DNA of 52,488 nt. Source: a virus. Every line of letters starts with the position of its first letter. Position 1 is the stretch's first letter. The translations under genes were made by a program, and so were the position numbers. Of this stretch, positions 1 to 52,488 are shown in pieces. The stretch covers positions 1-52,488 of IMG/VR virus record IMGVR_UViG_3300050132_000511; one strand, written 5' to 3'. The notes beneath the pieces were generated by a model. That model saw nothing but the letters and a program-made list of their open reading frames with translations. It was not told where the DNA came from and ran no database searches.

Positions 1-1275
1 CTAGGTCCCGCCTTCGTTCTTCAAGCCCCGCATCACCACGCGGCCGCGCACGCGCGCCTCGTCCGCCAACCGCACCACGGCCGTCTGGTTCGGCAGGTAG
101 GTCTGCTGCAGCTTCTTGTTGGTGTCGATGCTGTTGGCCATCTTGCCCGCCAGCGCCGAGGGATCGACCTGGCCGGCTATTGCCTCGACCGAACCCGACC
201 GGCGGAAATCCATCACCTTGCGGGTGTCGCCGATGAACAGCGCGGCGCGCACGTCGCGGAAGTCCTTCGATAGTGTGTCCTTGGTGTAGGGCACCGGCGG
301 CCGCGGCCGGCCGCCCTTCGGGCCCGGCTGGCCGCCGCGGGTGTGAAAGATCGGCGTCTCCGGGTGCAGTGTGAAGGGCAGGCCGGCGACGTAGGCGTTC
401 AGCAGGGTCAGCGTCGGCTCCGTGAGCGTGCCGATCGCCTGGCGGCCGGTCTTGGCGCGGTCAACCTGGAAGATCGTTCCCTGGGCGTCCCGGCTCATCT
501 GGGAGAGGGTGAGCGTGCGGACGTCGACCGGCGACATCATGGTGTCCCAGGCGACCGACAGCGCCGCCTGCAGCCCGAGGATCTTCATCTTTCCGGCCGC
601 GCCGATCGTGAGCTGGGCTTCGTCGTACAGCCAGATCGCGGTGCGGGTCTGCGGCGTCTTGCGGCGGATGCCTAGCGACGGATCCTCGCCGACGCAGTAG
701 CGCTCGCCGTCGGCGCGGTTGATGGTCATCAGCACCGACCAGATCGCGCGCCAGTACTTCATCCCGATATAGGCCTCGCTGACGCCGGCGAGCTCGAGGA
801 TGCCCTTGATCTTCGGATCGCGAGAATCGCCGTGGTACCAGAGATCGATATGCTCCATCGCCACCGTGCGCGGGTTGACGTCGCCGAAGGTCGGCTCGAT
901 CAGCTTCCAGCCGCGCAGCCATCCCTCCCGCGTGCGCGGCTTTTTGGTCGACCACTCGCCGGTGGCCCGGAATTTGGCAAAGCCTTCGCCGAGACTGTTC
1001 GGCGGAAACACGCGCTCGATCTTGCCGGGCTTCTGCACCGGCTTGCCGGCCAGGTGATCGGCGCGCGCCTGCTTCCATTTCGCGTTCCAGTTCTGCGCGA
1101 TCGCCCAGGCCCGCGGGCCATCCTCGCCGCAATCGACCAGCGCGAAGCCGAGCTTGGCCATCAGCGTCTCTTCGATTCGTCCGGATCTCTTGCTGCGGCG
1201 CTTGAGGCAGGGCGCCCAATAGCCCCATTTCGGGCGGCCGTCGCGCTGGCGCGTCGTGTAGAACGAAATGTTCAC
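1..1275 (-). CDS. int: Tyrosine recombinase, phage integrase
   Basis: A 424-residue integrase expected to insert the phage at the tRNA-Asp gene. The C-terminal catalytic part shows Arg253 (DVRTL), Lys275 (AKTGR), the second arginine in MDFRRSGSVEA (about 358/359) and the probable nucleophile Tyr393 (QTYLP). The histidine normally three residues before the second arginine is not present, as in some phage relatives. I chose the GTG at 1275 because it lies one base after the stop of the upstream gene and has GGAG upstream; an ATG at 1317 would overlap that gene. It is the last gene of the left operon and ends at the very edge of the window, pointing to the attachment site. Confidence 0.88.
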   Translation of the reverse strand: MNISFYTTRQRDGRPKWGYWAPCLKRRSKRSGRIEETLMAKLGFALVDCGEDGPRAWAIAQNWNAKWKQARADHLAGKPVQKPGKIERVFPPNSLGEGFAKFRATGEWSTKKPRTREGWLRGWKLIEPTFGDVNPRTVAMEHIDLWYHGDSRDPKIKGILELAGVSEAYIGMKYWRAIWSVLMTINRADGERYCVGEDPSLGIRRKTPQTRTAIWLYDEAQLTIGAAGKMKILGLQAALSVAWDTMMSPVDVRTLTLSQMSRDAQGTIFQVDRAKTGRQAIGTLTEPTLTLLNAYVAGLPFTLHPETPIFHTRGGQPGPKGGRPRPPVPYTKDTLSKDFRDVRAALFIGDTRKVMDFRRSGSVEAIAGQVDPSALAGKMANSIDTNKKLQQTYLPNQTAVVRLADEARVRGRVVMRGLKNEGGT

Positions 1276-1276
1276 G

Positions 1277-1564
1277 TCACCCACTCCGGGCCCCCGCCAG
1301 CCGGCTGCGCACAACATCGTCAGCGTTGCGCGCGGTGGGGGCGGGAGTCAAATCTTCGCGGAACAGGTGTGGATAACGCGACCGGCGCCAGGCGTTGATG
1401 GCATCCATGTCGAAGTTGCCGGTGGTCGGATCCGGCGGCGGAAACTTGCGCTCGAGCAGCGCCGGCAGCTTCTCCTGGAACGCCTCGATCGTCAGCCACA
1501 TCACCCGCGCCGCGGCGATCGGCGGACAGTCGCCTCCTGGCGGGAGCTTGTAGCGCATGCTCAT
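1277..1564 (-). CDS. Small DNA-binding, excisionase-like protein
   Basis: A 95-residue protein immediately upstream of int, ending one base before the int start. The core (ARVMWLTIEAFQEKLPALL, then a conserved-looking PDPTTGNFDMDAINAWR, then HLF) resembles AlpA/Xis-type winged-helix proteins that precede integrases in rhizobial prophages: a helix-turn-helix, a beta-wing with PDP and a helix with an AxxxWR motif. It probably directs excision. The ATG at 1564 overlaps the upstream stop (ATGA) and has GGAG nine bases before it. The family match is from memory, so the function is inferred mainly from position and motif. Confidence 0.7.
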   Translation of the reverse strand: MSMRYKLPPGGDCPPIAAARVMWLTIEAFQEKLPALLERKFPPPDPTTGNFDMDAINAWRRSRYPHLFREDLTPAPTARNADDVVRSRLAGARSG

Positions 1565-1671
1565 GGGCAGCAGCTCCAAATGTCCCGTTGCCAAACCCGC
1601 CACTTCCAGGGCGGCTCAAGGAAAAGCATCCCGCCGCGGACGAAGCCGGTCGTTTCCTTTTTCAAGATCAT
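1561..1671 (-). CDS. 36-residue small protein
   Basis: A short gene recognised by its junctions: its ATG overlaps the stop of the upstream gene (ATGA at 1668-1671) and its own stop overlaps the start of the excisionase-like gene (ATGA at 1561-1564). The peptide is basic at the N-terminus and rich in tryptophan towards the end (PPWKWRVWQRDIW). No family recognised. Exact coupling on both sides suggests it is translated, perhaps as part of the excision/integration module. Confidence 0.65.
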   Translation of the reverse strand: MILKKETTGFVRGGMLFLEPPWKWRVWQRDIWSCCP

Positions 1672-1943
1672 TGAGCAGCCTCGCGATCGCGCTGCCGCTG
1701 CTCGGCAATCTCCTCGTGACCTTTGATAAGGCCCTCGAGCGTCTCGTTGACGCCTGCCTTCAAGATGTCGACCTGACGCATGAAATAATCGTCCTCGTCG
1801 CCCCACAGCGCGCCAATCTCGTCGAAAAGCCCCTGGATCTTTAGAGCACGCGCACGGGTCAGCTTCATCGCGTTCTCCACCGACCAGCGTCGAGGATAGA
1901 ACGCGCCGGGCGTGCGGCTATATTTCCGGCGAGGCTTGTTCAT
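1668..1943 (-). CDS. Hypothetical protein, left operon
   Basis: 91 residues, starting MNKPRRKYSRTPGAFYP with a basic N-terminal tail, then a largely helical acidic stretch (KIQGLFDEIGALWGDEDDYFMRQVDILKAGVNETLEGLIKGHEEIAEQRQ) shown here only as landmarks. Its ATG overlaps the end of the upstream gene (1940). I do not recognise a family; the basic tail and amphipathic helices would fit a small nucleic-acid- or protein-binding accessory factor, but this is only a guess. Confidence 0.7.
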   Translation of the reverse strand: MNKPRRKYSRTPGAFYPRRWSVENAMKLTRARALKIQGLFDEIGALWGDEDDYFMRQVDILKAGVNETLEGLIKGHEEIAEQRQRDREAAQ

Positions 1944-2173
1944 GCCGGCACAGCCTCGACTTCGGCGATGACGTCGAGCCAATGCTCGTGCACGGCATCA
2001 TCCTGCGCGACATGACCGGCACCGCTGACCCTGGCGCAGACCACCCAGCCGCACTCGCAGGTCGCCACGCTGACGGCGACGCCGGCAGGGTAATCGCGCG
2101 TCATCTTGACCATGTGACCGGGCCAGACCGCCGGGTGCGTCCACGGCTTTTTCCGGAAGTCGGGCGCGCTCAT
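1940..2173 (-). CDS. Hypothetical protein, left operon
   Basis: 77 residues starting MSAPDFRKKPWTHPAVWPGH. A short motif CECGWVVCARVSG suggests a possible single metal-binding or redox cysteine cluster (C-x-C-x4-C), followed by HVAQDDAVHEHWLDV with several histidines, so a small zinc-binding fold is plausible. ATGA overlap with the upstream gene at 2170-2173. No family recognised. Confidence 0.75.
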   Translation of the reverse strand: MSAPDFRKKPWTHPAVWPGHMVKMTRDYPAGVAVSVATCECGWVVCARVSGAGHVAQDDAVHEHWLDVIAEVEAVPA

Positions 2174-2394
2174 GCCGCGTCGCCTTCCCGGTCGCGCCAG
2201 CCGAGCGCGGTCTGCTGGGTCACGAGATCGTCGAGCAGCTCGCGGGCGCGGCGGATGGCGAGGTTGAGCTGGTGCTGGCGCCAGGACAGCGGCCGCGAGG
2301 CATGCGTGGCGTTGACGACGCCGCGCACGATCAGCGGCGCGCAATCGGTCGCCGCGCGGACGCAGGCCTGCAGCTTTTCGCGCTCACCGGTCAC
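2170..2394 (-). CDS. Hypothetical protein, left operon
   Basis: 74 residues beginning at a GTG that overlaps the upstream stop (GTGA at 2391-2394). It is predicted helical and basic (SWRQHQLNLAIRRARELLDD), with a single cysteine pair at the N-terminus. No family recognised. It is part of the co-translated string of small early genes reading towards int. Confidence 0.7.
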   Translation of the reverse strand: MTGEREKLQACVRAATDCAPLIVRGVVNATHASRPLSWRQHQLNLAIRRARELLDDLVTQQTALGWRDREGDAA

Positions 2395-2657
2395 GTCTGG
2401 AATCCGCAGCGGCAGCGGGCGCAGTAGCCCATGGCGTCGCTGATCCAGATCGGCGTGTGCGGGCTGCCTGTCGGCGAGGCCGGGCAGCGCTCGGCGCCGT
2501 AGAGGCCGCTGTCGGAGCCTTGTTCAAGAATTCCGGCATCCAGCGGCTCGCCGTCCTCGTCGAAACAGGCCGAGCATTTCGGCGGATTGACATCGACCCA
2601 GCTGCAGCCGCCGGGGCAGGCGCGATCTTCGGTGCAGCCGCAAGCGATGCAACGCAT
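2391..2657 (-). CDS. Small cysteine-rich (zinc-ribbon-like) phage protein
   Basis: 88 residues. The N-terminus MRCIACGCTEDRACPGGC carries CxxCxC and further cysteines, followed by a CSAC pair and a C-terminal CARCRC, so it most likely binds one or two zinc ions. Such proteins are common in early operons of alphaproteobacterial phages, where their function is unknown. The start is well set: AGGAGGGG lies eight bases upstream and the upstream reading frame ends one base before the ATG. Confidence 0.8.
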   Translation of the reverse strand: MRCIACGCTEDRACPGGCSWVDVNPPKCSACFDEDGEPLDAGILEQGSDSGLYGAERCPASPTGSPHTPIWISDAMGYCARCRCGFQT

Positions 2658-2658
2658 G

Positions 2659-2940
2659 TCAGCCCCTCCTTCGTTTGGCCTGCTGGCCCTCGAGCCAGCC
2701 GCCGAGATACGCCAGGACGTCGAGGGTTTCGTCGCTGCGGCCGAGGATGTCGTCGACCGACAGCCGGAACATGCCGGCGTTGCCATCGCCGGCGCCGAGC
2801 TTGCGCGCGGCGGGATCGATCTTGAGGCCCGCGGCGAGGGCCTGGTGAATGGAGCGGGGAGCGAGATTTGAACGCGCGACCTCCGAGTGGGAAACACCAC
2901 GGCGCTCTACCGGCTGAGCTACCCCCGCAAACTTCTTCAT
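2659..2940 (-). CDS. Reading frame with a tRNA-like insert at its 5' end
   Basis: The frame is open for 93 codons. Its ATG overlaps the upstream stop (ATGA at 2937-2940) and its stop is one base before the next ATG, so both junctions look like those of a normal operon gene. However, codons about 5-30 are the translation of the tRNA-like sequence at 2850-2928 (AGVAQPVERRGVSHSEVARS, a well-known tRNA read-through pattern). From about codon 31 onwards the third positions are nearly all G/C, as in real coding sequence, including the part before the internal ATG at 2772. The C-terminal part (MFRLSVDDILGRSDETLDVL) is probably the real protein; the product could start at 2940 or at 2772. No function known. 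Confidence 0.55.
   Translation of the reverse strand: MKKFAGVAQPVERRGVSHSEVARSNLAPRSIHQALAAGLKIDPAARKLGAGDGNAGMFRLSVDDILGRSDETLDVLAYLGGWLEGQQAKRRRG
2850..2928 (-). tRNA. tRNA-Gly-like gene with 10-base anticodon loop
   Basis: The minus strand folds as a cloverleaf of 79 bases including an encoded CCA. The acceptor stem GCGGGGG pairs with TCCCCGC; the D-arm GCTC/GAGC encloses AGCCGGTA with the usual GG; the T-arm GCGCG/CTCGC has one mismatch around TTCAAAT; the variable region is AGGTC. The bacterial glycine identity elements G1-C72, C2-G71 and U73 are present. The anticodon stem CCGTG/CTCGG has one T-T mismatch and encloses GTGTTTCCCA, ten bases instead of seven, containing a possible CCC or TCC anticodon. 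It may be degenerate, a frameshift-type tRNA, or a tRNA mimic. Confidence 0.7.
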
Positions 2941-3167
2941 GACGACAAAACCTCTCGTGTCTCGATCGAGCGCAGCAGCACTTCGGCCTCGATCGCCTTG
3001 ACCTTGATCTCGCGCAGTGCCGTCAGCAGCGCCGCGCGATCGTGAACGCCGTTGATGAGGACGCCGGCGGTGCCGATGCTGATCTGTCCCGCGCTGGCGA
3101 CCCGCAGGATTTCGCGCAGGCAGGATTCGGCGCGCGCGGTCTTGAGGGCGGCGGAGGCGCTGCTCAT
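2937..3167 (-). CDS. Hypothetical protein, left operon
   Basis: 76 residues, MSSASAALKTARAESCLREI at the start, mostly helical, with a central ISIGTAGVLINGVHDRAALL stretch that could form a small beta-helix unit. The ATG overlaps the upstream stop at 3164-3167. I recognise no family. It precedes the tRNA-like segment in the operon. Confidence 0.75.
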   Translation of the reverse strand: MSSASAALKTARAESCLREILRVASAGQISIGTAGVLINGVHDRAALLTALREIKVKAIEAEVLLRSIETREVLSS

Positions 3168-3430
3168 GACGACAGCACCCGCACGCCCTTCGGCGCGCCG
3201 ATCGCGATCCATGTCGTCCAGCGCTTGAGCGCATCGCTCGCCGCGATCGCGTTGTCGGCCTCGGGCACACCGGGGACCAGCAGCGACCTGAGGTGCCCAT
3301 AGCAGCGGGCCTTGGCGGCGATGAAGTCGCGCAGCTCCTGCTCCGGCCCGCGCGCGATGATCTTCGCGCCCTTCGGAATGCTGCGGCCGAACTCGATCAG
3401 GCCGGACGGATAGCAAAACGCGCGGATCAT
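3164..3430 (-). CDS. Host nuclease inhibitor-like small protein
   Basis: 88 residues starting MIRAFCYPSGLIEFGRSIPKG. The pattern (YxSGxIEFG, RGPxxxLRDFI, KARxxY, LLVPGVPEA, then a C-terminal APKGVRVL) recalls small phage proteins often annotated as host nuclease inhibitors, which would protect incoming or replicating phage DNA. The match is from memory of the pattern and the functional label in that family is itself weakly supported. It is coupled to neighbours by ATGA overlaps on both sides, in a position typical of lambda-like early left operons, where anti-nuclease functions (Gam, Kil) also occur. Confidence 0.6.
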   Translation of the reverse strand: MIRAFCYPSGLIEFGRSIPKGAKIIARGPEQELRDFIAAKARCYGHLRSLLVPGVPEADNAIAASDALKRWTTWIAIGAPKGVRVLSS

Positions 3431-3705
3431 GGCTGCGCTCCGCCGGCTTTGCGCGCTGCATTGTCCGCCGCGATCGCTTCGATGGTGCGCTGCTTGAGCC
3501 AATACTGAAACACGACGTAGATGCCGCCGCCTTCGACGTTCTTCGAAAGAACGTGGCCGGTCTCGTTCTCACCGTGGTCGGTCACCGGCGCCGCGAGCAT
3601 GTCGAACTCGTCGCGCCTTGACATCAAAACGTAGACCAGCGTGCCGCCCGGATGGACGCCGATGTGGTCGCCGCGGTTCGCCGCGGGCTCGAGGCGCTCG
3701 CTCAC
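3427..3705 (-). CDS. Hypothetical protein, left operon
   Basis: 92 residues. Seen features: a central glycine-rich region around HVLSKNVEGGGIYVVFQYW and a basic C-terminus. No transmembrane segment. It overlaps both neighbouring genes by ATGA junctions. No family recognised and no function proposed. Confidence 0.75.
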   Translation of the reverse strand: MSERLEPAANRGDHIGVHPGGTLVYVLMSRRDEFDMLAAPVTDHGENETGHVLSKNVEGGGIYVVFQYWLKQRTIEAIAADNAARKAGGAQP

Positions 3706-4169
3706 GGCTGCACCTCGAGCGGCTCGGAAAAATCCTCGACCTCGACGAAGTAGCGGCGGCGCAGGAAGTCGCGATGGCGTTCGCCGAGCGTCTGCCGCGG
3801 CTGCACGCCGTGCTGCATCGTCTTGCGCTCGCGCGACCGTCGCCCGCAGCGCATCGGCGATCGGCCGAGGCCGGGGCCCTTGATGCCGACGAACTTCTGG
3901 TAGACGCGCTTGGCCTTCGCGGCCGTGGGCGTCACAACAAGATTATTGTCTCGCTGATTGCAGAGGCGGTGGCCGACGCCGACCGACTTGCCGCCGAAGG
4001 TGCGCGGCACGGTGATGTGCACGCGATCCCACGATTGATCGGGCGTGACCGGCAGATCGCAATGCGGGCAGATCGGATACTGGCCGCGGCCGCACCTGTG
4101 AGAGGCGAGGCATTCGAGCTGCCACACCTGCTCGCGCTGGACTGAGCCGAAGAGAGGTTCGTACGCCAT
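3702..4169 (-). CDS. HNH-like endonuclease domain protein, first gene of left operon
   Basis: 155 residues. A CPHC pair (PICPHCDLPV) is followed by WDRVHITVPRTFGG and GHRLCNQRDNNL, which resembles the beta-beta-alpha metal fold of HNH nucleases (zinc CxxC, catalytic-type His, HxxCN). The usual second CxxC is not obvious, so it may be a variant or a DNA-binding derivative. I chose the ATG at 4169, with GAGGGAAGCC just upstream, rather than the ATG at 4181, which lacks a ribosome binding site. It is the first gene after the leftward promoter at 4300-4326, with an untranslated leader of about 120 bases. Confidence 0.65.
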   Translation of the reverse strand: MAYEPLFGSVQREQVWQLECLASHRCGRGQYPICPHCDLPVTPDQSWDRVHITVPRTFGGKSVGVGHRLCNQRDNNLVVTPTAAKAKRVYQKFVGIKGPGLGRSPMRCGRRSRERKTMQHGVQPRQTLGERHRDFLRRRYFVEVEDFSEPLEVQP

Positions 4170-4299
4170 GGCTTCCCTCATGAGCGTTGGAAAATGCGCG
4201 GGTCGGGTTCCGGGGCTGGCCAGGTTGTCCGGCCCGCGCAGTCTCGGGAGAGACCGGGATGACGCCCGGCCACACGACTCAACGTCGCGCGACTCAAAC

Positions 4300-4326
4300 G
4301 CTATACCAAGTTTTTTGGTATCTCAA
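4300..4326 (-). promoter_or_regulatory. Leftward early promoter with operator in its spacer
   Basis: On the minus strand a -35-like TTGAGA (4326-4321) and a -10-like TATAGC (4305-4300) flank a 15-base spacer. Within it sits ATACCAAGTTTTTTGGTAT (4303-4321), an inverted repeat with perfect 7-base arms. Repressor bound here would block RNA polymerase directly. This is the promoter expected for the int/xis early operon. Confidence 0.7.
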
Positions 4327-4334
4327 GACGCGTC

Positions 4335-4351
4335 CACCAATTTATTTGGTG
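4335..4351. promoter_or_regulatory. Second operator of the left promoter
   Basis: CACCAATTTATTTGGTG has perfect 6-base arms around TTTAT and shares the ACCAA(N5)TTGGT core with the sites at 4303-4321 and 4991-5005. Its centre is 31 bases, about three helical turns, from the first operator, so cooperative binding on one face of the helix is plausible. It also lies about 100 bases upstream of the small plus-strand gene at 4444. Confidence 0.7.
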
Positions 4352-4443
4352 TTCAGTCGCGCACCCCGAAAATGTCGCTAGGTTAGCGTCAACCGCAGGT
4401 GGAAGGTCGGCCTTGTTTTGCGTGTTGGGAATGCGGGGATTTA

Positions 4444-4695
4444 ATGGTCGTGGATCCAAAAAGGGGCTGGCACCGGCGACAGGCGCTGCAGATTGCTTCG
4501 CAGCTGCCGGAAGAACCAGAGGATGCGTGGGCGATATTAGATTGCGTTGAACAGTTGGTCGGGTTCTTTTTTGAAAACCCGCCGGATCCAGCGCCGCCGC
4601 CGGACGGTCAGTCCGTGGTGCGCTTCCCCGGAGGGCCGAGCTCGCCGAGCAGGCGGGCGAGATCGACCGGCAACCCGCCGGACTTGCCGAAATAG
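4444..4695 (+). CDS. Small protein of the rhizobial host/phage type
   Basis: 83 residues starting MVVDPKRGWHRRQALQIASQ. The pattern RxxWHRRQALQI-QLP-(D/E)(D/E)-DA-xVLxxxxQLVxxF resembles small proteins of unknown function that are frequent in Bradyrhizobium genomes; the proline-rich C-terminus is not conserved in those I remember. The ATG at 4444 has GGGG five bases upstream. The last 88 bases overlap the 3' end of the repressor gene on the opposite strand, so transcription through one could interfere with the other. Confidence 0.6.
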   Translation: MVVDPKRGWHRRQALQIASQLPEEPEDAWAILDCVEQLVGFFFENPPDPAPPPDGQSVVRFPGGPSSPSRRARSTGNPPDLPK

Positions 4696-4928
4696 AGCCA
4701 GTCGCTGGTCAGTCCGGGGACGCTCTGGACGAGCCGGATGATGATCTCCCGGCTCAGCGGGAAGCCGTTTTCGAAATTGGCCCAGCGCTGCTGGCCGACG
4801 TCGAGGAATTTCGCGAAGGCCGTGGCGGTTGGATAACCCAGCGCCTCGCGCAGGCGCACCAGGCGCTCGGCCTGGCCTTCGTCGGTCGCCGGCTTCGGTT
4901 TTCCGGCCTTGGATTTCTTTGTCGCCAT
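4608..4928 (-). CDS. XRE/CI-type repressor
   Basis: 106 residues. A lysine-rich N-terminal tail is followed by a helix-turn-helix: RLVRLREALGYPTATAFAKF, then LDVGQQRWANFENGFPL and a third helix region REIIIRLVQSVPGLTSDWLYFG, typical of the XRE family. There is no C-terminal peptidase (LexA-like) domain, so induction would not be by self-cleavage. It lies divergent to the Cro-like gene with an ACCAA(N5)TTGGT operator between them and is the obvious candidate to bind all three operators. ATG 4928 was chosen over an ATG at 4973 (leader of 15 residues, MFVSPESPG), but neither has a clear ribosome binding site. Confidence 0.75.
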   Translation of the reverse strand: MATKKSKAGKPKPATDEGQAERLVRLREALGYPTATAFAKFLDVGQQRWANFENGFPLSREIIIRLVQSVPGLTSDWLYFGKSGGLPVDLARLLGELGPPGKRTTD

Positions 4929-4983
4929 GGCGGCGGATGGTGCCCGCCCGGGAGATTCGGGGCTAACAAACATGCTTGGCCCG

Positions 4984-5010
4984 TTGTCCAACCAAAAAAC
5001 TTGGTATATC
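4984..5010 (+). promoter_or_regulatory. Rightward early promoter with embedded operator; leaderless start
   Basis: TTGTCC (4984-4989) and TATATC (5005-5010) are spaced by 15 bases, the same layout as the left promoter. The operator ACCAA AAAAC TTGGT (4991-5005) fills the spacer. Transcription starting about seven bases after the -10 box would begin at or next to the ATG at 5018, so the message of the Cro-like gene would have essentially no leader. Confidence 0.65.
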
Positions 5011-5017
5011 GGGAATC

Positions 5018-5308
5018 ATGGCTAGGCGGTCCTCCGATTCGAACGAGCTGACGACCAAGGAAGAGGTGACGGCCGCGCTCGGCGGCATCCGCGGCGTCTC
5101 GCTGCTGACCGGCGCCGAATATGGCGCGGTCGAGAACTGGAAGCGGCTGCGCAACTTTCCGAAGGGCTATTTCTTGCTGATGACGTTCGCCCTGCACAAG
5201 AAAGGGCTGAGCGCGGCGCCGGAGCTGTGGGGCCAGGTGACGCCGGCCGAGCGCAAGCAGGCGCTGACGGCGCTGATCGCGCTGCAGAAGCGGACGGTGG
5301 CGGCATGA
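5018..5308 (+). CDS. Cro-like DNA-binding protein
   Basis: 96 residues, first gene of the rightward operon. The segment TKEEVTAALGGIRGVSLLTG followed by AEYGAVENWKRLRNFPKGYF has the spacing of a helix-turn-helix in Cro/CII-like regulators common in rhizobial prophages (recognition part AxxNWK, then FP). It probably competes with the repressor for the ACCAA(N5)TTGGT operators and commits to lytic growth. The ATG lies about eight bases after the -10 box and has only a weak GGGA upstream, which fits leaderless translation. Confidence 0.7.
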   Translation: MARRSSDSNELTTKEEVTAALGGIRGVSLLTGAEYGAVENWKRLRNFPKGYFLLMTFALHKKGLSAAPELWGQVTPAERKQALTALIALQKRTVAA

Positions 5309-5400
5309 CTCGCGGTGCGGGAGCGTTGGTGTACATGCGCGCAGCTGGCGACTCGCCGAAGCGAGAGTCGAATCGCGTTTCGGGGCTTGTGGATAACTGA
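5305..5400 (+). CDS. Possible 31-residue peptide
   Basis: An ATG overlaps the stop of the Cro-like gene (ATGA at 5305-5308) and the frame runs 31 codons to a TGA, ending inside the first DnaA box. The peptide (GALVYMRAAGDSPKRESNRV) is basic and of ordinary composition. The start junction is the main support; it could equally be the remnant of a longer gene. Confidence 0.4.
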   Translation: MTRGAGALVYMRAAGDSPKRESNRVSGLVDN

Positions 5401-5428
5401 TCGGCGGCTTTTGCGGCCCTGTGGATAA
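5388..5428 (+). other. Pair of DnaA boxes
   Basis: Two perfect copies of TGTGGATAA, the complement of the DnaA box TTATCCACA, at 5388-5396 and 5420-5428, in the same orientation and 32 bases (three turns) apart. They lie in the short non-coding gap between the Cro-like region and the replication operon and could recruit host DnaA to this region. Confidence 0.6.
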
Positions 5429-5483
5429 GTTTTTGAGTTGCGTCGCGTCCGCGTTCCCATCCCCCGAAGTGGCTGAAACCGCA

Positions 5484-5633
5484 ATGCATTTCCTGCTCGA
5501 TCGCTGGCGGCGCACCGCCTTCGCCCAATATTTCGCCGGCCTCGACCCGATCGACCGCGCGACCTTCTGGATAGCGTTCGGTCTGGCGCTGGCCGGCGGC
5601 GTCAGCTTCTCGGCGATCGTGCATCCATCATGA
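5484..5633 (+). CDS. Small single-span membrane protein
   Basis: 49 residues: a basic N-terminal half (LLDRWRRTAFAQYF) and one transmembrane segment (FWIAFGLALAGGVSFSAIV, about residues 28-46). The stop overlaps the start of the methyltransferase gene (ATGA at 5630-5633). A GTG at 5421 would give a longer form but lies inside a DnaA box; I prefer the ATG. Function unknown; a membrane role in early infection such as exclusion is possible but not supported by motif. Confidence 0.6.
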   Translation: MHFLLDRWRRTAFAQYFAGLDPIDRATFWIAFGLALAGGVSFSAIVHPS

Positions 5634-6340
5634 GCGAGGGCGCAGGCCATCCGTTCGACGTTCGCGGTGAGACCGTCCGGGAGCGATTTTGCGGTGACTC
5701 GAGCAAGTGGCCATTCGGCGCGCTGAAACCGTTCAGCTATGAGCTGATCATGATCGACCCACCATGGCCGACGGAAATGCGCTCGGCGAAGGGCGAGGGC
5801 AAGAGCCACGCCCGGCACTACGGCTCGATGAGCTTCGAGCAGATCGCGGCACTTCCGGTTGGACAGCTCGCGGCGCCGCGCTGCGGTCTGTTCGTGTGGG
5901 GCGTGTGGCCACATATGCTCTACGGCGGCGATCCCAAGCGGCACTTCGCCGATGCCGACGCATCTCGATCGCCGATCGGAGAGTGCATCAAGGCGTGGGG
6001 CGCGCGCGCCGTCACCGGCGGCGTCTGGCGCAAGATGACCGTTCACGGCAAGGTGGCGTTCGGACCCGGCTATCGCGCGCGTTCCGCTTGCGAGCCGTTC
6101 ATCCTGGCAGTGTTTGGTAACCCCAAGAACGCCAAGTCCAGCCGCAACATCTTCGACGGGCTACGCCGTGGGCACTCCGAGAAGCCGGACGAGGCCTTTC
6201 GGTGGTGCGAGCAGTGGATGCCCGGCGCCCGTCGTGCCGAGCTGTTCTCGCGTACCTCGCGGCCGGGCTGGGACACCTGGGGCTTCGAGGCCGGCAAGTT
6301 CGATGCGTCGGTGACGACGGCAACGGGAGCCACAGTATGA
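5630..6340 (+). CDS. MT-A70 family DNA adenine N6-methyltransferase
   Basis: 236 residues. The DPPW catalytic motif (residues 43-46, ELIMIDPPWP) with a following HYGSMSFEQIAALPV and LFVWG (the W-containing strand of the MT-A70 fold) identifies this family, which transfers a methyl group from SAM to adenine N6. The C-terminal part (PDEAFRWCEQWMPGARRAELFSR) is the conserved end of phage MT-A70 enzymes. In phages it probably modifies phage DNA against host restriction. It overlaps its neighbours by ATGA on both sides and lies directly upstream of the replication gene, so it may also mark the origin. Confidence 0.88.
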   Translation: MSEGAGHPFDVRGETVRERFCGDSSKWPFGALKPFSYELIMIDPPWPTEMRSAKGEGKSHARHYGSMSFEQIAALPVGQLAAPRCGLFVWGVWPHMLYGGDPKRHFADADASRSPIGECIKAWGARAVTGGVWRKMTVHGKVAFGPGYRARSACEPFILAVFGNPKNAKSSRNIFDGLRRGHSEKPDEAFRWCEQWMPGARRAELFSRTSRPGWDTWGFEAGKFDASVTTATGATV

Positions 6341-7347
6341 CCCGCATCAGTGCCCTGCAGAACATCTCCAATATGCGGGCCGCGGCCGATGCGGCGCTGG
6401 AACGCGCGCCCGGGCTGAAGAAGCCGACGCTGAGACGGTTCACCTGGAGCCGCCTGCACACCGACCTGCTCGACGACTTCCGATGGTCGCTGGTGGCCAA
6501 GCGCGCCAATGCGCCGCTGCCGCTGGTCGAGGCGGTGCTGATCCGACTCGAGAACCACGCCAACCGCTCGCGGCCGCGCGGGCATGTAGGCGATTTCTCG
6601 GCCGGAGGGCTGGCGGCGCGCTGGAATGTCGATGCCGACACGATCGGGCGTATCTACGCCGAGCTCGAGGCTTCCGACATCGGTTGGATCGACCAGGACC
6701 AGATCGTCAGCTTCTGGGACCGCAATCCCGACATCGTCGACGACACGGCCGCTGATCGACAGCAGCGGGCGCGGGATCGCAAGAAGGGCATGAAGCAGCT
6801 CGCGGCCGCGGCGCGCCAGGGTTTCATCACCGAGCAGCAGCGGGCCGAGCGCGAACTAGCGCTGAAGGACAGCCGGGAGCCGAAAGCGCTGATGAATGCC
6901 TGGGCCGGCTTATCCACAGGTGCGTCACGCCGTGACTCCGTGACCGTCACGACCAGATCAGAGCAGATCATAAAACAAGATCTGCCGGGAAAAGAAGAAA
7001 GCGGCTCGGCAGGGGAAGAGGTCGGCTCCGGATTTTTCCCCGATGGGGGTGTGAACGTCGTGGGCTTCGGCCAGGCGCAGCTCTGGCTCGAGACCGAGGG
7101 CCTGAAGCTTGTCACGGCGCGGATGCAGTCTCTCGCGCCGCGGGCCCGCACCCTGCTGGAGCGCTGGACCGCCGGCGTCGAGGGCGATCTCGCCGCGCTG
7201 ATGGCAATCATCCTCGGCGCCGTCGGCACCAGCGCGATCGGCGAGGCGTTCCAGACCGTGATCGAGAACCAGATCGGCCGGCGCAAGCTGGATGCCGAGG
7301 GACCGCGGCTGCCGCTGCCGCCGGTCGGCCTGAAGCGAAGCGGCTGA
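6337..7347 (+). CDS. Phage replication initiator-like protein
   Basis: 336 residues. The N-terminal half (residues about 30-140) looks like a winged-helix DNA-binding domain of phage replisome organisers: LLDDFRWSLVAKRANAPLPL, then GDFSAGGLAARWNVDADTIG, a helix-turn-helix (AARWNVDADTIGRIYAEL), then a short strand. A charged, poorly structured middle (about 140-240) follows, and a C-terminal helical domain (LLERWTAGVEGDLAALMAII). The combination of an N-terminal origin-binding domain and a C-terminal domain for helicase loading recalls lambda O. Repeats and a DnaA box inside the gene at 6910-6951 support origin binding within its own coding sequence. The specific family is not certain. Confidence 0.65.
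   Translation: MTRISALQNISNMRAAADAALERAPGLKKPTLRRFTWSRLHTDLLDDFRWSLVAKRANAPLPLVEAVLIRLENHANRSRPRGHVGDFSAGGLAARWNVDADTIGRIYAELEASDIGWIDQDQIVSFWDRNPDIVDDTAADRQQRARDRKKGMKQLAAAARQGFITEQQRAERELALKDSREPKALMNAWAGLSTGASRRDSVTVTTRSEQIIKQDLPGKEESGSAGEEVGSGFFPDGGVNVVGFGQAQLWLETEGLKLVTARMQSLAPRARTLLERWTAGVEGDLAALMAIILGAVGTSAIGEAFQTVIENQIGRRKLDAEGPRLPLPPVGLKRSG
6910..7005. other. Predicted replication origin inside the initiator gene
   Basis: A perfect DnaA box TTATCCACA (6910-6918) is followed by four clustered motifs: CGTCACG (6923-6929), CCGTGAC (6930-6936), CCGTGAC (6938-6944), CGTCACG (6945-6951), arranged symmetrically. Next comes an AT- and purine-rich stretch with AGATCA repeats (about 6954-7005) that stands out in this GC-rich gene. 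The order iterons then AT-rich segment within the initiator gene is that of lambda ori. Confidence 0.55.
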
Positions 7348-7355
7348 TGGTCAGC

Positions 7356-7396
7356 CGTCACGACCGTCGCGGCGTGACGCGTTACGCTGTGGAAAA
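7356..7396. other. Second iteron/DnaA-box cluster
   Basis: Just after the initiator gene lie CGTCACG (7356-7362, as part of CCGTCACGACC, also found at 6944-6954), CGTGACG (7373-7379) and TGTGGAAAA (7388-7396), which on the minus strand fits the relaxed DnaA box TTWTNCACA. The same two site types occur in the cluster at 6910-6951, so both probably bind the same proteins. Confidence 0.5.
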
Positions 7397-7414
7397 CTTG
7401 GAAAGGAGCGCGCG

Positions 7415-7708
7415 ATGAGCGAGACCGACGCGGCCGGGCCGGGCGCCCCGCAAAAGTCCGAGGCCCAGGTGCTGCTGGAGCGGATGCTGGCGCAGTGCAA
7501 CCGCTTCAACCGGCTCCGGAAGCGGCTGGACGGGGTGCGGGGATCGATCGCGCCCAGCAAGGGCCCCCGGCCGCCGGTCGACCCGGCAGGCGCCGCGCCA
7601 GCGCCGGCGACGTCGTTTTTCGAGGCGCTGCACATGCTGGCCGACGGTAACGACCAGATCGCGGATCAGCTCGAATCCAGCGTCGATGACCTAGCCGCGC
7701 TGTTCTGA
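7415..7708 (+). CDS. Hypothetical protein next to replication region
   Basis: 97 residues, with a good ribosome binding site (GGAAAGGAG). A helical stretch (KSEAQVLLERMLAQCNRFNRL) and a proline/alanine-rich middle are followed by an acidic C-terminal helix (DGNDQIADQLESSVDDLAALF). No family recognised. It is the last gene before the parS-like site. Confidence 0.7.
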   Translation: MSETDAAGPGAPQKSEAQVLLERMLAQCNRFNRLRKRLDGVRGSIAPSKGPRPPVDPAGAAPAPATSFFEALHMLADGNDQIADQLESSVDDLAALF

Positions 7709-7731
7709 CGCCCGGTTTTCGCCCGGGATAA

Positions 7732-7747
7732 TGATTCACGTGAAACA
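7732..7747. other. parS-like ParB-binding site
   Basis: TGATTCACGTGAAACA matches the widely conserved chromosomal parS consensus TGTTTCACGTGAAACA at 15 of 16 positions; only the third base differs. The inner ten bases TTCACGTGAA are a perfect palindrome. It is intergenic, in a 113-base gap between 7708 and 7822. No parA or parB gene is visible in the window, so a bound protein would be the ParB of the host. Confidence 0.7.
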
Positions 7748-7755
7748 ATACGTCT

Positions 7756-7773
7756 AAGCAATTGTAATTGCTT
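7756..7773. repeat. 18-base AT-rich palindrome beside the parS-like site
   Basis: AAGCAATTGTAATTGCTT is a near-perfect palindrome (7-base stem, TGTA centre) followed by TATTTTG. It could be a weak terminator for the replication operon or an operator/centromere component. It starts nine bases after the parS-like site and is unusually AT-rich for this genome. Confidence 0.5.
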
Positions 7774-7821
7774 TATTTTGCAACGAACTTAAGATGCCCT
7801 CCGGCAGCGGGGAGGGATCGA

Positions 7822-8067
7822 TTGCCCCTTTACAGCTATGAGGCAGGCGAGCTGGTGCTGATCCGCGCCCGCATCCTGACGCGCTGCTCCGACTGCTTCA
7901 GCCGGCACGCGGTGGCGGCGATCGTGATCGGCGACCGACCCGACGGCCGCTTCCTGGTCAACACCTTCGCGCCCTTCGACGAGATCGCCCGGCCCGACGA
8001 CGTCGCGCGGCTGCTGCAGGCAGTCACCATCGACCCCACGACCGCGTTTCGGTCACCCCTGCGTTAA
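7822..8067 (+). CDS. Hypothetical protein
   Basis: 81 residues starting at TTG 7822, selected because GGAGGG lies five bases upstream. The sequence (YSYEAGELVLIRARILTRCS, then AAIVIGDRPDGRFLVNTFAPF) looks like a small all-beta fold with a CSDC pair. No family recognised. Similar small proteins occur in rhizobial prophages, but I cannot name a function. Confidence 0.6.
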   Translation: MPLYSYEAGELVLIRARILTRCSDCFSRHAVAAIVIGDRPDGRFLVNTFAPFDEIARPDDVARLLQAVTIDPTTAFRSPLR

Positions 8068-8118
8068 CGGCTTGCAAACCGGTCTAGCCTAACCCTTTGT
8101 CGCCAAGGGGTTACAGTC

Positions 8119-8496
8119 ATGCGTTGCCACCCCGGTTTATATCGCCTTTCGTTTTTGCTGCCGGCCGGCACCCACGTCGATTCGGGCAGCCATCAGCCGT
8201 CGGCCGAAGGCTGCCTGCTGCACGCCACCTTCCCGCTGGTCGAGATCGTCGGCCCCTCCCGCGAATCGGTATTTGAACACGCCGCCCGGCTCCTGCGGGT
8301 GAGCTGCCGCGGCCGGCCGCCGCTGTCGATCGCCGCCATGTTGTCGACGCCCGGCCGTCCGGCCGGCGCCGACTCGTGGTGCATCATCGTCGGGGCCGAC
8401 ATCGCGTTTTCGCCGACGTCGCTGGATCCGCATTTTCCGAAACAGGAAAAACCGCCGCCAGATCTCGCCGTGGTGTCCGGAGGGCGCCGCGCGTGA
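8119..8496 (+). CDS. Hypothetical protein
   Basis: 125 residues with AAGGGG upstream of the ATG. Visible features: FLLPAGTHVDSGSHQPSAEG near the N-terminus and a C-terminal proline/lysine-rich tail. It might be a small enzyme-like or beta-sandwich domain (IAAMLSTPGRPAGADSWCII), but no family is recognised. No transmembrane segment. Confidence 0.6.
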   Translation: MRCHPGLYRLSFLLPAGTHVDSGSHQPSAEGCLLHATFPLVEIVGPSRESVFEHAARLLRVSCRGRPPLSIAAMLSTPGRPAGADSWCIIVGADIAFSPTSLDPHFPKQEKPPPDLAVVSGGRRA

Positions 8497-8551
8497 GGCT
8501 GGTGGGGAGGTGGCGCGGATCAATTCGCGCCGGGAAGTCGGGGTCTTTAGA

Positions 8552-9289
8552 ATGTCGCGCGCTGGCCGCAAGAGAAAATCCGGAACACGGCATCCAGGCG
8601 GGCAACTGAAGAGGGAACATCAACCCGACGACCGCGTCAGGACATCGCGCCAGCCGCACCGCCGCGCGCTGGCGCACGAGATGCGCGCCGCAGGCTGCGA
8701 CTATATCGAGCTGAAGAAGGCCTCGGCCGGCGAGGAGGCGGAATCGCCGATCGGCCGGCTGTGGCTTTCGGGCAGGCTGGCGGCAAAGCAGGATCGCGAC
8801 GCGGCCGCTGCGCGCGACCGCTACGACGCCGGCAATATGTTCGCCCAGGTCGTCGGCGCCTATCTCAGCGTGATCGAGGCGCCAGGCGGCACCTCCGGGT
8901 CCGGACAGAAATCGGCCTGCCAGGCGGATCTGCTGTGCGCGCTCGACACCAGCGAGTGTGCGTGTTTCGGGCGCCGGCGGCGTTACACCAACGCCTATGA
9001 GGCGCTGGCCGGCGGCGCGCGGATCGATCTCGAGGCCGGCCTCGAGGACCTGCCGGCGCCGTTGCGCACCGCGATCGCCGAGGCCCGGCGCCTGCGCCAT
9101 GACGAAACCTACATTCCGATCGCCGCCGATCGGCGCCGCATCGTCAAGGCGGTGACCAGCGTGGCGGTCCATCAGGCGCCTATCGCGCCGGAAGAACTCG
9201 TTTACCTTGTTCGCGGTCTGGAGATCCTGCGGCAGCATTTCGGATTGACGGAACGGCGGAAGTCGAAGCAGTATCGAAATGCAAAATAG
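8552..9289 (+). CDS. Conserved phage protein of unknown function (GRKRK N-terminus)
   Basis: 245 residues. The N-terminus MSRAGRKRKSGTRHPGGQL is a basic tail seen in several rhizobial prophage proteins and would fit DNA or RNA binding. The middle is helical (RDAAAARDRYDAGNMFAQVV) and contains CQADLLCALDTSECACFG with four cysteines. It is the last protein before the terminator at 9298-9330. It might be an analogue of late regulators, which often occupy this position, but no motif proves it. A GTG at 8510 is possible; the ATG at 8552 fits homologues better. Confidence 0.65.
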   Translation: MSRAGRKRKSGTRHPGGQLKREHQPDDRVRTSRQPHRRALAHEMRAAGCDYIELKKASAGEEAESPIGRLWLSGRLAAKQDRDAAAARDRYDAGNMFAQVVGAYLSVIEAPGGTSGSGQKSACQADLLCALDTSECACFGRRRRYTNAYEALAGGARIDLEAGLEDLPAPLRTAIAEARRLRHDETYIPIAADRRRIVKAVTSVAVHQAPIAPEELVYLVRGLEILRQHFGLTERRKSKQYRNAK

Positions 9290-9297
9290 AGATCTGT

Positions 9298-9330
9298 GCC
9301 CGGGAGCCTTGAATGGTTCGCCGGGCTTTT
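9298..9330 (+). terminator. Rho-independent terminator
   Basis: GCCCGG (9298-9303) pairs with CCGGGC (9321-9326), followed by TTTT. The loop is 17 bases, larger than usual. It would end the early rightward transcript after the 245-residue protein. Confidence 0.55.
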
Positions 9331-9350
9331 CGCATTCCGGGGGGTATCAT

Positions 9351-9485
9351 GTGATCACGATACGCAACCAGCGCGTCCTGCGGCTGCTCGGGTTCGAGCC
9401 GCTTAGTCCGACGTCGCAGATGGTCGTCGGGCTTAGCTGGAGAATGTGGCTTCAGACCATTGGCTGGCAGCTCGGCTTTCGATGA
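9351..9485 (+). CDS. Possible 44-residue protein
   Basis: Starts at a GTG with GGGGGG upstream; its stop overlaps the next start (ATGA at 9482-9485). The peptide (RVLRLLGFEPLSPTSQMVVG) then contains a hydrophobic C-terminal half with two tryptophans. Junction and ribosome binding site are the support; no family recognised. Confidence 0.5.
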   Translation: MITIRNQRVLRLLGFEPLSPTSQMVVGLSWRMWLQTIGWQLGFR

Positions 9486-9775
9486 TCGACAACGACATCG
9501 CTGACGAGCTCGTTGCGCTGGCGCGCTCGATCGCGTGCATGAAGCCGCCATCGAACCATAATCCGCACGCCTTCCACGAGGACCGCTCCGAGCTCGCCTC
9601 ACGGGCGCGATCGATCGCGGCGCGGGTCAGATCCGGCCGGAAGCCGAAGATCAAGGCGCCGATCGCCGAGCGGCTGGCTCAATCGACCGGCATCGGTCCC
9701 GGACGCGAGGTGCGCCACATCGAGGGGCGCACCGTGCTGGTGCTGACCCGGCGGGCAGCATTCCTGGCGCATTGA
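9482..9775 (+). CDS. Hypothetical protein
   Basis: 97 residues starting MIDNDIADELVALARSIACM. A helical N-terminal half contains NPHAFHEDRSELASRARSIA; the middle is basic (RVRSGRKPKIKAPI). It ends about 33 bases before the first lox-like site and so lies outside the Cre-like cassette. No family recognised. Confidence 0.7.
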   Translation: MIDNDIADELVALARSIACMKPPSNHNPHAFHEDRSELASRARSIAARVRSGRKPKIKAPIAERLAQSTGIGPGREVRHIEGRTVLVLTRRAAFLAH

Positions 9776-9808
9776 CGGCGCAAGGTGTCTTCGTGACGAA
9801 GGTACCTT

Positions 9809-9842
9809 CTGGCGTCCGATAACCGCCCTTAACGGGCGTCAG
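9809..9842 (+). repeat. lox-like site 1 (left border of Cre-like cassette)
   Basis: A 34-base site: left arm CTGGCGTCCGATA, spacer ACCGCCCT, right arm TAACGGGCGTCAG. The two 13-base arms are inverted repeats matching at 10 of 13 positions. Length and 13-8-13 layout are those of loxP of phage P1. The stop codon of the minus-strand gene at 9829 lies inside this site. The same left arm occurs at 11228. Confidence 0.7.
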
Positions 9843-10074
9843 CGTCGGTACGTTCGACAGTGAACTTCGTAAGGCGATGAAGGTCATCGACATCCTCTCT
9901 CGCCCAATAGGTGTCGTCTTCCTCGTTGTAGCCGCCAGCGGACCAGGATCGCGAAAAGTTAAGGGCTGCCGCGCGCGCCTCGGGCTCCGAAGTGAACCTC
10001 TCGCGCGGCATTTCCGGCCACTCACTGGCATAGGGCGCGCCCGGGTAGAGCTGCAGATGCCAGCGCTTGTCCAT
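9829..10074 (-). CDS. Hypothetical protein in the Cre-like cassette
   Basis: 81 residues, divergent from the recombinase. The ribosome binding site GAGGGGAAG supports the ATG at 10074. The sequence is acidic and aromatic (WHLQLYPGAPYASEWPEM, then YNEEDDTYWAREDVDDL). It might modulate the recombinase, as it shares the 29-base gap between the two starts, but no family is recognised. Its stop codon lies in lox-like site 1. Confidence 0.7.
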   Translation of the reverse strand: MDKRWHLQLYPGAPYASEWPEMPRERFTSEPEARAAALNFSRSWSAGGYNEEDDTYWAREDVDDLHRLTKFTVERTDADAR

Positions 10075-10103
10075 TTTCTTCCCCTCATTTGAGGGCCAAA
10101 AAC

Positions 10104-11030
10104 ATGTCGACCGAGCTCGTCGATCCGATGGCCTCGGTCCGATCCTATCTCGCGGCCGAGAAATCCCAAAACACCAGGCGCGCGTATGCGGCCGATTGGG
10201 CCGACTTTACGACCTCGTGCGGCGTCGCCGGTTGTGCCCCCCTCCCGGCGACGCCCATCGATGTCGCCCGCTACCTGGCCCAGCTCGCCGACGGCGGGCT
10301 GAAGGCCTCGACCATCGAGCGGCGGGTCGCCGCGATCCGGTCGATCCACAAGGCGGCCGGCCTCGAGCCGCCGACCAACTCCGAAGGCGTCAAGGCTGTG
10401 ATGCGCGGGATTCGCCGCAGCATCGGCAAGCGCCAGGTCAAGAAGGCGCCGGCCACCGCCGAGGTGCTGCGGTCGGTCATCGATGCGCTGCCGGCCGGCC
10501 TCGCCGGGATCCGCGATCGCGCGATCCTGCTGGTCGGCTTCGCCGCGGCCCTGCGCCGTTCCGAGCTTGTTGACTTAAATGTCAACGACGTCGAATTCCG
10601 CCCGAAGGGCATGATGCTCGAGCTCGGCCAGACCAAGACCGACCAGGACGGCAAGGGCGTCAAAATTCCGGTACCGCGCGGCCGTGGGCTCAAGCCTGTG
10701 GACGCGCTCGAGGCCTGGCTGCAGGCGAGCGGCATCACGGACGGCCCCCTGTTCCGCGAAGTCGATCGCCACGGCCGGCTCGGCGCGCAGAGACTCTCCG
10801 ATCGTTCGGTCGCCCGCATCGTGAAACGCGCCGTTGCGGCCGCCGGCATCGATGAGAGTGTCTTCTCAGGGCACTCGCTGCGCGCCGGTTTCGTCACCAC
10901 GTCGCTCGATCGCAAGGTCGATGTGCTCAAGATCATGGGCATCACGCGGCATGTGAAGGTCGACACGCTGAAGGGCTACGATCGCCGCGAGGCGGCGTTC
11001 GACGATCACGCCGGCGAGGATTTTCTGTGA
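10104..11030 (+). CDS. Cre-like tyrosine recombinase
   Basis: 308 residues, complete. The N-terminal half aligns with P1 Cre: NTRRAYAADWADFTTSCG with HTWKMLLSVCRSWAAWCK, and AGLEPPTNSEGVKAVMRGIR with SGLPRPSDSNAVSLVMRRIR (comparison from memory of Cre). Catalytic residues: Arg151 (ALRRSEL), Lys178 (GQTKTD), His257 and Arg260 (SGHSLRAG), His283 (Trp315 in Cre) and Tyr292 (KGYDRR). ATG 10104 has GAGGG upstream. It is encoded between two 34-base lox-like sites in direct orientation and is distinct from the integrase at 1-1275. Likely roles: resolving dimers of a circular form, or excising its own cassette. Confidence 0.85.
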   Translation: MSTELVDPMASVRSYLAAEKSQNTRRAYAADWADFTTSCGVAGCAPLPATPIDVARYLAQLADGGLKASTIERRVAAIRSIHKAAGLEPPTNSEGVKAVMRGIRRSIGKRQVKKAPATAEVLRSVIDALPAGLAGIRDRAILLVGFAAALRRSELVDLNVNDVEFRPKGMMLELGQTKTDQDGKGVKIPVPRGRGLKPVDALEAWLQASGITDGPLFREVDRHGRLGAQRLSDRSVARIVKRAVAAAGIDESVFSGHSLRAGFVTTSLDRKVDVLKIMGITRHVKVDTLKGYDRREAAFDDHAGEDFL

Positions 11031-11221
11031 AGATCATAAGGCGGTTCGTCTGCTACCTGGCCGGCCATCACCCGGTGTTCTCGTTGTGGCAACGCGTTCC
11101 GGACTCTTGGTCCCGTCACTGCTCGGGTGCACGCTGGTTTCGGGCGAGCGAATGCGCACGCTGCGGAGAGTTGCTGCATATCCAGCGGGTCCATCGAGAT
11201 CGCCGGCCGTTGGACGTCTAG
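11027..11221 (+). CDS. Small cysteine-containing protein in the Cre-like cassette
   Basis: 64 residues; its GTG overlaps the recombinase stop (GTGA at 11027-11030), so the two are translationally coupled. It begins MKIIRRFVCYLAGHHPVFSL and contains SECARCGELLHI, half of a zinc-ribbon motif, with another cysteine earlier (RHCSG). It ends six bases before lox-like site 2. No family recognised; it may be a partner of the recombinase. Confidence 0.65.
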   Translation: MKIIRRFVCYLAGHHPVFSLWQRVPDSWSRHCSGARWFRASECARCGELLHIQRVHRDRRPLDV

Positions 11222-11227
11222 TGCCGG

Positions 11228-11261
11228 CTGGCGTCCGATAATCGCTCTTCCCGGACACCAG
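11228..11261 (+). repeat. lox-like site 2 (right border of Cre-like cassette)
   Basis: A 34-base site: left arm CTGGCGTCCGATA (identical to site 1), spacer ATCGCTCT (6 of 8 bases as in site 1), right arm TCCCGGACACCAG. Arms match as inverted repeats at 10 of 13 positions. It is in the same orientation as site 1 and 1419 bases away, so recombination would excise the three genes between them as a circle. Confidence 0.7.
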
Positions 11262-11334
11262 GATTTGACCAGCCGACTCGGCCGTGATTCCCTCTCTGCG
11301 CGGGTGATTTGCCCGCGGCAACAGAGGAGGTCAC

Positions 11335-11442
11335 ATGGCAGCGGCCAAGAAGAAGACCGCGACCGCGCGCAAGGCGCCGGTACGCAAGACGGCGAAAATG
11401 GCATCGGCGCGACGAACGCCAGCGGCAAAGCGCAAACGCTGA
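11335..11442 (+). CDS. 35-residue, lysine/alanine-rich basic peptide
   Basis: A short gene with the strongest ribosome binding site nearby (GAGGAGG, five bases before the ATG). The peptide is almost only Ala, Lys, Arg, Thr and Pro (AAAKKKTATARKAPVRKTA), like the tail of histone H1-type or bacterial HNS/Hc1-like proteins, and would bind DNA or RNA. It is flanked downstream by a strong terminator and is probably transcribed separately. Confidence 0.6.
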   Translation: MAAAKKKTATARKAPVRKTAKMASARRTPAAKRKR

Positions 11443-11466
11443 CGCTCAACGCGCCGCGTTCAATTG

Positions 11467-11495
11467 AAGAGGTCGCCGTTCGGCGGCCTCTTTTC
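11467..11495 (+). terminator. Rho-independent terminator
   Basis: Stem AGAGG, T, CGCCG pairs with CGGCG, G, CCTCT around a TT loop and is followed by TTTT. The helix is nearly perfect. It separates the small basic peptide gene from the late head gene block starting at 11510. Confidence 0.8.
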
Positions 11496-11509
11496 ATTTC
11501 GAGGTGACG

Positions 11510-11710
11510 ATGGACGCGGCCGCAGCTGAAGTGCCGGCCTTCGTTACGCCGCGGCGAACCCATGTCGCTCACGCCTGGTTGCAGGCGGTTCCTTATGCCG
11601 AGCTGCAGGCCGAAGCGGACCGCCGGCGCCTACATCCGGACGCACTCGCCGCGCGTATCATCGAAAAGGTGCTGTTCGGCGGCCTGGTTGACGAACTGCT
11701 CGGCTGCTGA
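11510..11710 (+). CDS. Small protein upstream of terminase
   Basis: 66 residues; GAGG lies five bases before the ATG and the stop overlaps the next start (TGATG). The helical core AWLQAVPYAELQAEADRRRLHPDALAARII is broken here only by its landmark PYAELQ; it looks like a small ribbon-helix-helix or helix-turn-helix protein, possibly a DNA-binding factor for packaging. Family not identified. Confidence 0.7.
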   Translation: MDAAAAEVPAFVTPRRTHVAHAWLQAVPYAELQAEADRRRLHPDALAARIIEKVLFGGLVDELLGC

Positions 11711-12402
11711 TGTCTGCTGAAATTGCTGGAAAACCGCTGCGAAATGCTAAGCACGAAGCCGTTCTGCAAAAGTATTTTGCCGACCCCGAACGTGTCGGTT
11801 ACCGCTGCTACATCGGCGTTTATCGCAATTCGAGCGAAGCGGCGGCCAAGACGGCCTTTAGTCGTTTGCTCAAAAATGCTGATTTTAGAGCCCGTCTTGA
11901 TTTTCTGACGGCCGGCGTCGCGAGGGTCGTTTCGGAGAAGGTCGCGATCACGGTCGAGAACGTGGTCGCCGAGCTCGCCAAGCTCGGCTTCGCCAACATG
12001 GAAAACTATTTCCGCGCCGGTGATGACGGTGTGCCGCGGCTGCGGCTCAACGGGCTTTCGTCCGATCAGATGGCCGCGCTGCAGGAAGTCACCTGCGAGG
12101 AAGAGGTCGAGCCAGGCGCCACGGATGAAGAGCTGCCGACAATCGTCCGCAAGACGAAGTTCAGGCTGTACGACAAGCGCGCGGCACTGGTCGATATCGG
12201 CAAGCATCTTGGCGCCTTCAAGGACAAGATCGAGCTGACCGGCAAGGACGGCGGCCCGATCGAGACCAAGCAGGAAGAGGTCTCCGAGCTCGAGCTCGGC
12301 CGCCGCATCGCGTTCGCGCTGGAGCGGGCGGCGAGGGCGCCGCGGCCAGCAGTACCGGCGGCCAAACCCGTTAAATCCAAATCGAAGAAGGTGAAGCCAT
12401 GA
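11710..12402 (+). CDS. terS: Terminase small subunit
   Basis: 230 residues. Helical N-terminal DNA-binding region (AVLQKYFADPERVGYRCYIG, then SSEAAAKTAFSRLLKNADFRA, which is the pattern AA-xxxxSxLLxxxxxxAR of Terminase_2 family proteins), a coil region (VAITVENVVAELAKLGFANM) and a C-terminal RLYDKRAALVDIGKHLG typical of phage TerS, ending in a Lys-rich tail. It recognises the packaging start and delivers DNA to TerL. Overlaps the gene before by TGATG. The large subunit lies 900 bases downstream, after two small structural genes. Confidence 0.85.
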   Translation: MSAEIAGKPLRNAKHEAVLQKYFADPERVGYRCYIGVYRNSSEAAAKTAFSRLLKNADFRARLDFLTAGVARVVSEKVAITVENVVAELAKLGFANMENYFRAGDDGVPRLRLNGLSSDQMAALQEVTCEEEVEPGATDEELPTIVRKTKFRLYDKRAALVDIGKHLGAFKDKIELTGKDGGPIETKQEEVSELELGRRIAFALERAARAPRPAVPAAKPVKSKSKKVKP

Positions 12403-12776
12403 CGAACGTCCCCAATCGCCTCACCGCCGTTGATTTCAACGAGCCCGGTGGCAATCCGGTCGATCCGCCAGCCTATGTCTCGGCGCGCGTGCTGGCGGCC
12501 AATACCGCGGAGAACATCACTATTCCCGCCGGCGTCAGTGCTGCCGGAGCTGCTCTTGGCATCGCGTCGTATGTGCGCCTCGCGGGTAATGCCGACTTCT
12601 ATTACAGCTTCGCCGGTGCGGCTTCCGTGCCCGTCGATACCGACGACGGCACCGCCTGCGAGCTGATCAAGGTCCAGTGCGATGCCGAGTGGCGCAAGGT
12701 GCCGCCGGGCGCGACCGTGCTCAGCGTGATCAGCGCCGGCGTCTGCATCGTCACAGCCAGCTTCTACCTCGCCTGA
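12399..12776 (+). CDS. Possible virion protein
   Basis: 125 residues, ATGA overlap with terS. Predicted mostly beta with alternating small residues (RVLAANTAENITIPAGVSAA, then SYVRLAGNADFYYSFAG), consistent with a head decoration or fibre-like small structural protein. No family identified. The same kind of proteins recur at 12845 and 20083. Confidence 0.65.
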   Translation: MTNVPNRLTAVDFNEPGGNPVDPPAYVSARVLAANTAENITIPAGVSAAGAALGIASYVRLAGNADFYYSFAGAASVPVDTDDGTACELIKVQCDAEWRKVPPGATVLSVISAGVCIVTASFYLA

Positions 12777-12844
12777 GGTAAAGCCGCGCCGCGCGGTCCC
12801 GCGGCAACCTCCACAGCAAATGCAAACAGCAACGGGAGTTAGCC

Positions 12845-13294
12845 ATGACTACCATGCGTACATCTATCCACGGCCGTCGCTTCGGCCTCGGCGTCGACGA
12901 TCAGCTCGTGAGCAACGAGATTGAAATCTCAAGTCCCGCGGTTGATGCCGTGATCGCCATTGCGGCCTCTCAGACTAGCCCGCGCGTCGTGACGGTGCAG
13001 TTGAAGACGGCGAACGGCAATCTGATCAGCGTGATCAAGTCGATCGAGTTCCTGCTGTTCGCCGATGCGCTCGGCGCCGGCTTCGCCGCGACCGGCGGCT
13101 CGACCGGCATCGCCGACGACACCACTGCCGGCGCCTCGCTGGCGCTGGTGGCCAAGAAGGTTTTCAAGGTCCAGACCAACGCCGCCGGACTGTGGAGTGG
13201 GACCTGGACCGATACCGCCCATGAGGTGGCCTATCTCGGCGTCAAGCTGCCGAGCGGCCGCGTCGTGATCTCGGCGCCGCTGACCACGGCGTAA
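12845..13294 (+). CDS. Possible virion protein
   Basis: 149 residues, ribosome binding site GGGAG. Beta-rich (VVTVQLKTANGNLISVIKSI, then a short glycine-rich loop and VAYLGVKLPSGRVVISAPL), as in small capsid or decoration proteins. It lies between the two terminase genes, which is an unusual place for a structural gene. No family identified. Confidence 0.65.
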   Translation: MTTMRTSIHGRRFGLGVDDQLVSNEIEISSPAVDAVIAIAASQTSPRVVTVQLKTANGNLISVIKSIEFLLFADALGAGFAATGGSTGIADDTTAGASLALVAKKVFKVQTNAAGLWSGTWTDTAHEVAYLGVKLPSGRVVISAPLTTA

Positions 13295-13304
13295 TCGGCG
13301 GACC

Positions 13305-14873
13305 TTGACCAGCGCGCTCGAGGATCTGCTCGGGCGCGTCAAGGCGCTGCCACCGGACAAGAAGGCGGCGCTGCAAAAGGATGCGATGCTGGCCACGGCC
13401 GGCCGGCTGTGGGTGCCGAATGTTGGACCGCAGTCCGGGGCGCATTTCAGCCTGGCTGACGAGACGTTCTACGGCGGCCAGGCCGGCGGCGGAAAGACCG
13501 ATCTCGCGATCGGGCTCTCCATCACCGAGCATCGCCGCTCGCTCATTCTTCGTCGTATCAACAAGGATGCGGTCAAGCTCGTTGAGCGGCTCGCCGAGAT
13601 TGTCGGCCATCGCAACGGCTACAACGGGCAGCTGCAGCGCTGGAAGCTCGGCAATCGCCTGGTCGAGTTCGGCGGCTGCGAGCAGGAAGACGACAAGCAG
13701 CGCTATAAGGGCGATCCGCACGATCTGATCGTGTTTGACGAAGGCTCGGACTTTCTCGAGTCGCAGTTTCGCTTCATCATTGGCTGGAACCGGTCGGCGA
13801 TCGCAGGCCAACGCTGCCGGGTTCTGGTCACCTCGAACCCGCCGACCACGGCCGCGGGCCTCTGGGTCATCAAATACTGGGGCGCCTGGCTCGATCCGCT
13901 GCACCCCAATCCGGCGCTGCCGGGCGAGCTGCGCTGGTACACCACGATCAACGGCGTCGACACCGAGGTCGACGGACCTGGTCCGCATGTCATCGAAGGC
14001 GAGCGCGAGCCTATCATGGCGCGCTCGAGGACCTACATACCCGCAGCGCTGTCCGACAATCCGGATCTGGCGCGCACCAATTACGGCTCGGTTCTCGCGT
14101 CATTGCCGGACGAACTGCGCCGCGCCTACCGCGACGGCGATTTCAGCGTCGGCCAGAAGGACGACGACTGGCAGGTCATTCCGACCGGCTGGATCGAGGC
14201 GGCACAGCAACGCTGGAACCCGACGCCACCGCGCGGCTATCAAATGACCGCGATGGCCGTCGACGTCGCGCCTGGTGGCGGCGATCAGCGCGTGATCGCC
14301 TTTCGCTATGGCGGCTGGTTCGCGCCGCTCGAGGCCGAGCGAGTCGTCGACAAAACCGGCCGGCTCACGGCGGCATCCGTGGTGAAACATCGCCGCGATC
14401 GCTGTCCGGTCATCGTGGATCTCGGCGGCGGCTGGGGCGGTGACGCCCTGATCGCCCTGAAGGATAACGGCATTCCCGTCGTCGCCTTCAATGGCGTCGT
14501 CGATTCCACCGCCAAGACGCGCGACGGCAAGCTCGGCTTTCGCAACAAGCGGGCCGAGGCCACCTGGCGCCTGCGCGAGGCGCTGGATCCGGAACAGGAG
14601 GGCGGTTCGGTGATCGCTCTGCCGCCCGACGCCGAGCTGAAGGCCGATCTCGCCAGCTACAAATGGATCAACACCACGGGCGGAATCCTGCTCGAGGACA
14701 AAGAGAAGACCAAGAAGAAGCTCGGCCGATCGCCGGACAAGGGCGACGCCGTCGTGATGTGTGTCTCCGAGGGCGACATCGCGGTGGCGCGCGAGGCCCG
14801 GCGCAACGCGCATGCCGGCGGCATCAAGGCCAATCTTGGTTACGCCAAACAGAAGTCGGGGCGCCTGCGGTGA
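13305..14873 (+). CDS. terL: Terminase large subunit
   Basis: 522 residues. ATPase: Walker A GGQAGGGKTD (about 57-66) and Walker B LIVFDEGSDF (about 141-150), with the coupling motif VTSNPP (about 175-180). Nuclease: acidic residues Asp320 (MAVDVAPGGGD), Asp372 (IVDLGGGWGGD) and the aspartates of SPDKGDAVVM near residue 480. It cuts concatemers and pumps DNA into the procapsid. Starts at TTG 13305; upstream bases GGCGGA serve as a ribosome binding site. It fits the Terminase_6/T7-like size class; complete, with no missing motif. Confidence 0.92.
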   Translation: MTSALEDLLGRVKALPPDKKAALQKDAMLATAGRLWVPNVGPQSGAHFSLADETFYGGQAGGGKTDLAIGLSITEHRRSLILRRINKDAVKLVERLAEIVGHRNGYNGQLQRWKLGNRLVEFGGCEQEDDKQRYKGDPHDLIVFDEGSDFLESQFRFIIGWNRSAIAGQRCRVLVTSNPPTTAAGLWVIKYWGAWLDPLHPNPALPGELRWYTTINGVDTEVDGPGPHVIEGEREPIMARSRTYIPAALSDNPDLARTNYGSVLASLPDELRRAYRDGDFSVGQKDDDWQVIPTGWIEAAQQRWNPTPPRGYQMTAMAVDVAPGGGDQRVIAFRYGGWFAPLEAERVVDKTGRLTAASVVKHRRDRCPVIVDLGGGWGGDALIALKDNGIPVVAFNGVVDSTAKTRDGKLGFRNKRAEATWRLREALDPEQEGGSVIALPPDAELKADLASYKWINTTGGILLEDKEKTKKKLGRSPDKGDAVVMCVSEGDIAVAREARRNAHAGGIKANLGYAKQKSGRLR

Positions 14874-15058
14874 ACGATCAACCCGAGCGACTTCCCTATT
14901 CGATGCGCAAGCGTCAGCGCCAGCTCGACCATCGTCTTCCGCAGGATCGCAGCGCCGACCAGGACATCAACGCCGCCGTCGACGACGAGGTCGCGCGCGA
15001 GCTGTCCGATCATCCCGTCAACCTCGGCTTTGCCCGCATGAAAGGACATCGCAAGTGA
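14870..15058 (+). CDS. Small phage protein between terL and portal
   Basis: 62 residues, GTG start overlapping the terL stop (GTGA). Charged and helical: LPYSMRKRQRQLDHRLPQDR, then DDEVARELSDHPVNLGFARM. No family known. Small charged proteins of this kind frequently lie between packaging and portal genes in this phage type. Confidence 0.7.
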   Translation: MNDQPERLPYSMRKRQRQLDHRLPQDRSADQDINAAVDDEVARELSDHPVNLGFARMKGHRK

Positions 15059-15288
15059 GCTCTATGTTTGGATCGTCCGCGCCGGCGCCCGTGGCGCCGG
15101 CGGTCATACCGCCGCCGACCATGCCGGATCCGCAGTCGCCCGCCGCGCTGGCGGCCAAGGTGAAGGCCGAGCAGGACGCGATGGGCCGGGCGGGCCGCTC
15201 CTCAACGATCCTTTCGTCCGCTGTCGCCGGCGCCGGCGCCGGTGGGGGGTCGAGCTACGGATCCGCAAAGTTGGGTGCGAGCTCTTGA
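15055..15288 (+). CDS. Small conserved phage protein (proline/serine-rich)
   Basis: 77 residues; GTG at 15055 overlaps the upstream stop, ATG at 15064 is the alternative. It begins MFGSSAPAPVAPAVIPPPTM and continues with AKVKAEQDAMGRAGRSSTIL, a pattern (short Pro-rich lead, then helix, then GRxxTILS) that I remember from short-tailed phage proteins just upstream of the portal. Function unknown. Confidence 0.7.
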   Translation: MSSMFGSSAPAPVAPAVIPPPTMPDPQSPAALAAKVKAEQDAMGRAGRSSTILSSAVAGAGAGGGSSYGSAKLGASS

Positions 15289-15791
15289 GCGCTCCGAAGC
15301 CGAAGCGCGTTCGGCCAGCTGCCGTCAAACGTGATCCCGTCATCGCTGCGCTGATAGCGAAGATCCCGGCCGAGGGCAGCGGTTTCAGTCGCGCGCTGCG
15401 CGTGAACTGGCTTCGCCAGGTCGCCATGGCCTTCGACGGCGCCTTCGGCGTCGAGATGCAGATCTTCATCGACAACGACCCGCCGCAGCTCTTCAGCGGC
15501 GCCCTTGGAGGGCCAACCGAAATGCCGGCCATCCTCAAGCCCAACGCGGCGCCGGCGCCGATCGCCGGGGCGGCCGAGCCCGACGAGATTCGCTACTTCA
15601 TCGACGCCCAGGGCATGGCCCGCGTGAGCCCTGGCAACAAGCGTGTCAGGCCAGTCGACGTTCCCAGCGGCACCACATTCGAGGACGAGCGCGTCGACGA
15701 CACCGATCTCGACACCATCAAATGGGCCGACGGCGAATGGCCGCCGGCGGTCTATCCCGATCGGTCCTTTGTGTTCACGAAAGCCCGCTAG
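15285..15791 (+). CDS. Hypothetical phage protein upstream of portal
   Basis: 168 residues, TTG start overlapping the upstream stop. Basic N-terminal tail (KPKRVRPAAVKRDPVIAALI), a conserved-looking YFIDAQGMARVSPGNKRVRP, and an acidic C-terminal half. No family identified. Position suggests a packaging or head-assembly accessory function. Confidence 0.65.
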   Translation: MSAPKPKRVRPAAVKRDPVIAALIAKIPAEGSGFSRALRVNWLRQVAMAFDGAFGVEMQIFIDNDPPQLFSGALGGPTEMPAILKPNAAPAPIAGAAEPDEIRYFIDAQGMARVSPGNKRVRPVDVPSGTTFEDERVDDTDLDTIKWADGEWPPAVYPDRSFVFTKAR

Positions 15792-15794
15792 CGC

Positions 15795-17483
15795 ATGCGC
15801 CAGCGCGTTCGCGACATCATGGGGCAGGGCGACAAGCGCTTCTCCGACCACGACCTCATTCTGCCGCTCTGGCAGACGCTGGCCGAGAATTTCCATGTCA
15901 TGCGTGCCGACTTCACTCGTGTGCGCTCGCCGTCGGAGGAGTTCGCCTCGTTCCTGATGACGGGCCGGCCGGCGATGGCGTTCCGCGAGCTGCAGAATTC
16001 GCTATCCGGCATGCTGCGGCCGCGCGACCAGCAATGGTTCCATCCGCGCACCCATAGCGAGAAGATCAACAAGGCTCCCGATTCGCGTGGCTGGCTCGAC
16101 TGGGCCGGCGAGGTTCAGCGCAGGATCATGTACGACCCGCGCGCGCAGTTCGTGCGCTCCACCAAAGAAGGTGACGGCGACTTCTGCCTGACCGGTAACG
16201 CCATCATCACCATCGATCCCAACCGCTTCATGGACGGGTTGATCTACCGTTGCTGGCACCCGCGCGACGTCGCCTGGGGCGAGGGCGTCGATCGCTCCAT
16301 CAACCGCGTCGACTTCAAGTGGGATCCGGAAGCCCAGGCGCTGCTGGAGCTGTTCAAGAACAACGAGGGCGAATACGCGCTATCGCCTAAGATCAAGGAA
16401 GCCGCCAACGCCAAGGACAAGCTGCGCAAGATCAAATGCCGGCGCATGCTGATCCCGGCCGACGACTACGACATGCCGAAGGCCAAGCGCGGCGGCCTGG
16501 GCTGGATCTCGGTCTATGTCGACTGCGAGAACGAGACCATTCTCGAGGAGGTCCCGACCCGCACCATGCGGGCGATTATTCCGCGCTGGGTTACGGTCTC
16601 CAACTCCGTGATCGCCTATTCGCCGTCGGCGATCTACGGCCTGCCCGACGCGCGCATGCTGCAGGAGATCACGCTCACCATCCTTGAGGCCGGCCAGAAG
16701 GTGGTCGACCCGCCGATGATCGCAGTCGGCGAGGCCATCAACGGCGCGGTCAACGTCTACGCCGGCGGCATCACCACGGTCGACGCCGACTATGACGAGC
16801 GCGAGGGCGAGGTGCTGCGCCCGATGACGCTGAAGTCGGAAGGTCTGCAGTTCGCGGCCAACCGCGAGGACAAGATCAGCCAGGCGCTCGACGAGGCCTT
16901 CTTCCGCAACCGCATCGGCATGCCGACCATCTCCAAGGAGATGACGGCGACCGAAACGCAGAAGGTCTATGAGGACTTCATCCGCGGCGCGCTGCCGCTG
17001 TTCGAGCCGGTAGAGGTCGAATACAACGCCGCAATCTGCAGCGAGAGCTTCGACGTCTCGCGCGATATGGGCGCGTTCGGCTCGCCCTACGACATGCCAC
17101 AGGCCTTGCGCGGCCAGGAGCTGCGGTTCGAATTCGACTCGCCGCTGCAACAGGCCGCCGAGCGCGCCAAGATCGGCTACTTCCAGCAGAGCGTTCAGAT
17201 CGTCGCCGAGGGCGCCCAGATCGATCCCAACGTCCGCGCCAACTTCGACGTCGACGTCGCGACGCGCGATACGCTCGGCTCGACCGGCGGACCGGCCAAC
17301 TGGTTGCGCAGCGAGGACGACGTCAAGGCGATCAAGGACCAGGCCGCCGCGCAGCAGCAGGCTGCGGCCGCAGCCCAGCAGATGGCCACGGGCGCCGACG
17401 TCGCCACCAAGTTCGCGGGCGCCGGCGAGAGCGCCGGACGCGCGGCGCAGATGATGAAACAGGCCGGGATGCTCCAGCAGTGA
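15795..17483 (+). CDS. Portal (head-tail connector) protein
   Basis: 562 residues, the usual size of T7-like portal proteins. Twelve copies form the ring through which DNA enters and leaves the head. Typical segments: YDPRAQFVRSTKEGDGDFCL, RCWHPRDVAWGE, the central LPDARMLQEITLTILEAGQK (clip/wing helix in this family, with DARMLN-like pattern), then DPPMIAVGEAINGAVNVYAG and AFFRNRIGMPTISKEMTATE. The C-terminus is a Gln/Ala-rich coil (AAAQQQAAAAAQQM), resembling the barrel helix. It lies four bases after the preceding gene. Confidence 0.92.
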   Translation: MRQRVRDIMGQGDKRFSDHDLILPLWQTLAENFHVMRADFTRVRSPSEEFASFLMTGRPAMAFRELQNSLSGMLRPRDQQWFHPRTHSEKINKAPDSRGWLDWAGEVQRRIMYDPRAQFVRSTKEGDGDFCLTGNAIITIDPNRFMDGLIYRCWHPRDVAWGEGVDRSINRVDFKWDPEAQALLELFKNNEGEYALSPKIKEAANAKDKLRKIKCRRMLIPADDYDMPKAKRGGLGWISVYVDCENETILEEVPTRTMRAIIPRWVTVSNSVIAYSPSAIYGLPDARMLQEITLTILEAGQKVVDPPMIAVGEAINGAVNVYAGGITTVDADYDEREGEVLRPMTLKSEGLQFAANREDKISQALDEAFFRNRIGMPTISKEMTATETQKVYEDFIRGALPLFEPVEVEYNAAICSESFDVSRDMGAFGSPYDMPQALRGQELRFEFDSPLQQAAERAKIGYFQQSVQIVAEGAQIDPNVRANFDVDVATRDTLGSTGGPANWLRSEDDVKAIKDQAAAQQQAAAAAQQMATGADVATKFAGAGESAGRAAQMMKQAGMLQQ

Positions 17484-17845
17484 GCAAGCCAGGCCGACCG
17501 AAATTACCGTGGGACGAAGTCCCGCTGTCGAATACCGAACTCGCCTCGATCAAGGCCGTTCATGACGGCGTCGCCAATCCGGACCAGCAGCGTATCGCCT
17601 TCCGCACCATCGTCGACAAGCTCTGCAATGTTCGTGGTCTTTCCTTCGCCGCCGGCGGCGAGGAGGGCAGGCGGGCCACCGATTTCTCGGAAGGCAAGCG
17701 CTGGGTCGGCGCGACCCTGCAGAACCAGATCGTCAACCGGCCCTGGCCGGTCAATCCGCGCGGCGCTCCGCCGCCGATGCCGGACGAGCCGGCCGAGACC
17801 GCAGCCGCGGCGGTACCAGAATCCTCCCAGCAAGGTGAAACATGA
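17480..17845 (+). CDS. Bbp19-like phage structural protein
   Basis: 121 residues, GTG start overlapping portal stop. The pattern LPWDEVPLSNTELASIKAVH, then QQRIAFRTIVDKLC and GRRATDFSEGKRWVGATLQN resembles the Bbp19 family named after a Bordetella short-tailed phage protein; the actual role in the virion is not known to me. The C-terminus is Pro/Ala/Glu-rich and probably disordered. It is always located between portal and scaffold in phages of this type. Confidence 0.75.
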   Translation: MSKPGRPKLPWDEVPLSNTELASIKAVHDGVANPDQQRIAFRTIVDKLCNVRGLSFAAGGEEGRRATDFSEGKRWVGATLQNQIVNRPWPVNPRGAPPPMPDEPAETAAAAVPESSQQGET

Positions 17846-18864
17846 CCGATATCCCGACGCCCGCGCCTGCACCCGCTCCCAGCCCGGCTCCGGCGCCGGC
17901 CCCAGCGCCTGCACCCGCGTCGGCACCTTCTCCCGGCCCGACGCCGGCACCGAGTCCCACGCCCGCGCCAAGCCCGGCGCCGGCACCTTCACCGGCTCCT
18001 GCTCCTGCTCCCGGGCCGGCTCCGACACCGGCGCCAACTCCAGCTCCTGCGCCTCAGCCCGGCGTCTGGCCGGAAAACTGGCGCCAGCAGATCGCCGGCG
18101 ACGACAAGAGCCGGCTGACCCAGCTGGAGCGCTTCGCGGATCCTGCCGCAATCTTCAAGCAGAACCTCGAGCTGCAGGCGAAGCTCTCGTCCGGTCAGGT
18201 CCGCACGGCGCTGCCGGAGAACGCCACCGAGGAGCAGAAGACCGCCTGGCGCAAGGAGAACAACCTTCCGGAGAACACGGATGGTTACGTGGCCAAGGTC
18301 GCGTTGCCTAACGGCCAGGTCTTCGGCGAGGCCGACAAGCCGATCATCGCGACCCTCTCGGCCGTAGCGCTCGAGAACAACATCCCGCCTGATGCCTTCA
18401 ACGGCGTGATCGGCAAATACTTCGAGCTGCAGGACCAGGTCCGCCAGCAGCGCGCGGTCGCCGACGGCCAGTTCCACGACAATGCGGTGAGCGCGTTGAC
18501 GCAGGAATGGGGTGATGCGGACTACAAGCGCAACACCACGATGATAGGCAACCTCCTGACGTCGACGTTCCCGGCCGGCTTCGTGCCGCTGCTGAGCGAG
18601 GCCCGGCTGAAGGACGGCACGCTGCTCGCCGACCATCCGGTCTATCTCAAGGGTCTGGCGGACCAGGCCCGGAAGATCGTGCCGATCACGACGCAGGTCC
18701 TGTCGAACACGACGCAGGCCGCCGCGATCAATACGCGCGTTGGCGAGATCGAGAAGCTGATGGGCGATCGGACGTCCACCTACTGGCGCGGCCCGCAGGC
18801 TGCAGCGATGCAGCAGGAATATCGCGAGCTCGTCGCCGCACGTCCCGGCCCGCAGGGCCGTTAA
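17842..18864 (+). CDS. Scaffolding-like protein with Pro-Ala repeat
   Basis: 340 residues. Residues about 5-72 are an almost uninterrupted Pro/Ala repeat (PAPAPAPSPAPAPAPAPAPA and variants with S, T or G), then QPGVWPENWRQQIAGDDKSR, a short conserved-looking domain with WR and a lysine. The remainder is helical and charged, with ENATEEQKTAWRKENNLPEN, a typical motif of scaffolding proteins of short-tailed phages, and a C-terminal coil. It would assemble the procapsid. The upstream neighbour is the Bbp19-like gene, the downstream one the major capsid protein, which supports this. Confidence 0.75.
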   Translation: MTDIPTPAPAPAPSPAPAPAPAPAPASAPSPGPTPAPSPTPAPSPAPAPSPAPAPAPGPAPTPAPTPAPAPQPGVWPENWRQQIAGDDKSRLTQLERFADPAAIFKQNLELQAKLSSGQVRTALPENATEEQKTAWRKENNLPENTDGYVAKVALPNGQVFGEADKPIIATLSAVALENNIPPDAFNGVIGKYFELQDQVRQQRAVADGQFHDNAVSALTQEWGDADYKRNTTMIGNLLTSTFPAGFVPLLSEARLKDGTLLADHPVYLKGLADQARKIVPITTQVLSNTTQAAAINTRVGEIEKLMGDRTSTYWRGPQAAAMQQEYRELVAARPGPQGR

Positions 18865-19157
18865 CTTCGAAGTCCGCGCTGGGGCGAAGCTCCAGGCAAA
18901 TGATCAGCGGCTCGCCGCTGGCCTTACAATAGTGCGAGGCCGCAGGCCTGCAGCACCGCGGCATAACACTTTCTCGCTGCGCCTTCCGACAACCCGCCTC
19001 AGGCGGTCCGGTTCGGCAGCGGAATTCACCCGCATCCGAAAAGCCCCGATCGATTGCGTAACAGCCCCGTGCGTTCAGCGCGCGGACAACCTTGCGCGCT
19101 CTGCGAACGGACAACCCCGAAGGAGGCACTCGCAATGCTCAATCATGGAGCACCTCA
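18865..19157 (+). promoter_or_regulatory. Non-coding leader of the major capsid gene
   Basis: This is the longest gap in the late region (293 bases) with no plausible gene. It has several small inverted repeats and three copies of CGACAAC or GGACAACC (around 18990, 19082 and 19108). AAGGAGG at 19120-19126 precedes an ATG at 19135 in a frame that does not match the capsid gene. It may hold a promoter or mRNA-stabilising structure for the abundant capsid protein; none can be identified confidently. Confidence 0.4.
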
Positions 19158-19997
19158 GTGTCCGACAATGCATTCCAGGTCCAATACCGCCAGGAAGCGG
19201 TCATGGGCTTCGAGCAGGGTATGTCCCTGCTTGGCAGCGCCGTAACCTCCGAAGCTGAATACAAGGGCAACCAGGCCACCTTCCTTGTAGCCGACTCCGG
19301 CGGCGCGGTCGCCCGCACCCGCGGCTTGAACGGTCTCATCCCGTCTCGCTCGGACGACCTCAACCAGTTCACCGCAACGCTCGTGGAAAACCACGACCTG
19401 GTGCGGCGTACTTCGTTCAACATCTTCGCCAGCCAGGGCGATGGCCGACGCATCATGCAGGACACGTCCCGCAAGGTGATCAACCGCGCCATCGACCAGG
19501 ACATCCTGGGCCAGCTCGCCACCGCGACGCTGACCACGGGTGCCGGCGTCACCGCCTCGCTGGCGCTGGTGACCAAGGCCGAAACTATCCTGGGCAACAA
19601 CCAGGTCGACATGGAAGAAGAGGACAACCTCTTTTTCGTGGCCTCGCCGGCCTTCCGCGCCTATCTGCGGCAGATCCCGGAATGGACCAAGGGCGGCTAC
19701 GTTGAGGTGAAGAACCTCGCCGGCGCGATCCGCACCTACTATCGGCAATGGGGCTTCAACTGGATCTTCCACCCGAAGATCTCCGGTGCCGGCACCAATA
19801 CCGAACTCTGCTTCGCGTTTCACCGGGCGTCCATCGGACACGCGGCGAACTCCGGCGGCATGCAAGCCCTCGCCGGATATCACGAGGAGCAGGATTACTC
19901 CTGGGCACGCACCACCATCTTCATGGGCTCGAAAGTCCTGCAGAACAGCGGCATCGTCGTTGTGAAGCATGACGGCTCGGCCTACGTCAGCTCGTAA
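19158..19997 (+). CDS. Major capsid protein
   Basis: 279 residues from GTG 19158 (GGAG seven bases before). Sequence features of coat proteins of the P22/T7-like type in short-tailed phages: an N-terminal SDNAFQVQYRQEAVMGFEQG, then the E-loop region LVADSGGAVARTRGLNGLIP, then FNIFASQGDGRRIMQDTSRK and NRAIDQDILGQLATATLTTG, and a C-terminal VVVKHDGSAYVSS. The start is uncertain: a better ribosome binding site (GGAGG) precedes an ATG at 19135 that lies in a different frame, so the N-terminus may be longer by frameshift, or that ATG opens a 36-codon leader. Confidence 0.88.
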   Translation: MSDNAFQVQYRQEAVMGFEQGMSLLGSAVTSEAEYKGNQATFLVADSGGAVARTRGLNGLIPSRSDDLNQFTATLVENHDLVRRTSFNIFASQGDGRRIMQDTSRKVINRAIDQDILGQLATATLTTGAGVTASLALVTKAETILGNNQVDMEEEDNLFFVASPAFRAYLRQIPEWTKGGYVEVKNLAGAIRTYYRQWGFNWIFHPKISGAGTNTELCFAFHRASIGHAANSGGMQALAGYHEEQDYSWARTTIFMGSKVLQNSGIVVVKHDGSAYVSS

Positions 19998-20082
19998 CTT
20001 CAACGGCTGACGCGATCAACCTGTCGGCCCTGGCGCGAGCTGGGGCCGGCTTCGTTTCAACCCAGAACTGAGGAGAACCAGC

Positions 20083-20349
20083 ATGGCCGGATATGATTCC
20101 ACCAAGCTGAGCCTGGTCACCCAGGACTTCGAGGGCACGGCCGCCAAGGTGTGGAAATACGCCACGGCTGCCGATGCGGACGCGACCATCGTCGGCGCCG
20201 GCTACTTCGCCGACGGCGTCGCCAAGGGCATGGCGGTCGGCGATCTCGTCGACGTCATCGCCACCACGGGACCGAAATACAAGCGGTACCAGGTGGCGTC
20301 GCTCGGCGCGACCGCGGCAACCGTCGCCGCGCCGACCGCGATCACCTAA
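20083..20349 (+). CDS. Small virion protein, probably head decoration
   Basis: 88 residues, good ribosome binding site GAGGAGAA. Beta-rich with a repeated GDLVDVIATTGPKYKRYQVA. It directly follows the capsid gene and precedes a strong terminator, both of which fit an abundant head protein made with the capsid. No family identified, but similar small proteins follow capsid genes in many short-tailed phages. Confidence 0.7.
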   Translation: MAGYDSTKLSLVTQDFEGTAAKVWKYATAADADATIVGAGYFADGVAKGMAVGDLVDVIATTGPKYKRYQVASLGATAATVAAPTAIT

Positions 20350-20371
20350 GAGCGATCGTTTCACGCAACTG

Positions 20372-20410
20372 AAAGGAAGGCCTCGGCTCATGCCGGGGCC
20401 TTTTTCCTTT
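20372..20410 (+). terminator. Strong hairpin terminator after capsid genes
   Basis: GGCC-T-CGGC and GCCG-G-GGCC form a long stem with a TCAT loop; the flanks AAAGGAA and TTCCTTT extend it, and TTTTT follows. It would end or attenuate transcription between the capsid block and the tail genes, giving capsid mRNAs in excess. Translation resumes at 20431. Confidence 0.8.
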
Positions 20411-20430
20411 CTGCAACCAAGGGAAGAACT

Positions 20431-20952
20431 ATGGCCAAGCCAGACGACAAGACGCCGCCCGCGACGCCGCCGGCAGCGAAAGACAAGACCGCTGATGCAG
20501 CTCCGAAGGTGGAAGTGCGCGCCGTCAAGCCACTCATTCTCGCGCGCTGGAGCGAGGCCCAGTTCGTCCAGAACCGCCATGCCGTCCGCCCCGAGGCTTC
20601 GACGGCTTATGAGGACGTGCTGGATCCCGGCTACTTCGCGCACATCGCGCCGAAGCTCAACGCCAACGACATCATCGAGGTGCGCCCGGCCGAGGGCAGC
20701 TATTACGCTGAGCTCTATGTCTGGTCCAAGGGACCGAACTGGGCGCAGGTCTCTGAGCTCAAGCGCATCGAGCGGCCGGCCTCCGGCGTGCTGCCGTCAG
20801 CCAACAAGGCGTTCTCGATCGAGTTCGTCGACGGCCCGGCCGCCCACCGCGTGATCCGCAACAGCGATCGCGGCGTGGTGGCGCAGGGCTTCAACTCGCC
20901 GGAGACGGCGAATGCCTGGCTTTCGGCGAACGTCAAGCAGATCGCGGCATGA
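20431..20952 (+). CDS. Hypothetical virion-region protein
   Basis: 173 residues with AGGGAAG upstream. Low-complexity Pro/Lys/Asp N-terminus (DDKTPPATPPAAKDKTADAA), then a compact domain with VRPEASTAYEDVLDPGYFAH and a beta-rich C-terminal half ending AFSIEFVDGPAAHRVIRNSD. No family known. It lies between capsid and tail tube genes, where adaptor or head-completion proteins are usual. Confidence 0.65.
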   Translation: MAKPDDKTPPATPPAAKDKTADAAPKVEVRAVKPLILARWSEAQFVQNRHAVRPEASTAYEDVLDPGYFAHIAPKLNANDIIEVRPAEGSYYAELYVWSKGPNWAQVSELKRIERPASGVLPSANKAFSIEFVDGPAAHRVIRNSDRGVVAQGFNSPETANAWLSANVKQIAA

Positions 20953-21221
20953 GCGATCTCAACGACAGGCCGGAGCCGTCGAGGGTGAACGACCGCTGCT
21001 GCGATATCCTTGCCAAGGCGCTCGCCGGCGCCAAGAAGGGCGATTACATCGCCGCGGCCGTGATCGCGATCGGCCAGGATGGCAAGCCGTACATCATGTT
21101 CGGCGGCAGCGGGCAGGGCACCATGGCGGCCTATTTCGGCGCCGGCATGCTGCAGGACCAACTGATGGCGCAGACGGCAGCACCGTCGACGCTGCTGCGG
21201 CCGGGACAGCTCGCCTCGTGA
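20949..21221 (+). CDS. Hypothetical protein
   Basis: 90 residues, ATGA overlap with previous gene. A helix with a Cys pair (RCCDILAKALAGAKKGDYIA) is followed by AAVIAIGQDGKPYIMFGGSG; predicted soluble. No family identified. It ends with a GTGA overlap to the tail tube gene. Confidence 0.65.
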   Translation: MSDLNDRPEPSRVNDRCCDILAKALAGAKKGDYIAAAVIAIGQDGKPYIMFGGSGQGTMAAYFGAGMLQDQLMAQTAAPSTLLRPGQLAS

Positions 21222-21862
21222 CCGACAAGCTAACGCAATACAACCTCGCGCTGGGTCACCTGCGCGAGCGCCGCGTTGCGTCACTATCGGAGAACCGCGA
21301 GCCGCGGCGCGTGCTCGATTCCTTTTGGGACCAGGTCACCGCCGAGACCCTCGAGGCCGGCTTCTGGAAGTTCATCAAGCGCTCGGTCTCGATCGACGCC
21401 TCCAGCACGGTCGAACCGTCGTTCGGCTATCTCTACGCTTTCGCCATCCCGAACGACTGGATCCGCACCGTGCAGATCTCGGCCGACGAGATGTTCGACA
21501 ACCCGCTGCTGCAGATGAAGGAAGAGGCGGGTTACTGGTACGCCAACATCACGCCGCTCTATGCCAGCTACAATTCCAACGATCCGCTTTACGGCATGGA
21601 TCTCGGCGCGTGGCCTGCCACGTTCGCCAAATACCACGCGCTCGAGCTGGCCTCGCAGACCTGCAGCCGCATCACCGGTTCCGAGACGCTGCTCAACGGC
21701 CCGGAGGGCATCACCTCGCGGCTGAAGAAGGCCAAGAAGGATTCGCTCGGCAAGGACGCCATGAACGATCCGCCCGGCTTTGCCCCGATGGGCACCTGGG
21801 CCAAGTCCCGCCGCGGCTATGTCGGCTGGAACGGGCCCACCGGACGCGGCGGCTTCGGGTGA
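21218..21862 (+). CDS. Tail tubular protein A-like (adaptor)
   Basis: 214 residues, GTG start overlapping the gene before. The N-terminal half (YNLALGHLRERRVASLSENR, then EPRRVLDSFWDQVTAETLEA and GFWKFIKRSVSIDASSTVEP) has the pattern of T7 gp11-like tubular A proteins: xLNxALxxLGxxxV, then (R/E)xLLxxxWxxxRxxxLexxxWxFA and a beta region, AFAIPNDWIRTVQISAD. A conserved TFAKYHALELASQTC follows. It forms the ring between portal and nozzle. The next large gene is the nozzle, in agreement. Confidence 0.85.
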   Translation: MTDKLTQYNLALGHLRERRVASLSENREPRRVLDSFWDQVTAETLEAGFWKFIKRSVSIDASSTVEPSFGYLYAFAIPNDWIRTVQISADEMFDNPLLQMKEEAGYWYANITPLYASYNSNDPLYGMDLGAWPATFAKYHALELASQTCSRITGSETLLNGPEGITSRLKKAKKDSLGKDAMNDPPGFAPMGTWAKSRRGYVGWNGPTGRGGFG

Positions 21863-22185
21863 TGTTCAACCGCTTCAATGTCCAGCCATTCGCGCCGCTG
21901 CGCGTGCTTTCCGAGACAGATTCGAACAAGGCCTATGCGGATCGCGAGATGGCGGCCTTCGACAACCTCTCGCCGGAGCTGCGTCAGCGCATTTCCAATT
22001 CCGCCTTCGGCGCTTCGTTGGCTGACCTGGTCGGGGACGTGCGCCGGCGGCAGCCTTCGCGCCGCGCGATTCAGGCGGTCGTAAGCAGCGGTCGGTTGCC
22101 CTGCGACGTCACCGATGAGGAATTCTTGGCTGTCGAAATAGAGCTGCTCGAGGCTGAAGAGCGCCAACGCGTCGGAGTCGCCTGA
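21862..22185 (+). CDS. Hypothetical protein between tail tube genes
   Basis: 107 residues, TGATG overlaps on both sides. Charged, helical C-terminal half (EEFLAVEIELLEAEERQRVG) and a Leu/Arg-rich centre (LADLVGDVRRRQPSRRAIQA). No family identified; location between tubular A and nozzle makes a tail chaperone or minor tail role possible. Confidence 0.65.
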   Translation: MFNRFNVQPFAPLRVLSETDSNKAYADREMAAFDNLSPELRQRISNSAFGASLADLVGDVRRRQPSRRAIQAVVSSGRLPCDVTDEEFLAVEIELLEAEERQRVGVA

Positions 22186-25103
22186 TGGGTCGCACCAATG
22201 CCGCGATGTTCTCGTTCAACCGCGGCGAGGTCAGTAAGCAGGCGCTGGCGCGCGTCGATAACGAGAGGCTACGGCTCGCCGCCGAGTGCCAGCTGAACTG
22301 GCTGCCGCTGGTGGTCGGTCCGATGATGCTGCGGCCCGGCCTGCAACACATCAACGGCGTGCTCGGCGACGCGCCGAACGCCATGGTACCGTTCGTATTC
22401 TCCAAGTTCGACACCGCGCTGATCGAGCTCACCCAAGCCGTCATGCGGGTCGAGATCAACGACGTGCTGCTGACGCGCCCGGCGGTCTCGACCGCGATCG
22501 GCGATCCCACCATGACGGGATCGGGCGCCTGGACCACCGCCAACACGACGGTCGGCAACAGCGTCGGGTTCGGCGGCCATATGGTGTTGCAATGCCCCGT
22601 GATCGGCGGACTGGCGCAGGCGCAGCAACATGTCACCGTGGCGACCGCCGACCAGGGCGTCGAGCACGGTCTGCGCGTTCAGGTCCAGGCCGGCCCGATT
22701 ACGCTGCGGGTCGGGACGACCGCCGGCGCGGTCGATCTGGTGGCGGAAACCTCGCTCGATACCGGTTGGCATTCGCTCTCGTTCACGCCGGGCGCCGGGT
22801 TCTATATCCAGATCGAATCCACTAAAGCCTCGCCGCGCGCGGTCCTCAGCGTCACGATCGATCCCGCCGGCGTGCTCGAGGTTCCGACGCCATGGAACGC
22901 CGCGGCGCTGCCGACCATTCGCTTCGACCAGTCCGGCGACGTCATTTTCTGCGCGGCCTATGGTGTCCAGCAATACAAGATCGAGCGCCGCGGCCCCCGG
23001 CCGTTCGCCCGCAGCTGGTCGGTCGCGGTCTTCGAATCGCAAAACGGGCCGTTCTCGCAACCGCTTATTTCCGACGTCAACCTGAAGCCCGACACCGCGT
23101 TCGGTCAGGCGCTGGTGACGGCCGATCGGCCGGTCTTCTTGCCCGGTCATGTCGGCGCGATGCTCCAGATGTTCATGCTGGGGCAACAGAACGCCTGCCA
23201 GCTCGGTGGCGAGAACGCCTTCGCCAAGCCGGTTCGGGTCACCGGCGTCGGCGATGTCGCCCGCGACTACAACTGGTTCATCAGCGGCACCTATGTCGGC
23301 CAATTGACGCTGCAGCGATCCTACGACGGTGCCGACAGCGGTTTCACCGACGTCGCCACCTCCGTGAGCGGATTTACGGGAAATATCAATTCAGCGACGG
23401 GCACTACCGGGTCCCCGGTGCTTGATAACGTCATCTGCTGGGAGCGGGTCGGCTTCAAGGGCGGCAACTTCACCAGCGGCTTCGCCGCTGTTTCTTCCGG
23501 CAATGCTTCCGGCGGAGGCTATGGCCTGGCGCGAATAGATCAGGTCAATTCGCCGACGCAGGCGCTGGTCGACCTGGTGACACCTCTCTCCAGCGTGGTG
23601 GCCACCAACAACTGGGCGATCGGCGACTGGTCGAGCGCCGGCGGATGGCCGAGCTCAGTGTCGTTCTTCGAGGGGCGGCTCGCCTGGTCCGGCGCGCTGA
23701 CGCTGTGGGACAGCCAGCCGGATGGCTTCACCGGTTATGCGCAACAGGATAGCCAGGGCGCCTCACTCGGCGATGGCGGCGCCATCATCGAAACCTTCGG
23801 CTCCGGCCCGGTTGACAGCGTCAACTGGCTGCTGCCGCTGACGCGGCTGCTCGCCGGCCGCGACACCTCGGTCGAGAGCATCCGGGCGTCATCCTTCGAC
23901 GAGGTGCTGACGCCGACTAATATCTCGACCAAGGCCTGTTCGACCAACGGCGCGGCGCGGCTCAAGCCGCTCAAGATCGACAAGAGTGGCGTCTACGTGT
24001 CCGAGGGCGGCCGGGTCTACCTGGTGCAGTTCACCGCCCAGCAGATGGACTATTCCACCGTGGATCTGACCCGGCTCAACAGCGACATCTATGCCGCGGG
24101 CTTCGTCGATACCGCCGTGCAGCGCCAGCCCGATACCATGTGCTGGCTGCCGCGGGGCGACGGCCAGGCGGCAGCATTGCTATTCGATGCCGATGACGAC
24201 GTGGTGGCGTGGTGGCGGGTGCAGACGCTTGGCGTGATCGAGAATGTCTGCGTGCTGCCGGCGCCGTCCGGGGTCGAGAACTTCGTCTACCTGACCGTGC
24301 GCCGAACCATCAATGGCGTGACACGGCGGTTTCGGGAGAAGTTCGCGCCGCGCGCCAACTGTACCGGTGGCAGCCTCAACCAGCTCTTGGACTGCCATGG
24401 TGTGTACCAGGGCGCGCCAGTCACGACCATGACACTGGCGCACCTGCCCAACACAACGGTCGGGGTGTGGGCGGATGGATCCTACCTCGGCACGGCCACG
24501 ACCAACGGCAGCGGCACGTTCACGATGCCCGACGTTGCCACGGTACCGGCGGGGCACGCCACTGTTGTGGCTGGGCTAGGCGGCGACAATCGCGTCTATA
24601 GCGGCGCCGCCACCAACACGATGACGGTGCCGGCGGCCTATGAAGGCTACCCGGCCGAAGTGTTCGCAGGCTCCCAGCGCATCGGCCCGCTCGTGGTGTC
24701 CGGCGGCAAGATCACGCTGCCGAACGGCCGCACCGAAACCGATCTGCTGGCGTGCTTCGGCTTCTCCGCACCCTACATGTCGGCGAAGCTCGCCTATGCC
24801 GCCCAGGGCGGCAGCGCCATCAACCAGAAAAAGAAGATCGACCATGTCGGCCTTCTGATGTTCGACGCGCACGTCAAGGGCGTCACGGTCGGCCAGCGCA
24901 TGGACGTGCTGGACCCGCTGCCGGGCATGGAGAGCGACGCCGCGGTCGATCCCAACATGCTCTATTCGGAATATGACGAGCCGGCGTTCGAGACGCCTGG
25001 CGAGTGGGATACCGACGCGCGCCTGTGCATGATGGCGATGGCGCCTTATCCGGTTAAGATCGCCGGCGCCGTGATTTCGATAACCACCAACGAGAAGCTG
25101 TGA
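22185..25103 (+). CDS. Phage nozzle (tail tubular protein B-like)
   Basis: 972 residues. The N-terminus MGRTNAAMFSFNRGEVSKQA, then LARVDNERLRLAAECQLNWL and PLVVGPMMLRPGLQHINGV, is typical of nozzle/stabilisation proteins in short-tailed phages (F-N-GE-S, then N-PxxxGxxxRRPG). Later motifs: SSVSFFEGRLAWSGA (typical FxxRLxxAG signature), DSVNWLLPLTRLLAGRDTSV, and PLKIDKSGVYVSEGGRVYLV. The C-terminal half contains a carbohydrate-like beta-rich insertion. It forms the hollow tail tip. Larger than T7 gp12 (794), in the range seen for phages of rhizobia and Bordetella. Confidence 0.88.
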   Translation: MGRTNAAMFSFNRGEVSKQALARVDNERLRLAAECQLNWLPLVVGPMMLRPGLQHINGVLGDAPNAMVPFVFSKFDTALIELTQAVMRVEINDVLLTRPAVSTAIGDPTMTGSGAWTTANTTVGNSVGFGGHMVLQCPVIGGLAQAQQHVTVATADQGVEHGLRVQVQAGPITLRVGTTAGAVDLVAETSLDTGWHSLSFTPGAGFYIQIESTKASPRAVLSVTIDPAGVLEVPTPWNAAALPTIRFDQSGDVIFCAAYGVQQYKIERRGPRPFARSWSVAVFESQNGPFSQPLISDVNLKPDTAFGQALVTADRPVFLPGHVGAMLQMFMLGQQNACQLGGENAFAKPVRVTGVGDVARDYNWFISGTYVGQLTLQRSYDGADSGFTDVATSVSGFTGNINSATGTTGSPVLDNVICWERVGFKGGNFTSGFAAVSSGNASGGGYGLARIDQVNSPTQALVDLVTPLSSVVATNNWAIGDWSSAGGWPSSVSFFEGRLAWSGALTLWDSQPDGFTGYAQQDSQGASLGDGGAIIETFGSGPVDSVNWLLPLTRLLAGRDTSVESIRASSFDEVLTPTNISTKACSTNGAARLKPLKIDKSGVYVSEGGRVYLVQFTAQQMDYSTVDLTRLNSDIYAAGFVDTAVQRQPDTMCWLPRGDGQAAALLFDADDDVVAWWRVQTLGVIENVCVLPAPSGVENFVYLTVRRTINGVTRRFREKFAPRANCTGGSLNQLLDCHGVYQGAPVTTMTLAHLPNTTVGVWADGSYLGTATTNGSGTFTMPDVATVPAGHATVVAGLGGDNRVYSGAATNTMTVPAAYEGYPAEVFAGSQRIGPLVVSGGKITLPNGRTETDLLACFGFSAPYMSAKLAYAAQGGSAINQKKKIDHVGLLMFDAHVKGVTVGQRMDVLDPLPGMESDAAVDPNMLYSEYDEPAFETPGEWDTDARLCMMAMAPYPVKIAGAVISITTNEKL

Positions 25104-25468
25104 GGGTCGCGCTCCGCCCGGCCGTTGCTGCGGACCTGCCGCATGTGATCGGCGTGCCGCTGCCGTTCCGGATCCGCGCCATCACGGCCCACATCGGTGA
25201 CCGCGTGCTGGGCGTGGGCGGTCTCGGCTATCTGCCGAACGGAATCGTCGGCGCGTTCATGGCGCTGCATCCGGACTTCCGCAATTACCCGGTCGCGATG
25301 CACCGCGCCGGCATCGCTGGTATGGCGCTGATCCGCGAATCCGGCGAGCCGCGCGTGGTCGCGATCGCCGACGAGCTCGTGGCGCCCGCGCGGCGCTGGC
25401 TCGAGCATTTCGGTTTCAAGGCCGCCACCGTCGACGGCGTCACCGCTTACGTCTGGCAGGCTAGATAG
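25100..25468 (+). CDS. GNAT-like acyltransferase-fold protein
   Basis: 122 residues, GTG overlapping the nozzle stop. RVLGVGGLGYLPNGIVGAFM looks like the beta-strand followed by the acetyl-CoA-binding region of a GNAT fold, and the C-terminal ARRWLEHFGFKAATVDGVTA (LGF, strand) is its usual end. Similar small GNAT-like proteins occur at this position in podovirus-type genomes, where they may be virion proteins. The canonical RxxGxG/A motif is not intact, so enzymatic activity is uncertain. Confidence 0.65.
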   Translation: MRVALRPAVAADLPHVIGVPLPFRIRAITAHIGDRVLGVGGLGYLPNGIVGAFMALHPDFRNYPVAMHRAGIAGMALIRESGEPRVVAIADELVAPARRWLEHFGFKAATVDGVTAYVWQAR

Positions 25469-25469
25469 C

Positions 25470-26015
25470 ATGGCCGATCCGGTCACCTTGATGGGCGCCT
25501 CGCTGGCGGTGAGTGCGATCGGCGGCGGCATGAGTGCGGCCGGCACGATCGCCGGCGGCAGCGCGGCCGCGCAGGCCGGCAAGCTGCAGCAGGCGGCGGC
25601 CTATTCGCAAGCCGACCAGCTCACCGAGAACGCCGCCGGCGAGCTCGCGGCGTCCCAGCGCACCATGCTCGACACCCGGGAAAAGACGCAACTGACCCAG
25701 GGCACGCTCGTGGCAAAGGCTGCGGGATCGGGGTTCAACGCCGGTACCGGCTCGATGCTCAACGACGCCGGCCAGATCGGCGCGCGCGGGCAAAACCAGG
25801 CGCTGATGGATGTCTTCAACGGGCAGAACGAAATGACCGGCACGCTCAACAAGGCCAACGCCGTGCGCTTCGGCGGCGACGTCGCAGCCCTCGAGGGGTC
25901 GCAGAAGCAGACCGCCGCGGATCTGTCGGCCGCGGGCACGATCGCCTCGACCGCGGGCAGCATGTTCAAGACTTACGGTGGTGCCGGCGGCAACCCCTAC
26001 ATCGCTTACGGCTGA
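25470..26015 (+). CDS. Internal virion protein, gp14-like (small core protein)
   Basis: 181 residues. An N-terminal glycine-zipper hydrophobic region (VSAIGGGMSAAGTIAGGSAA) that could insert into membranes, then a long Ala/Gln/Gly-rich helical part (GKLQQAAAYSQADQLTENAA). This is the composition and position of T7 gp14-like ejection proteins, which form the pore in the host envelope with the two large internal proteins that follow. It is directly followed by those genes, TGATG junction at 26015. Confidence 0.75.
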   Translation: MADPVTLMGASLAVSAIGGGMSAAGTIAGGSAAAQAGKLQQAAAYSQADQLTENAAGELAASQRTMLDTREKTQLTQGTLVAKAAGSGFNAGTGSMLNDAGQIGARGQNQALMDVFNGQNEMTGTLNKANAVRFGGDVAALEGSQKQTAADLSAAGTIASTAGSMFKTYGGAGGNPYIAYG

Positions 26016-29000
26016 TGGCAATCCTTCCCGGCGAACAGGATCTGGGCCGCACCCCCGCGGTGTCCGGCGATCGCGCCATCGGCGCGGCCGATGCTTCGGG
26101 CGCGGCCGTCGGCGCCGCGGCGATCGCGCAGGGCGCGACCAATCTCGGCAAAGGCATTTCCGAACTCGGCACAGATATCGGCGCGGTCGCGGGAGCCCAG
26201 TCGAGGTTCGAGCTGGCGCGCTGGAATTCGGATTATTTGACTAAGGAAACCCAGCTTCGCACCTCGCTGGCTCAGGATACCGATTACACCACACTGCCGA
26301 CGCGCTACCAGGAGCAGGCGACCAAGCTGCGGGATGCAGCCGCCGCCAATATCAGCACTCCCAGCGCGCGGCAGACCTTCCTGCAGAGCACCAACGTTTC
26401 GATCGCCCAGGGCGTCGAAGGCATGACAAGCCGGGCCCAGAAGATGGCGTCCGATGCTAACGGCGCCTGGACTTCGCAGACCAACAATACCCTCATCGAC
26501 CAGGCCACCGCGATCGACGATCCTGTCGAACGCGCCAAGTATATCGACGCCGGCATTGCCAACATCGATGCGCGCGTCGCGAAGGGTGAGATCGGCCCGA
26601 CCGAGGCGCTGGCTGCGAAGCAGGCCTTCGCGCATCAATACGTAGTAGCCAACGCTATCACCACTCAGGATCCGCAAGGGGCCCTGAACGAAGTGCGGGC
26701 CGCGCCGGGATCCGGTGACGCCGTCACCAACCGCATCCTGCAGATCGAAGGCACCGGCCAGAATGGCAAGTCGAGCGCTACCGGGACCGGCCAGTTCGTC
26801 GACGGCACCTGGCTCGACGAGATCAAGCGCAACCGGCCGGACCTCGCCGACGGCCGCACCGACGACGAATTGCTCGCGCTGCGCAACGATCCCACGCTGG
26901 CGCGGCAGATGACCGACACCTATCGCCAGGAGAACGTGGCCTCGCTGACCAAGCAGGGCATCCAGGCCACCGCAGGCAATCAATATCTGGCGCACTTCCT
27001 CGGGCCCGGTGGCGCGGCCGCGATGATCAAGGCCGACCCGACCATGCCGGCGATCGACGCCTTGACCGCTGCGCTCGGCGAGAAGAAGGCGCAGGCGATG
27101 GTCGACGCCAATCCGACCGTCCTCAACTCGCTGGCCGGCCACGTGGTCCAATGGGCTGACGGCAGGATGGGGGGCGCCGGCGCGCATGATTCGATTTACA
27201 GCAACTTGCCGCCAGGCTTGCGAGGTCAGGTCGCGCAGATGCTGCAAGAAAGGATCGACAAGCAGACCGCGACCGATACGTCGACATTCCAGACCAAGGT
27301 AGAGGACACGCTCGCCGAAGCCGGCCGCAACGGATCCGCGCAGCAGCCGGTCTCGCAGGCCGAATTCATCAAGGTGCTCGGCGGCACGAAGGGTCTGGAC
27401 GCCTATTCCGACTACACGCTCGACATGAAGCTGCGCAGCGATGTTAGCCAGGTCGCGCGGCTGACCCCGCAGCAGCAGAACGACCTCGTTAAGAGCTACG
27501 ATCCGAAGCCGGGCGAGGAGGGCTTCTCCGATCAGAACAAGCGCCAGGCGCAGCTGCAGGTCGCGATCCAGAAGGTACGCAAGGAACGCGACGACGATCC
27601 GGCGCAGTTCGCGATATCGCGCATTCCGAGCGTTAAGGATGCCTATGGCGCCTTCAGCAAGGTGCAGGCCGACCCGACCGCGCCGGCGGATGCCAAGCAG
27701 GCCGCCGCCCGCGACTTCGTCAACAAGACGGTTTCCGAGCAGCAGAAGGCCGGCGTCGCGCCCGACGCCGTCAAGATCCTGCCCGACGCCATGGCCAGCA
27801 AGTTCAACGATGCGGTCACCCATGCCGCCAGCTCGGACGATCCGAACGCGCGTACCGGCTTGATCAAGCTGGTGCAGGACCAGGCCGCGCTCTACGGCGA
27901 CAACTGGCCGCTGGTTTATCGCCAGCTCGCGCCCAAGGCGATCCCGGTGGTGCGCGCGATCGCCGCTGGCGCCGATACCACGGCGATGACGCGGCTGCTC
28001 AATCTCGGACCCGAAGAAAATCCGGCCGCGCTGCTCAAGGAGCAGAGCGAGACCAAGGCGAAAGACGTCCAGACCAATCTCAACACCGCGATGGCGCCGC
28101 TGCTGCAGAGCATGGTCGGCCGCCAGAAGGACCGCGACTTCGGCGATTATTACACCATGGCCAACAAGCTCGCTGCGCTATACGTGCGTGACGGCCTGCA
28201 GGCGCCGGAGGCCGCCACCAAGGCCTTCAACGACCTGATCGGCAACCGCTACGATTTCCGCGATACCTACCGGATCCCGAAATCGCCGGCCTATTCGGCC
28301 GACGACGTCCAGGCCGGCGCACTGGTGGCGAAAAGCCAGCTCGCCGCGACGATGGGTCCGGATGATTATCTTGCCAGGAACCGGCCGTTTCTAAAGCCTG
28401 GCGACCAGCAGTTCTCGACGCCGCTCGAGGCGTCGAATGAAAAATCGTTTCGCGACTGGGTCTCGAACAACAAGGTGCCCTTCGATCCGAACTCGCGGAC
28501 CGCCGACTACGATATGCGCGGGTTTTGGAAGACGGCGCAAAATCCCGAGGCGTGGAAACAGCTGCAGGCCTCTGGCAAAATTCCGACAGATATGGAGCCA
28601 CTCGGGACCCGCGTTGATCCGAACGACGGCAAACCGCACTTTCCCGACTACTGGAAGACGCCGTACCACCAGACATTCTCGAACGAGAGCCAGTGGGCGA
28701 ACGAGAGCGCACCGCATTGGACCGATGACGACAAATTGGTCTCGCCGGCCGGCAAGGTACTCTTCGACGACCGGGCCCCGAAGGCGTCAGCGCTTTTGGT
28801 CAAGCCCGCGATCGACGACATTGGAGGCCTTTCCGATGCCCGCGGCGATAGCGTGTCGAAGTTCAAGCGTGACGGCGTCTGGGTGACGTCTCCTCGCAAT
28901 GACGGGCTCAACCTGATGTACGGCGACAAGGCCGTGCGCGGCCAGGATGGCGCGCCAATGTTCGTGCCCTGGGGCCAGCTTGCCAGACTGGGCGGCTCTC

Positions 29001-29059
29001 CGGAGGCGCGCGCTGACGCGATGAAGCGCGCCACCCAGTTCTCGGAACAGACGCCGTGA
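26015..29059 (+). CDS. Internal virion protein with lytic transglycosylase domain
   Basis: 1014 residues. The N-terminal 200 residues are glycine- and alanine-rich helices (ASGAAVGAAAIAQGATNLGK). At about residues 235-345 a lysozyme-like transglycosylase domain is visible: NRILQIEGTGQNGKSSATGT, in which the Glu of QIEG is the expected catalytic acid, followed by GQF and NQYLAHFLGPGGAAAMIKAD, the GxxA/Y part of the fold. The rest is helical and charged. It would open peptidoglycan during DNA ejection. In T7 the transglycosylase is in gp16; here it is in the first of three large internal proteins. Confidence 0.8.
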   Translation: MAILPGEQDLGRTPAVSGDRAIGAADASGAAVGAAAIAQGATNLGKGISELGTDIGAVAGAQSRFELARWNSDYLTKETQLRTSLAQDTDYTTLPTRYQEQATKLRDAAAANISTPSARQTFLQSTNVSIAQGVEGMTSRAQKMASDANGAWTSQTNNTLIDQATAIDDPVERAKYIDAGIANIDARVAKGEIGPTEALAAKQAFAHQYVVANAITTQDPQGALNEVRAAPGSGDAVTNRILQIEGTGQNGKSSATGTGQFVDGTWLDEIKRNRPDLADGRTDDELLALRNDPTLARQMTDTYRQENVASLTKQGIQATAGNQYLAHFLGPGGAAAMIKADPTMPAIDALTAALGEKKAQAMVDANPTVLNSLAGHVVQWADGRMGGAGAHDSIYSNLPPGLRGQVAQMLQERIDKQTATDTSTFQTKVEDTLAEAGRNGSAQQPVSQAEFIKVLGGTKGLDAYSDYTLDMKLRSDVSQVARLTPQQQNDLVKSYDPKPGEEGFSDQNKRQAQLQVAIQKVRKERDDDPAQFAISRIPSVKDAYGAFSKVQADPTAPADAKQAAARDFVNKTVSEQQKAGVAPDAVKILPDAMASKFNDAVTHAASSDDPNARTGLIKLVQDQAALYGDNWPLVYRQLAPKAIPVVRAIAAGADTTAMTRLLNLGPEENPAALLKEQSETKAKDVQTNLNTAMAPLLQSMVGRQKDRDFGDYYTMANKLAALYVRDGLQAPEAATKAFNDLIGNRYDFRDTYRIPKSPAYSADDVQAGALVAKSQLAATMGPDDYLARNRPFLKPGDQQFSTPLEASNEKSFRDWVSNNKVPFDPNSRTADYDMRGFWKTAQNPEAWKQLQASGKIPTDMEPLGTRVDPNDGKPHFPDYWKTPYHQTFSNESQWANESAPHWTDDDKLVSPAGKVLFDDRAPKASALLVKPAIDDIGGLSDARGDSVSKFKRDGVWVTSPRNDGLNLMYGDKAVRGQDGAPMFVPWGQLARLGGSPEARADAMKRATQFSEQTP

Positions 29060-32000
29060 CCGATTACTTTTCGACGCCCGACGATCTCGGCGAGATCCGG
29101 CAATCCGACCTGCAGTCGTCGCTGGGCGAGAGCCTGGGTGCGCAGGCGGCCGACGCGCTGGACCCGAAGGATTCGCCCTCCGCCATGTGGCTGCTACGCC
29201 GGGCGCGCGAGGCGAGTGCCGGCGGTACCGACCTTGCTGTCGGCGCCGGCGGCGACGTCGACGCGTATTCCGGGCAGTCGCTGGAGGAGCGCCAGGCGGT
29301 GGTCGACGCTCAGCGCGCGGCGATCCCCGACACCTCGATCGACGACGCCAAGGCGCGGATCAAGCAGGAAGGCCTCGAGGGCCAGCTCAAGCTGCCCGAC
29401 CAGCCCAGCGTCAAGTCTCCCGTGCTGGATCTGATGATTGCCGAGGCCCATGAGCGCCGCGACCGCGAGGTGGCGATCGCCAAGGGGCCGCAGGGCTTTA
29501 TGCCCGGCGCGCTGGGCCTGATCACGTCGCTGGGCGCGGGGATGATCGACCCGGTCAACATGGCGGCTTTTTCCATTCCCGTGCTGGGCGAGGCCCGCAT
29601 GGGCAAGCTGATGGCGTCTGCCGGCGACAGCATCCTCAACCGCACCGGCGTCCGTATGTTACAGGGCGGCCTGCAGGGCGCCGTGGGCACGGCGGTGCTG
29701 CAGCCAGCCGACTGGTGGCTGCATACCCAGGACGGTCAGGATTACACGTTTGCCGACGCGCTCAAGAGCGTGGTGATGGGCGCCGGCATGGGCGCGGGGT
29801 TTCACGCCGCCGGCGGCCTGGTCGGCGATATCGCCTCCAAACGCCGCGGCGTACCGCTGGCGGGCTCGCCCGAGGATCTCCTGGTCAAGGGCCTGATGAC
29901 CGGCCGGCACGTGCCGGGCGACGCGCTGGCCGAGGAGGGTGTGACACCCGACCAGCTCGGCGCGGCCTTCGCGCCGCCGCAGGCCGAAGCCCCGCCAATC
30001 CAGCCCGAACCGCAGCCGCAGGCGTTCGAGCATCCGGCCCAGGTGATGGCGGATCTGCCGCCGGCAGCGCAGGAAGACGTCGTCAGGGCCTCCATCGCCG
30101 ACATTGCCGCCGATCGGCCGGTGCGCGCGGCCGAGATGCTGCAGATCGCCGCCGATCACAGCCCGCGCATCGCGGAGTCATTCGAGGCCTGGCACGGCTC
30201 GCCGCATGACATAGACCGGTTCGACAGTTCCAGGATCGGCACAGGCGAAGGCGCGCAAACCTACGGCCACGGACTTTACTTCGCCGAGAATGAGAAGGTC
30301 GCGACGCAATACGCCCGGAGCACGTCGGGCCGCGACTTCATCCGCAAGGCGCAGGAGCTCTACGACGAGCACGACAGTCCGGGCGATGCGCATGCCGCCA
30401 TCGTCGAAAGCAAGGACGTCACGCCCGGTCAAAAGCGGCTTTTGCTCGCGCTAGAAAAAGATGACTGGCTGGGCTTTGACTATCCGCACCAGGCAGTATC
30501 TGCCGCGTTGAGCGATCCCAATGGCAAGAACTGGGAGATGTCGCCGGAGACGCTGGACGCGATCAAGCACGTCGGCAACATGTACCGCGTTCGCATCAAC
30601 GCTCACCCCGATCACTTTCTCGATTGGGACAAGCCGCTAGGCAAACACCCGGAGCCGGTTCGTTCCAAGCTTCGCGCGGCCGGCTTCGACGATTCGCAGA
30701 CCGGCAAGGACATCTACCACTCCCTGGTGAAGTACCGGCCGGAGCAGGGCGGCGGCACGACGTCGGCTGGAATGAAGATATCCGACCTGGATGCGACGCC
30801 GGAGGCAGCGTCGGGCCGACTGAGGGCGACCGGCATCCATGGCATCAAATATCTCGACCAGGGATCGCGGGCCGGCATTCCAGATTTGGACACGATGCTT
30901 GCCGTGGCCAAAGCGCAGGATGAACTGGCAACAACGGCTGATCCCGTGCGCAGGAAAGAGCTTCACGCCGAGCTCGCCGCGCATGACGCGAAGCTACAGC
31001 CGACCCGCAACTTCGTCGTGTTCGACGACAAGCATATCGAGATCCTCGATCGCAACGGCGAGCCGGTGGCCAAGCCGTTCACCGAGGCGCTGCCGGGCAA
31101 TCCCAAGATCACGCTCGGCGCCGATCCGGACCTTGTCACCGCGCCGAAGCCGCGCGGCCGCGCCGCTGCCCATCCCGACACGCTTTCGCTCAATGAGCAC
31201 CTGGCCTCGCAAGGTGGCCTCCGTCCGGATCCCGAGCTCGAGGCGATCTATGGCAACAAGCGCGGGCCGTTCGTGCCGGGCTTCGGCCCGCTGATCCGCA
31301 AATCGGGCATGTCGCTCGACGACGCGCTCTCGTCCGCCAAGCAGCACGGCTACATGCAGGATCCCCACGATGTGGAGAACGGCACCGCCGGTGCCGGCGG
31401 CCGCACCAGCCACGGCCTGACGCCGAACGACCTCCTGGATCACCTCGACGCCGAGAACCGCGGCCAGAAGCTCTACAAGCCCGGCCATGTCGAGAAGACC
31501 AAATACGATCCCGACCAGGAAAAGCACGTCATCATGGGCGCGCTCGAGACCGAGTTGGAGAAGTCCGGCGCCGACGTGTCCGCGATCGATCCGAAGCTGC
31601 TCGATCGCACCGTGGAAATCGTCCACCGCGAAGGCGTGACGGACGTGCTCGACGCCTATGAACGTGCTATCATGGAGGACGAGGAGCGCTACAATGCCAT
31701 TGCCGATGCCCGACAATCCGATCCCGTCGCAGCCGACATCCCAGGCTTCGAGCGAAGCGATGACGCCGGAGCAGCACCTGGCGATGGTGGACGTGATCAG
31801 GGCGGCGATCGGCAAACCGGACGGCCCGACCAAAGCGGAGGGCGAGCGGATGATTCGCAACCATCAAGTCATGGCGCGCGCGCGGCAGCAGCAGCTGCAG
31901 ACCCCAGATGGCGCGAGCTCGCCGACGTAAAGCCGGCCGAGGACGCCCCTGACGTCATAGCCGAGTCCCGTGAAGCCGATCGCCTGGCCGAACCGGATTC

Positions 32001-32202
32001 GCTGGTTCCCGAAAAATCCCTGACCGCGCTGGAAAAGCAGGCCGCCGACGCCGAGGCGATCTGGCGCAAGCTCGAGCCAACGCTGACGGAGCAAGAGCGT
32101 ACCATGGTCAACGATGTGCTCGACCAGCTCAAGCTCGACAAGGAAGCCCGCGAAAAGGTCATCACCGATGGTGCAGCCTGTCTCGCGGCGGCGTTCGCAT
32201 AA
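29056..32202 (+). CDS. Large internal virion protein with ADP-ribosyltransferase domain
   Basis: 1048 residues. The N-terminal third resembles podovirus internal core proteins (helical, with PGALGLITSLGAGMIDPVNM hydrophobic segments). From about residue 376 a polyvalent ADP-ribosyltransferase-type domain begins: FEAWHGSPHDIDRFDSSRIG with the H-G motif, then GTGEGAQTYGHGLYFAENEK with the GHGLYFAE motif (catalytic Tyr), and near residue 654 NFVVFDDKHIEIL, typical of the end of this family. The C-terminal part is charged; residues about 885-965 are low-complexity G/D/R/Q-rich. It is likely injected with the DNA and may modify a host protein. The catalytic glutamate cannot be assigned with certainty. 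Confidence 0.8.
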   Translation: MTDYFSTPDDLGEIRQSDLQSSLGESLGAQAADALDPKDSPSAMWLLRRAREASAGGTDLAVGAGGDVDAYSGQSLEERQAVVDAQRAAIPDTSIDDAKARIKQEGLEGQLKLPDQPSVKSPVLDLMIAEAHERRDREVAIAKGPQGFMPGALGLITSLGAGMIDPVNMAAFSIPVLGEARMGKLMASAGDSILNRTGVRMLQGGLQGAVGTAVLQPADWWLHTQDGQDYTFADALKSVVMGAGMGAGFHAAGGLVGDIASKRRGVPLAGSPEDLLVKGLMTGRHVPGDALAEEGVTPDQLGAAFAPPQAEAPPIQPEPQPQAFEHPAQVMADLPPAAQEDVVRASIADIAADRPVRAAEMLQIAADHSPRIAESFEAWHGSPHDIDRFDSSRIGTGEGAQTYGHGLYFAENEKVATQYARSTSGRDFIRKAQELYDEHDSPGDAHAAIVESKDVTPGQKRLLLALEKDDWLGFDYPHQAVSAALSDPNGKNWEMSPETLDAIKHVGNMYRVRINAHPDHFLDWDKPLGKHPEPVRSKLRAAGFDDSQTGKDIYHSLVKYRPEQGGGTTSAGMKISDLDATPEAASGRLRATGIHGIKYLDQGSRAGIPDLDTMLAVAKAQDELATTADPVRRKELHAELAAHDAKLQPTRNFVVFDDKHIEILDRNGEPVAKPFTEALPGNPKITLGADPDLVTAPKPRGRAAAHPDTLSLNEHLASQGGLRPDPELEAIYGNKRGPFVPGFGPLIRKSGMSLDDALSSAKQHGYMQDPHDVENGTAGAGGRTSHGLTPNDLLDHLDAENRGQKLYKPGHVEKTKYDPDQEKHVIMGALETELEKSGADVSAIDPKLLDRTVEIVHREGVTDVLDAYERAIMEDEERYNAIADARQSDPVAADIPGFERSDDAGAAPGDGGRDQGGDRQTGRPDQSGGRADDSQPSSHGARAAAAAADPRWRELADVKPAEDAPDVIAESREADRLAEPDSLVPEKSLTALEKQAADAEAIWRKLEPTLTEQERTMVNDVLDQLKLDKEAREKVITDGAACLAAAFA
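31694..31930 (+). CDS. Nested gene inside the ART virion protein gene
   Basis: A 78-residue frame in a different reading frame from the host gene, with its own AGGAG seven bases before the ATG. Its protein (TPEQHLAMVDVIRAAIGKPD, then TKAEGERMIRNHQVMARARQ) is of ordinary helical composition. The host-gene frame over the same bases is low-complexity (GGRDQGGDRQTGRPDQSGGR), which suggests that this nested frame is the constrained one. Function unknown; it may be expressed by internal initiation. Confidence 0.5.
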   Translation: MPLPMPDNPIPSQPTSQASSEAMTPEQHLAMVDVIRAAIGKPDGPTKAEGERMIRNHQVMARARQQQLQTPDGASSPT

Positions 32203-34973
32203 TGGCCCGATCTCGCAAGGACTGTTTCGACGAGATCGCCGGCAAGACCGGCAAGTCGCGCGCTGAGGTCCAGGACGCGCTCGACGAGATCCTCAACCGC
32301 GCCGACGGCTACGAGAACGACGGGATGGACCGCGACGCGGCCTACGACCGGGCGCGCGACGAATTCCTCAAGGAGGCGGCCGACAACTACGCGCTGCAGC
32401 GCCGCGGCGCCATCCTCGACATGCGCAAGGAAATCGCGCGGCACCGTTTTTATGGCGCTGCGGCCGAGTCGATCAAGTCGCTGGTGCCGAAGTTCGCGGT
32501 CAAGGCCGTGCGCCTGGCGTTCGAGGCCAAGCTGGTAGGCTCCAATCTGCCGTTCGCCCGCGGCCGGCTGTCGGTCGACGCGCAATATGTGGCGCTGAGG
32601 CGCAAGATCGTCGGCGGCTTTTCCGATGATTTGCGCCGCGGCGGCCTGCTGAAGATCTTCGCCAGCCGCGCGCTCGAGGACAAGTGGACCGACGAGCTGT
32701 TCGAGATCAACCGCGGCCGCGACGGCAATCCGGGCATCACCAAGGATGCCCAGGCGCTGGCGATCGCCAAGGTCGTGCACAAGTGGCAGAAGGTCTCGAT
32801 CGACACCCTCAACCGCGAGGGCGCGTGGATCCGCAGCTATTCCGGCTACATCACCCGCACCTCGCACGATGCCGACAAGATCCGCGCCGCCGGCGCCGAG
32901 AAGTGGATCAACGAGACGCTGCCGCGGCTCGACCTGAAACGCACCTTCGGAACTGCCGATCGCCAGGCGGTGCGGGACGCGCTGTTCGATATGTGGACGC
33001 CGATGATGTCCGGCGTGCATTACGATTACGGCCGCCCGATCGACGAGCCGATGTATCCGAACGTCGCCAAGCGCGCCTCCGCGACCCGCGAGCTGCACTT
33101 CAAGGATGGCCCAGGCTGGCGGGCCTACAACAAGGATTACGGCAACGCCACCGCGACCTATACGGTGGTGCAGGGGCTTTCGACGGCGGCGCGCCGCGCC
33201 GCGCTGATGAAGGAATTCGGCACGCGGCCGCGCGAGGCCTACGAGCGCGACAAGGCCTTCGTGCTGGCGACCCTGCAGAATGAAAGCAAGGCCCTATCGT
33301 CGAAGTTCAACGCGCTAGACCAGGCCTTGAATTCGCCCGGCGCCGACGCCGCGGCAAAAGAGAAGATCACGGCGCAGATGGACGGGCTGCGGGCCAAGAC
33401 AGCCGCTTCCTCCGGCGAGCTCGAGGACTTCGAGAACGGCCAGCTCTGGCTCGACAACCGTTTCGCCCAGATCGACGGCTCCAGCCAGAAGCCGGTCAAC
33501 CGCGCCCGGGCCAATACCGTCGCCAACATCATGGCGGTGCAGCGGCTCTCGAAGCTCGGCAACATCTTCGCCACGCACTTTGCATCATTGCCGACCAAGG
33601 CCGCGGAGGCGCGCTATTGGGGTATTCCGTTCGCACAGCGTTACGCCTCGTTGTTTGAGGGCTTCACGCAAGGCGCGGAGGGTTCGGAGAAACGCGCAGC
33701 GCTCGAGGCCACGCTGGTGGCAGCCGAACACGACATCGGCCAGCAGATGAGCGCCTATGACGTCGCCGACGCGCCGGCGGGTTGGCTCGGCCAGGCCGAA
33801 TCGACCTTCTTCAATCTGACCGGCGTTAACGCCGTGATCGACAACCAGCGCGGCGGTGCGGAAGCGATGTTCGCCTCGCATCTCGGATCCAAGCGCGGCA
33901 TGGCCTGGGCTGATATCGGACGCAAGGAGCAGCGCGTCATGCGCGGCTTCGGCATCGGCGAGGCCGAATGGAAGGCGCTGCATGGCGTCGAATGGACCAA
34001 GATCGGCGACCGCACCTTCCTTTTTCCGTCCGACGCGCTGAAGCTCAGCGACAACCAGGTCAAGGCCTATATCGACGAGGCACGGCCGCCGGGCAGCGGC
34101 GACACCCGATTCATGGGCCATGGCGAGGCCGATATTGCAAAAGCCCGCGAGGATCTCGGGCTGCAGCTGGCGTCGACCTATACCGACCGCGCCGGCTACG
34201 CCATTCCGATGCCGTCGGCCCGGATCCGCGCCATCCTGTTCGGCAAGAACTTCGAGCCCGGCTCGGCGCTCAACATCGCGCTGAAGCTTTTCTACCAGTT
34301 CAAGATCTGGCCGGCCGACATGATCACCCGCGCCTGGGGCCGCGAGGTCTACGGCACGATCGGCGACGGCCGGATGGACCGCTGGGGCGGCCGCGCCGAG
34401 ACCGCGGCCGCGGCGATTCTCTTTGGTGTGTTCGCCGAAGGCGTGCGCGATCTGATCAAGGGCAATAATCCGATCCCGAAACTGGCGCAGCATCCCTTTG
34501 CCGCGATCGCCGCCGGCGCGCAGCGCTCCGGCATGGGCTCGATCGTCGGCGATTTCCTCCTGGGCCAGTTCGATCGCCACGGCCTGTCGGCCGCGGCCAA
34601 CACGCTGGGTCCCACATTCGGCCAGATCGACGATCTAGCCGAGCTGATCCACGCCGGCGGCCGCACCAAGGACGGCATGTTCTCGGGCGCCGCGATGCGC
34701 GAGCGGGGCGCGACCGCGCTCAAGATGGTCAAGAGCAACACGCCCTTCATGAACCTCTGGTTCACACATCACGCCACCGACGTGCTGATCTGGCATCGCC
34801 TGCAAGAGGCGATCTCGCCCGGCTACCTGCAGCGCACCGAGCAGCGCCAGAAAGACCTTGAAGGCACCTCGTTCGTGATCGCGCCGTCGAAGGCGGATCA
34901 GTTCGTCACCGGCAAGCGCCCGATGTTCTCTCCGACCAGCCGAGCGCCGCTGGGCTGGAACCTCGGCAACTAA
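32202..34973 (+). CDS. Large internal virion (ejection) protein
   Basis: 923 residues, TAATG overlap with the gene before. Third of the three big internal proteins. Helical throughout, with EFLKEAADNYALQRRGAILD and long coiled regions (FNALDQALNSPGADAAAKEK) and no obvious enzyme motif. The C-terminal part has hydrophobic segments (AAAILFGVFAEGVRDLI, AAIAAGAQRSGMGSIVGDFL) suited for membrane insertion. It occupies the position of T7 gp16 but lacks that protein's transglycosylase, which is in the 26015 gene instead. Confidence 0.75.
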   Translation: MARSRKDCFDEIAGKTGKSRAEVQDALDEILNRADGYENDGMDRDAAYDRARDEFLKEAADNYALQRRGAILDMRKEIARHRFYGAAAESIKSLVPKFAVKAVRLAFEAKLVGSNLPFARGRLSVDAQYVALRRKIVGGFSDDLRRGGLLKIFASRALEDKWTDELFEINRGRDGNPGITKDAQALAIAKVVHKWQKVSIDTLNREGAWIRSYSGYITRTSHDADKIRAAGAEKWINETLPRLDLKRTFGTADRQAVRDALFDMWTPMMSGVHYDYGRPIDEPMYPNVAKRASATRELHFKDGPGWRAYNKDYGNATATYTVVQGLSTAARRAALMKEFGTRPREAYERDKAFVLATLQNESKALSSKFNALDQALNSPGADAAAKEKITAQMDGLRAKTAASSGELEDFENGQLWLDNRFAQIDGSSQKPVNRARANTVANIMAVQRLSKLGNIFATHFASLPTKAAEARYWGIPFAQRYASLFEGFTQGAEGSEKRAALEATLVAAEHDIGQQMSAYDVADAPAGWLGQAESTFFNLTGVNAVIDNQRGGAEAMFASHLGSKRGMAWADIGRKEQRVMRGFGIGEAEWKALHGVEWTKIGDRTFLFPSDALKLSDNQVKAYIDEARPPGSGDTRFMGHGEADIAKAREDLGLQLASTYTDRAGYAIPMPSARIRAILFGKNFEPGSALNIALKLFYQFKIWPADMITRAWGREVYGTIGDGRMDRWGGRAETAAAAILFGVFAEGVRDLIKGNNPIPKLAQHPFAAIAAGAQRSGMGSIVGDFLLGQFDRHGLSAAANTLGPTFGQIDDLAELIHAGGRTKDGMFSGAAMRERGATALKMVKSNTPFMNLWFTHHATDVLIWHRLQEAISPGYLQRTEQRQKDLEGTSFVIAPSKADQFVTGKRPMFSPTSRAPLGWNLGN

Positions 34974-34998
34974 CACAGCTCACTCCCAGGAGAGACCC

Positions 34999-35292
34999 AT
35001 GACCGATCAAGCAACCGCCGCGCCGGCGGCCGAAACCGCTGCGCCGGATGCCGCGGCTCTGGCAGCTGCCGAGGCAGCACAGGCGAAGACCGCACATGAC
35101 GCCGCCGTGGCCGATCTCACTGCCGCGCATGGCAGCGTCGGTGCCAAGCTCGGCGCGCTGCAGGCGGCCCTGGCCGATTCGCTGGCCAAGGCCAAGGAAG
35201 AGCCGGGACATGTGTCCTACACCGCCTCGTTCCTGCGCGACGTCGACCTGAAGGCCGACGAGATCATCGCCTGGATCAAGCGGCACGTCTGA
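34999..35292 (+). CDS. Hypothetical, alanine-rich helical protein
   Basis: 97 residues, good ribosome binding site (AGGAG). Composition is dominated by Ala (PAAETAAPDAAALAAAEAAQ), then a short globular C-terminal helical part (ASFLRDVDLKADEIIAWIKR). Possibly a coiled coil. It lies directly before the fibre gene and may be a fibre attachment or assembly protein. No family identified. Confidence 0.65.
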   Translation: MTDQATAAPAAETAAPDAAALAAAEAAQAKTAHDAAVADLTAAHGSVGAKLGALQAALADSLAKAKEEPGHVSYTASFLRDVDLKADEIIAWIKRHV

Positions 35293-35296
35293 AGCC

Positions 35297-37774
35297 ATGG
35301 CAACGATTGACCGCCGTGGCGTCAGCGTTGACGCCACGGATACTGCTATTGCTGGCAGCCCCAATCCGGGGCTGGCGATCAAGGCGCCGTGCCTGGTCGC
35401 GACGACCGGCAACATCACGCTGTTGGGGTTGCAAGCCGTCGACGGCGTAATGGTCGCGGAGGGTAACCGCGTGCTGGTCTGGCAGCAGGCCGATGCAACC
35501 CTCAACGGTCCCTACAACGCTTCGTCCGGAGATTGGACCCGCACCGTCGACGCCCGCACCAACGATCAGTTTGCCGCCGGGCTGCAGGTGGTGGTGGCTT
35601 CGGGTGCGACCTACGCGCGGCTCGTATTCCAGCTTACCTCGCCGGATCCCGTGACGCTCGGAACGACCGCCGTCAATTTCGGGGTCGCGTCGGTACCGTC
35701 GGTCCGCCGGATCAATACGACCACACCGCTGCAGGGTGGTGGGGATCTCACCGCCGACCGCACACTCTCGATCACACCCAACGGAATCGGCTATGGCCTG
35801 CTCCAGCAGGTCGGTGCCACCAGGATCCTCGGCAATCCGAGTGGCGCGCTGGCGACAGCTTTCGAGATCGGCCTCGGCGCCACGCTGGTCTTCGCGGCCG
35901 GCCTGCTGGCCACAGCCGCCATGACGGGCGATGTCGCCGCGTCGCAGAATTCCTTCGTCACCACGATCCAACCGCATGTGGTCTCCAACAGTAAGTTCCG
36001 CCAGAGCGCGGCGCTGTCGCTAGTCGGCAACGCTTCAAATGCGACCGCCGACGTCGCCGATATCGCCGCGGCTTCCGACAACCAGGTGCTGCGCCGTTCC
36101 GGCACCGCGCTCGGCTTCGGTGCGATCAATCTGGCTTCCACCGCCGCCGTGACCGGCACGCTCGCCTCCGCCAATGGCGGCACCGATAACGCGGCCTATG
36201 CCGTCGGCGACCTGCTGCAGGCTTCGGCCGCCACGCCGACATTGTCGCGGCTGGCGGCGGTCGCCACCGGCAACGCGCTGATTTCCGGCGGCGTTGGCGT
36301 CGTCTCCGCGTGGGGCAAGATCGGCCTCACTACCCACATCGCAGGTACGCTGGCGGCCGCGAACGGCGGCACCGGCGCGACGTCGCTGGGCACCGAATTC
36401 ACCGTCGCGACGAACGTCTTGCACGTTGCCAACAACGGCATCACCTACGGGCTGTTGCAGCAGGTCGCGGCCTCGAGCCTGGTCGGCAATCCGACCGGAT
36501 CGCTCGCTAACGCGCAAGCCATCACGCTGGGGGCGACGCTGGCCTTCTCTGGCTCGGCGCTGCAGACCGCTGCCGGCACCGGCGACATCTCCTGGTCGGC
36601 GAATTCCTTTATCACCGCGATCGGCGCCAACAAAGTCACCTCGGCCCAGTTCCGCCAGAGTGCGGCGCTTTCGGTTGTCGGCGTCACCGGCAACGCGACC
36701 GCCAACGTCGCGGACATCGCCGGCACCGCCAACCAGGTGTTGCGGGTCAATTCCGCCGGTACCGCGCTCGGCTTTGGTTCGATCAATCTGGCATCGACCG
36801 CCGCCGTCACCGGGACATTGCCAAGCGCGAACGGCGGCACCGACAACGCCGCCTACGCGATCGGCGATCTGCTACAGGCTTCCGCAACCACGCCAACGCT
36901 ATCGCGCCTGGCCGCGGTCGCAACCGGCAACGCGCTGATCTCGGGCGGCGTCAATACCGTCTCGAGCTGGGGCAAGGTCGGCCTCACCACGCATATCACG
37001 GGCACGCTGGCGGCGACGAATGGTGGCACCGGCGCCACCTCGCTCGGCAGCGAGCTCACGGTTGCGACGAACGTTCTTCATGTCGCCAACAACGGCATCA
37101 CCTACGGGCTGTTGCAGCAGGTCGCCGCTTCCAGCCTGGTCGGCAACGCCACGGCCGGCCTCGCCAACGCAACTGGCATCACGCTGGGCGCCACGCTCGC
37201 ATTCTCCGCGTCCGCGCTGCAGACCGCAGCACTCACCGGTGACGTCACCGCCTCGGCGAACAGCTTCGCCACCACGGTCTCCAAGATCGCCGGCACCACG
37301 GTCAGCGGCACCACGGGCAGCGGCAACGTCGCGTTCTCGACATCGCCCTCGTTCACCACGCCGTCGCTGGGTGCGGCGACCGCGACGTCCATCAACGGTG
37401 TGACGCTCAGCAACAGCGCGGGCACAGCCTTTTCGCCCACCCTCTCGTCGGGCGCCGGCTCGCTTGCGTCGACCGGCACTACGGCGTCCGTCGCCGCCTC
37501 TTACATCCTGTTCGGAAAACTGTGTTGGGTCCGCTACGACATCACCTGGACGACCAACGGGACCGCCTCCGGCCGTATCATCGTAACGCTTCCTTTCACG
37601 GCCGTCGGCAACGCAGAGCTGTGCGGCCATATCTGGTCCACGGCCGGACAATTGAACGGCATCATCAATTCAGGCCTGAGTCTTGCGAGCGTTTCGATCT
37701 ACTCGCCGTCGGCCACGTATCCCGGCGCCAGCGGCAACGTCTTCACGGTATCCGGCTGGTACGAGATCGCTTAA
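35297..37774 (+). CDS. Tail fibre with long internal repeats
   Basis: 825 residues. The N-terminal about 130 residues (IKAPCLVATTGNITLLGLQA, then VLVWQQADATLNGPYNASSG) match the start of the tailspike at 38176 and form the virion attachment module. Residues about 160-660 are three long repeats (see the repeat entry) made of Ala/Gly/Ser/Thr-rich beta-type sequence with recurring NGGTGATSLG and AVTGTLxSANGGT. The C-terminal 150 residues (ILFGKLCWVRYDITWTTNG) are a different beta domain, probably the receptor-binding head. The ribosome binding site is weak. Confidence 0.8.
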   Translation: MATIDRRGVSVDATDTAIAGSPNPGLAIKAPCLVATTGNITLLGLQAVDGVMVAEGNRVLVWQQADATLNGPYNASSGDWTRTVDARTNDQFAAGLQVVVASGATYARLVFQLTSPDPVTLGTTAVNFGVASVPSVRRINTTTPLQGGGDLTADRTLSITPNGIGYGLLQQVGATRILGNPSGALATAFEIGLGATLVFAAGLLATAAMTGDVAASQNSFVTTIQPHVVSNSKFRQSAALSLVGNASNATADVADIAAASDNQVLRRSGTALGFGAINLASTAAVTGTLASANGGTDNAAYAVGDLLQASAATPTLSRLAAVATGNALISGGVGVVSAWGKIGLTTHIAGTLAAANGGTGATSLGTEFTVATNVLHVANNGITYGLLQQVAASSLVGNPTGSLANAQAITLGATLAFSGSALQTAAGTGDISWSANSFITAIGANKVTSAQFRQSAALSVVGVTGNATANVADIAGTANQVLRVNSAGTALGFGSINLASTAAVTGTLPSANGGTDNAAYAIGDLLQASATTPTLSRLAAVATGNALISGGVNTVSSWGKVGLTTHITGTLAATNGGTGATSLGSELTVATNVLHVANNGITYGLLQQVAASSLVGNATAGLANATGITLGATLAFSASALQTAALTGDVTASANSFATTVSKIAGTTVSGTTGSGNVAFSTSPSFTTPSLGAATATSINGVTLSNSAGTAFSPTLSSGAGSLASTGTTASVAASYILFGKLCWVRYDITWTTNGTASGRIIVTLPFTAVGNAELCGHIWSTAGQLNGIINSGLSLASVSIYSPSATYPGASGNVFTVSGWYEIA
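35780..37290 (+). repeat. About 655-base tandem repeats in the fibre gene
   Basis: NGI(G/T)YGLLQQV recurs at 35780, 36434 and 37091, so the first two units are 654 and 657 bases (218 and 219 codons) and the third is partial, running to about 37290. Within each unit the same order is repeated: GLLQQV, then ATLxF, TGDxxxSxNSF, QSAALSVVG, ADIA, AVTGTL, NGGTDNAAYA, TPTLSRLAAVATGNALISGG, KxGLTTHI, and NGGTGATSLG. Nucleotide identity is visible over long stretches, which allows expansion or contraction by recombination. Confidence 0.85.
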
Positions 37775-37840
37775 AGGCCAGCCGCCTGCGCCGGTCCTTC
37801 CTTCGCACAGACCTTCCGCAACCGCCAACGAGGAGAACCC

Positions 37841-38164
37841 ATGATCGATTTCAACACCCAGCTGAAGGATATCGACGGCCAGCCGCTGCTCGACAACATC
37901 ATCGAAGCCGGGCTGCCCAAGCAGGTCCCGGTCACGCTGGCGCGGATCGCCGCCAACGCGCTGCTGCAGAACTATCCGGATGAGGCGAACCTCGCCGGCG
38001 CCGAGAAGGTGAAGCGGTTCGAGCTCGCGATGAAGGTCAGCAGCGCCAAGAAGGCGATCCCGCTGGTCGCCGAGGACATCGCCCTGATCAAGGAGCGGAT
38101 CGCCAAGGCCTATGGGCCGCTGGTGGTCGGCCGCGCCTGGCAGCTGCTCGACGGCGCGAAGTAG
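37841..38164 (+). CDS. Hypothetical small protein between fibre genes
   Basis: 107 residues, ribosome binding site GAGGAG. Helical with a mixed N-terminal strand (MIDFNTQLKDIDGQPLLDNI) and a helical tail (SAKKAIPLVAEDIALIKERI). It may be a tail-fibre assembly or chaperone protein by position between two receptor-binding proteins. No family identified. Confidence 0.65.
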   Translation: MIDFNTQLKDIDGQPLLDNIIEAGLPKQVPVTLARIAANALLQNYPDEANLAGAEKVKRFELAMKVSSAKKAIPLVAEDIALIKERIAKAYGPLVVGRAWQLLDGAK

Positions 38165-38175
38165 GGACCAGCACC

Positions 38176-40263
38176 ATGGGCGGCAACGTCTCCCGGCTCG
38201 GGAATATCTTCCCCGACGTCGCCATCAAGGCGCCGTGCCGCGCCGCGACCACGGCCAACATCACGCTATCCGGCTTGCAGACGATCGACGGTGTGGCGCT
38301 GGCCGCCGGCGATCGGGTGTTGGTATGGCAGCAGACCGATCAGACCCTCAACGGCATCTACCAGGTGGTTGATGGCGGCGGATGGATCCGAACGGCCGAC
38401 GCGAGCAAGAATACCGATTTCATTGCCGGAACGCTGGTGACGGTGCTGCATGGCGCCGCCAACGGCAGCCAGTTCTTCGAGCTGACGACGGTAGATTCGC
38501 CCGTCGTGTTTGGCGTCTCGCTGATCACCTGGGCGCCGCTGTTTTCGGTGATGGTGATTCAACCGCAGTTCTCCGGCACCTTCCTCACGTTCCTGGACAG
38601 TCACGGCCATCAGCTGATCGCGCCGGTCAACCTGATCGGTGCCGCGGGGGCCTCCGGCTCCGCGCGCTATTTCATCTCGAAGGCGCAGGCCGCCGGCACC
38701 ACGATCGACGCGGCGGTCCAGTCCGCACATATCGACAACAACGTCGGCGACTTCATCCGCGTCGCCGCCGCCCCGGCGCACCAGGGCAGCTTCCGCTCGC
38801 TGGATCGTTTCATGCCGGACGGCTCGACGGATCCGACCAACGGCGGCTGGTGGGAGGTGTTCGGCCCGGAGGTGCGGCCGCAGGCGTTTGGCGTTGTCAA
38901 CGACGGCGATACCACCGCGACCGACAACACCACCGCGTGGGGCTATCTCGCGGCCTATCTGCAGCTGCTGCAGACGGCGGGCAAGCTGCTCCCAAAGGTC
39001 AGCGTTCCGGCCGGCGTTTATGTCCATGCCGGCACATTCTCCAACTTCGCTTTCAACCATCTGACGATGGTGCCCGACGGCGAGGTGACCCTGCGCTACA
39101 CCGGCACCGGTGCCGACGCCGTGTGGCTGAACGGCACCGCGATGACCGTCGCCGGCTGGAACGGCTGCTGGGATCTGACGTGGGGCAATTTCCGGATCGA
39201 GGCAACGGCGTCGGCGCTGTGTGGCCTGCGGGTCAGCCTGGTGCATCATTCCAGGGTGTGGGCCTATCCGAAGGGGGCCGGGCCGGCGTCGGCCGGCGCC
39301 ACGTTCGAGGGTTGCGTCTGCACCGAGATCCATCCGACCATCAGCGGCAACGAGGTCGGCGACTGGTACCTGGGCGCGAAGCCGCTGCAGGGCCTGCTGC
39401 TCGACCGCACCACCGGCAACAACTTCACCGCCTATTGCACCATCGTCAACCCGGTGTGCGAGAACACCAGCTACGGCATCTATTTCTTTCACGCCATCGG
39501 CAACACGGTCCTGGGCGGCACGGCGGAAGGCTGCACCCACACCGGGCTGTTCTTCGACGACGCCTCGCTCGAGAACAAGGCAATCGGCACCGACACCGAG
39601 ACCAACACGGTGCAGGACGTCTTCCTCAGCGGTACCCGAAACCGCCTGCTGGAGTGCGATACCGACAAGCTGATCACGATCGGCGCCAACGCCGTCCATG
39701 CCAAGGTGCGGGGCGGCGCGCACGGCGCGATCGTCATCAATGCCGGATCGGTGCGGGCGGATATCTCCGACCTCGACATCAACCGGATCAATGACGGCAG
39801 CGGCTTCAGCGATAACGGCACCGGGACCCGCCTGCGCAACATCGTCGACGCCGGATCCGGCGCCCTCGTGGTCGACAGCGCCACCACGCCGGTCGGCTGG
39901 GTTCCCGTGCTGGCTTTCGGCGGCGCGTCGACCGGCATCTCCTATTCGTCGCAGAGCGGCACGCTCTACAACGACGGCAAGCTGGCCAAGGCCTTCTTCG
40001 ACATCGTGCTGACGTCGAAGGGATCGGCCGCGGGGGCGGCGACGATCGCGGGACTGCCGATCGGCGCGATCGTCAATGGCTCCTTTGCCGTCGGTTACGC
40101 CGAGCACCTGACCATCACCGGCGCGATCTCGGGACTGCTGCCGGTGGGCACCGGGGTGCTTTCGCTGATGCAGTCGAATGGCTCCGGTTCGACGCCGCTG
40201 CTCGACAGCAACTTCAGCAACACCACGCGGATCACCGGCGTGATCGAATTCTCGGTTAGCTGA
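38176..40263 (+). CDS. Tailspike with parallel beta-helix
   Basis: 695 residues. The N-terminal about 120 residues (IKAPCRAATTANITLSGLQT, then RVLVWQQTDQTLNGIYQVVD) match the start of the fibre at 35297 at about half of the positions. From about residue 235 the pattern (VRPQAFGVVNDGDTTATDNT, then YLQLLQTAGKLLPKVSVPAG) is the start of pectate-lyase-like right-handed beta-helix proteins (F-GvxxDG-tDnT, then vPaG-y). The region up to 560 shows helix-turn rungs with asparagines (NTVLGGTAEGCTHTGLFFDD). It would bind or degrade surface polysaccharide. The stop overlaps the convergent membrane protein gene by eight bases. Confidence 0.85.
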   Translation: MGGNVSRLGNIFPDVAIKAPCRAATTANITLSGLQTIDGVALAAGDRVLVWQQTDQTLNGIYQVVDGGGWIRTADASKNTDFIAGTLVTVLHGAANGSQFFELTTVDSPVVFGVSLITWAPLFSVMVIQPQFSGTFLTFLDSHGHQLIAPVNLIGAAGASGSARYFISKAQAAGTTIDAAVQSAHIDNNVGDFIRVAAAPAHQGSFRSLDRFMPDGSTDPTNGGWWEVFGPEVRPQAFGVVNDGDTTATDNTTAWGYLAAYLQLLQTAGKLLPKVSVPAGVYVHAGTFSNFAFNHLTMVPDGEVTLRYTGTGADAVWLNGTAMTVAGWNGCWDLTWGNFRIEATASALCGLRVSLVHHSRVWAYPKGAGPASAGATFEGCVCTEIHPTISGNEVGDWYLGAKPLQGLLLDRTTGNNFTAYCTIVNPVCENTSYGIYFFHAIGNTVLGGTAEGCTHTGLFFDDASLENKAIGTDTETNTVQDVFLSGTRNRLLECDTDKLITIGANAVHAKVRGGAHGAIVINAGSVRADISDLDINRINDGSGFSDNGTGTRLRNIVDAGSGALVVDSATTPVGWVPVLAFGGASTGISYSSQSGTLYNDGKLAKAFFDIVLTSKGSAAGAATIAGLPIGAIVNGSFAVGYAEHLTITGAISGLLPVGTGVLSLMQSNGSGSTPLLDSNFSNTTRITGVIEFSVS

Positions 40264-42196
40264 CTGGTTCGCGCCTGCCTGCGAACAGCAGCGGCACCGT
40301 TAGAAGTGCTAGCACCACCACCGAGTACTGGTAGCGGTAATCGGGCGCGCCAATCAGCAATGCCAGCGAGGCGGTATTGAGCCAGCTCGGCAACGCGAGA
40401 AGGCAAAGATCGAGCCGGCGCGCCGACGCCGAGAGGAAGATCACCACGCCGGAAAGTAGCAGCAGCGCCCATGCCGGGCGCCAGAACAGCGCGATCCAGC
40501 CGTCGCCCGAACTCCATTCGCGGATGTCCTGGATAGGCGCGACGAGGCCCGGGGCCAGCGAAGATCGCGGGAAGGCGACGTGCTCGAAGTGAGGCAAAGG
40601 CTGGCTTTCGAGTATCGGCAGCACCAATAGTTTAGGTCCGATCGGCAGGATCTTCCAAAGCATGTTGGTCACACAGATCTGGTGCTTGAGCCAGATCGAC
40701 GGCCCGGTCTTGATCAGCCCGAGGGCGATCCTGTTCACCCTTACATAGTCGGCGGCGAGCTTGAGCCGGTCGGTATAATCGTAGAAGAACAGCGCGCCGA
40801 CATGCTGGCAATCGTAGGCGGATTTCCATCGATCGAGCGGCATGACCGTTTCGAGAAAGGCGAGATCGTCGTGCGCCGGCACCACGCCGGCGGAGATGTA
40901 GGCGCCGATGATGTGGACGGCGTTGATGGTGCGGTAGGCGGGATGCAGCTGCATCGACGGGTAGATCGCCATCAGGACACGAAGGCCGGCCACGACGATC
41001 GCGCAGGCGACCGTCAGCGTCGCGGCCCGGCGCCATGCGGTCTTGCGATAGATGATCGCCACGAGCAACGGGAAGATGACGGCGGCCGGCAACGCGTTCT
41101 GGCGCGAGAGGGAAAAGCCAAGTATCGCGGCGCCGATGCCGATGGTGAAGGCCGGTGACCTCAGCGCCCGGCCTTCGGTACGAACCAGGACCAGCGTCAG
41201 CCAAAACAGATAGACGGCGCAAGCCGCGAAAAACACATCCTTCCAGAGAATGACCGCCATCATGAAGTTTGCCGGAAACAGCGGGAGCAGCACCGCGGCC
41301 ACCATCAGGACGGACAGCGGCACGCGCCAGTTCCTGAGTTCAGCCAGCGCAAGCCCGGAGCCGGTCGCGAGCGCGAAGGCCTGGATGGCGACCGGAATCG
41401 CCGGGGTGAAATAAAATCGCGTGGTGGCCCAGACGAAAGCGGAATGAAGCACGGTGTAGGTATCGGGAAAATACCCGAGGTTCACCTCGTTCAATTCGGC
41501 CATCGAATCGGGCGACAGCACGCCTGGCCAGAAAGCCAGAAGCGCCGATCCGTAGATCAGCAGGCTGGGCGCGGCTAGCAGGGGCCAGCTGGAAGTAAAG
41601 ACGGTCGCCCGATCGCTGGGCGTGATCTGTGTGCCGACTCGGTGGATCCAGATCCGGAGCAGAAACACAACGCAGAAAAGGCCGCCGAACACCACCGAGA
41701 AAGATGACCACTGCAGGTTCCCGCTGGTCCAGCCGCCGTCGAGCAGCTCGCGCAGAGGGACGATCCGTTCGCCCTCCTTGTCGGGACCATAGAGGTCGTA
41801 TTCGGACGTCCGTCCGTCGATCGTCAACTGCACGATGCCGGAGCTGAAGTGGCTGGCGAATTTGATGCGCGAACCCGGGCCAAGCTGGCCCTTCCAGGCC
41901 AGCAGTGCCGGCTGGCGCTGATAGGTGAGCACCATCCCGCCCTGGCGCTCCCATCCGCCAGGTGCCTCGGCCGCCTCCATCAAAGCGCGGGCGTCCTCGT
42001 CGTCGCCGAACGCCGAGATCCACACCTCGCTTGCGAGCGCCTTCGGATTTTTTTTCCCGGTCGCCAGAATTTCGACTGTGTGGTCGTTGCTGAATGTATC
42101 CAGCGGCAGGCAGCAAAGAATGATGATGGTCGCCAGGAGCGACTGCAGCGCCAGGACGGCCGCGCGCGGGCGACTAGTTTTTCGCAAGCTATTCAT
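40256..42196 (-). CDS. Large polytopic membrane protein, GtrC-like glycan modifying
   Basis: 646 residues. A signal-like first segment (AVLALQSLLATIIILCCLPL), a beta-type exported domain of about 140 residues (WERQGGMVLTYQRQPALLAW), then about ten membrane segments (for example VVFGGLFCVVFLLRIWIH and LPLFPANFMMAVILWKDVFF). The architecture is that of serotype-converting glucosyltransferases (GtrIV/GtrC type) and other polyprenol-sugar-dependent transferases, in which the periplasmic loops hold the active site. It overlaps the GtrB-like gene by eight bases and depends on it for its donor. The acceptor is unknown; lipopolysaccharide is most likely. Confidence 0.7.
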   Translation of the reverse strand: MNSLRKTSRPRAAVLALQSLLATIIILCCLPLDTFSNDHTVEILATGKKNPKALASEVWISAFGDDEDARALMEAAEAPGGWERQGGMVLTYQRQPALLAWKGQLGPGSRIKFASHFSSGIVQLTIDGRTSEYDLYGPDKEGERIVPLRELLDGGWTSGNLQWSSFSVVFGGLFCVVFLLRIWIHRVGTQITPSDRATVFTSSWPLLAAPSLLIYGSALLAFWPGVLSPDSMAELNEVNLGYFPDTYTVLHSAFVWATTRFYFTPAIPVAIQAFALATGSGLALAELRNWRVPLSVLMVAAVLLPLFPANFMMAVILWKDVFFAACAVYLFWLTLVLVRTEGRALRSPAFTIGIGAAILGFSLSRQNALPAAVIFPLLVAIIYRKTAWRRAATLTVACAIVVAGLRVLMAIYPSMQLHPAYRTINAVHIIGAYISAGVVPAHDDLAFLETVMPLDRWKSAYDCQHVGALFFYDYTDRLKLAADYVRVNRIALGLIKTGPSIWLKHQICVTNMLWKILPIGPKLLVLPILESQPLPHFEHVAFPRSSLAPGLVAPIQDIREWSSGDGWIALFWRPAWALLLLSGVVIFLSASARRLDLCLLALPSWLNTASLALLIGAPDYRYQYSVVVLALLTVPLLFAGRREPVS

Positions 42197-43163
42197 CCGA
42201 CCTCGGACCGGCCTTGTCGAGCAGCGGGTGCAGGGCGTCGCGGGGCACCATATTGACGTCGTAGTTGATGAAAGCGAGCAGCAGCTGGAACCCGGCCAGC
42301 AGCATGATCGCCGACAGCACGATGCTTCCGGTCGGCGCGAGGGTGTCGGCTTCGTAGGCGTGTATCCACGCGACGGCGCCGTAGATCGCGCCGGCTATAA
42401 ACAGCAGGATGCCGAAAACCAGCTCGAGCGAGGCAACGGAGAAGTCTCGAAAAAAATAATTGTAGAAAACCCGCCTCAGAATGTTGTGGGCGTGCCCCCG
42501 CAGAAATGGAAAAAAGACGCGGGTAATCTTCAAGTTGCTGGTCTCGTCGCCGTAGACGGCCTGGATGGGATAGTCGGCGACCTTGGCCCGGTTCAGGCCG
42601 AGGTGGAACAAGAGATCGCTCTCGAAGAAAAACCGCTGGCTGATGCCCTTCGGGTTGAGCAGCCGCGCGATCCGCGCCTCGATCGCGAAAAAGCCGTTGG
42701 TTGGGTCCATGATGTTCCAGTAGCCGCTGGACGCCTTGGTGAGGAACGACAGGCAGAGATTGCCGACCCTGCGCGCGATCGGCATCGAGCGAGAGCTCGA
42801 AGGGAAATAAAACCGGTTGCCCTTCACGAAGTCGGCGCGGCCCGCCAGAATTGGCTTGATCAGATGCGGGATCAGGCTGGTGTCCATCTGCCCGTCGGCA
42901 TCGACCTTGACGATGATATCGGCGCCGAGCCGCAGCGCCTCGTCCATGCCGGCGAGGAAAGCGCCGCCGACGCCGCGATTTTCGGGCAACTTGAGCAGCG
43001 TCACGCTGTTGTCGGAACCGTGCGTCACCTGCAGCGCAGCCGCGGTACCGCAGGGGCAGGCGTCGTCCACGACGATGATCGCATCGACCTGCGCCTTGAG
43101 CCGGCCCACGACTGAGGAGATGGTGTCCGCAGCGCGATACGCTGGAATTACAACGGCAATCAT
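42189..43163 (-). CDS. gtrB: GtrB-like bactoprenol glycosyltransferase (GT2)
   Basis: 324 residues. A GT2 catalytic domain: MIAVVIPAYRAADTISSVVG at the start, IIVVDDACPCGTA, and IIVKVDADGQMDTSLIPHLI, where KVDADGQM carries the metal-binding DxD, as in dolichol/undecaprenol-phosphate glycosyltransferases. Two C-terminal transmembrane segments (LELVFGILLFIAGAIYGAVA and TGSIVLSAIMLLAGFQLLLA) anchor it. It transfers a sugar from a nucleotide donor to undecaprenyl phosphate for the membrane protein encoded just downstream. The ATG 43163 is chosen because it aligns with the GT2 start. Divergent from the methyltransferase at 43238. Confidence 0.8.
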   Translation of the reverse strand: MIAVVIPAYRAADTISSVVGRLKAQVDAIIVVDDACPCGTAAALQVTHGSDNSVTLLKLPENRGVGGAFLAGMDEALRLGADIIVKVDADGQMDTSLIPHLIKPILAGRADFVKGNRFYFPSSSRSMPIARRVGNLCLSFLTKASSGYWNIMDPTNGFFAIEARIARLLNPKGISQRFFFESDLLFHLGLNRAKVADYPIQAVYGDETSNLKITRVFFPFLRGHAHNILRRVFYNYFFRDFSVASLELVFGILLFIAGAIYGAVAWIHAYEADTLAPTGSIVLSAIMLLAGFQLLLAFINYDVNMVPRDALHPLLDKAGPRSDE

Positions 43164-43237
43164 GGTTATTGTTTTCCGGACCAAACGATGCCTAACTGAC
43201 GGGCAACCGTCAGTAAAGCCCTAGATTCGGAGCAACC

Positions 43238-43930
43238 GTGAGTAACGACGTGAATTCGGTGGACGGTCAGGATCTCTGGGCCGATGGGCAGGCGCAGCTC
43301 TACGAAAGCGAGAATTACGGTCCCGGTCTCGCCGGCTATGTGCTGCGAACCAGCCAGGACCTTGTCGAGCGGCCGTTCGGCAGCGACACCGTGTTTCCAA
43401 AGGTGCTGGAGGTCGGAGCGGGATCCGGCGTTCATCTCGACTTTGTCCGGCATTCCTATCAGGAATACGTTCTCAGCGATTCCAGCGACGCGATGCTGGC
43501 ACAGCTCGCGCCGCGCGCGGCCGGCAACGGCGCGATCAGAATCGCAAAACAGAGTGCTGCGGCGCTGACCTATCCCGACGCATCGTTCGACCGGCTGATT
43601 GCCGCGCACGTGCTCGAGCACATCGTCCATCCGGAGTTGATCGTCGCCGAGTGGGCGCGGGTGGTGAAGCCGGGCGGCGTGCTCTCGATCGTGCTGCCCT
43701 GCGATCCCGGTCTGGCCTGGCGAATGGGGCGCTATCTGGGGCCGCGGCGCCGGGCATTGAAGCGCGGGCTCGACTACGACTACGTCATGGCGATGGAGCA
43801 TGTGAACTCGATCACCAATCTGACCGCGATTATCGGGCATTTCTTCCCGAAGCGGACCGAATATTGGTGGCCGCTTCGCCTGCCGTCGACCGACCTCAAT
43901 CTGATCTACGCCGTCAATATCCAGGTCTGA
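43238..43930 (+). CDS. SAM-dependent class I methyltransferase
   Basis: 230 residues, GTG start with GGAG six bases before. The Rossmann motif I is KVLEVGAGSGVHLDFVRHSY, then AALTYPDASFDRLIAAHVLE (motif with H-V-LEH) and VKPGGVLSIVLPCDPGLAWR, typical of Methyltransf_11-type enzymes for small molecules or sugars. It is divergent from the gtrB-like gene by 74 bases. It could methylate a sugar or lipid in the same modification pathway. A possible -10 box TAGATT is at 43222-43227. Confidence 0.8.
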   Translation: MSNDVNSVDGQDLWADGQAQLYESENYGPGLAGYVLRTSQDLVERPFGSDTVFPKVLEVGAGSGVHLDFVRHSYQEYVLSDSSDAMLAQLAPRAAGNGAIRIAKQSAAALTYPDASFDRLIAAHVLEHIVHPELIVAEWARVVKPGGVLSIVLPCDPGLAWRMGRYLGPRRRALKRGLDYDYVMAMEHVNSITNLTAIIGHFFPKRTEYWWPLRLPSTDLNLIYAVNIQV

Positions 43931-43939
43931 GCGAGCGCC

Positions 43940-44371
43940 ATGTCCAAAAGTACGGTTTTAAGACGCACAGGTTTGACGCTCGGCGGCCTGGCGTTCGTGC
44001 TGATCTGCTTTTTCGGCACGCTCTTCGTGCTGAACCGCTACGACGCTGCGCAGCGCGACGAGCAGCGCGCCGCGCACGCCAGGCTTCTCAAGACGGCGCT
44101 GGAAAAGTACCACGCCACGCGGAACGCCTATCCGTTGTTCGACAATAACCAGGTCGACGATCTGAAGGCAGCGCTTGTCGGCGGTGGTTATCTCAGTGCC
44201 ATTCCCGCCGATCCGTTGCGGTCGGCCGGGGGGGCTCAATACCGCTACGCCTCGAACGGCTCGAACGTCTATGGGCTGCTGATCACGCTGGAGCGCAGCG
44301 GACCATGCATCACGGGCGTCGGTACCGCCGGCACCGGCATGTGGCAGCAGCCGCCGGACTGCCCCTTCTAA
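43940..44371 (+). CDS. Pseudopilin-like membrane protein
   Basis: 143 residues. Basic N-terminus, one membrane segment (LGGLAFVLICFFGTLFVLNR, about 13-32), then a long helix (AQRDEQRAAHARLLKTALEK) and a small periplasmic domain with the T2SG-like pattern KYHATRNAYPLFDNNQ, IPADPLRSAGGAQYRYASNG. This resembles GspG/PilA-type pseudopilins, although the prepilin-peptidase site with the Gly-Phe/Glu motif is not seen. Two cysteines near the C-terminus may form a disulfide. Ten bases after the methyltransferase gene, so cotranscribed with it. Why a prophage should carry it is unclear. Confidence 0.65.
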   Translation: MSKSTVLRRTGLTLGGLAFVLICFFGTLFVLNRYDAAQRDEQRAAHARLLKTALEKYHATRNAYPLFDNNQVDDLKAALVGGGYLSAIPADPLRSAGGAQYRYASNGSNVYGLLITLERSGPCITGVGTAGTGMWQQPPDCPF

Positions 44372-44476
44372 AGCACCAAGCGATCATCTCCCACTGAGCC
44401 CCGACGTCGGCCATCGGCTGGCGCGGCGCTTTGCGCTGTCTCAAGACCACCCCGCAAACTCTGAAAGGGATCCACC

Positions 44477-44797
44477 ATGGACATCTTCTCGATCGCCGCC
44501 GGCGCCGCCGGCGTCGGCGTTGTCTATTTCCTCTATCTCGCCGGCACCAAGGGCCTGCCGGCCGCGCTCGCCTGGGCCAAAGCGAAGTGGAACGCCGGCA
44601 AGGCCGACTTCGCAGCACTGCAGGGCGACGTGCAGGGCCTCAGCGGCAAGGTGACCGCGCTCGAGACCGGCGCGATCGCCGAGCTGAAAGGCACGGTGGC
44701 GGCCGTGCAGGCTGATGTCGCGAAGCTGAAGGCCGCGGCGCCGCCCGCCTTCCTTGGCGCCAGCCAGGCGCCGGCACTCGCGCCGGCTAACGGCTGA
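44477..44797 (+). CDS. Membrane protein with coiled coil at start of lysis cassette
   Basis: 106 residues with AAGGGA upstream of the ATG. One N-terminal transmembrane segment (IFSIAAGAAGVGVVYFLYLA), then a coiled coil (GDVQGLSGKVTALETGAIAE) and an Ala/Pro tail. Position before the endolysin (TGATG overlap) fits a holin-associated role, although the single segment and long tail are not typical for a holin. Function not assigned. Confidence 0.65.
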   Translation: MDIFSIAAGAAGVGVVYFLYLAGTKGLPAALAWAKAKWNAGKADFAALQGDVQGLSGKVTALETGAIAELKGTVAAVQADVAKLKAAAPPAFLGASQAPALAPANG

Positions 44798-45615
44798 TGC
44801 GCAGCTTCAGCGCCGCCGCGCGCCAGCGGCTGACGGAGCCGTGGGAGGAATTCGTACCCTACGTCTACGACGACAAGGTGCCGAAGGTGCACGGCCGTTA
44901 CCCGGAATGGGACGGCGGGCCGGTCAGGGGCACGCTGACGATCGGCACCGGCCACACCAGCGCCGCCGGCCTCCCTGCGATCGTGCAGGGGATGCGGATC
45001 ACGAAGGCGGAGGGCAGCGAGATCCTGTCGCGGGATCTCGCGCCGTGCGTCAACGCGGTCAACCGACTGCTCAAGGTCGAGGTGACGCAGCACCAGTTCG
45101 ACATGCTGGTGGATACGCACTTCAATTGCCCGGTGGCGGCTGTCGCGGCGATCAAGCTCTACAACGCCGGCAAGCCCGAGGCGGTGCCGGCGAAGCTCCT
45201 GCAGTACACCTTCTCCAGGGGCGAGCACATGAACGGCCTGACCAACCGGCGCAACGCCGAGATCGCCTGGGGCAACACCCCGGACGAATTCGAGGCTCCG
45301 CCGGCGCCGAATCCGGACGTGGTGTTCTGCCCCAAGGCCGAGCGCAACCCGCCGCCGAAGCGGATGGCGCAGTCGAAGCAGGGCACCGCGGCCTTGACGC
45401 TCGGGAGCGGCGCGATCGCCGCGGCCGCGCAATCGGCCAACGCGGCGCTGGAGCCGCTGAAGCAGGTCAAGGGGTCGCTCGACGAGCTCGGCGTGTTCGA
45501 CCACCTGGCGCTGCTGGCACACAATCCGACGGTGCTGGCTTGTGCGCTCGCGGTCGGCCTCTGCGCCTTCATCTGGTTCGACCGCTACAACAAGCTGGTG
45601 AACGACCATGTTTGA
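44797..45615 (+). CDS. Endolysin, T4-type lysozyme with C-terminal membrane segment
   Basis: 272 residues. The N-terminal about 160 residues are a GH24 muramidase: EPWEEFVPYVYDD with the catalytic Glu, then GTLTIGTGHTSAAGLPAI with the Thr of the active site (TIGxGHT), and QHQFDMLVDTHFNCPVAAVA, NRRNAEIAWG. The C-terminal about 100 residues are a Pro-rich linker, a helix and a transmembrane segment (PTVLACALAVGLCAFIWF, about 248-265). No signal or SAR segment is found at the N-terminus. It degrades peptidoglycan at lysis. The membrane tail is unusual, see findings. Confidence 0.85.
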   Translation: MRSFSAAARQRLTEPWEEFVPYVYDDKVPKVHGRYPEWDGGPVRGTLTIGTGHTSAAGLPAIVQGMRITKAEGSEILSRDLAPCVNAVNRLLKVEVTQHQFDMLVDTHFNCPVAAVAAIKLYNAGKPEAVPAKLLQYTFSRGEHMNGLTNRRNAEIAWGNTPDEFEAPPAPNPDVVFCPKAERNPPPKRMAQSKQGTAALTLGSGAIAAAAQSANAALEPLKQVKGSLDELGVFDHLALLAHNPTVLACALAVGLCAFIWFDRYNKLVNDHV

Positions 45616-46060
45616 GGGCCTGCAGGATCTCGCCGCGGCATGGCGCACCATCCTCCACATCTCGGAATGGAGCGGGCTTTCCGTCGGCGCGCTCGCCGCC
45701 GGCGCCGGCCTGGTCTACTTGCGGCCGGCGCTGCTCAAGCCGGTGATATTCGGCGCCGTCGGGGTAGGGCTGCTCTATCTCGGCGTGATCCACGGCGACC
45801 GGGTCGGCCGCGCCGACGTCAATGCGCAATGGGCCGACGCGCGCAAGGCGGCGATCAAGGCCGACCAGGAACGCGACGCCATGATCGAGCAGAAGCTCGA
45901 GGCGAAATACCAACCCCAGCTCGCGGATCTGCAGAAGCAGGCCGACGCGCGCAAGGCGAGGGCCGAGGCCAATGAACGCAAGATCGCATCTGTTTCGAGG
46001 GGCCAGCCTGGCCGCTGTCTGCTCGGGGCTGCTGCTGACCGGGTGCACGTCGGACGGTAA
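45608..46060 (+). CDS. Rz: Inner membrane spanin (Rz-like)
   Basis: 150 residues, overlapping the endolysin by eight bases. Two hydrophobic segments (SGLSVGALAAGAGLVYLRPA, then VIFGAVGVGLLYLGVIHGDR) are followed by a long charged coiled coil (ADVNAQWADARKAAIKADQE) as in Rz proteins, although Rz usually has one membrane segment. The gene contains the start of the Rz1-like lipoprotein in another frame, the classical overlapping arrangement, which supports the assignment. It bridges inner to outer membrane with the lipoprotein partner. Confidence 0.75.
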   Translation: MFEGLQDLAAAWRTILHISEWSGLSVGALAAGAGLVYLRPALLKPVIFGAVGVGLLYLGVIHGDRVGRADVNAQWADARKAAIKADQERDAMIEQKLEAKYQPQLADLQKQADARKARAEANERKIASVSRGQPGRCLLGAAADRVHVGR

Positions 46061-46298
46061 GCTCGCCAGCTTCTCGGCCGGCGACGACGGCAAGACCGCC
46101 GTCACCTTGCCGTCGATCTGCGAGGCTTTCCTGCAGCCGGTACCGGTGACCAAAGAGACGCCAAAGAGCGACGCGATCGCGGCCTATACCCGCGCCGCCG
46201 ACGAGCGCGACCAGGCCAACGACCGCCTGATCGTCGGCGGCTATTGCGTCCGCGACCAGCGGGCGAGCTATTCCGGAACGAAGGACAAACCGAAATGA
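45972..46298 (+). CDS. Rz1: Outer membrane spanin lipoprotein (Rz1-like)
   Basis: 108 residues, starting 88 bases before the Rz stop in another frame. A lipoprotein signal peptide ends in LLLTGC (Cys25), a canonical lipobox, so the mature protein is lipidated and outer-membrane-bound. It is longer than lambda Rz1 and has two more cysteines; the C-terminal part resembles Rz1 homologues of phages with partly embedded genes (IVGGYCVRDQRASY). Together with the Rz-like protein it fuses the membranes at lysis. Confidence 0.75.
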   Translation: MNARSHLFRGASLAAVCSGLLLTGCTSDGKLASFSAGDDGKTAVTLPSICEAFLQPVPVTKETPKSDAIAAYTRAADERDQANDRLIVGGYCVRDQRASYSGTKDKPK

Positions 46299-46561
46299 CC
46301 GTGACCCCGATGCAGCGCCGCGGCATCGCCGATCGCCTCGTCGCGCTCGAAAGCCGCGCCGACGGCCATGACCGGCTGCACGCCGAGAAGATCAGCCCGA
46401 TGGTCGACCAGGTCGACGAGCTGTACAAGCTGCTGACCAAGTGGCGCAACATCAACTGGTTCCTCGTCAAGGTGGTCGGCTGGGGCGCCGGCGCCCTCGG
46501 CTTCATCGCCGTGGTGGTGACGATCGCCGCCGGCGTGACGCGGCTGGTTACCGGGCATTAA
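46295..46561 (+). CDS. XhlA/DUF1515-like membrane protein, candidate holin
   Basis: 88 residues, ATGA overlap with the Rz1-like gene. An N-terminal helical coil (IADRLVALESRADGHDRLHA) with a heptad pattern precedes one C-terminal membrane segment (VVGWGAGALGFIAVVVTIAA). This topology is that of XhlA-type holin-associated proteins and rhizobial phage proteins. It is the last gene before the terminator at 46594. With 44477 it is the best candidate for holin function. Confidence 0.65.
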   Translation: MTVTPMQRRGIADRLVALESRADGHDRLHAEKISPMVDQVDELYKLLTKWRNINWFLVKVVGWGAGALGFIAVVVTIAAGVTRLVTGH

Positions 46562-46593
46562 GCGGCAATAGCCACCTAATCCACCCATCGGAC

Positions 46594-46625
46594 CGCCCGC
46601 CGGCACCAGCCGGCGGCGGGTCTTT
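46594..46625 (+). terminator. Terminator of the lysis cassette
   Basis: CCCGCCGGC pairs with GCCGGCGGCGGG around ACCA and is followed by TCTTTTG. The stem is very GC-rich with a short T-run; a typical strong terminator separating the lysis genes from the independent unit at 46685. Confidence 0.75.
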
Positions 46626-46631
46626 TGCCGT

Positions 46632-46659
46632 TTGCGCCGATTCGCAAATCGCCTAGATT
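46632..46659 (+). promoter_or_regulatory. Possible promoter for the 46685 gene
   Basis: TTGCGC (46632-46637) and TAGATT (46654-46659) are spaced by 16 bases and lie just after a terminator and before a gene with its own strong ribosome binding site. The same CTAGATTCG context occurs before the methyltransferase gene at 43221. Boxes are not perfect. Confidence 0.45.
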
Positions 46660-46684
46660 CGAAGTCCCAACAAAGGAGGACACC

Positions 46685-46906
46685 ATGCCGACCCAGATCG
46701 TGATGGACCATAGCGGCGACAGCCGCCACCAATTCGACGCCGGCGACGCGACCGCCGTGAAGGAAGCCGAGGAACGTTTCAAGGAGTTGACGGGCGCGGG
46801 TTTCACGGCAGCGGAGCGAAGCGGCAATGGCGAAGCGACCGTCACGCGCAGCTTCAACAAGGAAGCCGAAGAGACGCTGTTCTTCCCGCGCCTCAAGGGC
46901 GGCTAG
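46685..46906 (+). CDS. Small protein of the rhizobial host/phage type
   Basis: 73 residues with a strong ribosome binding site (AAAGGAGG). PTQIVMDHSGDSRHQFDAGD, then VKEAEERFKELTGAGFTAAE and SFNKEAEETLFFPRLKGG: a small alpha/beta protein of the type found frequently in Bradyrhizobium genomes, of unknown function. It follows a terminator and a promoter-like sequence, so it probably starts a transcript of its own, perhaps expressed in the lysogen (a moron). Confidence 0.75.
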   Translation: MPTQIVMDHSGDSRHQFDAGDATAVKEAEERFKELTGAGFTAAERSGNGEATVTRSFNKEAEETLFFPRLKGG

Positions 46907-46916
46907 TCCCGCGGCC

Positions 46917-47966
46917 GTGGATCCGATCTCGGCGGCGTTCACCGGCCTGACACTCTCGCAGCTGACTGCGGATCTGCGGACGACGCCGCGGTCGGCATTC
47001 GATCCGCGCCACTTTCGCGCCCTCCTCAACGCTACATTTTACCGCCTTAGGGCCGAGATGGGTCACAACTATCGGCCCGGAAGCGCGCCTCCGTGTCGGC
47101 TGTTCGAACTGCACGTCAGCGCCGTCGACTACGAGATCGAACTTTATTGCCGCCTTTACGACGATCGCAGGCTGCGAGTGCCGCTAACGCCCAATGTCGA
47201 CGGGCGGCATCTGGACCATGTCGGATTCGTCAGGATCTGCCAGCTGTTCTGGGACAGGCAGGCCGAGGCCTTCGAACGCGACTACCGCCTATCGTTCGAC
47301 TGGCGCGACGACGTCGAGCTGCGCAACCGGATTGAGGATGCCAGTCGCGGCCTGCCGCCAAGGCCGGCGATATACGATGCGCCCGTCTTCAGCGGGATCG
47401 ATATGGCCGCGGATGAAAGTTGCACCATCGTACAGCGGGTAAGCTTACTGACCGGTGCGAGCGAGCAAGTCGCCATGACGGCAACGCAGGTGCGAGCGAT
47501 GGAGACTGAGATCTGGCGAGGCATCCCCGATGCGATTTATCATGGCGATGATCGTCGTGAGGCCAAACGGCGTGACGCCGAGGCGCGAGGCCTCAAGCTG
47601 CTGAAGGAATGGCTGTCCCCGGCGCAGCTCGCGCAGTTCGAACAGCAGGGCTATTTCGATGTAACCGCCGGCGACAGCGGCAAGCACTACCGGATTCACA
47701 ACGGCACCGTGCAGAACGTCTATGAGCTCGACGCGCAGGGCGAGCAGATCTGCGGCTGGTGCTTCGCGCCGGCCGGCGGCCTGGTGGCCGGTGACGTCAT
47801 GCTGGCGCAGAAGGTGGCACTGGAAACCGACGAGCGCGGCGCGCTGCTGGTGGCGAACCGGTTCGACGATTGGCGCGGTATCGCGCCGGGTGGATTCTAC
47901 GGCCGCTCGCCCGGCATGGTCTATATCGACGAGATGGCCCAAATCGACCTGCGGCCGGTGCGATGA
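46917..47966 (+). CDS. Protein with conserved rhizobial C-terminal domain
   Basis: 349 residues from GTG 46917; the ribosome binding site is weak. The N-terminal half (TGLTLSQLTADLRTTPRSAF and onwards) is of unknown fold. The C-terminal part (KLLKEWLSPAQLAQFEQQGY, then FDVTAGDSGKHYRIHNGTVQ, VYELDAQGEQICGWCFAPAG and GDVMLAQKVALETDERGALL) is a conserved domain that I remember from small Bradyrhizobium proteins of unknown function. The two-cysteine CGWC pair and the domain length (about 100 residues) are typical. It follows the 73-residue gene by 10 bases. Confidence 0.7.
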   Translation: MDPISAAFTGLTLSQLTADLRTTPRSAFDPRHFRALLNATFYRLRAEMGHNYRPGSAPPCRLFELHVSAVDYEIELYCRLYDDRRLRVPLTPNVDGRHLDHVGFVRICQLFWDRQAEAFERDYRLSFDWRDDVELRNRIEDASRGLPPRPAIYDAPVFSGIDMAADESCTIVQRVSLLTGASEQVAMTATQVRAMETEIWRGIPDAIYHGDDRREAKRRDAEARGLKLLKEWLSPAQLAQFEQQGYFDVTAGDSGKHYRIHNGTVQNVYELDAQGEQICGWCFAPAGGLVAGDVMLAQKVALETDERGALLVANRFDDWRGIAPGGFYGRSPGMVYIDEMAQIDLRPVR

Positions 47967-48199
47967 ATTACGTCTACCTAACGCCGCTGGATACGCAGCG
48001 CGAGTTTCTCCGAGGCGATTGGGGCGAGGCCATGGTCAGGGAGCCAGATCCGGTGCCGCGGCTGCCGCGCCAGCTGCGCTCACCTCGCATCGATCCGAAC
48101 TCGTGGATGGCGGGCTGGGGCGGTCTCGGAAGAGATCTGGCGGCAGAAGCTCAAGGCTTGACGTCGCGAGCAGCTCGGCGCCGGCACCGGCGATCTTGA
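47963..48199 (+). CDS. Hypothetical protein, last plus-strand gene
   Basis: 78 residues, ATGA overlap with the previous gene. MNYVYLTPLDTQREFLRGDW at the start; an Arg-rich C-terminus (TSRAARRRHRRS) that may be an out-of-frame tail if the original gene is truncated. No family identified. It ends about 100 bases before the convergent Gp49-like gene. Confidence 0.55.
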   Translation: MNYVYLTPLDTQREFLRGDWGEAMVREPDPVPRLPRQLRSPRIDPNSWMAGWGGLGRDLAAEAQGLTSRAARRRHRRS

Positions 48200-48301
48200 C
48201 GATCGCTTTGGTGATACCGCACGCTGCGCGGTCCTCCAGCGTGCCGGAGATCCAGCCCTCACGGCCGCGATAGACGCCGCGCAGGATTCGGACGTCGGTT
48301 C

Positions 48302-48676
48302 TCAGTAGTGCGGGCCCGCGGCATGGAGCCGATCGCGCAGCGCGAAACCCATCAGCGGCCAGAGCTGGCGGATGCAGTCCTCGTAGGCGAGCTTGCGGCC
48401 GAACTCGGCATTGAAGTTCTCGCGCGACGCCGGCGCGCTCTTGCCGACGATGGTGAAGCCGTTGCGCATCACCAGGATGCAGACCGACAGCACGCTCAGC
48501 GAGCTGATCACCGCCGGGACTTCGACGTCGCCGGCGTAGAGCGTGGAGTGGCCGCCCAGCTTGTCGCCGGTGAAGTCGAAGCGGGCCGCGATCGCGCCCT
48601 CGATGTCGGCGAGCGTGACGCGCGGCGCGACCGCGTGCGAGCCTGCTTCGGCGTCGCTAGCCTTGAGACTGTCCAT
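48302..48676 (-). CDS. Gp49-like phage protein
   Basis: 124 residues; AAGGAG before the ATG. The pattern PRVTLADIEGAIAARFDFTG, then SSLSVLSVCILVMRNGFTIV and GKSAPASRENFNAEFGRKLA, YEDCIRQLWPLMGFALRDRL is that of the Gp49_66 family of phage proteins (N-F-xE-G-xxA-x-xxAxxQxWPL-GF-L). The function of the family is unknown to me. It is the most distal gene of the right-arm operon and convergent with the accessory genes. Confidence 0.8.
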   Translation of the reverse strand: MDSLKASDAEAGSHAVAPRVTLADIEGAIAARFDFTGDKLGGHSTLYAGDVEVPAVISSLSVLSVCILVMRNGFTIVGKSAPASRENFNAEFGRKLAYEDCIRQLWPLMGFALRDRLHAAGPHY

Positions 48677-48754
48677 GATGGCTCCTTGGCGCGGTGGGTG
48701 ACAGTTGATTGAGCCGCAGAACGGGGTCCGGCGGCTCGGGGTGCACCAGCACAT

Positions 48755-49297
48755 TCAGGCGGTCTGCGGGGCCGCGCCAGGCACTGCGGGAGCGGCCTGG
48801 CTCGCGGTGCCGGCATCCGCGGCCGGAGCGGCATTGGGCTCCTGCTGGGGCGCCGGAGCGGCGTTGGGCGTCTTGAGCGCGGCGAGCTTGCCCTCGAATT
48901 CGCTGAACATCTTGGTCAGCCAGCCGCCCAGCTCCTCGAACTTGACTTGGGTGGCGGTTTCCACGCCGGCGATCTTGTCGTGGACCGGCTGCAGATCGAC
49001 CGCGGGCGCCGGGCCTGTGCCGGCCTGCAGGGCCTCGGTCTTCGCCGCCTGACCCTTCTGGTAGGGCATCCAGACCGCGTGGGCCTTGTCCTGGTCGATG
49101 GGGTCGCCATCCTGCACCAGCAGCACGTTCGAGGCGCCGTAGGGCGAGCCGTCGCGGGCGGCGACCTGCAGATTGATGGTGCCGCCGTCGTTGACGCCGG
49201 CGATCATGGAACCGAACGGCTGACCGTCCTCGTGGCGGCCGCCGTCGATCGGCGGGAAGAACCAGACGATGCGGCCGATGGTGGGATCGATCCTCAT
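48755..49297 (-). CDS. Hypothetical phage protein with Pro/Ala-rich tail
   Basis: 180 residues with AGGAG upstream. The N-terminal half (RIVWFFPPIDGGRHEDGQPF, then GASNVLLVQDGDPIDQDKAH) looks globular and recalls small phage proteins that come with Gp49-like genes; the C-terminal half (ALKTPNAAPAPQQEPNAAPA) is disordered. Function unknown. ATGA overlap with the upstream gene. Confidence 0.7.
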   Translation of the reverse strand: MRIDPTIGRIVWFFPPIDGGRHEDGQPFGSMIAGVNDGGTINLQVAARDGSPYGASNVLLVQDGDPIDQDKAHAVWMPYQKGQAAKTEALQAGTGPAPAVDLQPVHDKIAGVETATQVKFEELGGWLTKMFSEFEGKLAALKTPNAAPAPQQEPNAAPAADAGTASQAAPAVPGAAPQTA

Positions 49298-49686
49298 TTC
49301 GAGGCTCCTTGGGTTGGGGTGTCGAGCTTGGTGCGGACCTGGCCGTAAGAGGCGCCCTTGACCAGCGGCACGATCCTGACCAGGCCGTCGGCGATCAGCT
49401 TGTCCTGACGTGGCTGCTTCAGCTTCGACCAGCCCTCGACCACGATCTCGGGGCCTTCGCCGATCACGCTTTCCGCTTTGCCGGGCGAGACGGAGACCCA
49501 GCCGACCAGGCCGGCTTCAGTGAACGCCTCGCGGAACTTGCCTTGCGAATCGGCCGTGGCCTTGAGCAGCGTCTTGATCTCGCCGGCGCGGGCGAAGATC
49601 TCCGGGTTGTCGCGCTCGATCTCGAGCAGCTCCCGGCACAGATCGCGCACGGTCTTCGGCTTTTCTTTCCGGGCGGCGACGGCCAT
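49294..49686 (-). CDS. Hypothetical phage protein
   Basis: 130 residues; ATG chosen at 49686 with AGGACC upstream. Helical N-terminal half (KTVRDLCRELLEIERDNPEI, then RAGEIKTLLKATADSQGKFR) and a C-terminal half with GWVSVSPGKAESVIGEGPEI. No family identified. The 117-base gap upstream of it may hold a second promoter for the distal genes of the operon; no clear boxes are seen. Confidence 0.65.
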   Translation of the reverse strand: MAVAARKEKPKTVRDLCRELLEIERDNPEIFARAGEIKTLLKATADSQGKFREAFTEAGLVGWVSVSPGKAESVIGEGPEIVVEGWSKLKQPRQDKLIADGLVRIVPLVKGASYGQVRTKLDTPTQGASK

Positions 49687-49803
49687 GTCAGGTCCTGGCG
49701 GCGCGGGAACGCGGCACAAGGGCCCGCGCGCGGGGCGAAATGTTCCATAATCACATTAACGGATGGTTTCAGGGGATTGATTCGGCTGGGCAAATGTTGC
49801 CGG

Positions 49804-50025
49804 TCAGGCGTGGCGGCCCAGCTCCCGGGCGACCCAACCGCGGGCCAGGAAGTCGCGAAAACCGCTCCGCGCGCTGCTGAAATAGCCGGCCTCGCGGGCG
49901 AGCTTGAACACCTGCCATTTCGCGCCGGCCGGCGTCTTGGCCTGCACGCGCATTTCGCAGAAGCCGTCGGCGCGGACCAGATATAGGCGGACCTCGAGGG
50001 TGAGCTGCTTGGCGCGGCGGGTCAT
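49804..50025 (-). CDS. Small hypothetical protein
   Basis: 73 residues, ATGA overlap with the ASCH gene. MTRRAKQLTLEVRLYLVRAD at the start, then a beta/alpha pattern with WQVFKLAREAGYFSSARSGF. Basic overall; small alpha/beta fold that could bind nucleic acid. No family identified. Confidence 0.65.
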   Translation of the reverse strand: MTRRAKQLTLEVRLYLVRADGFCEMRVQAKTPAGAKWQVFKLAREAGYFSSARSGFRDFLARGWVARELGRHA

Positions 50026-50513
50026 CCCTCGTCCCCTTCCGGCCATTGCCAAAAACCTTGGGCGCCGCGCATCGGCGCCGGCGCGCGAAACGGCTGGATC
50101 TTCTCCAGCGGCCAGGCCCAGTTGTAGGCCTCCTCGTCGGCGGCCTGGCGATCGCTGTCGGCGACCTTGCCGCCGAACAACTTTGAGGCGTTGCGTGGCG
50201 TGCCGAGCACGGCACTGCCGAGGCCGCAGCCAAGCGGCAGCGCCTGGTATTTGGCGGCGGCGCGGCAGCGCTCCAGCACCACGCGCGCGATCGGCGCGAC
50301 CAGGCCGGTCTGGTCGGCGTCGGTGCCGAGCCATCGCAGCAGGTCCTCGACCTCGTCTGGCCGCACACGCCGGGCGCCAGCGTGGATGATGATGCGTTCG
50401 CCGATCGCGGGCGCGCCGACATATTTGAGGTAGCTCTTCGGCCGGAACTCGTAGGGCTTGGCGCCGACCATGATCAGCGAGGCCCAGGGTTGCCAGATGG
50501 TGAGGGCTTTCAT
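50022..50513 (-). CDS. ASCH-domain protein
   Basis: 163 residues. The start MKALTIWQPWASLIMVGAKP, then YEFRPKSYLKYVGAPAIGER and IIIHAGARR is the typical ASCH core (LSIxQPWAxLI-xGxKxxExRxxxxxxRGxxxIHA). ASCH proteins bind RNA or act on modified nucleosides; a few hydrolyse modified cytidine nucleosides. The family is common in phages. The expected tryptophan and lysine near the ligand pocket (WQPW, GAKP) are present. ATGA overlaps on both sides. Confidence 0.82.
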   Translation of the reverse strand: MKALTIWQPWASLIMVGAKPYEFRPKSYLKYVGAPAIGERIIIHAGARRVRPDEVEDLLRWLGTDADQTGLVAPIARVVLERCRAAAKYQALPLGCGLGSAVLGTPRNASKLFGGKVADSDRQAADEEAYNWAWPLEKIQPFRAPAPMRGAQGFWQWPEGDEG

Positions 50514-50773
50514 CGTCCCTCATCCTTGTCGCCATAGAGCGTCGACCGCATTTCCGGCGTCAGGTCGGCGTAGGGACGCGCATGCCTGGCCAGATCGCTG
50601 ATCTCGTAGATCTGGCGCGGGCGGGTGCCGGCCCAGTAGACGAACTTGTCGTCGTCGTCGGCCTTCTCCGCGGCGCGGTCGATCACCTGGATGAAGTACG
50701 TCAGCAGCGGATGGTCCCAGCCGACGATCACCTTGTGGCGCGGATTGACCGCGGGGATCTCGTGGCGGCTCAT
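50510..50773 (-). CDS. Hypothetical protein
   Basis: 87 residues, ATGA overlaps on both sides. HKVIVGWDHPLLTYFIQVID, then DDKFVYWAGTRPRQIYEISD, followed by LARHARPYADLTPEMRSTLY. Small globular protein without a known family; the conserved-looking GWDxPL and WxG are typical of rhizobial phage small proteins. Confidence 0.7.
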   Translation of the reverse strand: MSRHEIPAVNPRHKVIVGWDHPLLTYFIQVIDRAAEKADDDDKFVYWAGTRPRQIYEISDLARHARPYADLTPEMRSTLYGDKDEGR

Positions 50774-50979
50774 GGTTTCTTCTCCGCCGGCTGCAGGCCC
50801 ATGGTGGCGCTGCAGCACTTTGGCCAGCCTTCGCGCAGGCAGCGGGCGGCGTCGACATGGCGGGATTTGCCGCAGCGGCCGCACCACACCGTGCCGGCGA
50901 GCAGCGACGGATGAGAAGCGGCGATGGTGTCGTAGAGCGACTGGTGGTGCGTGTAGATGGCTTCGACGGCGTTGGTCAT
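50770..50979 (-). CDS. Small zinc-ribbon-like protein
   Basis: 69 residues. WCGRCGKSRHVDAARC and PKCC give two cysteine clusters (CxxC and C..CC) consistent with zinc binding. ATGA overlaps on both sides. No further family known. Confidence 0.7.
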   Translation of the reverse strand: MTNAVEAIYTHHQSLYDTIAASHPSLLAGTVWCGRCGKSRHVDAARCLREGWPKCCSATMGLQPAEKKP

Positions 50980-51248
50980 GAGCTCGGTCCCTCGATCTTC
51001 CGCAGTTCGGTCCTGGTCGAAAATTCGACCAGGACGATCTCCTTGTCGGTCAGCGCCGCGAGCTGCTCGGCTATCGGCGTGAGGCTGGCCAGCCGCGCCT
51101 GGTCGGCCGCGATCAGCGGTGCGAGCATCCCATTCGGAAATTGCGCGGCGCAGACGCCTTCGTTGCCGGCGGCGTCCCGGCTGACATAGATCCAGAGCTT
51201 TTCGATCCGGAGCAGCTCGTTTGGCGGACTGATCACTTCCGGCTTCAT
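50976..51248 (-). CDS. Hypothetical protein
   Basis: 90 residues, ATGA overlaps on both sides. LWIYVSRDAAGNEGVCAAQF, then PLIAADQARLASLTPIAEQL, followed by a strand (KEIVLVEFSTR). Small alpha/beta protein; family unknown. It is second in the operon after the J-domain gene. Confidence 0.7.
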   Translation of the reverse strand: MKPEVISPPNELLRIEKLWIYVSRDAAGNEGVCAAQFPNGMLAPLIAADQARLASLTPIAEQLAALTDKEIVLVEFSTRTELRKIEGPSS

Positions 51249-51874
51249 GGCCGCGCCCTCAGCGCCGCGTCGCGGGCCTCGTTGAGCTCCGCCATCTTGT
51301 CGTGGTCGCCGCCGCGATCGGGGTGGCGATCATGCGCCAGGCGCCGGAAATTGGCCTCGATGACCTGGCGCGTGGCGTCGGGTTTTACCTCGAGCACGTC
51401 CCACCAGTTTTTGCCGGGCGCGGTCAGGGCGGCGAAGCCGGTGAAGGCGCGCTCGAGGATTTGGGCGCCGCCGTGCCGCTCGATCGCGCGCATGGCCTCC
51501 AGGGTGGCCGCGATCGCGGCGAGGTTGTCGCGCACCCGAAAATAGGCGTCGATCGCGATGACGCGCATCGGGCCGGCCTTTTTCTGGAAATAGACCGCGA
51601 CGCCGGGATCCCCGGGCTCGCCCTGGTCGCCGCGGGGCAGGCCGGAGAGATTGAGCTTGAGGTTGGTCGACACGATCGAATCGTCGACCACGTTCACGCC
51701 CAGCCGCTCCAGCTCGTATTTTACCCGCTTCATGGCGTCGGCCATGGTGATGTCGACGGTCGGCCGCCAACCATGCTCGTTGGCGCTGGCCTTGGTTCCG
51801 AACTTGGCTTCCTTCCGGTACTTCACCCGAGGCCAGCCATCGGGCCAGGCAAGCGGGTAGGCGTTCACGCTCAT
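51245..51874 (-). CDS. J-domain protein, first gene of right operon
   Basis: 209 residues from ATG 51874. The C-terminal about 70 residues are a DnaJ-like domain: WWDVLEVKPDATRQVIEANF, then RRLAHDRHPDRGGDHDKMAE, with an intact HPD motif and the helices of the J fold. The N-terminal 140 residues (SVNAYPLAWPDGWPRVKYRK, then SIVSTNLKLNLSGLPRGDQG) are of unknown type. Such proteins would recruit host DnaK, for example for replication initiation or head assembly. ATG 51886 has no good ribosome binding site; GAGG lies before 51874. Confidence 0.8.
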   Translation of the reverse strand: MSVNAYPLAWPDGWPRVKYRKEAKFGTKASANEHGWRPTVDITMADAMKRVKYELERLGVNVVDDSIVSTNLKLNLSGLPRGDQGEPGDPGVAVYFQKKAGPMRVIAIDAYFRVRDNLAAIAATLEAMRAIERHGGAQILERAFTGFAALTAPGKNWWDVLEVKPDATRQVIEANFRRLAHDRHPDRGGDHDKMAELNEARDAALRARP

Positions 51875-51884
51875 GAAGGGCCTC

Positions 51885-51904
51885 ATTTTTGAGTAATTTT
51901 TGAG
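51885..51904. repeat. Tandem 9-base repeats upstream of the right operon
   Basis: ATTTTTGAG occurs at 51885-51893 and 51896-51904, an exact tandem with an 11-base period, between the start of the J-domain gene and the attachment site. One helical turn spacing suggests a regulator binding site in the promoter of the right operon. Confidence 0.45.
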
Positions 51905-51948
51905 ACAAAACGCAACGCAACCGACGCGCCGAAGACGTGCTAAGTCGT

Positions 51949-52019
51949 TTCGACTCCGGGCTGGCCAGAGTCGAATCCCCGGCGTTTGCAGCCGGTTTTT
52001 GCGGGGCTAGAGTCGAATC
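51949..52019. other. Candidate integrase arm-type sites next to attR
   Basis: AGAGTCGAATC is repeated at 51967-51977 and 52009-52019, exactly 42 bases (four helical turns) apart, with an inverted TTCGACTC at 51949-51956. This lies on the phage side of the tRNA fragment, where arm-type sites for integrase are expected. The 165-base region holds no gene. Confidence 0.5.
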
Positions 52020-52039
52020 GCGGATTGAAAAGGCTTGTG

Positions 52040-52093
52040 GAACGCCGCCCTGTCACGGCGGAGGTCGCGGGTTCGAGTCCCGTCTCTCGCGCC
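52040..52093 (+). other. attR: 3' fragment of tRNA-Asp(GTC)
   Basis: The sequence has the anticodon arm CCGCC/GGCGG around CTGTCAC (anticodon GTC), the variable region AGGTC, the T-arm GCGGG/CCCGT around TTCGAGT, the 3' acceptor strand CTCTCGC, G and an encoded CCA. The D-arm and the 5' acceptor strand (expected GCGAGAG) are absent on the left, where phage DNA begins. This is the duplicated 3' end left by integration into a tRNA-Asp gene. The exact 5' limit of identity cannot be set without the other end. Confidence 0.85.
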
Positions 52094-52241
52094 AGTCGTT
52101 TCAGGCAGTTAGGCCGTTTCTGCGGCAGCCACCGGCCGATCGGCCGGATTTGCGCCCCAAATTCCCATATTCCGCTGTTTTTCCAGCGCCTCGCCATGCG
52201 GTCGCCGACTGAAGGTCGCCAGAGTGGCTTCAAACGCAAAG

Positions 52242-52262
52242 CGGCCGCCAGAAGGCGGCCGT
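52242..52262 (-). terminator. Terminator of the host gene
   Basis: CGGCCGCC and GGCGGCCG form a perfect 8-base stem with an AGAA loop; on the minus strand it is followed by CTTTGCGTTTG. It lies about 30 bases after the stop of the gene at 52294-52488. Confidence 0.65.
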
Positions 52263-52293
52263 GCTTCAAATTCCAGGGATTTCAGGCTTTATG

Positions 52294-52488
52294 CTAGCGG
52301 ACGACCATACCGTCCGAGCTGGTCACCGTCATCGGCTTGCCGGCCCGGATGACATGCGCCGTCTGGCTGTAATCCGCGTTGCTGCGTGCCGAGATACCCA
52401 ACCCGGCCACCACCAAACCCGCCGCCAGAGCGACAACCACGATCTTCAGATGGGTACTGCGGTCCGCAGAATGAATGGAGTGGTTCAT
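52294..52488 (-). CDS. Host small membrane protein (Bradyrhizobium type)
   Basis: 64 residues up to the window edge; the ATG coincides with the last base, so it is probably complete but an upstream extension cannot be excluded. One transmembrane segment (IVVVALAAGLVVAGLGISAR) and a C-terminal VIRAGKPMTVTSSDGMVVR. Very similar short proteins (N-H-S-I, KIVVVALxAG, ADYSQTA) are widespread in Bradyrhizobium and relatives; function unknown. It marks the return to host DNA. Confidence 0.75.
   Translation of the reverse strand: MNHSIHSADRSTHLKIVVVALAAGLVVAGLGISARSNADYSQTAHVIRAGKPMTVTSSDGMVVR

Follow-up and report, generated by a model that had tools for sequence, protein, structure and literature searches.

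In the window, the whole 52,488-nucleotide stretch of viral DNA analyzed here (IMG/VR record IMGVR_UViG_3300050132_000511, positions 1 to 52,488), an open reading frame (ORF) at 29056 to 32202 encodes a protein of 1048 residues, hereafter the slot protein. We consider it quite probable that it serves a temperate podovirus as an ejection (internal virion) protein, with a core homologous to T7 gp16 and an exchangeable cargo of the ADP-ribosyltransferase (ART)-PolyVal type between conserved segments; this judgment covers the identification jointly with the packaging, disulfide, and delivery steps proposed below. Virion-borne phage ARTs are already known. We show here, by comparing sequences of relatives, that the ART of the slot protein sits in a polymorphic effector slot whose content appears exchangeable between conserved segments. 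In the open-licence literature, searched mostly at the title and abstract level, no report was found that described a gp16-family cargo slot, placed an ART within a T7-type internal virion protein, or paired ejection proteins through cysteines or a disulfide.

Gene context and parts of the slot protein

The ORF, which like all features described here is on the plus strand, begins with GTG and overlaps each of its neighbors by 1 to 4 nt. Homologs exist over its full length, which marks it as a genuine ORF. The surrounding gene order is tail tube B, a gp14-like internal virion protein (phrog_418; 25470 to 26015), a lysozyme/transglycosylase-type internal virion protein (26015 to 29059), the slot protein, p684 (32202 to 34973), and the tail fiber. 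The gp14-like and lysozyme-type proteins have no cysteine, and p684 (phrog_684, 923 residues), the next ejection or virion protein, is cysteine-free except for C8. This order is kept in relatives and in cultured phages and is that of a podoviral ejection cluster. Isolates with the slot-p684 gene pair include Vibrio phage 1.182.O (on V. breoganii), Pelagibacter phages such as HTVC035P, and Pseudomonas phage vB_PaeP_Tr60_Ab31.

The N-terminal scaffold core of the slot protein (residues 89 to 266, phrog_3003; 29320 to 29853) is homologous to T7 gp16 at about residues 279 to 410. The hhalign comparison of the core with T7 gp16 gave a probability of 95 to 96% and a score of 52 to 57, compared with at most 4.7 (alignment A8) and at most 20.6 (full gp16) for column-shuffled controls and 7.4 for the reversed control. 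A conserved segment running from VMADLPPAAQED to AADHSPRIAES (residues ~330 to 375; 30043 to 30180), defined from alignment A1 and the sequences of relatives, lies directly before the cargo and is kept even where the cargo of a relative is different or missing. The ART domain (residues 376 to 668; 30181 to 31059) is followed by a module beginning with SLNEHLASQGG (residues ~709 to 880; 31180 to 31695), which is lost or relocated in some relatives, and by a conserved C-terminal segment ending in DGAACLAAAFA (residues 930 to 1048; 31843 to 32199).

Three independent lines, namely, gene order, profile homology to gp16, and an absence of cysteine common with T7 gp15 and gp16, support the assignment of the slot protein to the ejection machinery, in agreement with the sequence-only reading, which had described an ejected virion protein. 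The transglycosylase domain lies on the preceding ORF (26015 to 29059) and is absent from the slot protein chain. Since the P22 and Sf6 gp16 homologs are also described without a transglycosylase in a review (PMC8954989), we treat this domain as variable and claim the gp16-type core alone. As a counterpart of the C-terminal portion of T7 gp16, p684 was rejected, since its match did not exceed that of shuffled controls. Because p684 has no detectable T7 gp16 match, the reading of this half as a piece of a split gp16 is positional.

Cysteine pattern and a predicted disulfide

The ejection proteins of the window have cysteines at two positions only, C1042 of the slot protein (32179 to 32181), its sole cysteine, kept without exception at the C-terminal end across the family, and C8 of p684 (32223 to 32225), the predicted disulfide partner. 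Slot proteins with both ends left out contain no cysteine in 47,156 residues; the counts are 0 in 27,127 residues for p684 and 0 in 16,992 for the lysozyme-type protein, while tail tube B, the comparison protein, has 143 in 13,413. T7 gp15 and single-chain gp16 have none.

A C-terminal cysteine was found in 46 of 46 distinct slot proteins. Among 41 distinct split loci, p684 has one N-terminal cysteine, save for one mis-started exception, and both terminal cysteines are missing in both loci where the slot and p684 genes are fused (n = 2, each cut by a contig end). Because the terminal cysteines recur in split loci and vanish when the genes are fused, we predict a disulfide between C1042 and C8 that staples the split gp16-like protein. 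As to the fuller picture, a split gp16-type ejection protein of two chains joined by one conserved disulfide, in an otherwise cysteine-free machine with an exchangeable effector slot, where reduction could free the enzyme chain, we judge the chances to be even.

It is possible, if somewhat doubtful, that the lone terminal cysteines work separately, for example, in homodimer crosslinks, at a shared metal site, or in docking to the portal or tail. T7-like phages manage without these cysteines, and the fused counterexamples are just two. However, both cysteines lie at the exact ends that fusion joins, they co-occur in the split loci examined, and both are gone in both fused loci, which speaks against separate roles.

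The ADP-ribosyltransferase domain and its candidate catalytic residues

The ART domain that the sequence-only reading had placed within this ORF was borne out by sequence, invariant motifs, and a structure model, and on these grounds the ART-PolyVal-type identity of residues ~376 to 668 is confirmed. HGSPHDIDRF begins at H380, GTGEGAQTYGHGLYFAE spans residues 395 to 411, and FVVFDDKHIEIL spans residues 653 to 664. Pfam ART-PolyVal (PF18760) matches residues 379 to 424 (E = 2.5e-5, 25.5 bits). A large insertion splits the domain match and keeps the scores here, 25.5 to 28.7 bits, under the Pfam gathering cutoff of 31.2; 62 of the 67 homologous domains match PF18760 (E ≤ 0.001). In cultured Vibrio phage 1.182.O, the same core is followed by a full-length ART-PolyVal that scores 64 bits, and using the Vibrio ART as a search seed gave no further loci. 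PADLOC and NCBIfam returned no match. A single enzymatic domain is recognized in the slot protein of the window, as opposed to the several expected of polyvalent proteins.

A first ART model, built from 8 sequences, had no Foldseek match and was replaced by one built from 67 sequences (pLDDT 89.5, pTM 0.83), which matches named ART-PolyVal proteins in the BFVD viral structure library (E values of 1e-14 to 8e-6). In the PDB, Foldseek found a solved ART for neither model, no solved homolog came from searches by sequence or fold, and a CTPR match was a helical-repeat artifact.

An H-Y-D configuration has been reported for polyvalent ARTs, with the third residue an Asp in strand 5 (Iyer 2017, PMC5512222). 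Four residues of the slot protein are invariant in 74 of 74 homologs: H380 of HGS on strand 1 (30193 to 30195), Y408 of GLYFA on strand 2 (30277 to 30279), D601 of GIKYLDQGSR (30856 to 30858), and N652 (31009 to 31011), which occupies the position of the catalytic Glu in PARPs (PARP1 motif YNE). In the numbering of the 67-sequence model, H380 is on strand 6-12 and Y408 on strand 37-40, and D601 is at the end of strand 226-230, where strand numbering is ambiguous. The sequence-only reading had pointed to a terminal motif and proposed alignment and structure prediction for the third catalytic residue. Its FVVFDD does fall in the PARP Glu region, but that column holds the invariant Asn and not a catalytic Glu; the invariant D601 is the best acidic candidate for the third residue. 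Instead of the R-S-E active site of the T4 Alt family, the domain has H380 and Y408.

We think it unlikely that the ART-like domain has lost enzymatic activity and acts instead as a binder of NAD or of a host protein, or as structural filler of the ejection protein. Such a loss would fit the Asn at the PARP-Glu position throughout the large-type family, the lack of a structural match in the PDB, and the empty slot of relatives L030 and L031, which makes the domain dispensable for the machine. Against it, the 74 diverged homologs keep H, Y, and D and the pocket motifs GTGEGAQ, GLYFA, LDWDK, and KYLDQGSR with little or no variation, comparison of two related phages shows strong purifying selection on the domain (dN 0.10, dS 1.01; dN/dS about 0.1), and the alternative cargoes also belong to enzyme families.

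We give little credence to an enzyme whose action comes late in the producing cell, or is aimed at rival phages, with its location in a virion protein being incidental. The gene lies in a late structural cluster, so the protein would be abundant in the producing cell; yet the ART is fused in frame within a gp16-family protein and follows the ejection set in excluding cysteine, and the large-type ART-PolyVal domains of other phage contigs are cysteine-free too (together 0 in 20,461 residues). Cysteine content did not set slot ARTs apart from the other viral ARTs of this subtype, as all counts were zero. For an active ART delivered with the DNA, the target is most likely a host protein, by the precedent of the ART-PolyVal/PARP-like clade.

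Cargo exchange and proposed delivery

In relatives, the slot holds an ART, a PBECR3 RNase, a zincin/LPD3, a ParB plus RelA-like combination, RadC, or no cargo. On the scaffold tree, the cargo labels imply a minimum of 14 changes; the nearest sister lineage of the window has PBECR3 RNase cargo. Slot proteins of L019 (ART plus a weak GNAT), L021, and L163 have two enzymatic domains. The protein p684 is 81 to 83% identical among the window (ART), L004 (diverged ART), and L006 (RNase). The window and L004 share 48% identity in the ART and 85% in the scaffold; for the window and L135, the values are 54% and 46%. A topological proof of ART exchange between the window and L004 failed, as a single origin with fast change was not rejected (AU p = 0.49), which leaves the discordant identities as the sign of exchange in this comparison. 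This polymorphism among relatives was not part of the sequence-only reading.

It is very improbable that assembly chimeras or ordinary indel drift, rather than cargo exchange, account for the slot differences: the relatives are mostly metagenomic contigs, but flanks and neighbors are conserved, p684 keeps its high identity despite different cargoes, and the Vibrio phage with an ART after the same core is a cultured one.

The domain resembles ART-PolyVal/Tox-ART-HYD2 (PF18760; Iyer et al. 2017, PMC5512222) in its HGS and GLYFA motifs, invariant Asp candidate, and virion-gene context but is of a large-insert subtype below the Pfam cutoff. Its host is a T7 gp16-family ejection protein, whereas ART-PolyVal domains occur in N4-like RNA polymerase, MuF, or giant multienzyme proteins. 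The slot protein is like T7 gp16 (internal virion protein D) and the podoviral DNA ejectosome in its core, gene order, and cysteine absence, and unlike T7 gp16 it has the transglycosylase on the preceding protein, a chain split from p684 with one terminal cysteine each, and an effector slot; a section of the ejectosome review (PMC8954989) names lysozyme-domain swapping alone. The comparison with T4 Alt made from the sequence holds only for delivery and timing, as a virion-borne ART predicted to enter with the DNA and act early. It does not extend to the clade, as Alt is a separate head protein from a different ART clade, with an R-S-E active site (Iyer 2017, PMC5512222), while the ART here is of the H-Y-D type and forms part of an ejection protein. 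The same ART subtype is found in phiGT1_5 of Sulfitobacter phage phiGT1 (QLB38217.1; 33% identity over residues 376 to 668), which, unlike the fused ART of the window, is a separate protein between the portal and scaffold genes.

We propose that the slot protein is packaged in the head and would be ejected, ahead of the DNA, with the gp14-like, lysozyme-type, and p684 proteins to form a DNA conduit, its C1042 joined to C8 of p684 as an equivalent of single-chain gp16. The ART would reach the cytoplasm, perhaps freed when the disulfide is reduced, and, as infection begins, may use NAD+ to ADP-ribosylate a host macromolecule in aid of takeover or counterdefense.

In disulfide-linked two-chain (A-B) toxins, the enzyme chain is tethered by one disulfide that can open in the reducing cytosol. 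The enzyme chain of the slot protein is predicted to hang on one disulfide in a like manner; unlike in A-B toxins, delivery would be from phage to bacterium, there is no homology, and the staple is present also in forms without recognized cargo.

If this reading is true, these phages have an analogue of disulfide-linked two-chain toxins, and the entry of phage proteins into the cell could be read from sequence, the ejected proteins being cysteine-free save for a two-residue staple, so that a lack of cysteine would mark ejected proteins at the sequence level. With a defined cargo slot in a T7-type ejection machine, tractable podoviruses would offer a way to study how effectors are delivered at the very onset of infection, and the early target of the ART could reveal the host process that these phages must alter first.

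Gene neighborhood and gp16 kinship of the carrier

The open reading frame at 29056-32202 (+ strand, GTG start) is a real gene of the window, encoding a 1,048-residue product that we call the slot protein. It begins just before the upstream ORF ends and runs into the start of the downstream one, and full-length relatives of the product are present on other viral contigs. The genes here run in the order terminase, portal, tail tube B, gp14-like protein, lysozyme-type internal protein, slot protein, p684 (the predicted ejection or virion protein phrog_684, 32202-34973), and tail fiber, an arrangement that recurs in most relatives with readable flanks as well as in cultured Vibrio, Pseudomonas, and Pelagibacter podoviruses. 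Elsewhere in the window are a tRNA-Gly (TCC) gene at 2850-2928 (- strand; ARAGORN and Rfam) and a tyrosine recombinase/integrase gene at 10089-11030 (+ strand; Pfam, 8.5e-16), because of which the phage is probably temperate.

The N-terminal core of the slot protein (residues 89 to 266) is not named in Pfam. Combined into a profile, 46 such cores match T7 gp16 residues ~279 to 410 in hhalign, with a probability of 95-96% and scores of 52-57 against a gp16-core profile, where 30 column shuffles scored at most 4.7 and the reversed profile 7.4. Against a full-length gp16 profile, the probability was 88.9% and the score 53.6, with shuffles scoring at most 20.6. These matches exceed the controls and make the carrier, by its core sequence, a gp16-family ejection protein, whose ejection is predicted from this homology. 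Profile comparison gave no such gp16 match for p684. The only contig from a genome collection with this scaffold, at 65% identity, comes from a Pseudolabrys MAG (JAQSCR010000515.1; L036), which hints at alphaproteobacterial hosts.

The ADP-ribosyltransferase (ART) domain

The sequence-only reading had placed an ADP-ribosyltransferase domain in this protein, and the database and structural results agree. Pfam ART-PolyVal matches residues 379 to 424 (E=2.5e-5); the match is partial because a long insertion separates the second and third conserved blocks in the window's ART subtype. When homologous domains were scanned alone, 62 of 67 matched the same family. Six residues (H380, E398, Y408, D601, R605, and N652) are invariant across 74 homologues, the window included, and all are present in the window. 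A model built from 67 sequences (pLDDT, 89.5; pTM, 0.83) had ART-PolyVal and polyvalent-protein entries among its best matches in a viral structure library, while a structure search of the PDB gave no match. The model also matched a 920-amino-acid protein of Burkholderia phage Bp-AMP4 (Autographivirales; BFVD A0A0A8KXG5; E, 2.7e-11), which may represent a further case of an ART within a T7-type virion protein.

The catalytic triad of PARP1 is HGS/YFA/YNE (PMC7955679), and polyvalent ARTs have an H-Y-D configuration (Iyer et al., PMC5512222). The terminal motif FVVFDDKHIEIL, earlier read as typical of polyvalent-protein ARTs, corresponds by motif to the PARP strand bearing the catalytic Glu, but the Glu column is an invariant Asn, N652, in this family. 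Alignment, part of the check suggested for the third catalytic residue, brought out D601 in GIKYLDQGSR, which is invariant and lines up with an Asp in two compact ARTs carried in this slot. D601 is the best Asp candidate, a likely assignment that is not settled.

Probable exchange of cargo in the slot

Relatives retain the core and, in most cases, also a short segment ending in PRIAES and the C-terminal part, while the stretch between differs. ART cargo is found in the window, in related viral loci L002-L005, L007, L017, L019, L033, L135, and L170, and in Vibrio phage 1.182.O, a cultured phage whose 64-bit match exceeds the Pfam cutoff. Other cargos are a PBECR3 RNase (L006; 1.2e-21), LPD3 with an HExxH motif (L009), HExxH motifs in L008, L012, L021, and L027, ddrB-ParB with a weak RelA/SpoT match (L163), a weak GNAT match (L167), and a RadC domain (L161). 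RadC/JAB was listed as found only in polyvalent proteins of conjugative elements (Iyer 2017, PMC5512222). The slot is empty in L030 and L031, with ~12 residues between the flanks; the label "none" denotes the lack of a recognized domain and does not prove an empty slot. In L019 (5929-8463), the slot holds both the ART and, after it, a weak GNAT-like acetyltransferase domain. The conserved modules are shuffled around the cargo in L033 (5023-7926), where the SLxEFIA module precedes the ART, and in L027 (2365-6573), where the PRIAES segment follows the zincin.

On a core-only tree, the cargo labels imply a minimum of 14 changes, and for ART the minimum is 8, of which well-supported branches force at least 6; RNase-bearing L006 is sister to the window plus L004 (support, 99/91). 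The window shares 85% of the core and 48% of the ART with L004 versus 46% and 54% with L135. This discordance points to exchange, although a tree test is also compatible with common descent. Virion-borne ARTs such as T4 Alt are known, as is ART cargo in polyvalent proteins (PMC5512222) and N4-like virion polymerases, and for ejection proteins, swapping of the lysozyme domain has been described (PMC8954989). We found no description of a T7-gp16-type slot with exchangeable effectors in the literature searched, the coverage of which was incomplete.

Cysteines of the slot protein and p684

The only Cys of the window's slot protein is C1042. Among full-length family members, each of the 46 distinct proteins (403 to 1,825 amino acids) carries a Cys in its final 14 residues, and from residue 61 to 20 residues before the end there is none in 47,156 residues (near-copies included), compared with 0.44% Cys in the other ORFs of these loci. 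In p684, the only Cys lies close to the N terminus, at C8 in the window and within MTPC, MADKC, MIKC, or MAxxDC in other loci; past the first ~25 residues, none is present in 27,127. The lysozyme-type protein (16,992 residues) and the gp14-like protein (2,390 residues) have no Cys, whereas 143 were counted among the 13,413 residues of tail tube B. T7 gp15 and gp16 and the gp16 of four other T7-like phages are also free of Cys.

A second sample, with p684 as bait, comprised 41 distinct loci with separate ORFs, partly overlapping the first. All its slot proteins have the conserved C-terminal Cys, and the N-terminal Cys is present in every p684 protein except one for which no start could be assigned. 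Extra Cys residues occur in L229 and L230, the latter with an over-extended frame. At the slot-protein C terminus, L229/L130 departs from the single-Cys rule with a second Cys close to the conserved position (CIDGAECLAQAASG). In both loci whose slot protein is fused with the p684 orthologue into a single ORF (L022, 5743-9369; L161, 5818-12504), that ORF is Cys-free. The simplest reading of this pattern is that exactly one disulfide would be allowed in the ejected set, linking the chain ends that gene fusion joins covalently.

Cys is also absent from 59 ART-PolyVal-type domains on other phage contigs (L041-L120) and from the 20,461 residues of large-type domains on such contigs and slot ARTs combined; ART-containing ORFs there have 0.04% Cys versus 0.75% in neighboring ORFs. 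Such exclusion would be expected of proteins that must cross the oxidizing periplasm.

By homology to gp16, the slot protein would be packaged and then ejected as part of the conduit, and the covariation suggests a disulfide tether to p684. The cargo would reach the cytoplasm, perhaps freed by disulfide reduction, which is speculative, and the conserved residues suggest that the ART would modify a host macromolecule NAD dependently; a role in modifying host proteins as infection begins has been proposed for polyvalent ARTs (PMC5512222). No description of cysteine pairing between slot protein and p684 was found in the incompletely covered literature searched, and this putative cysteine staple is the newest element of the finding and the easiest to test.
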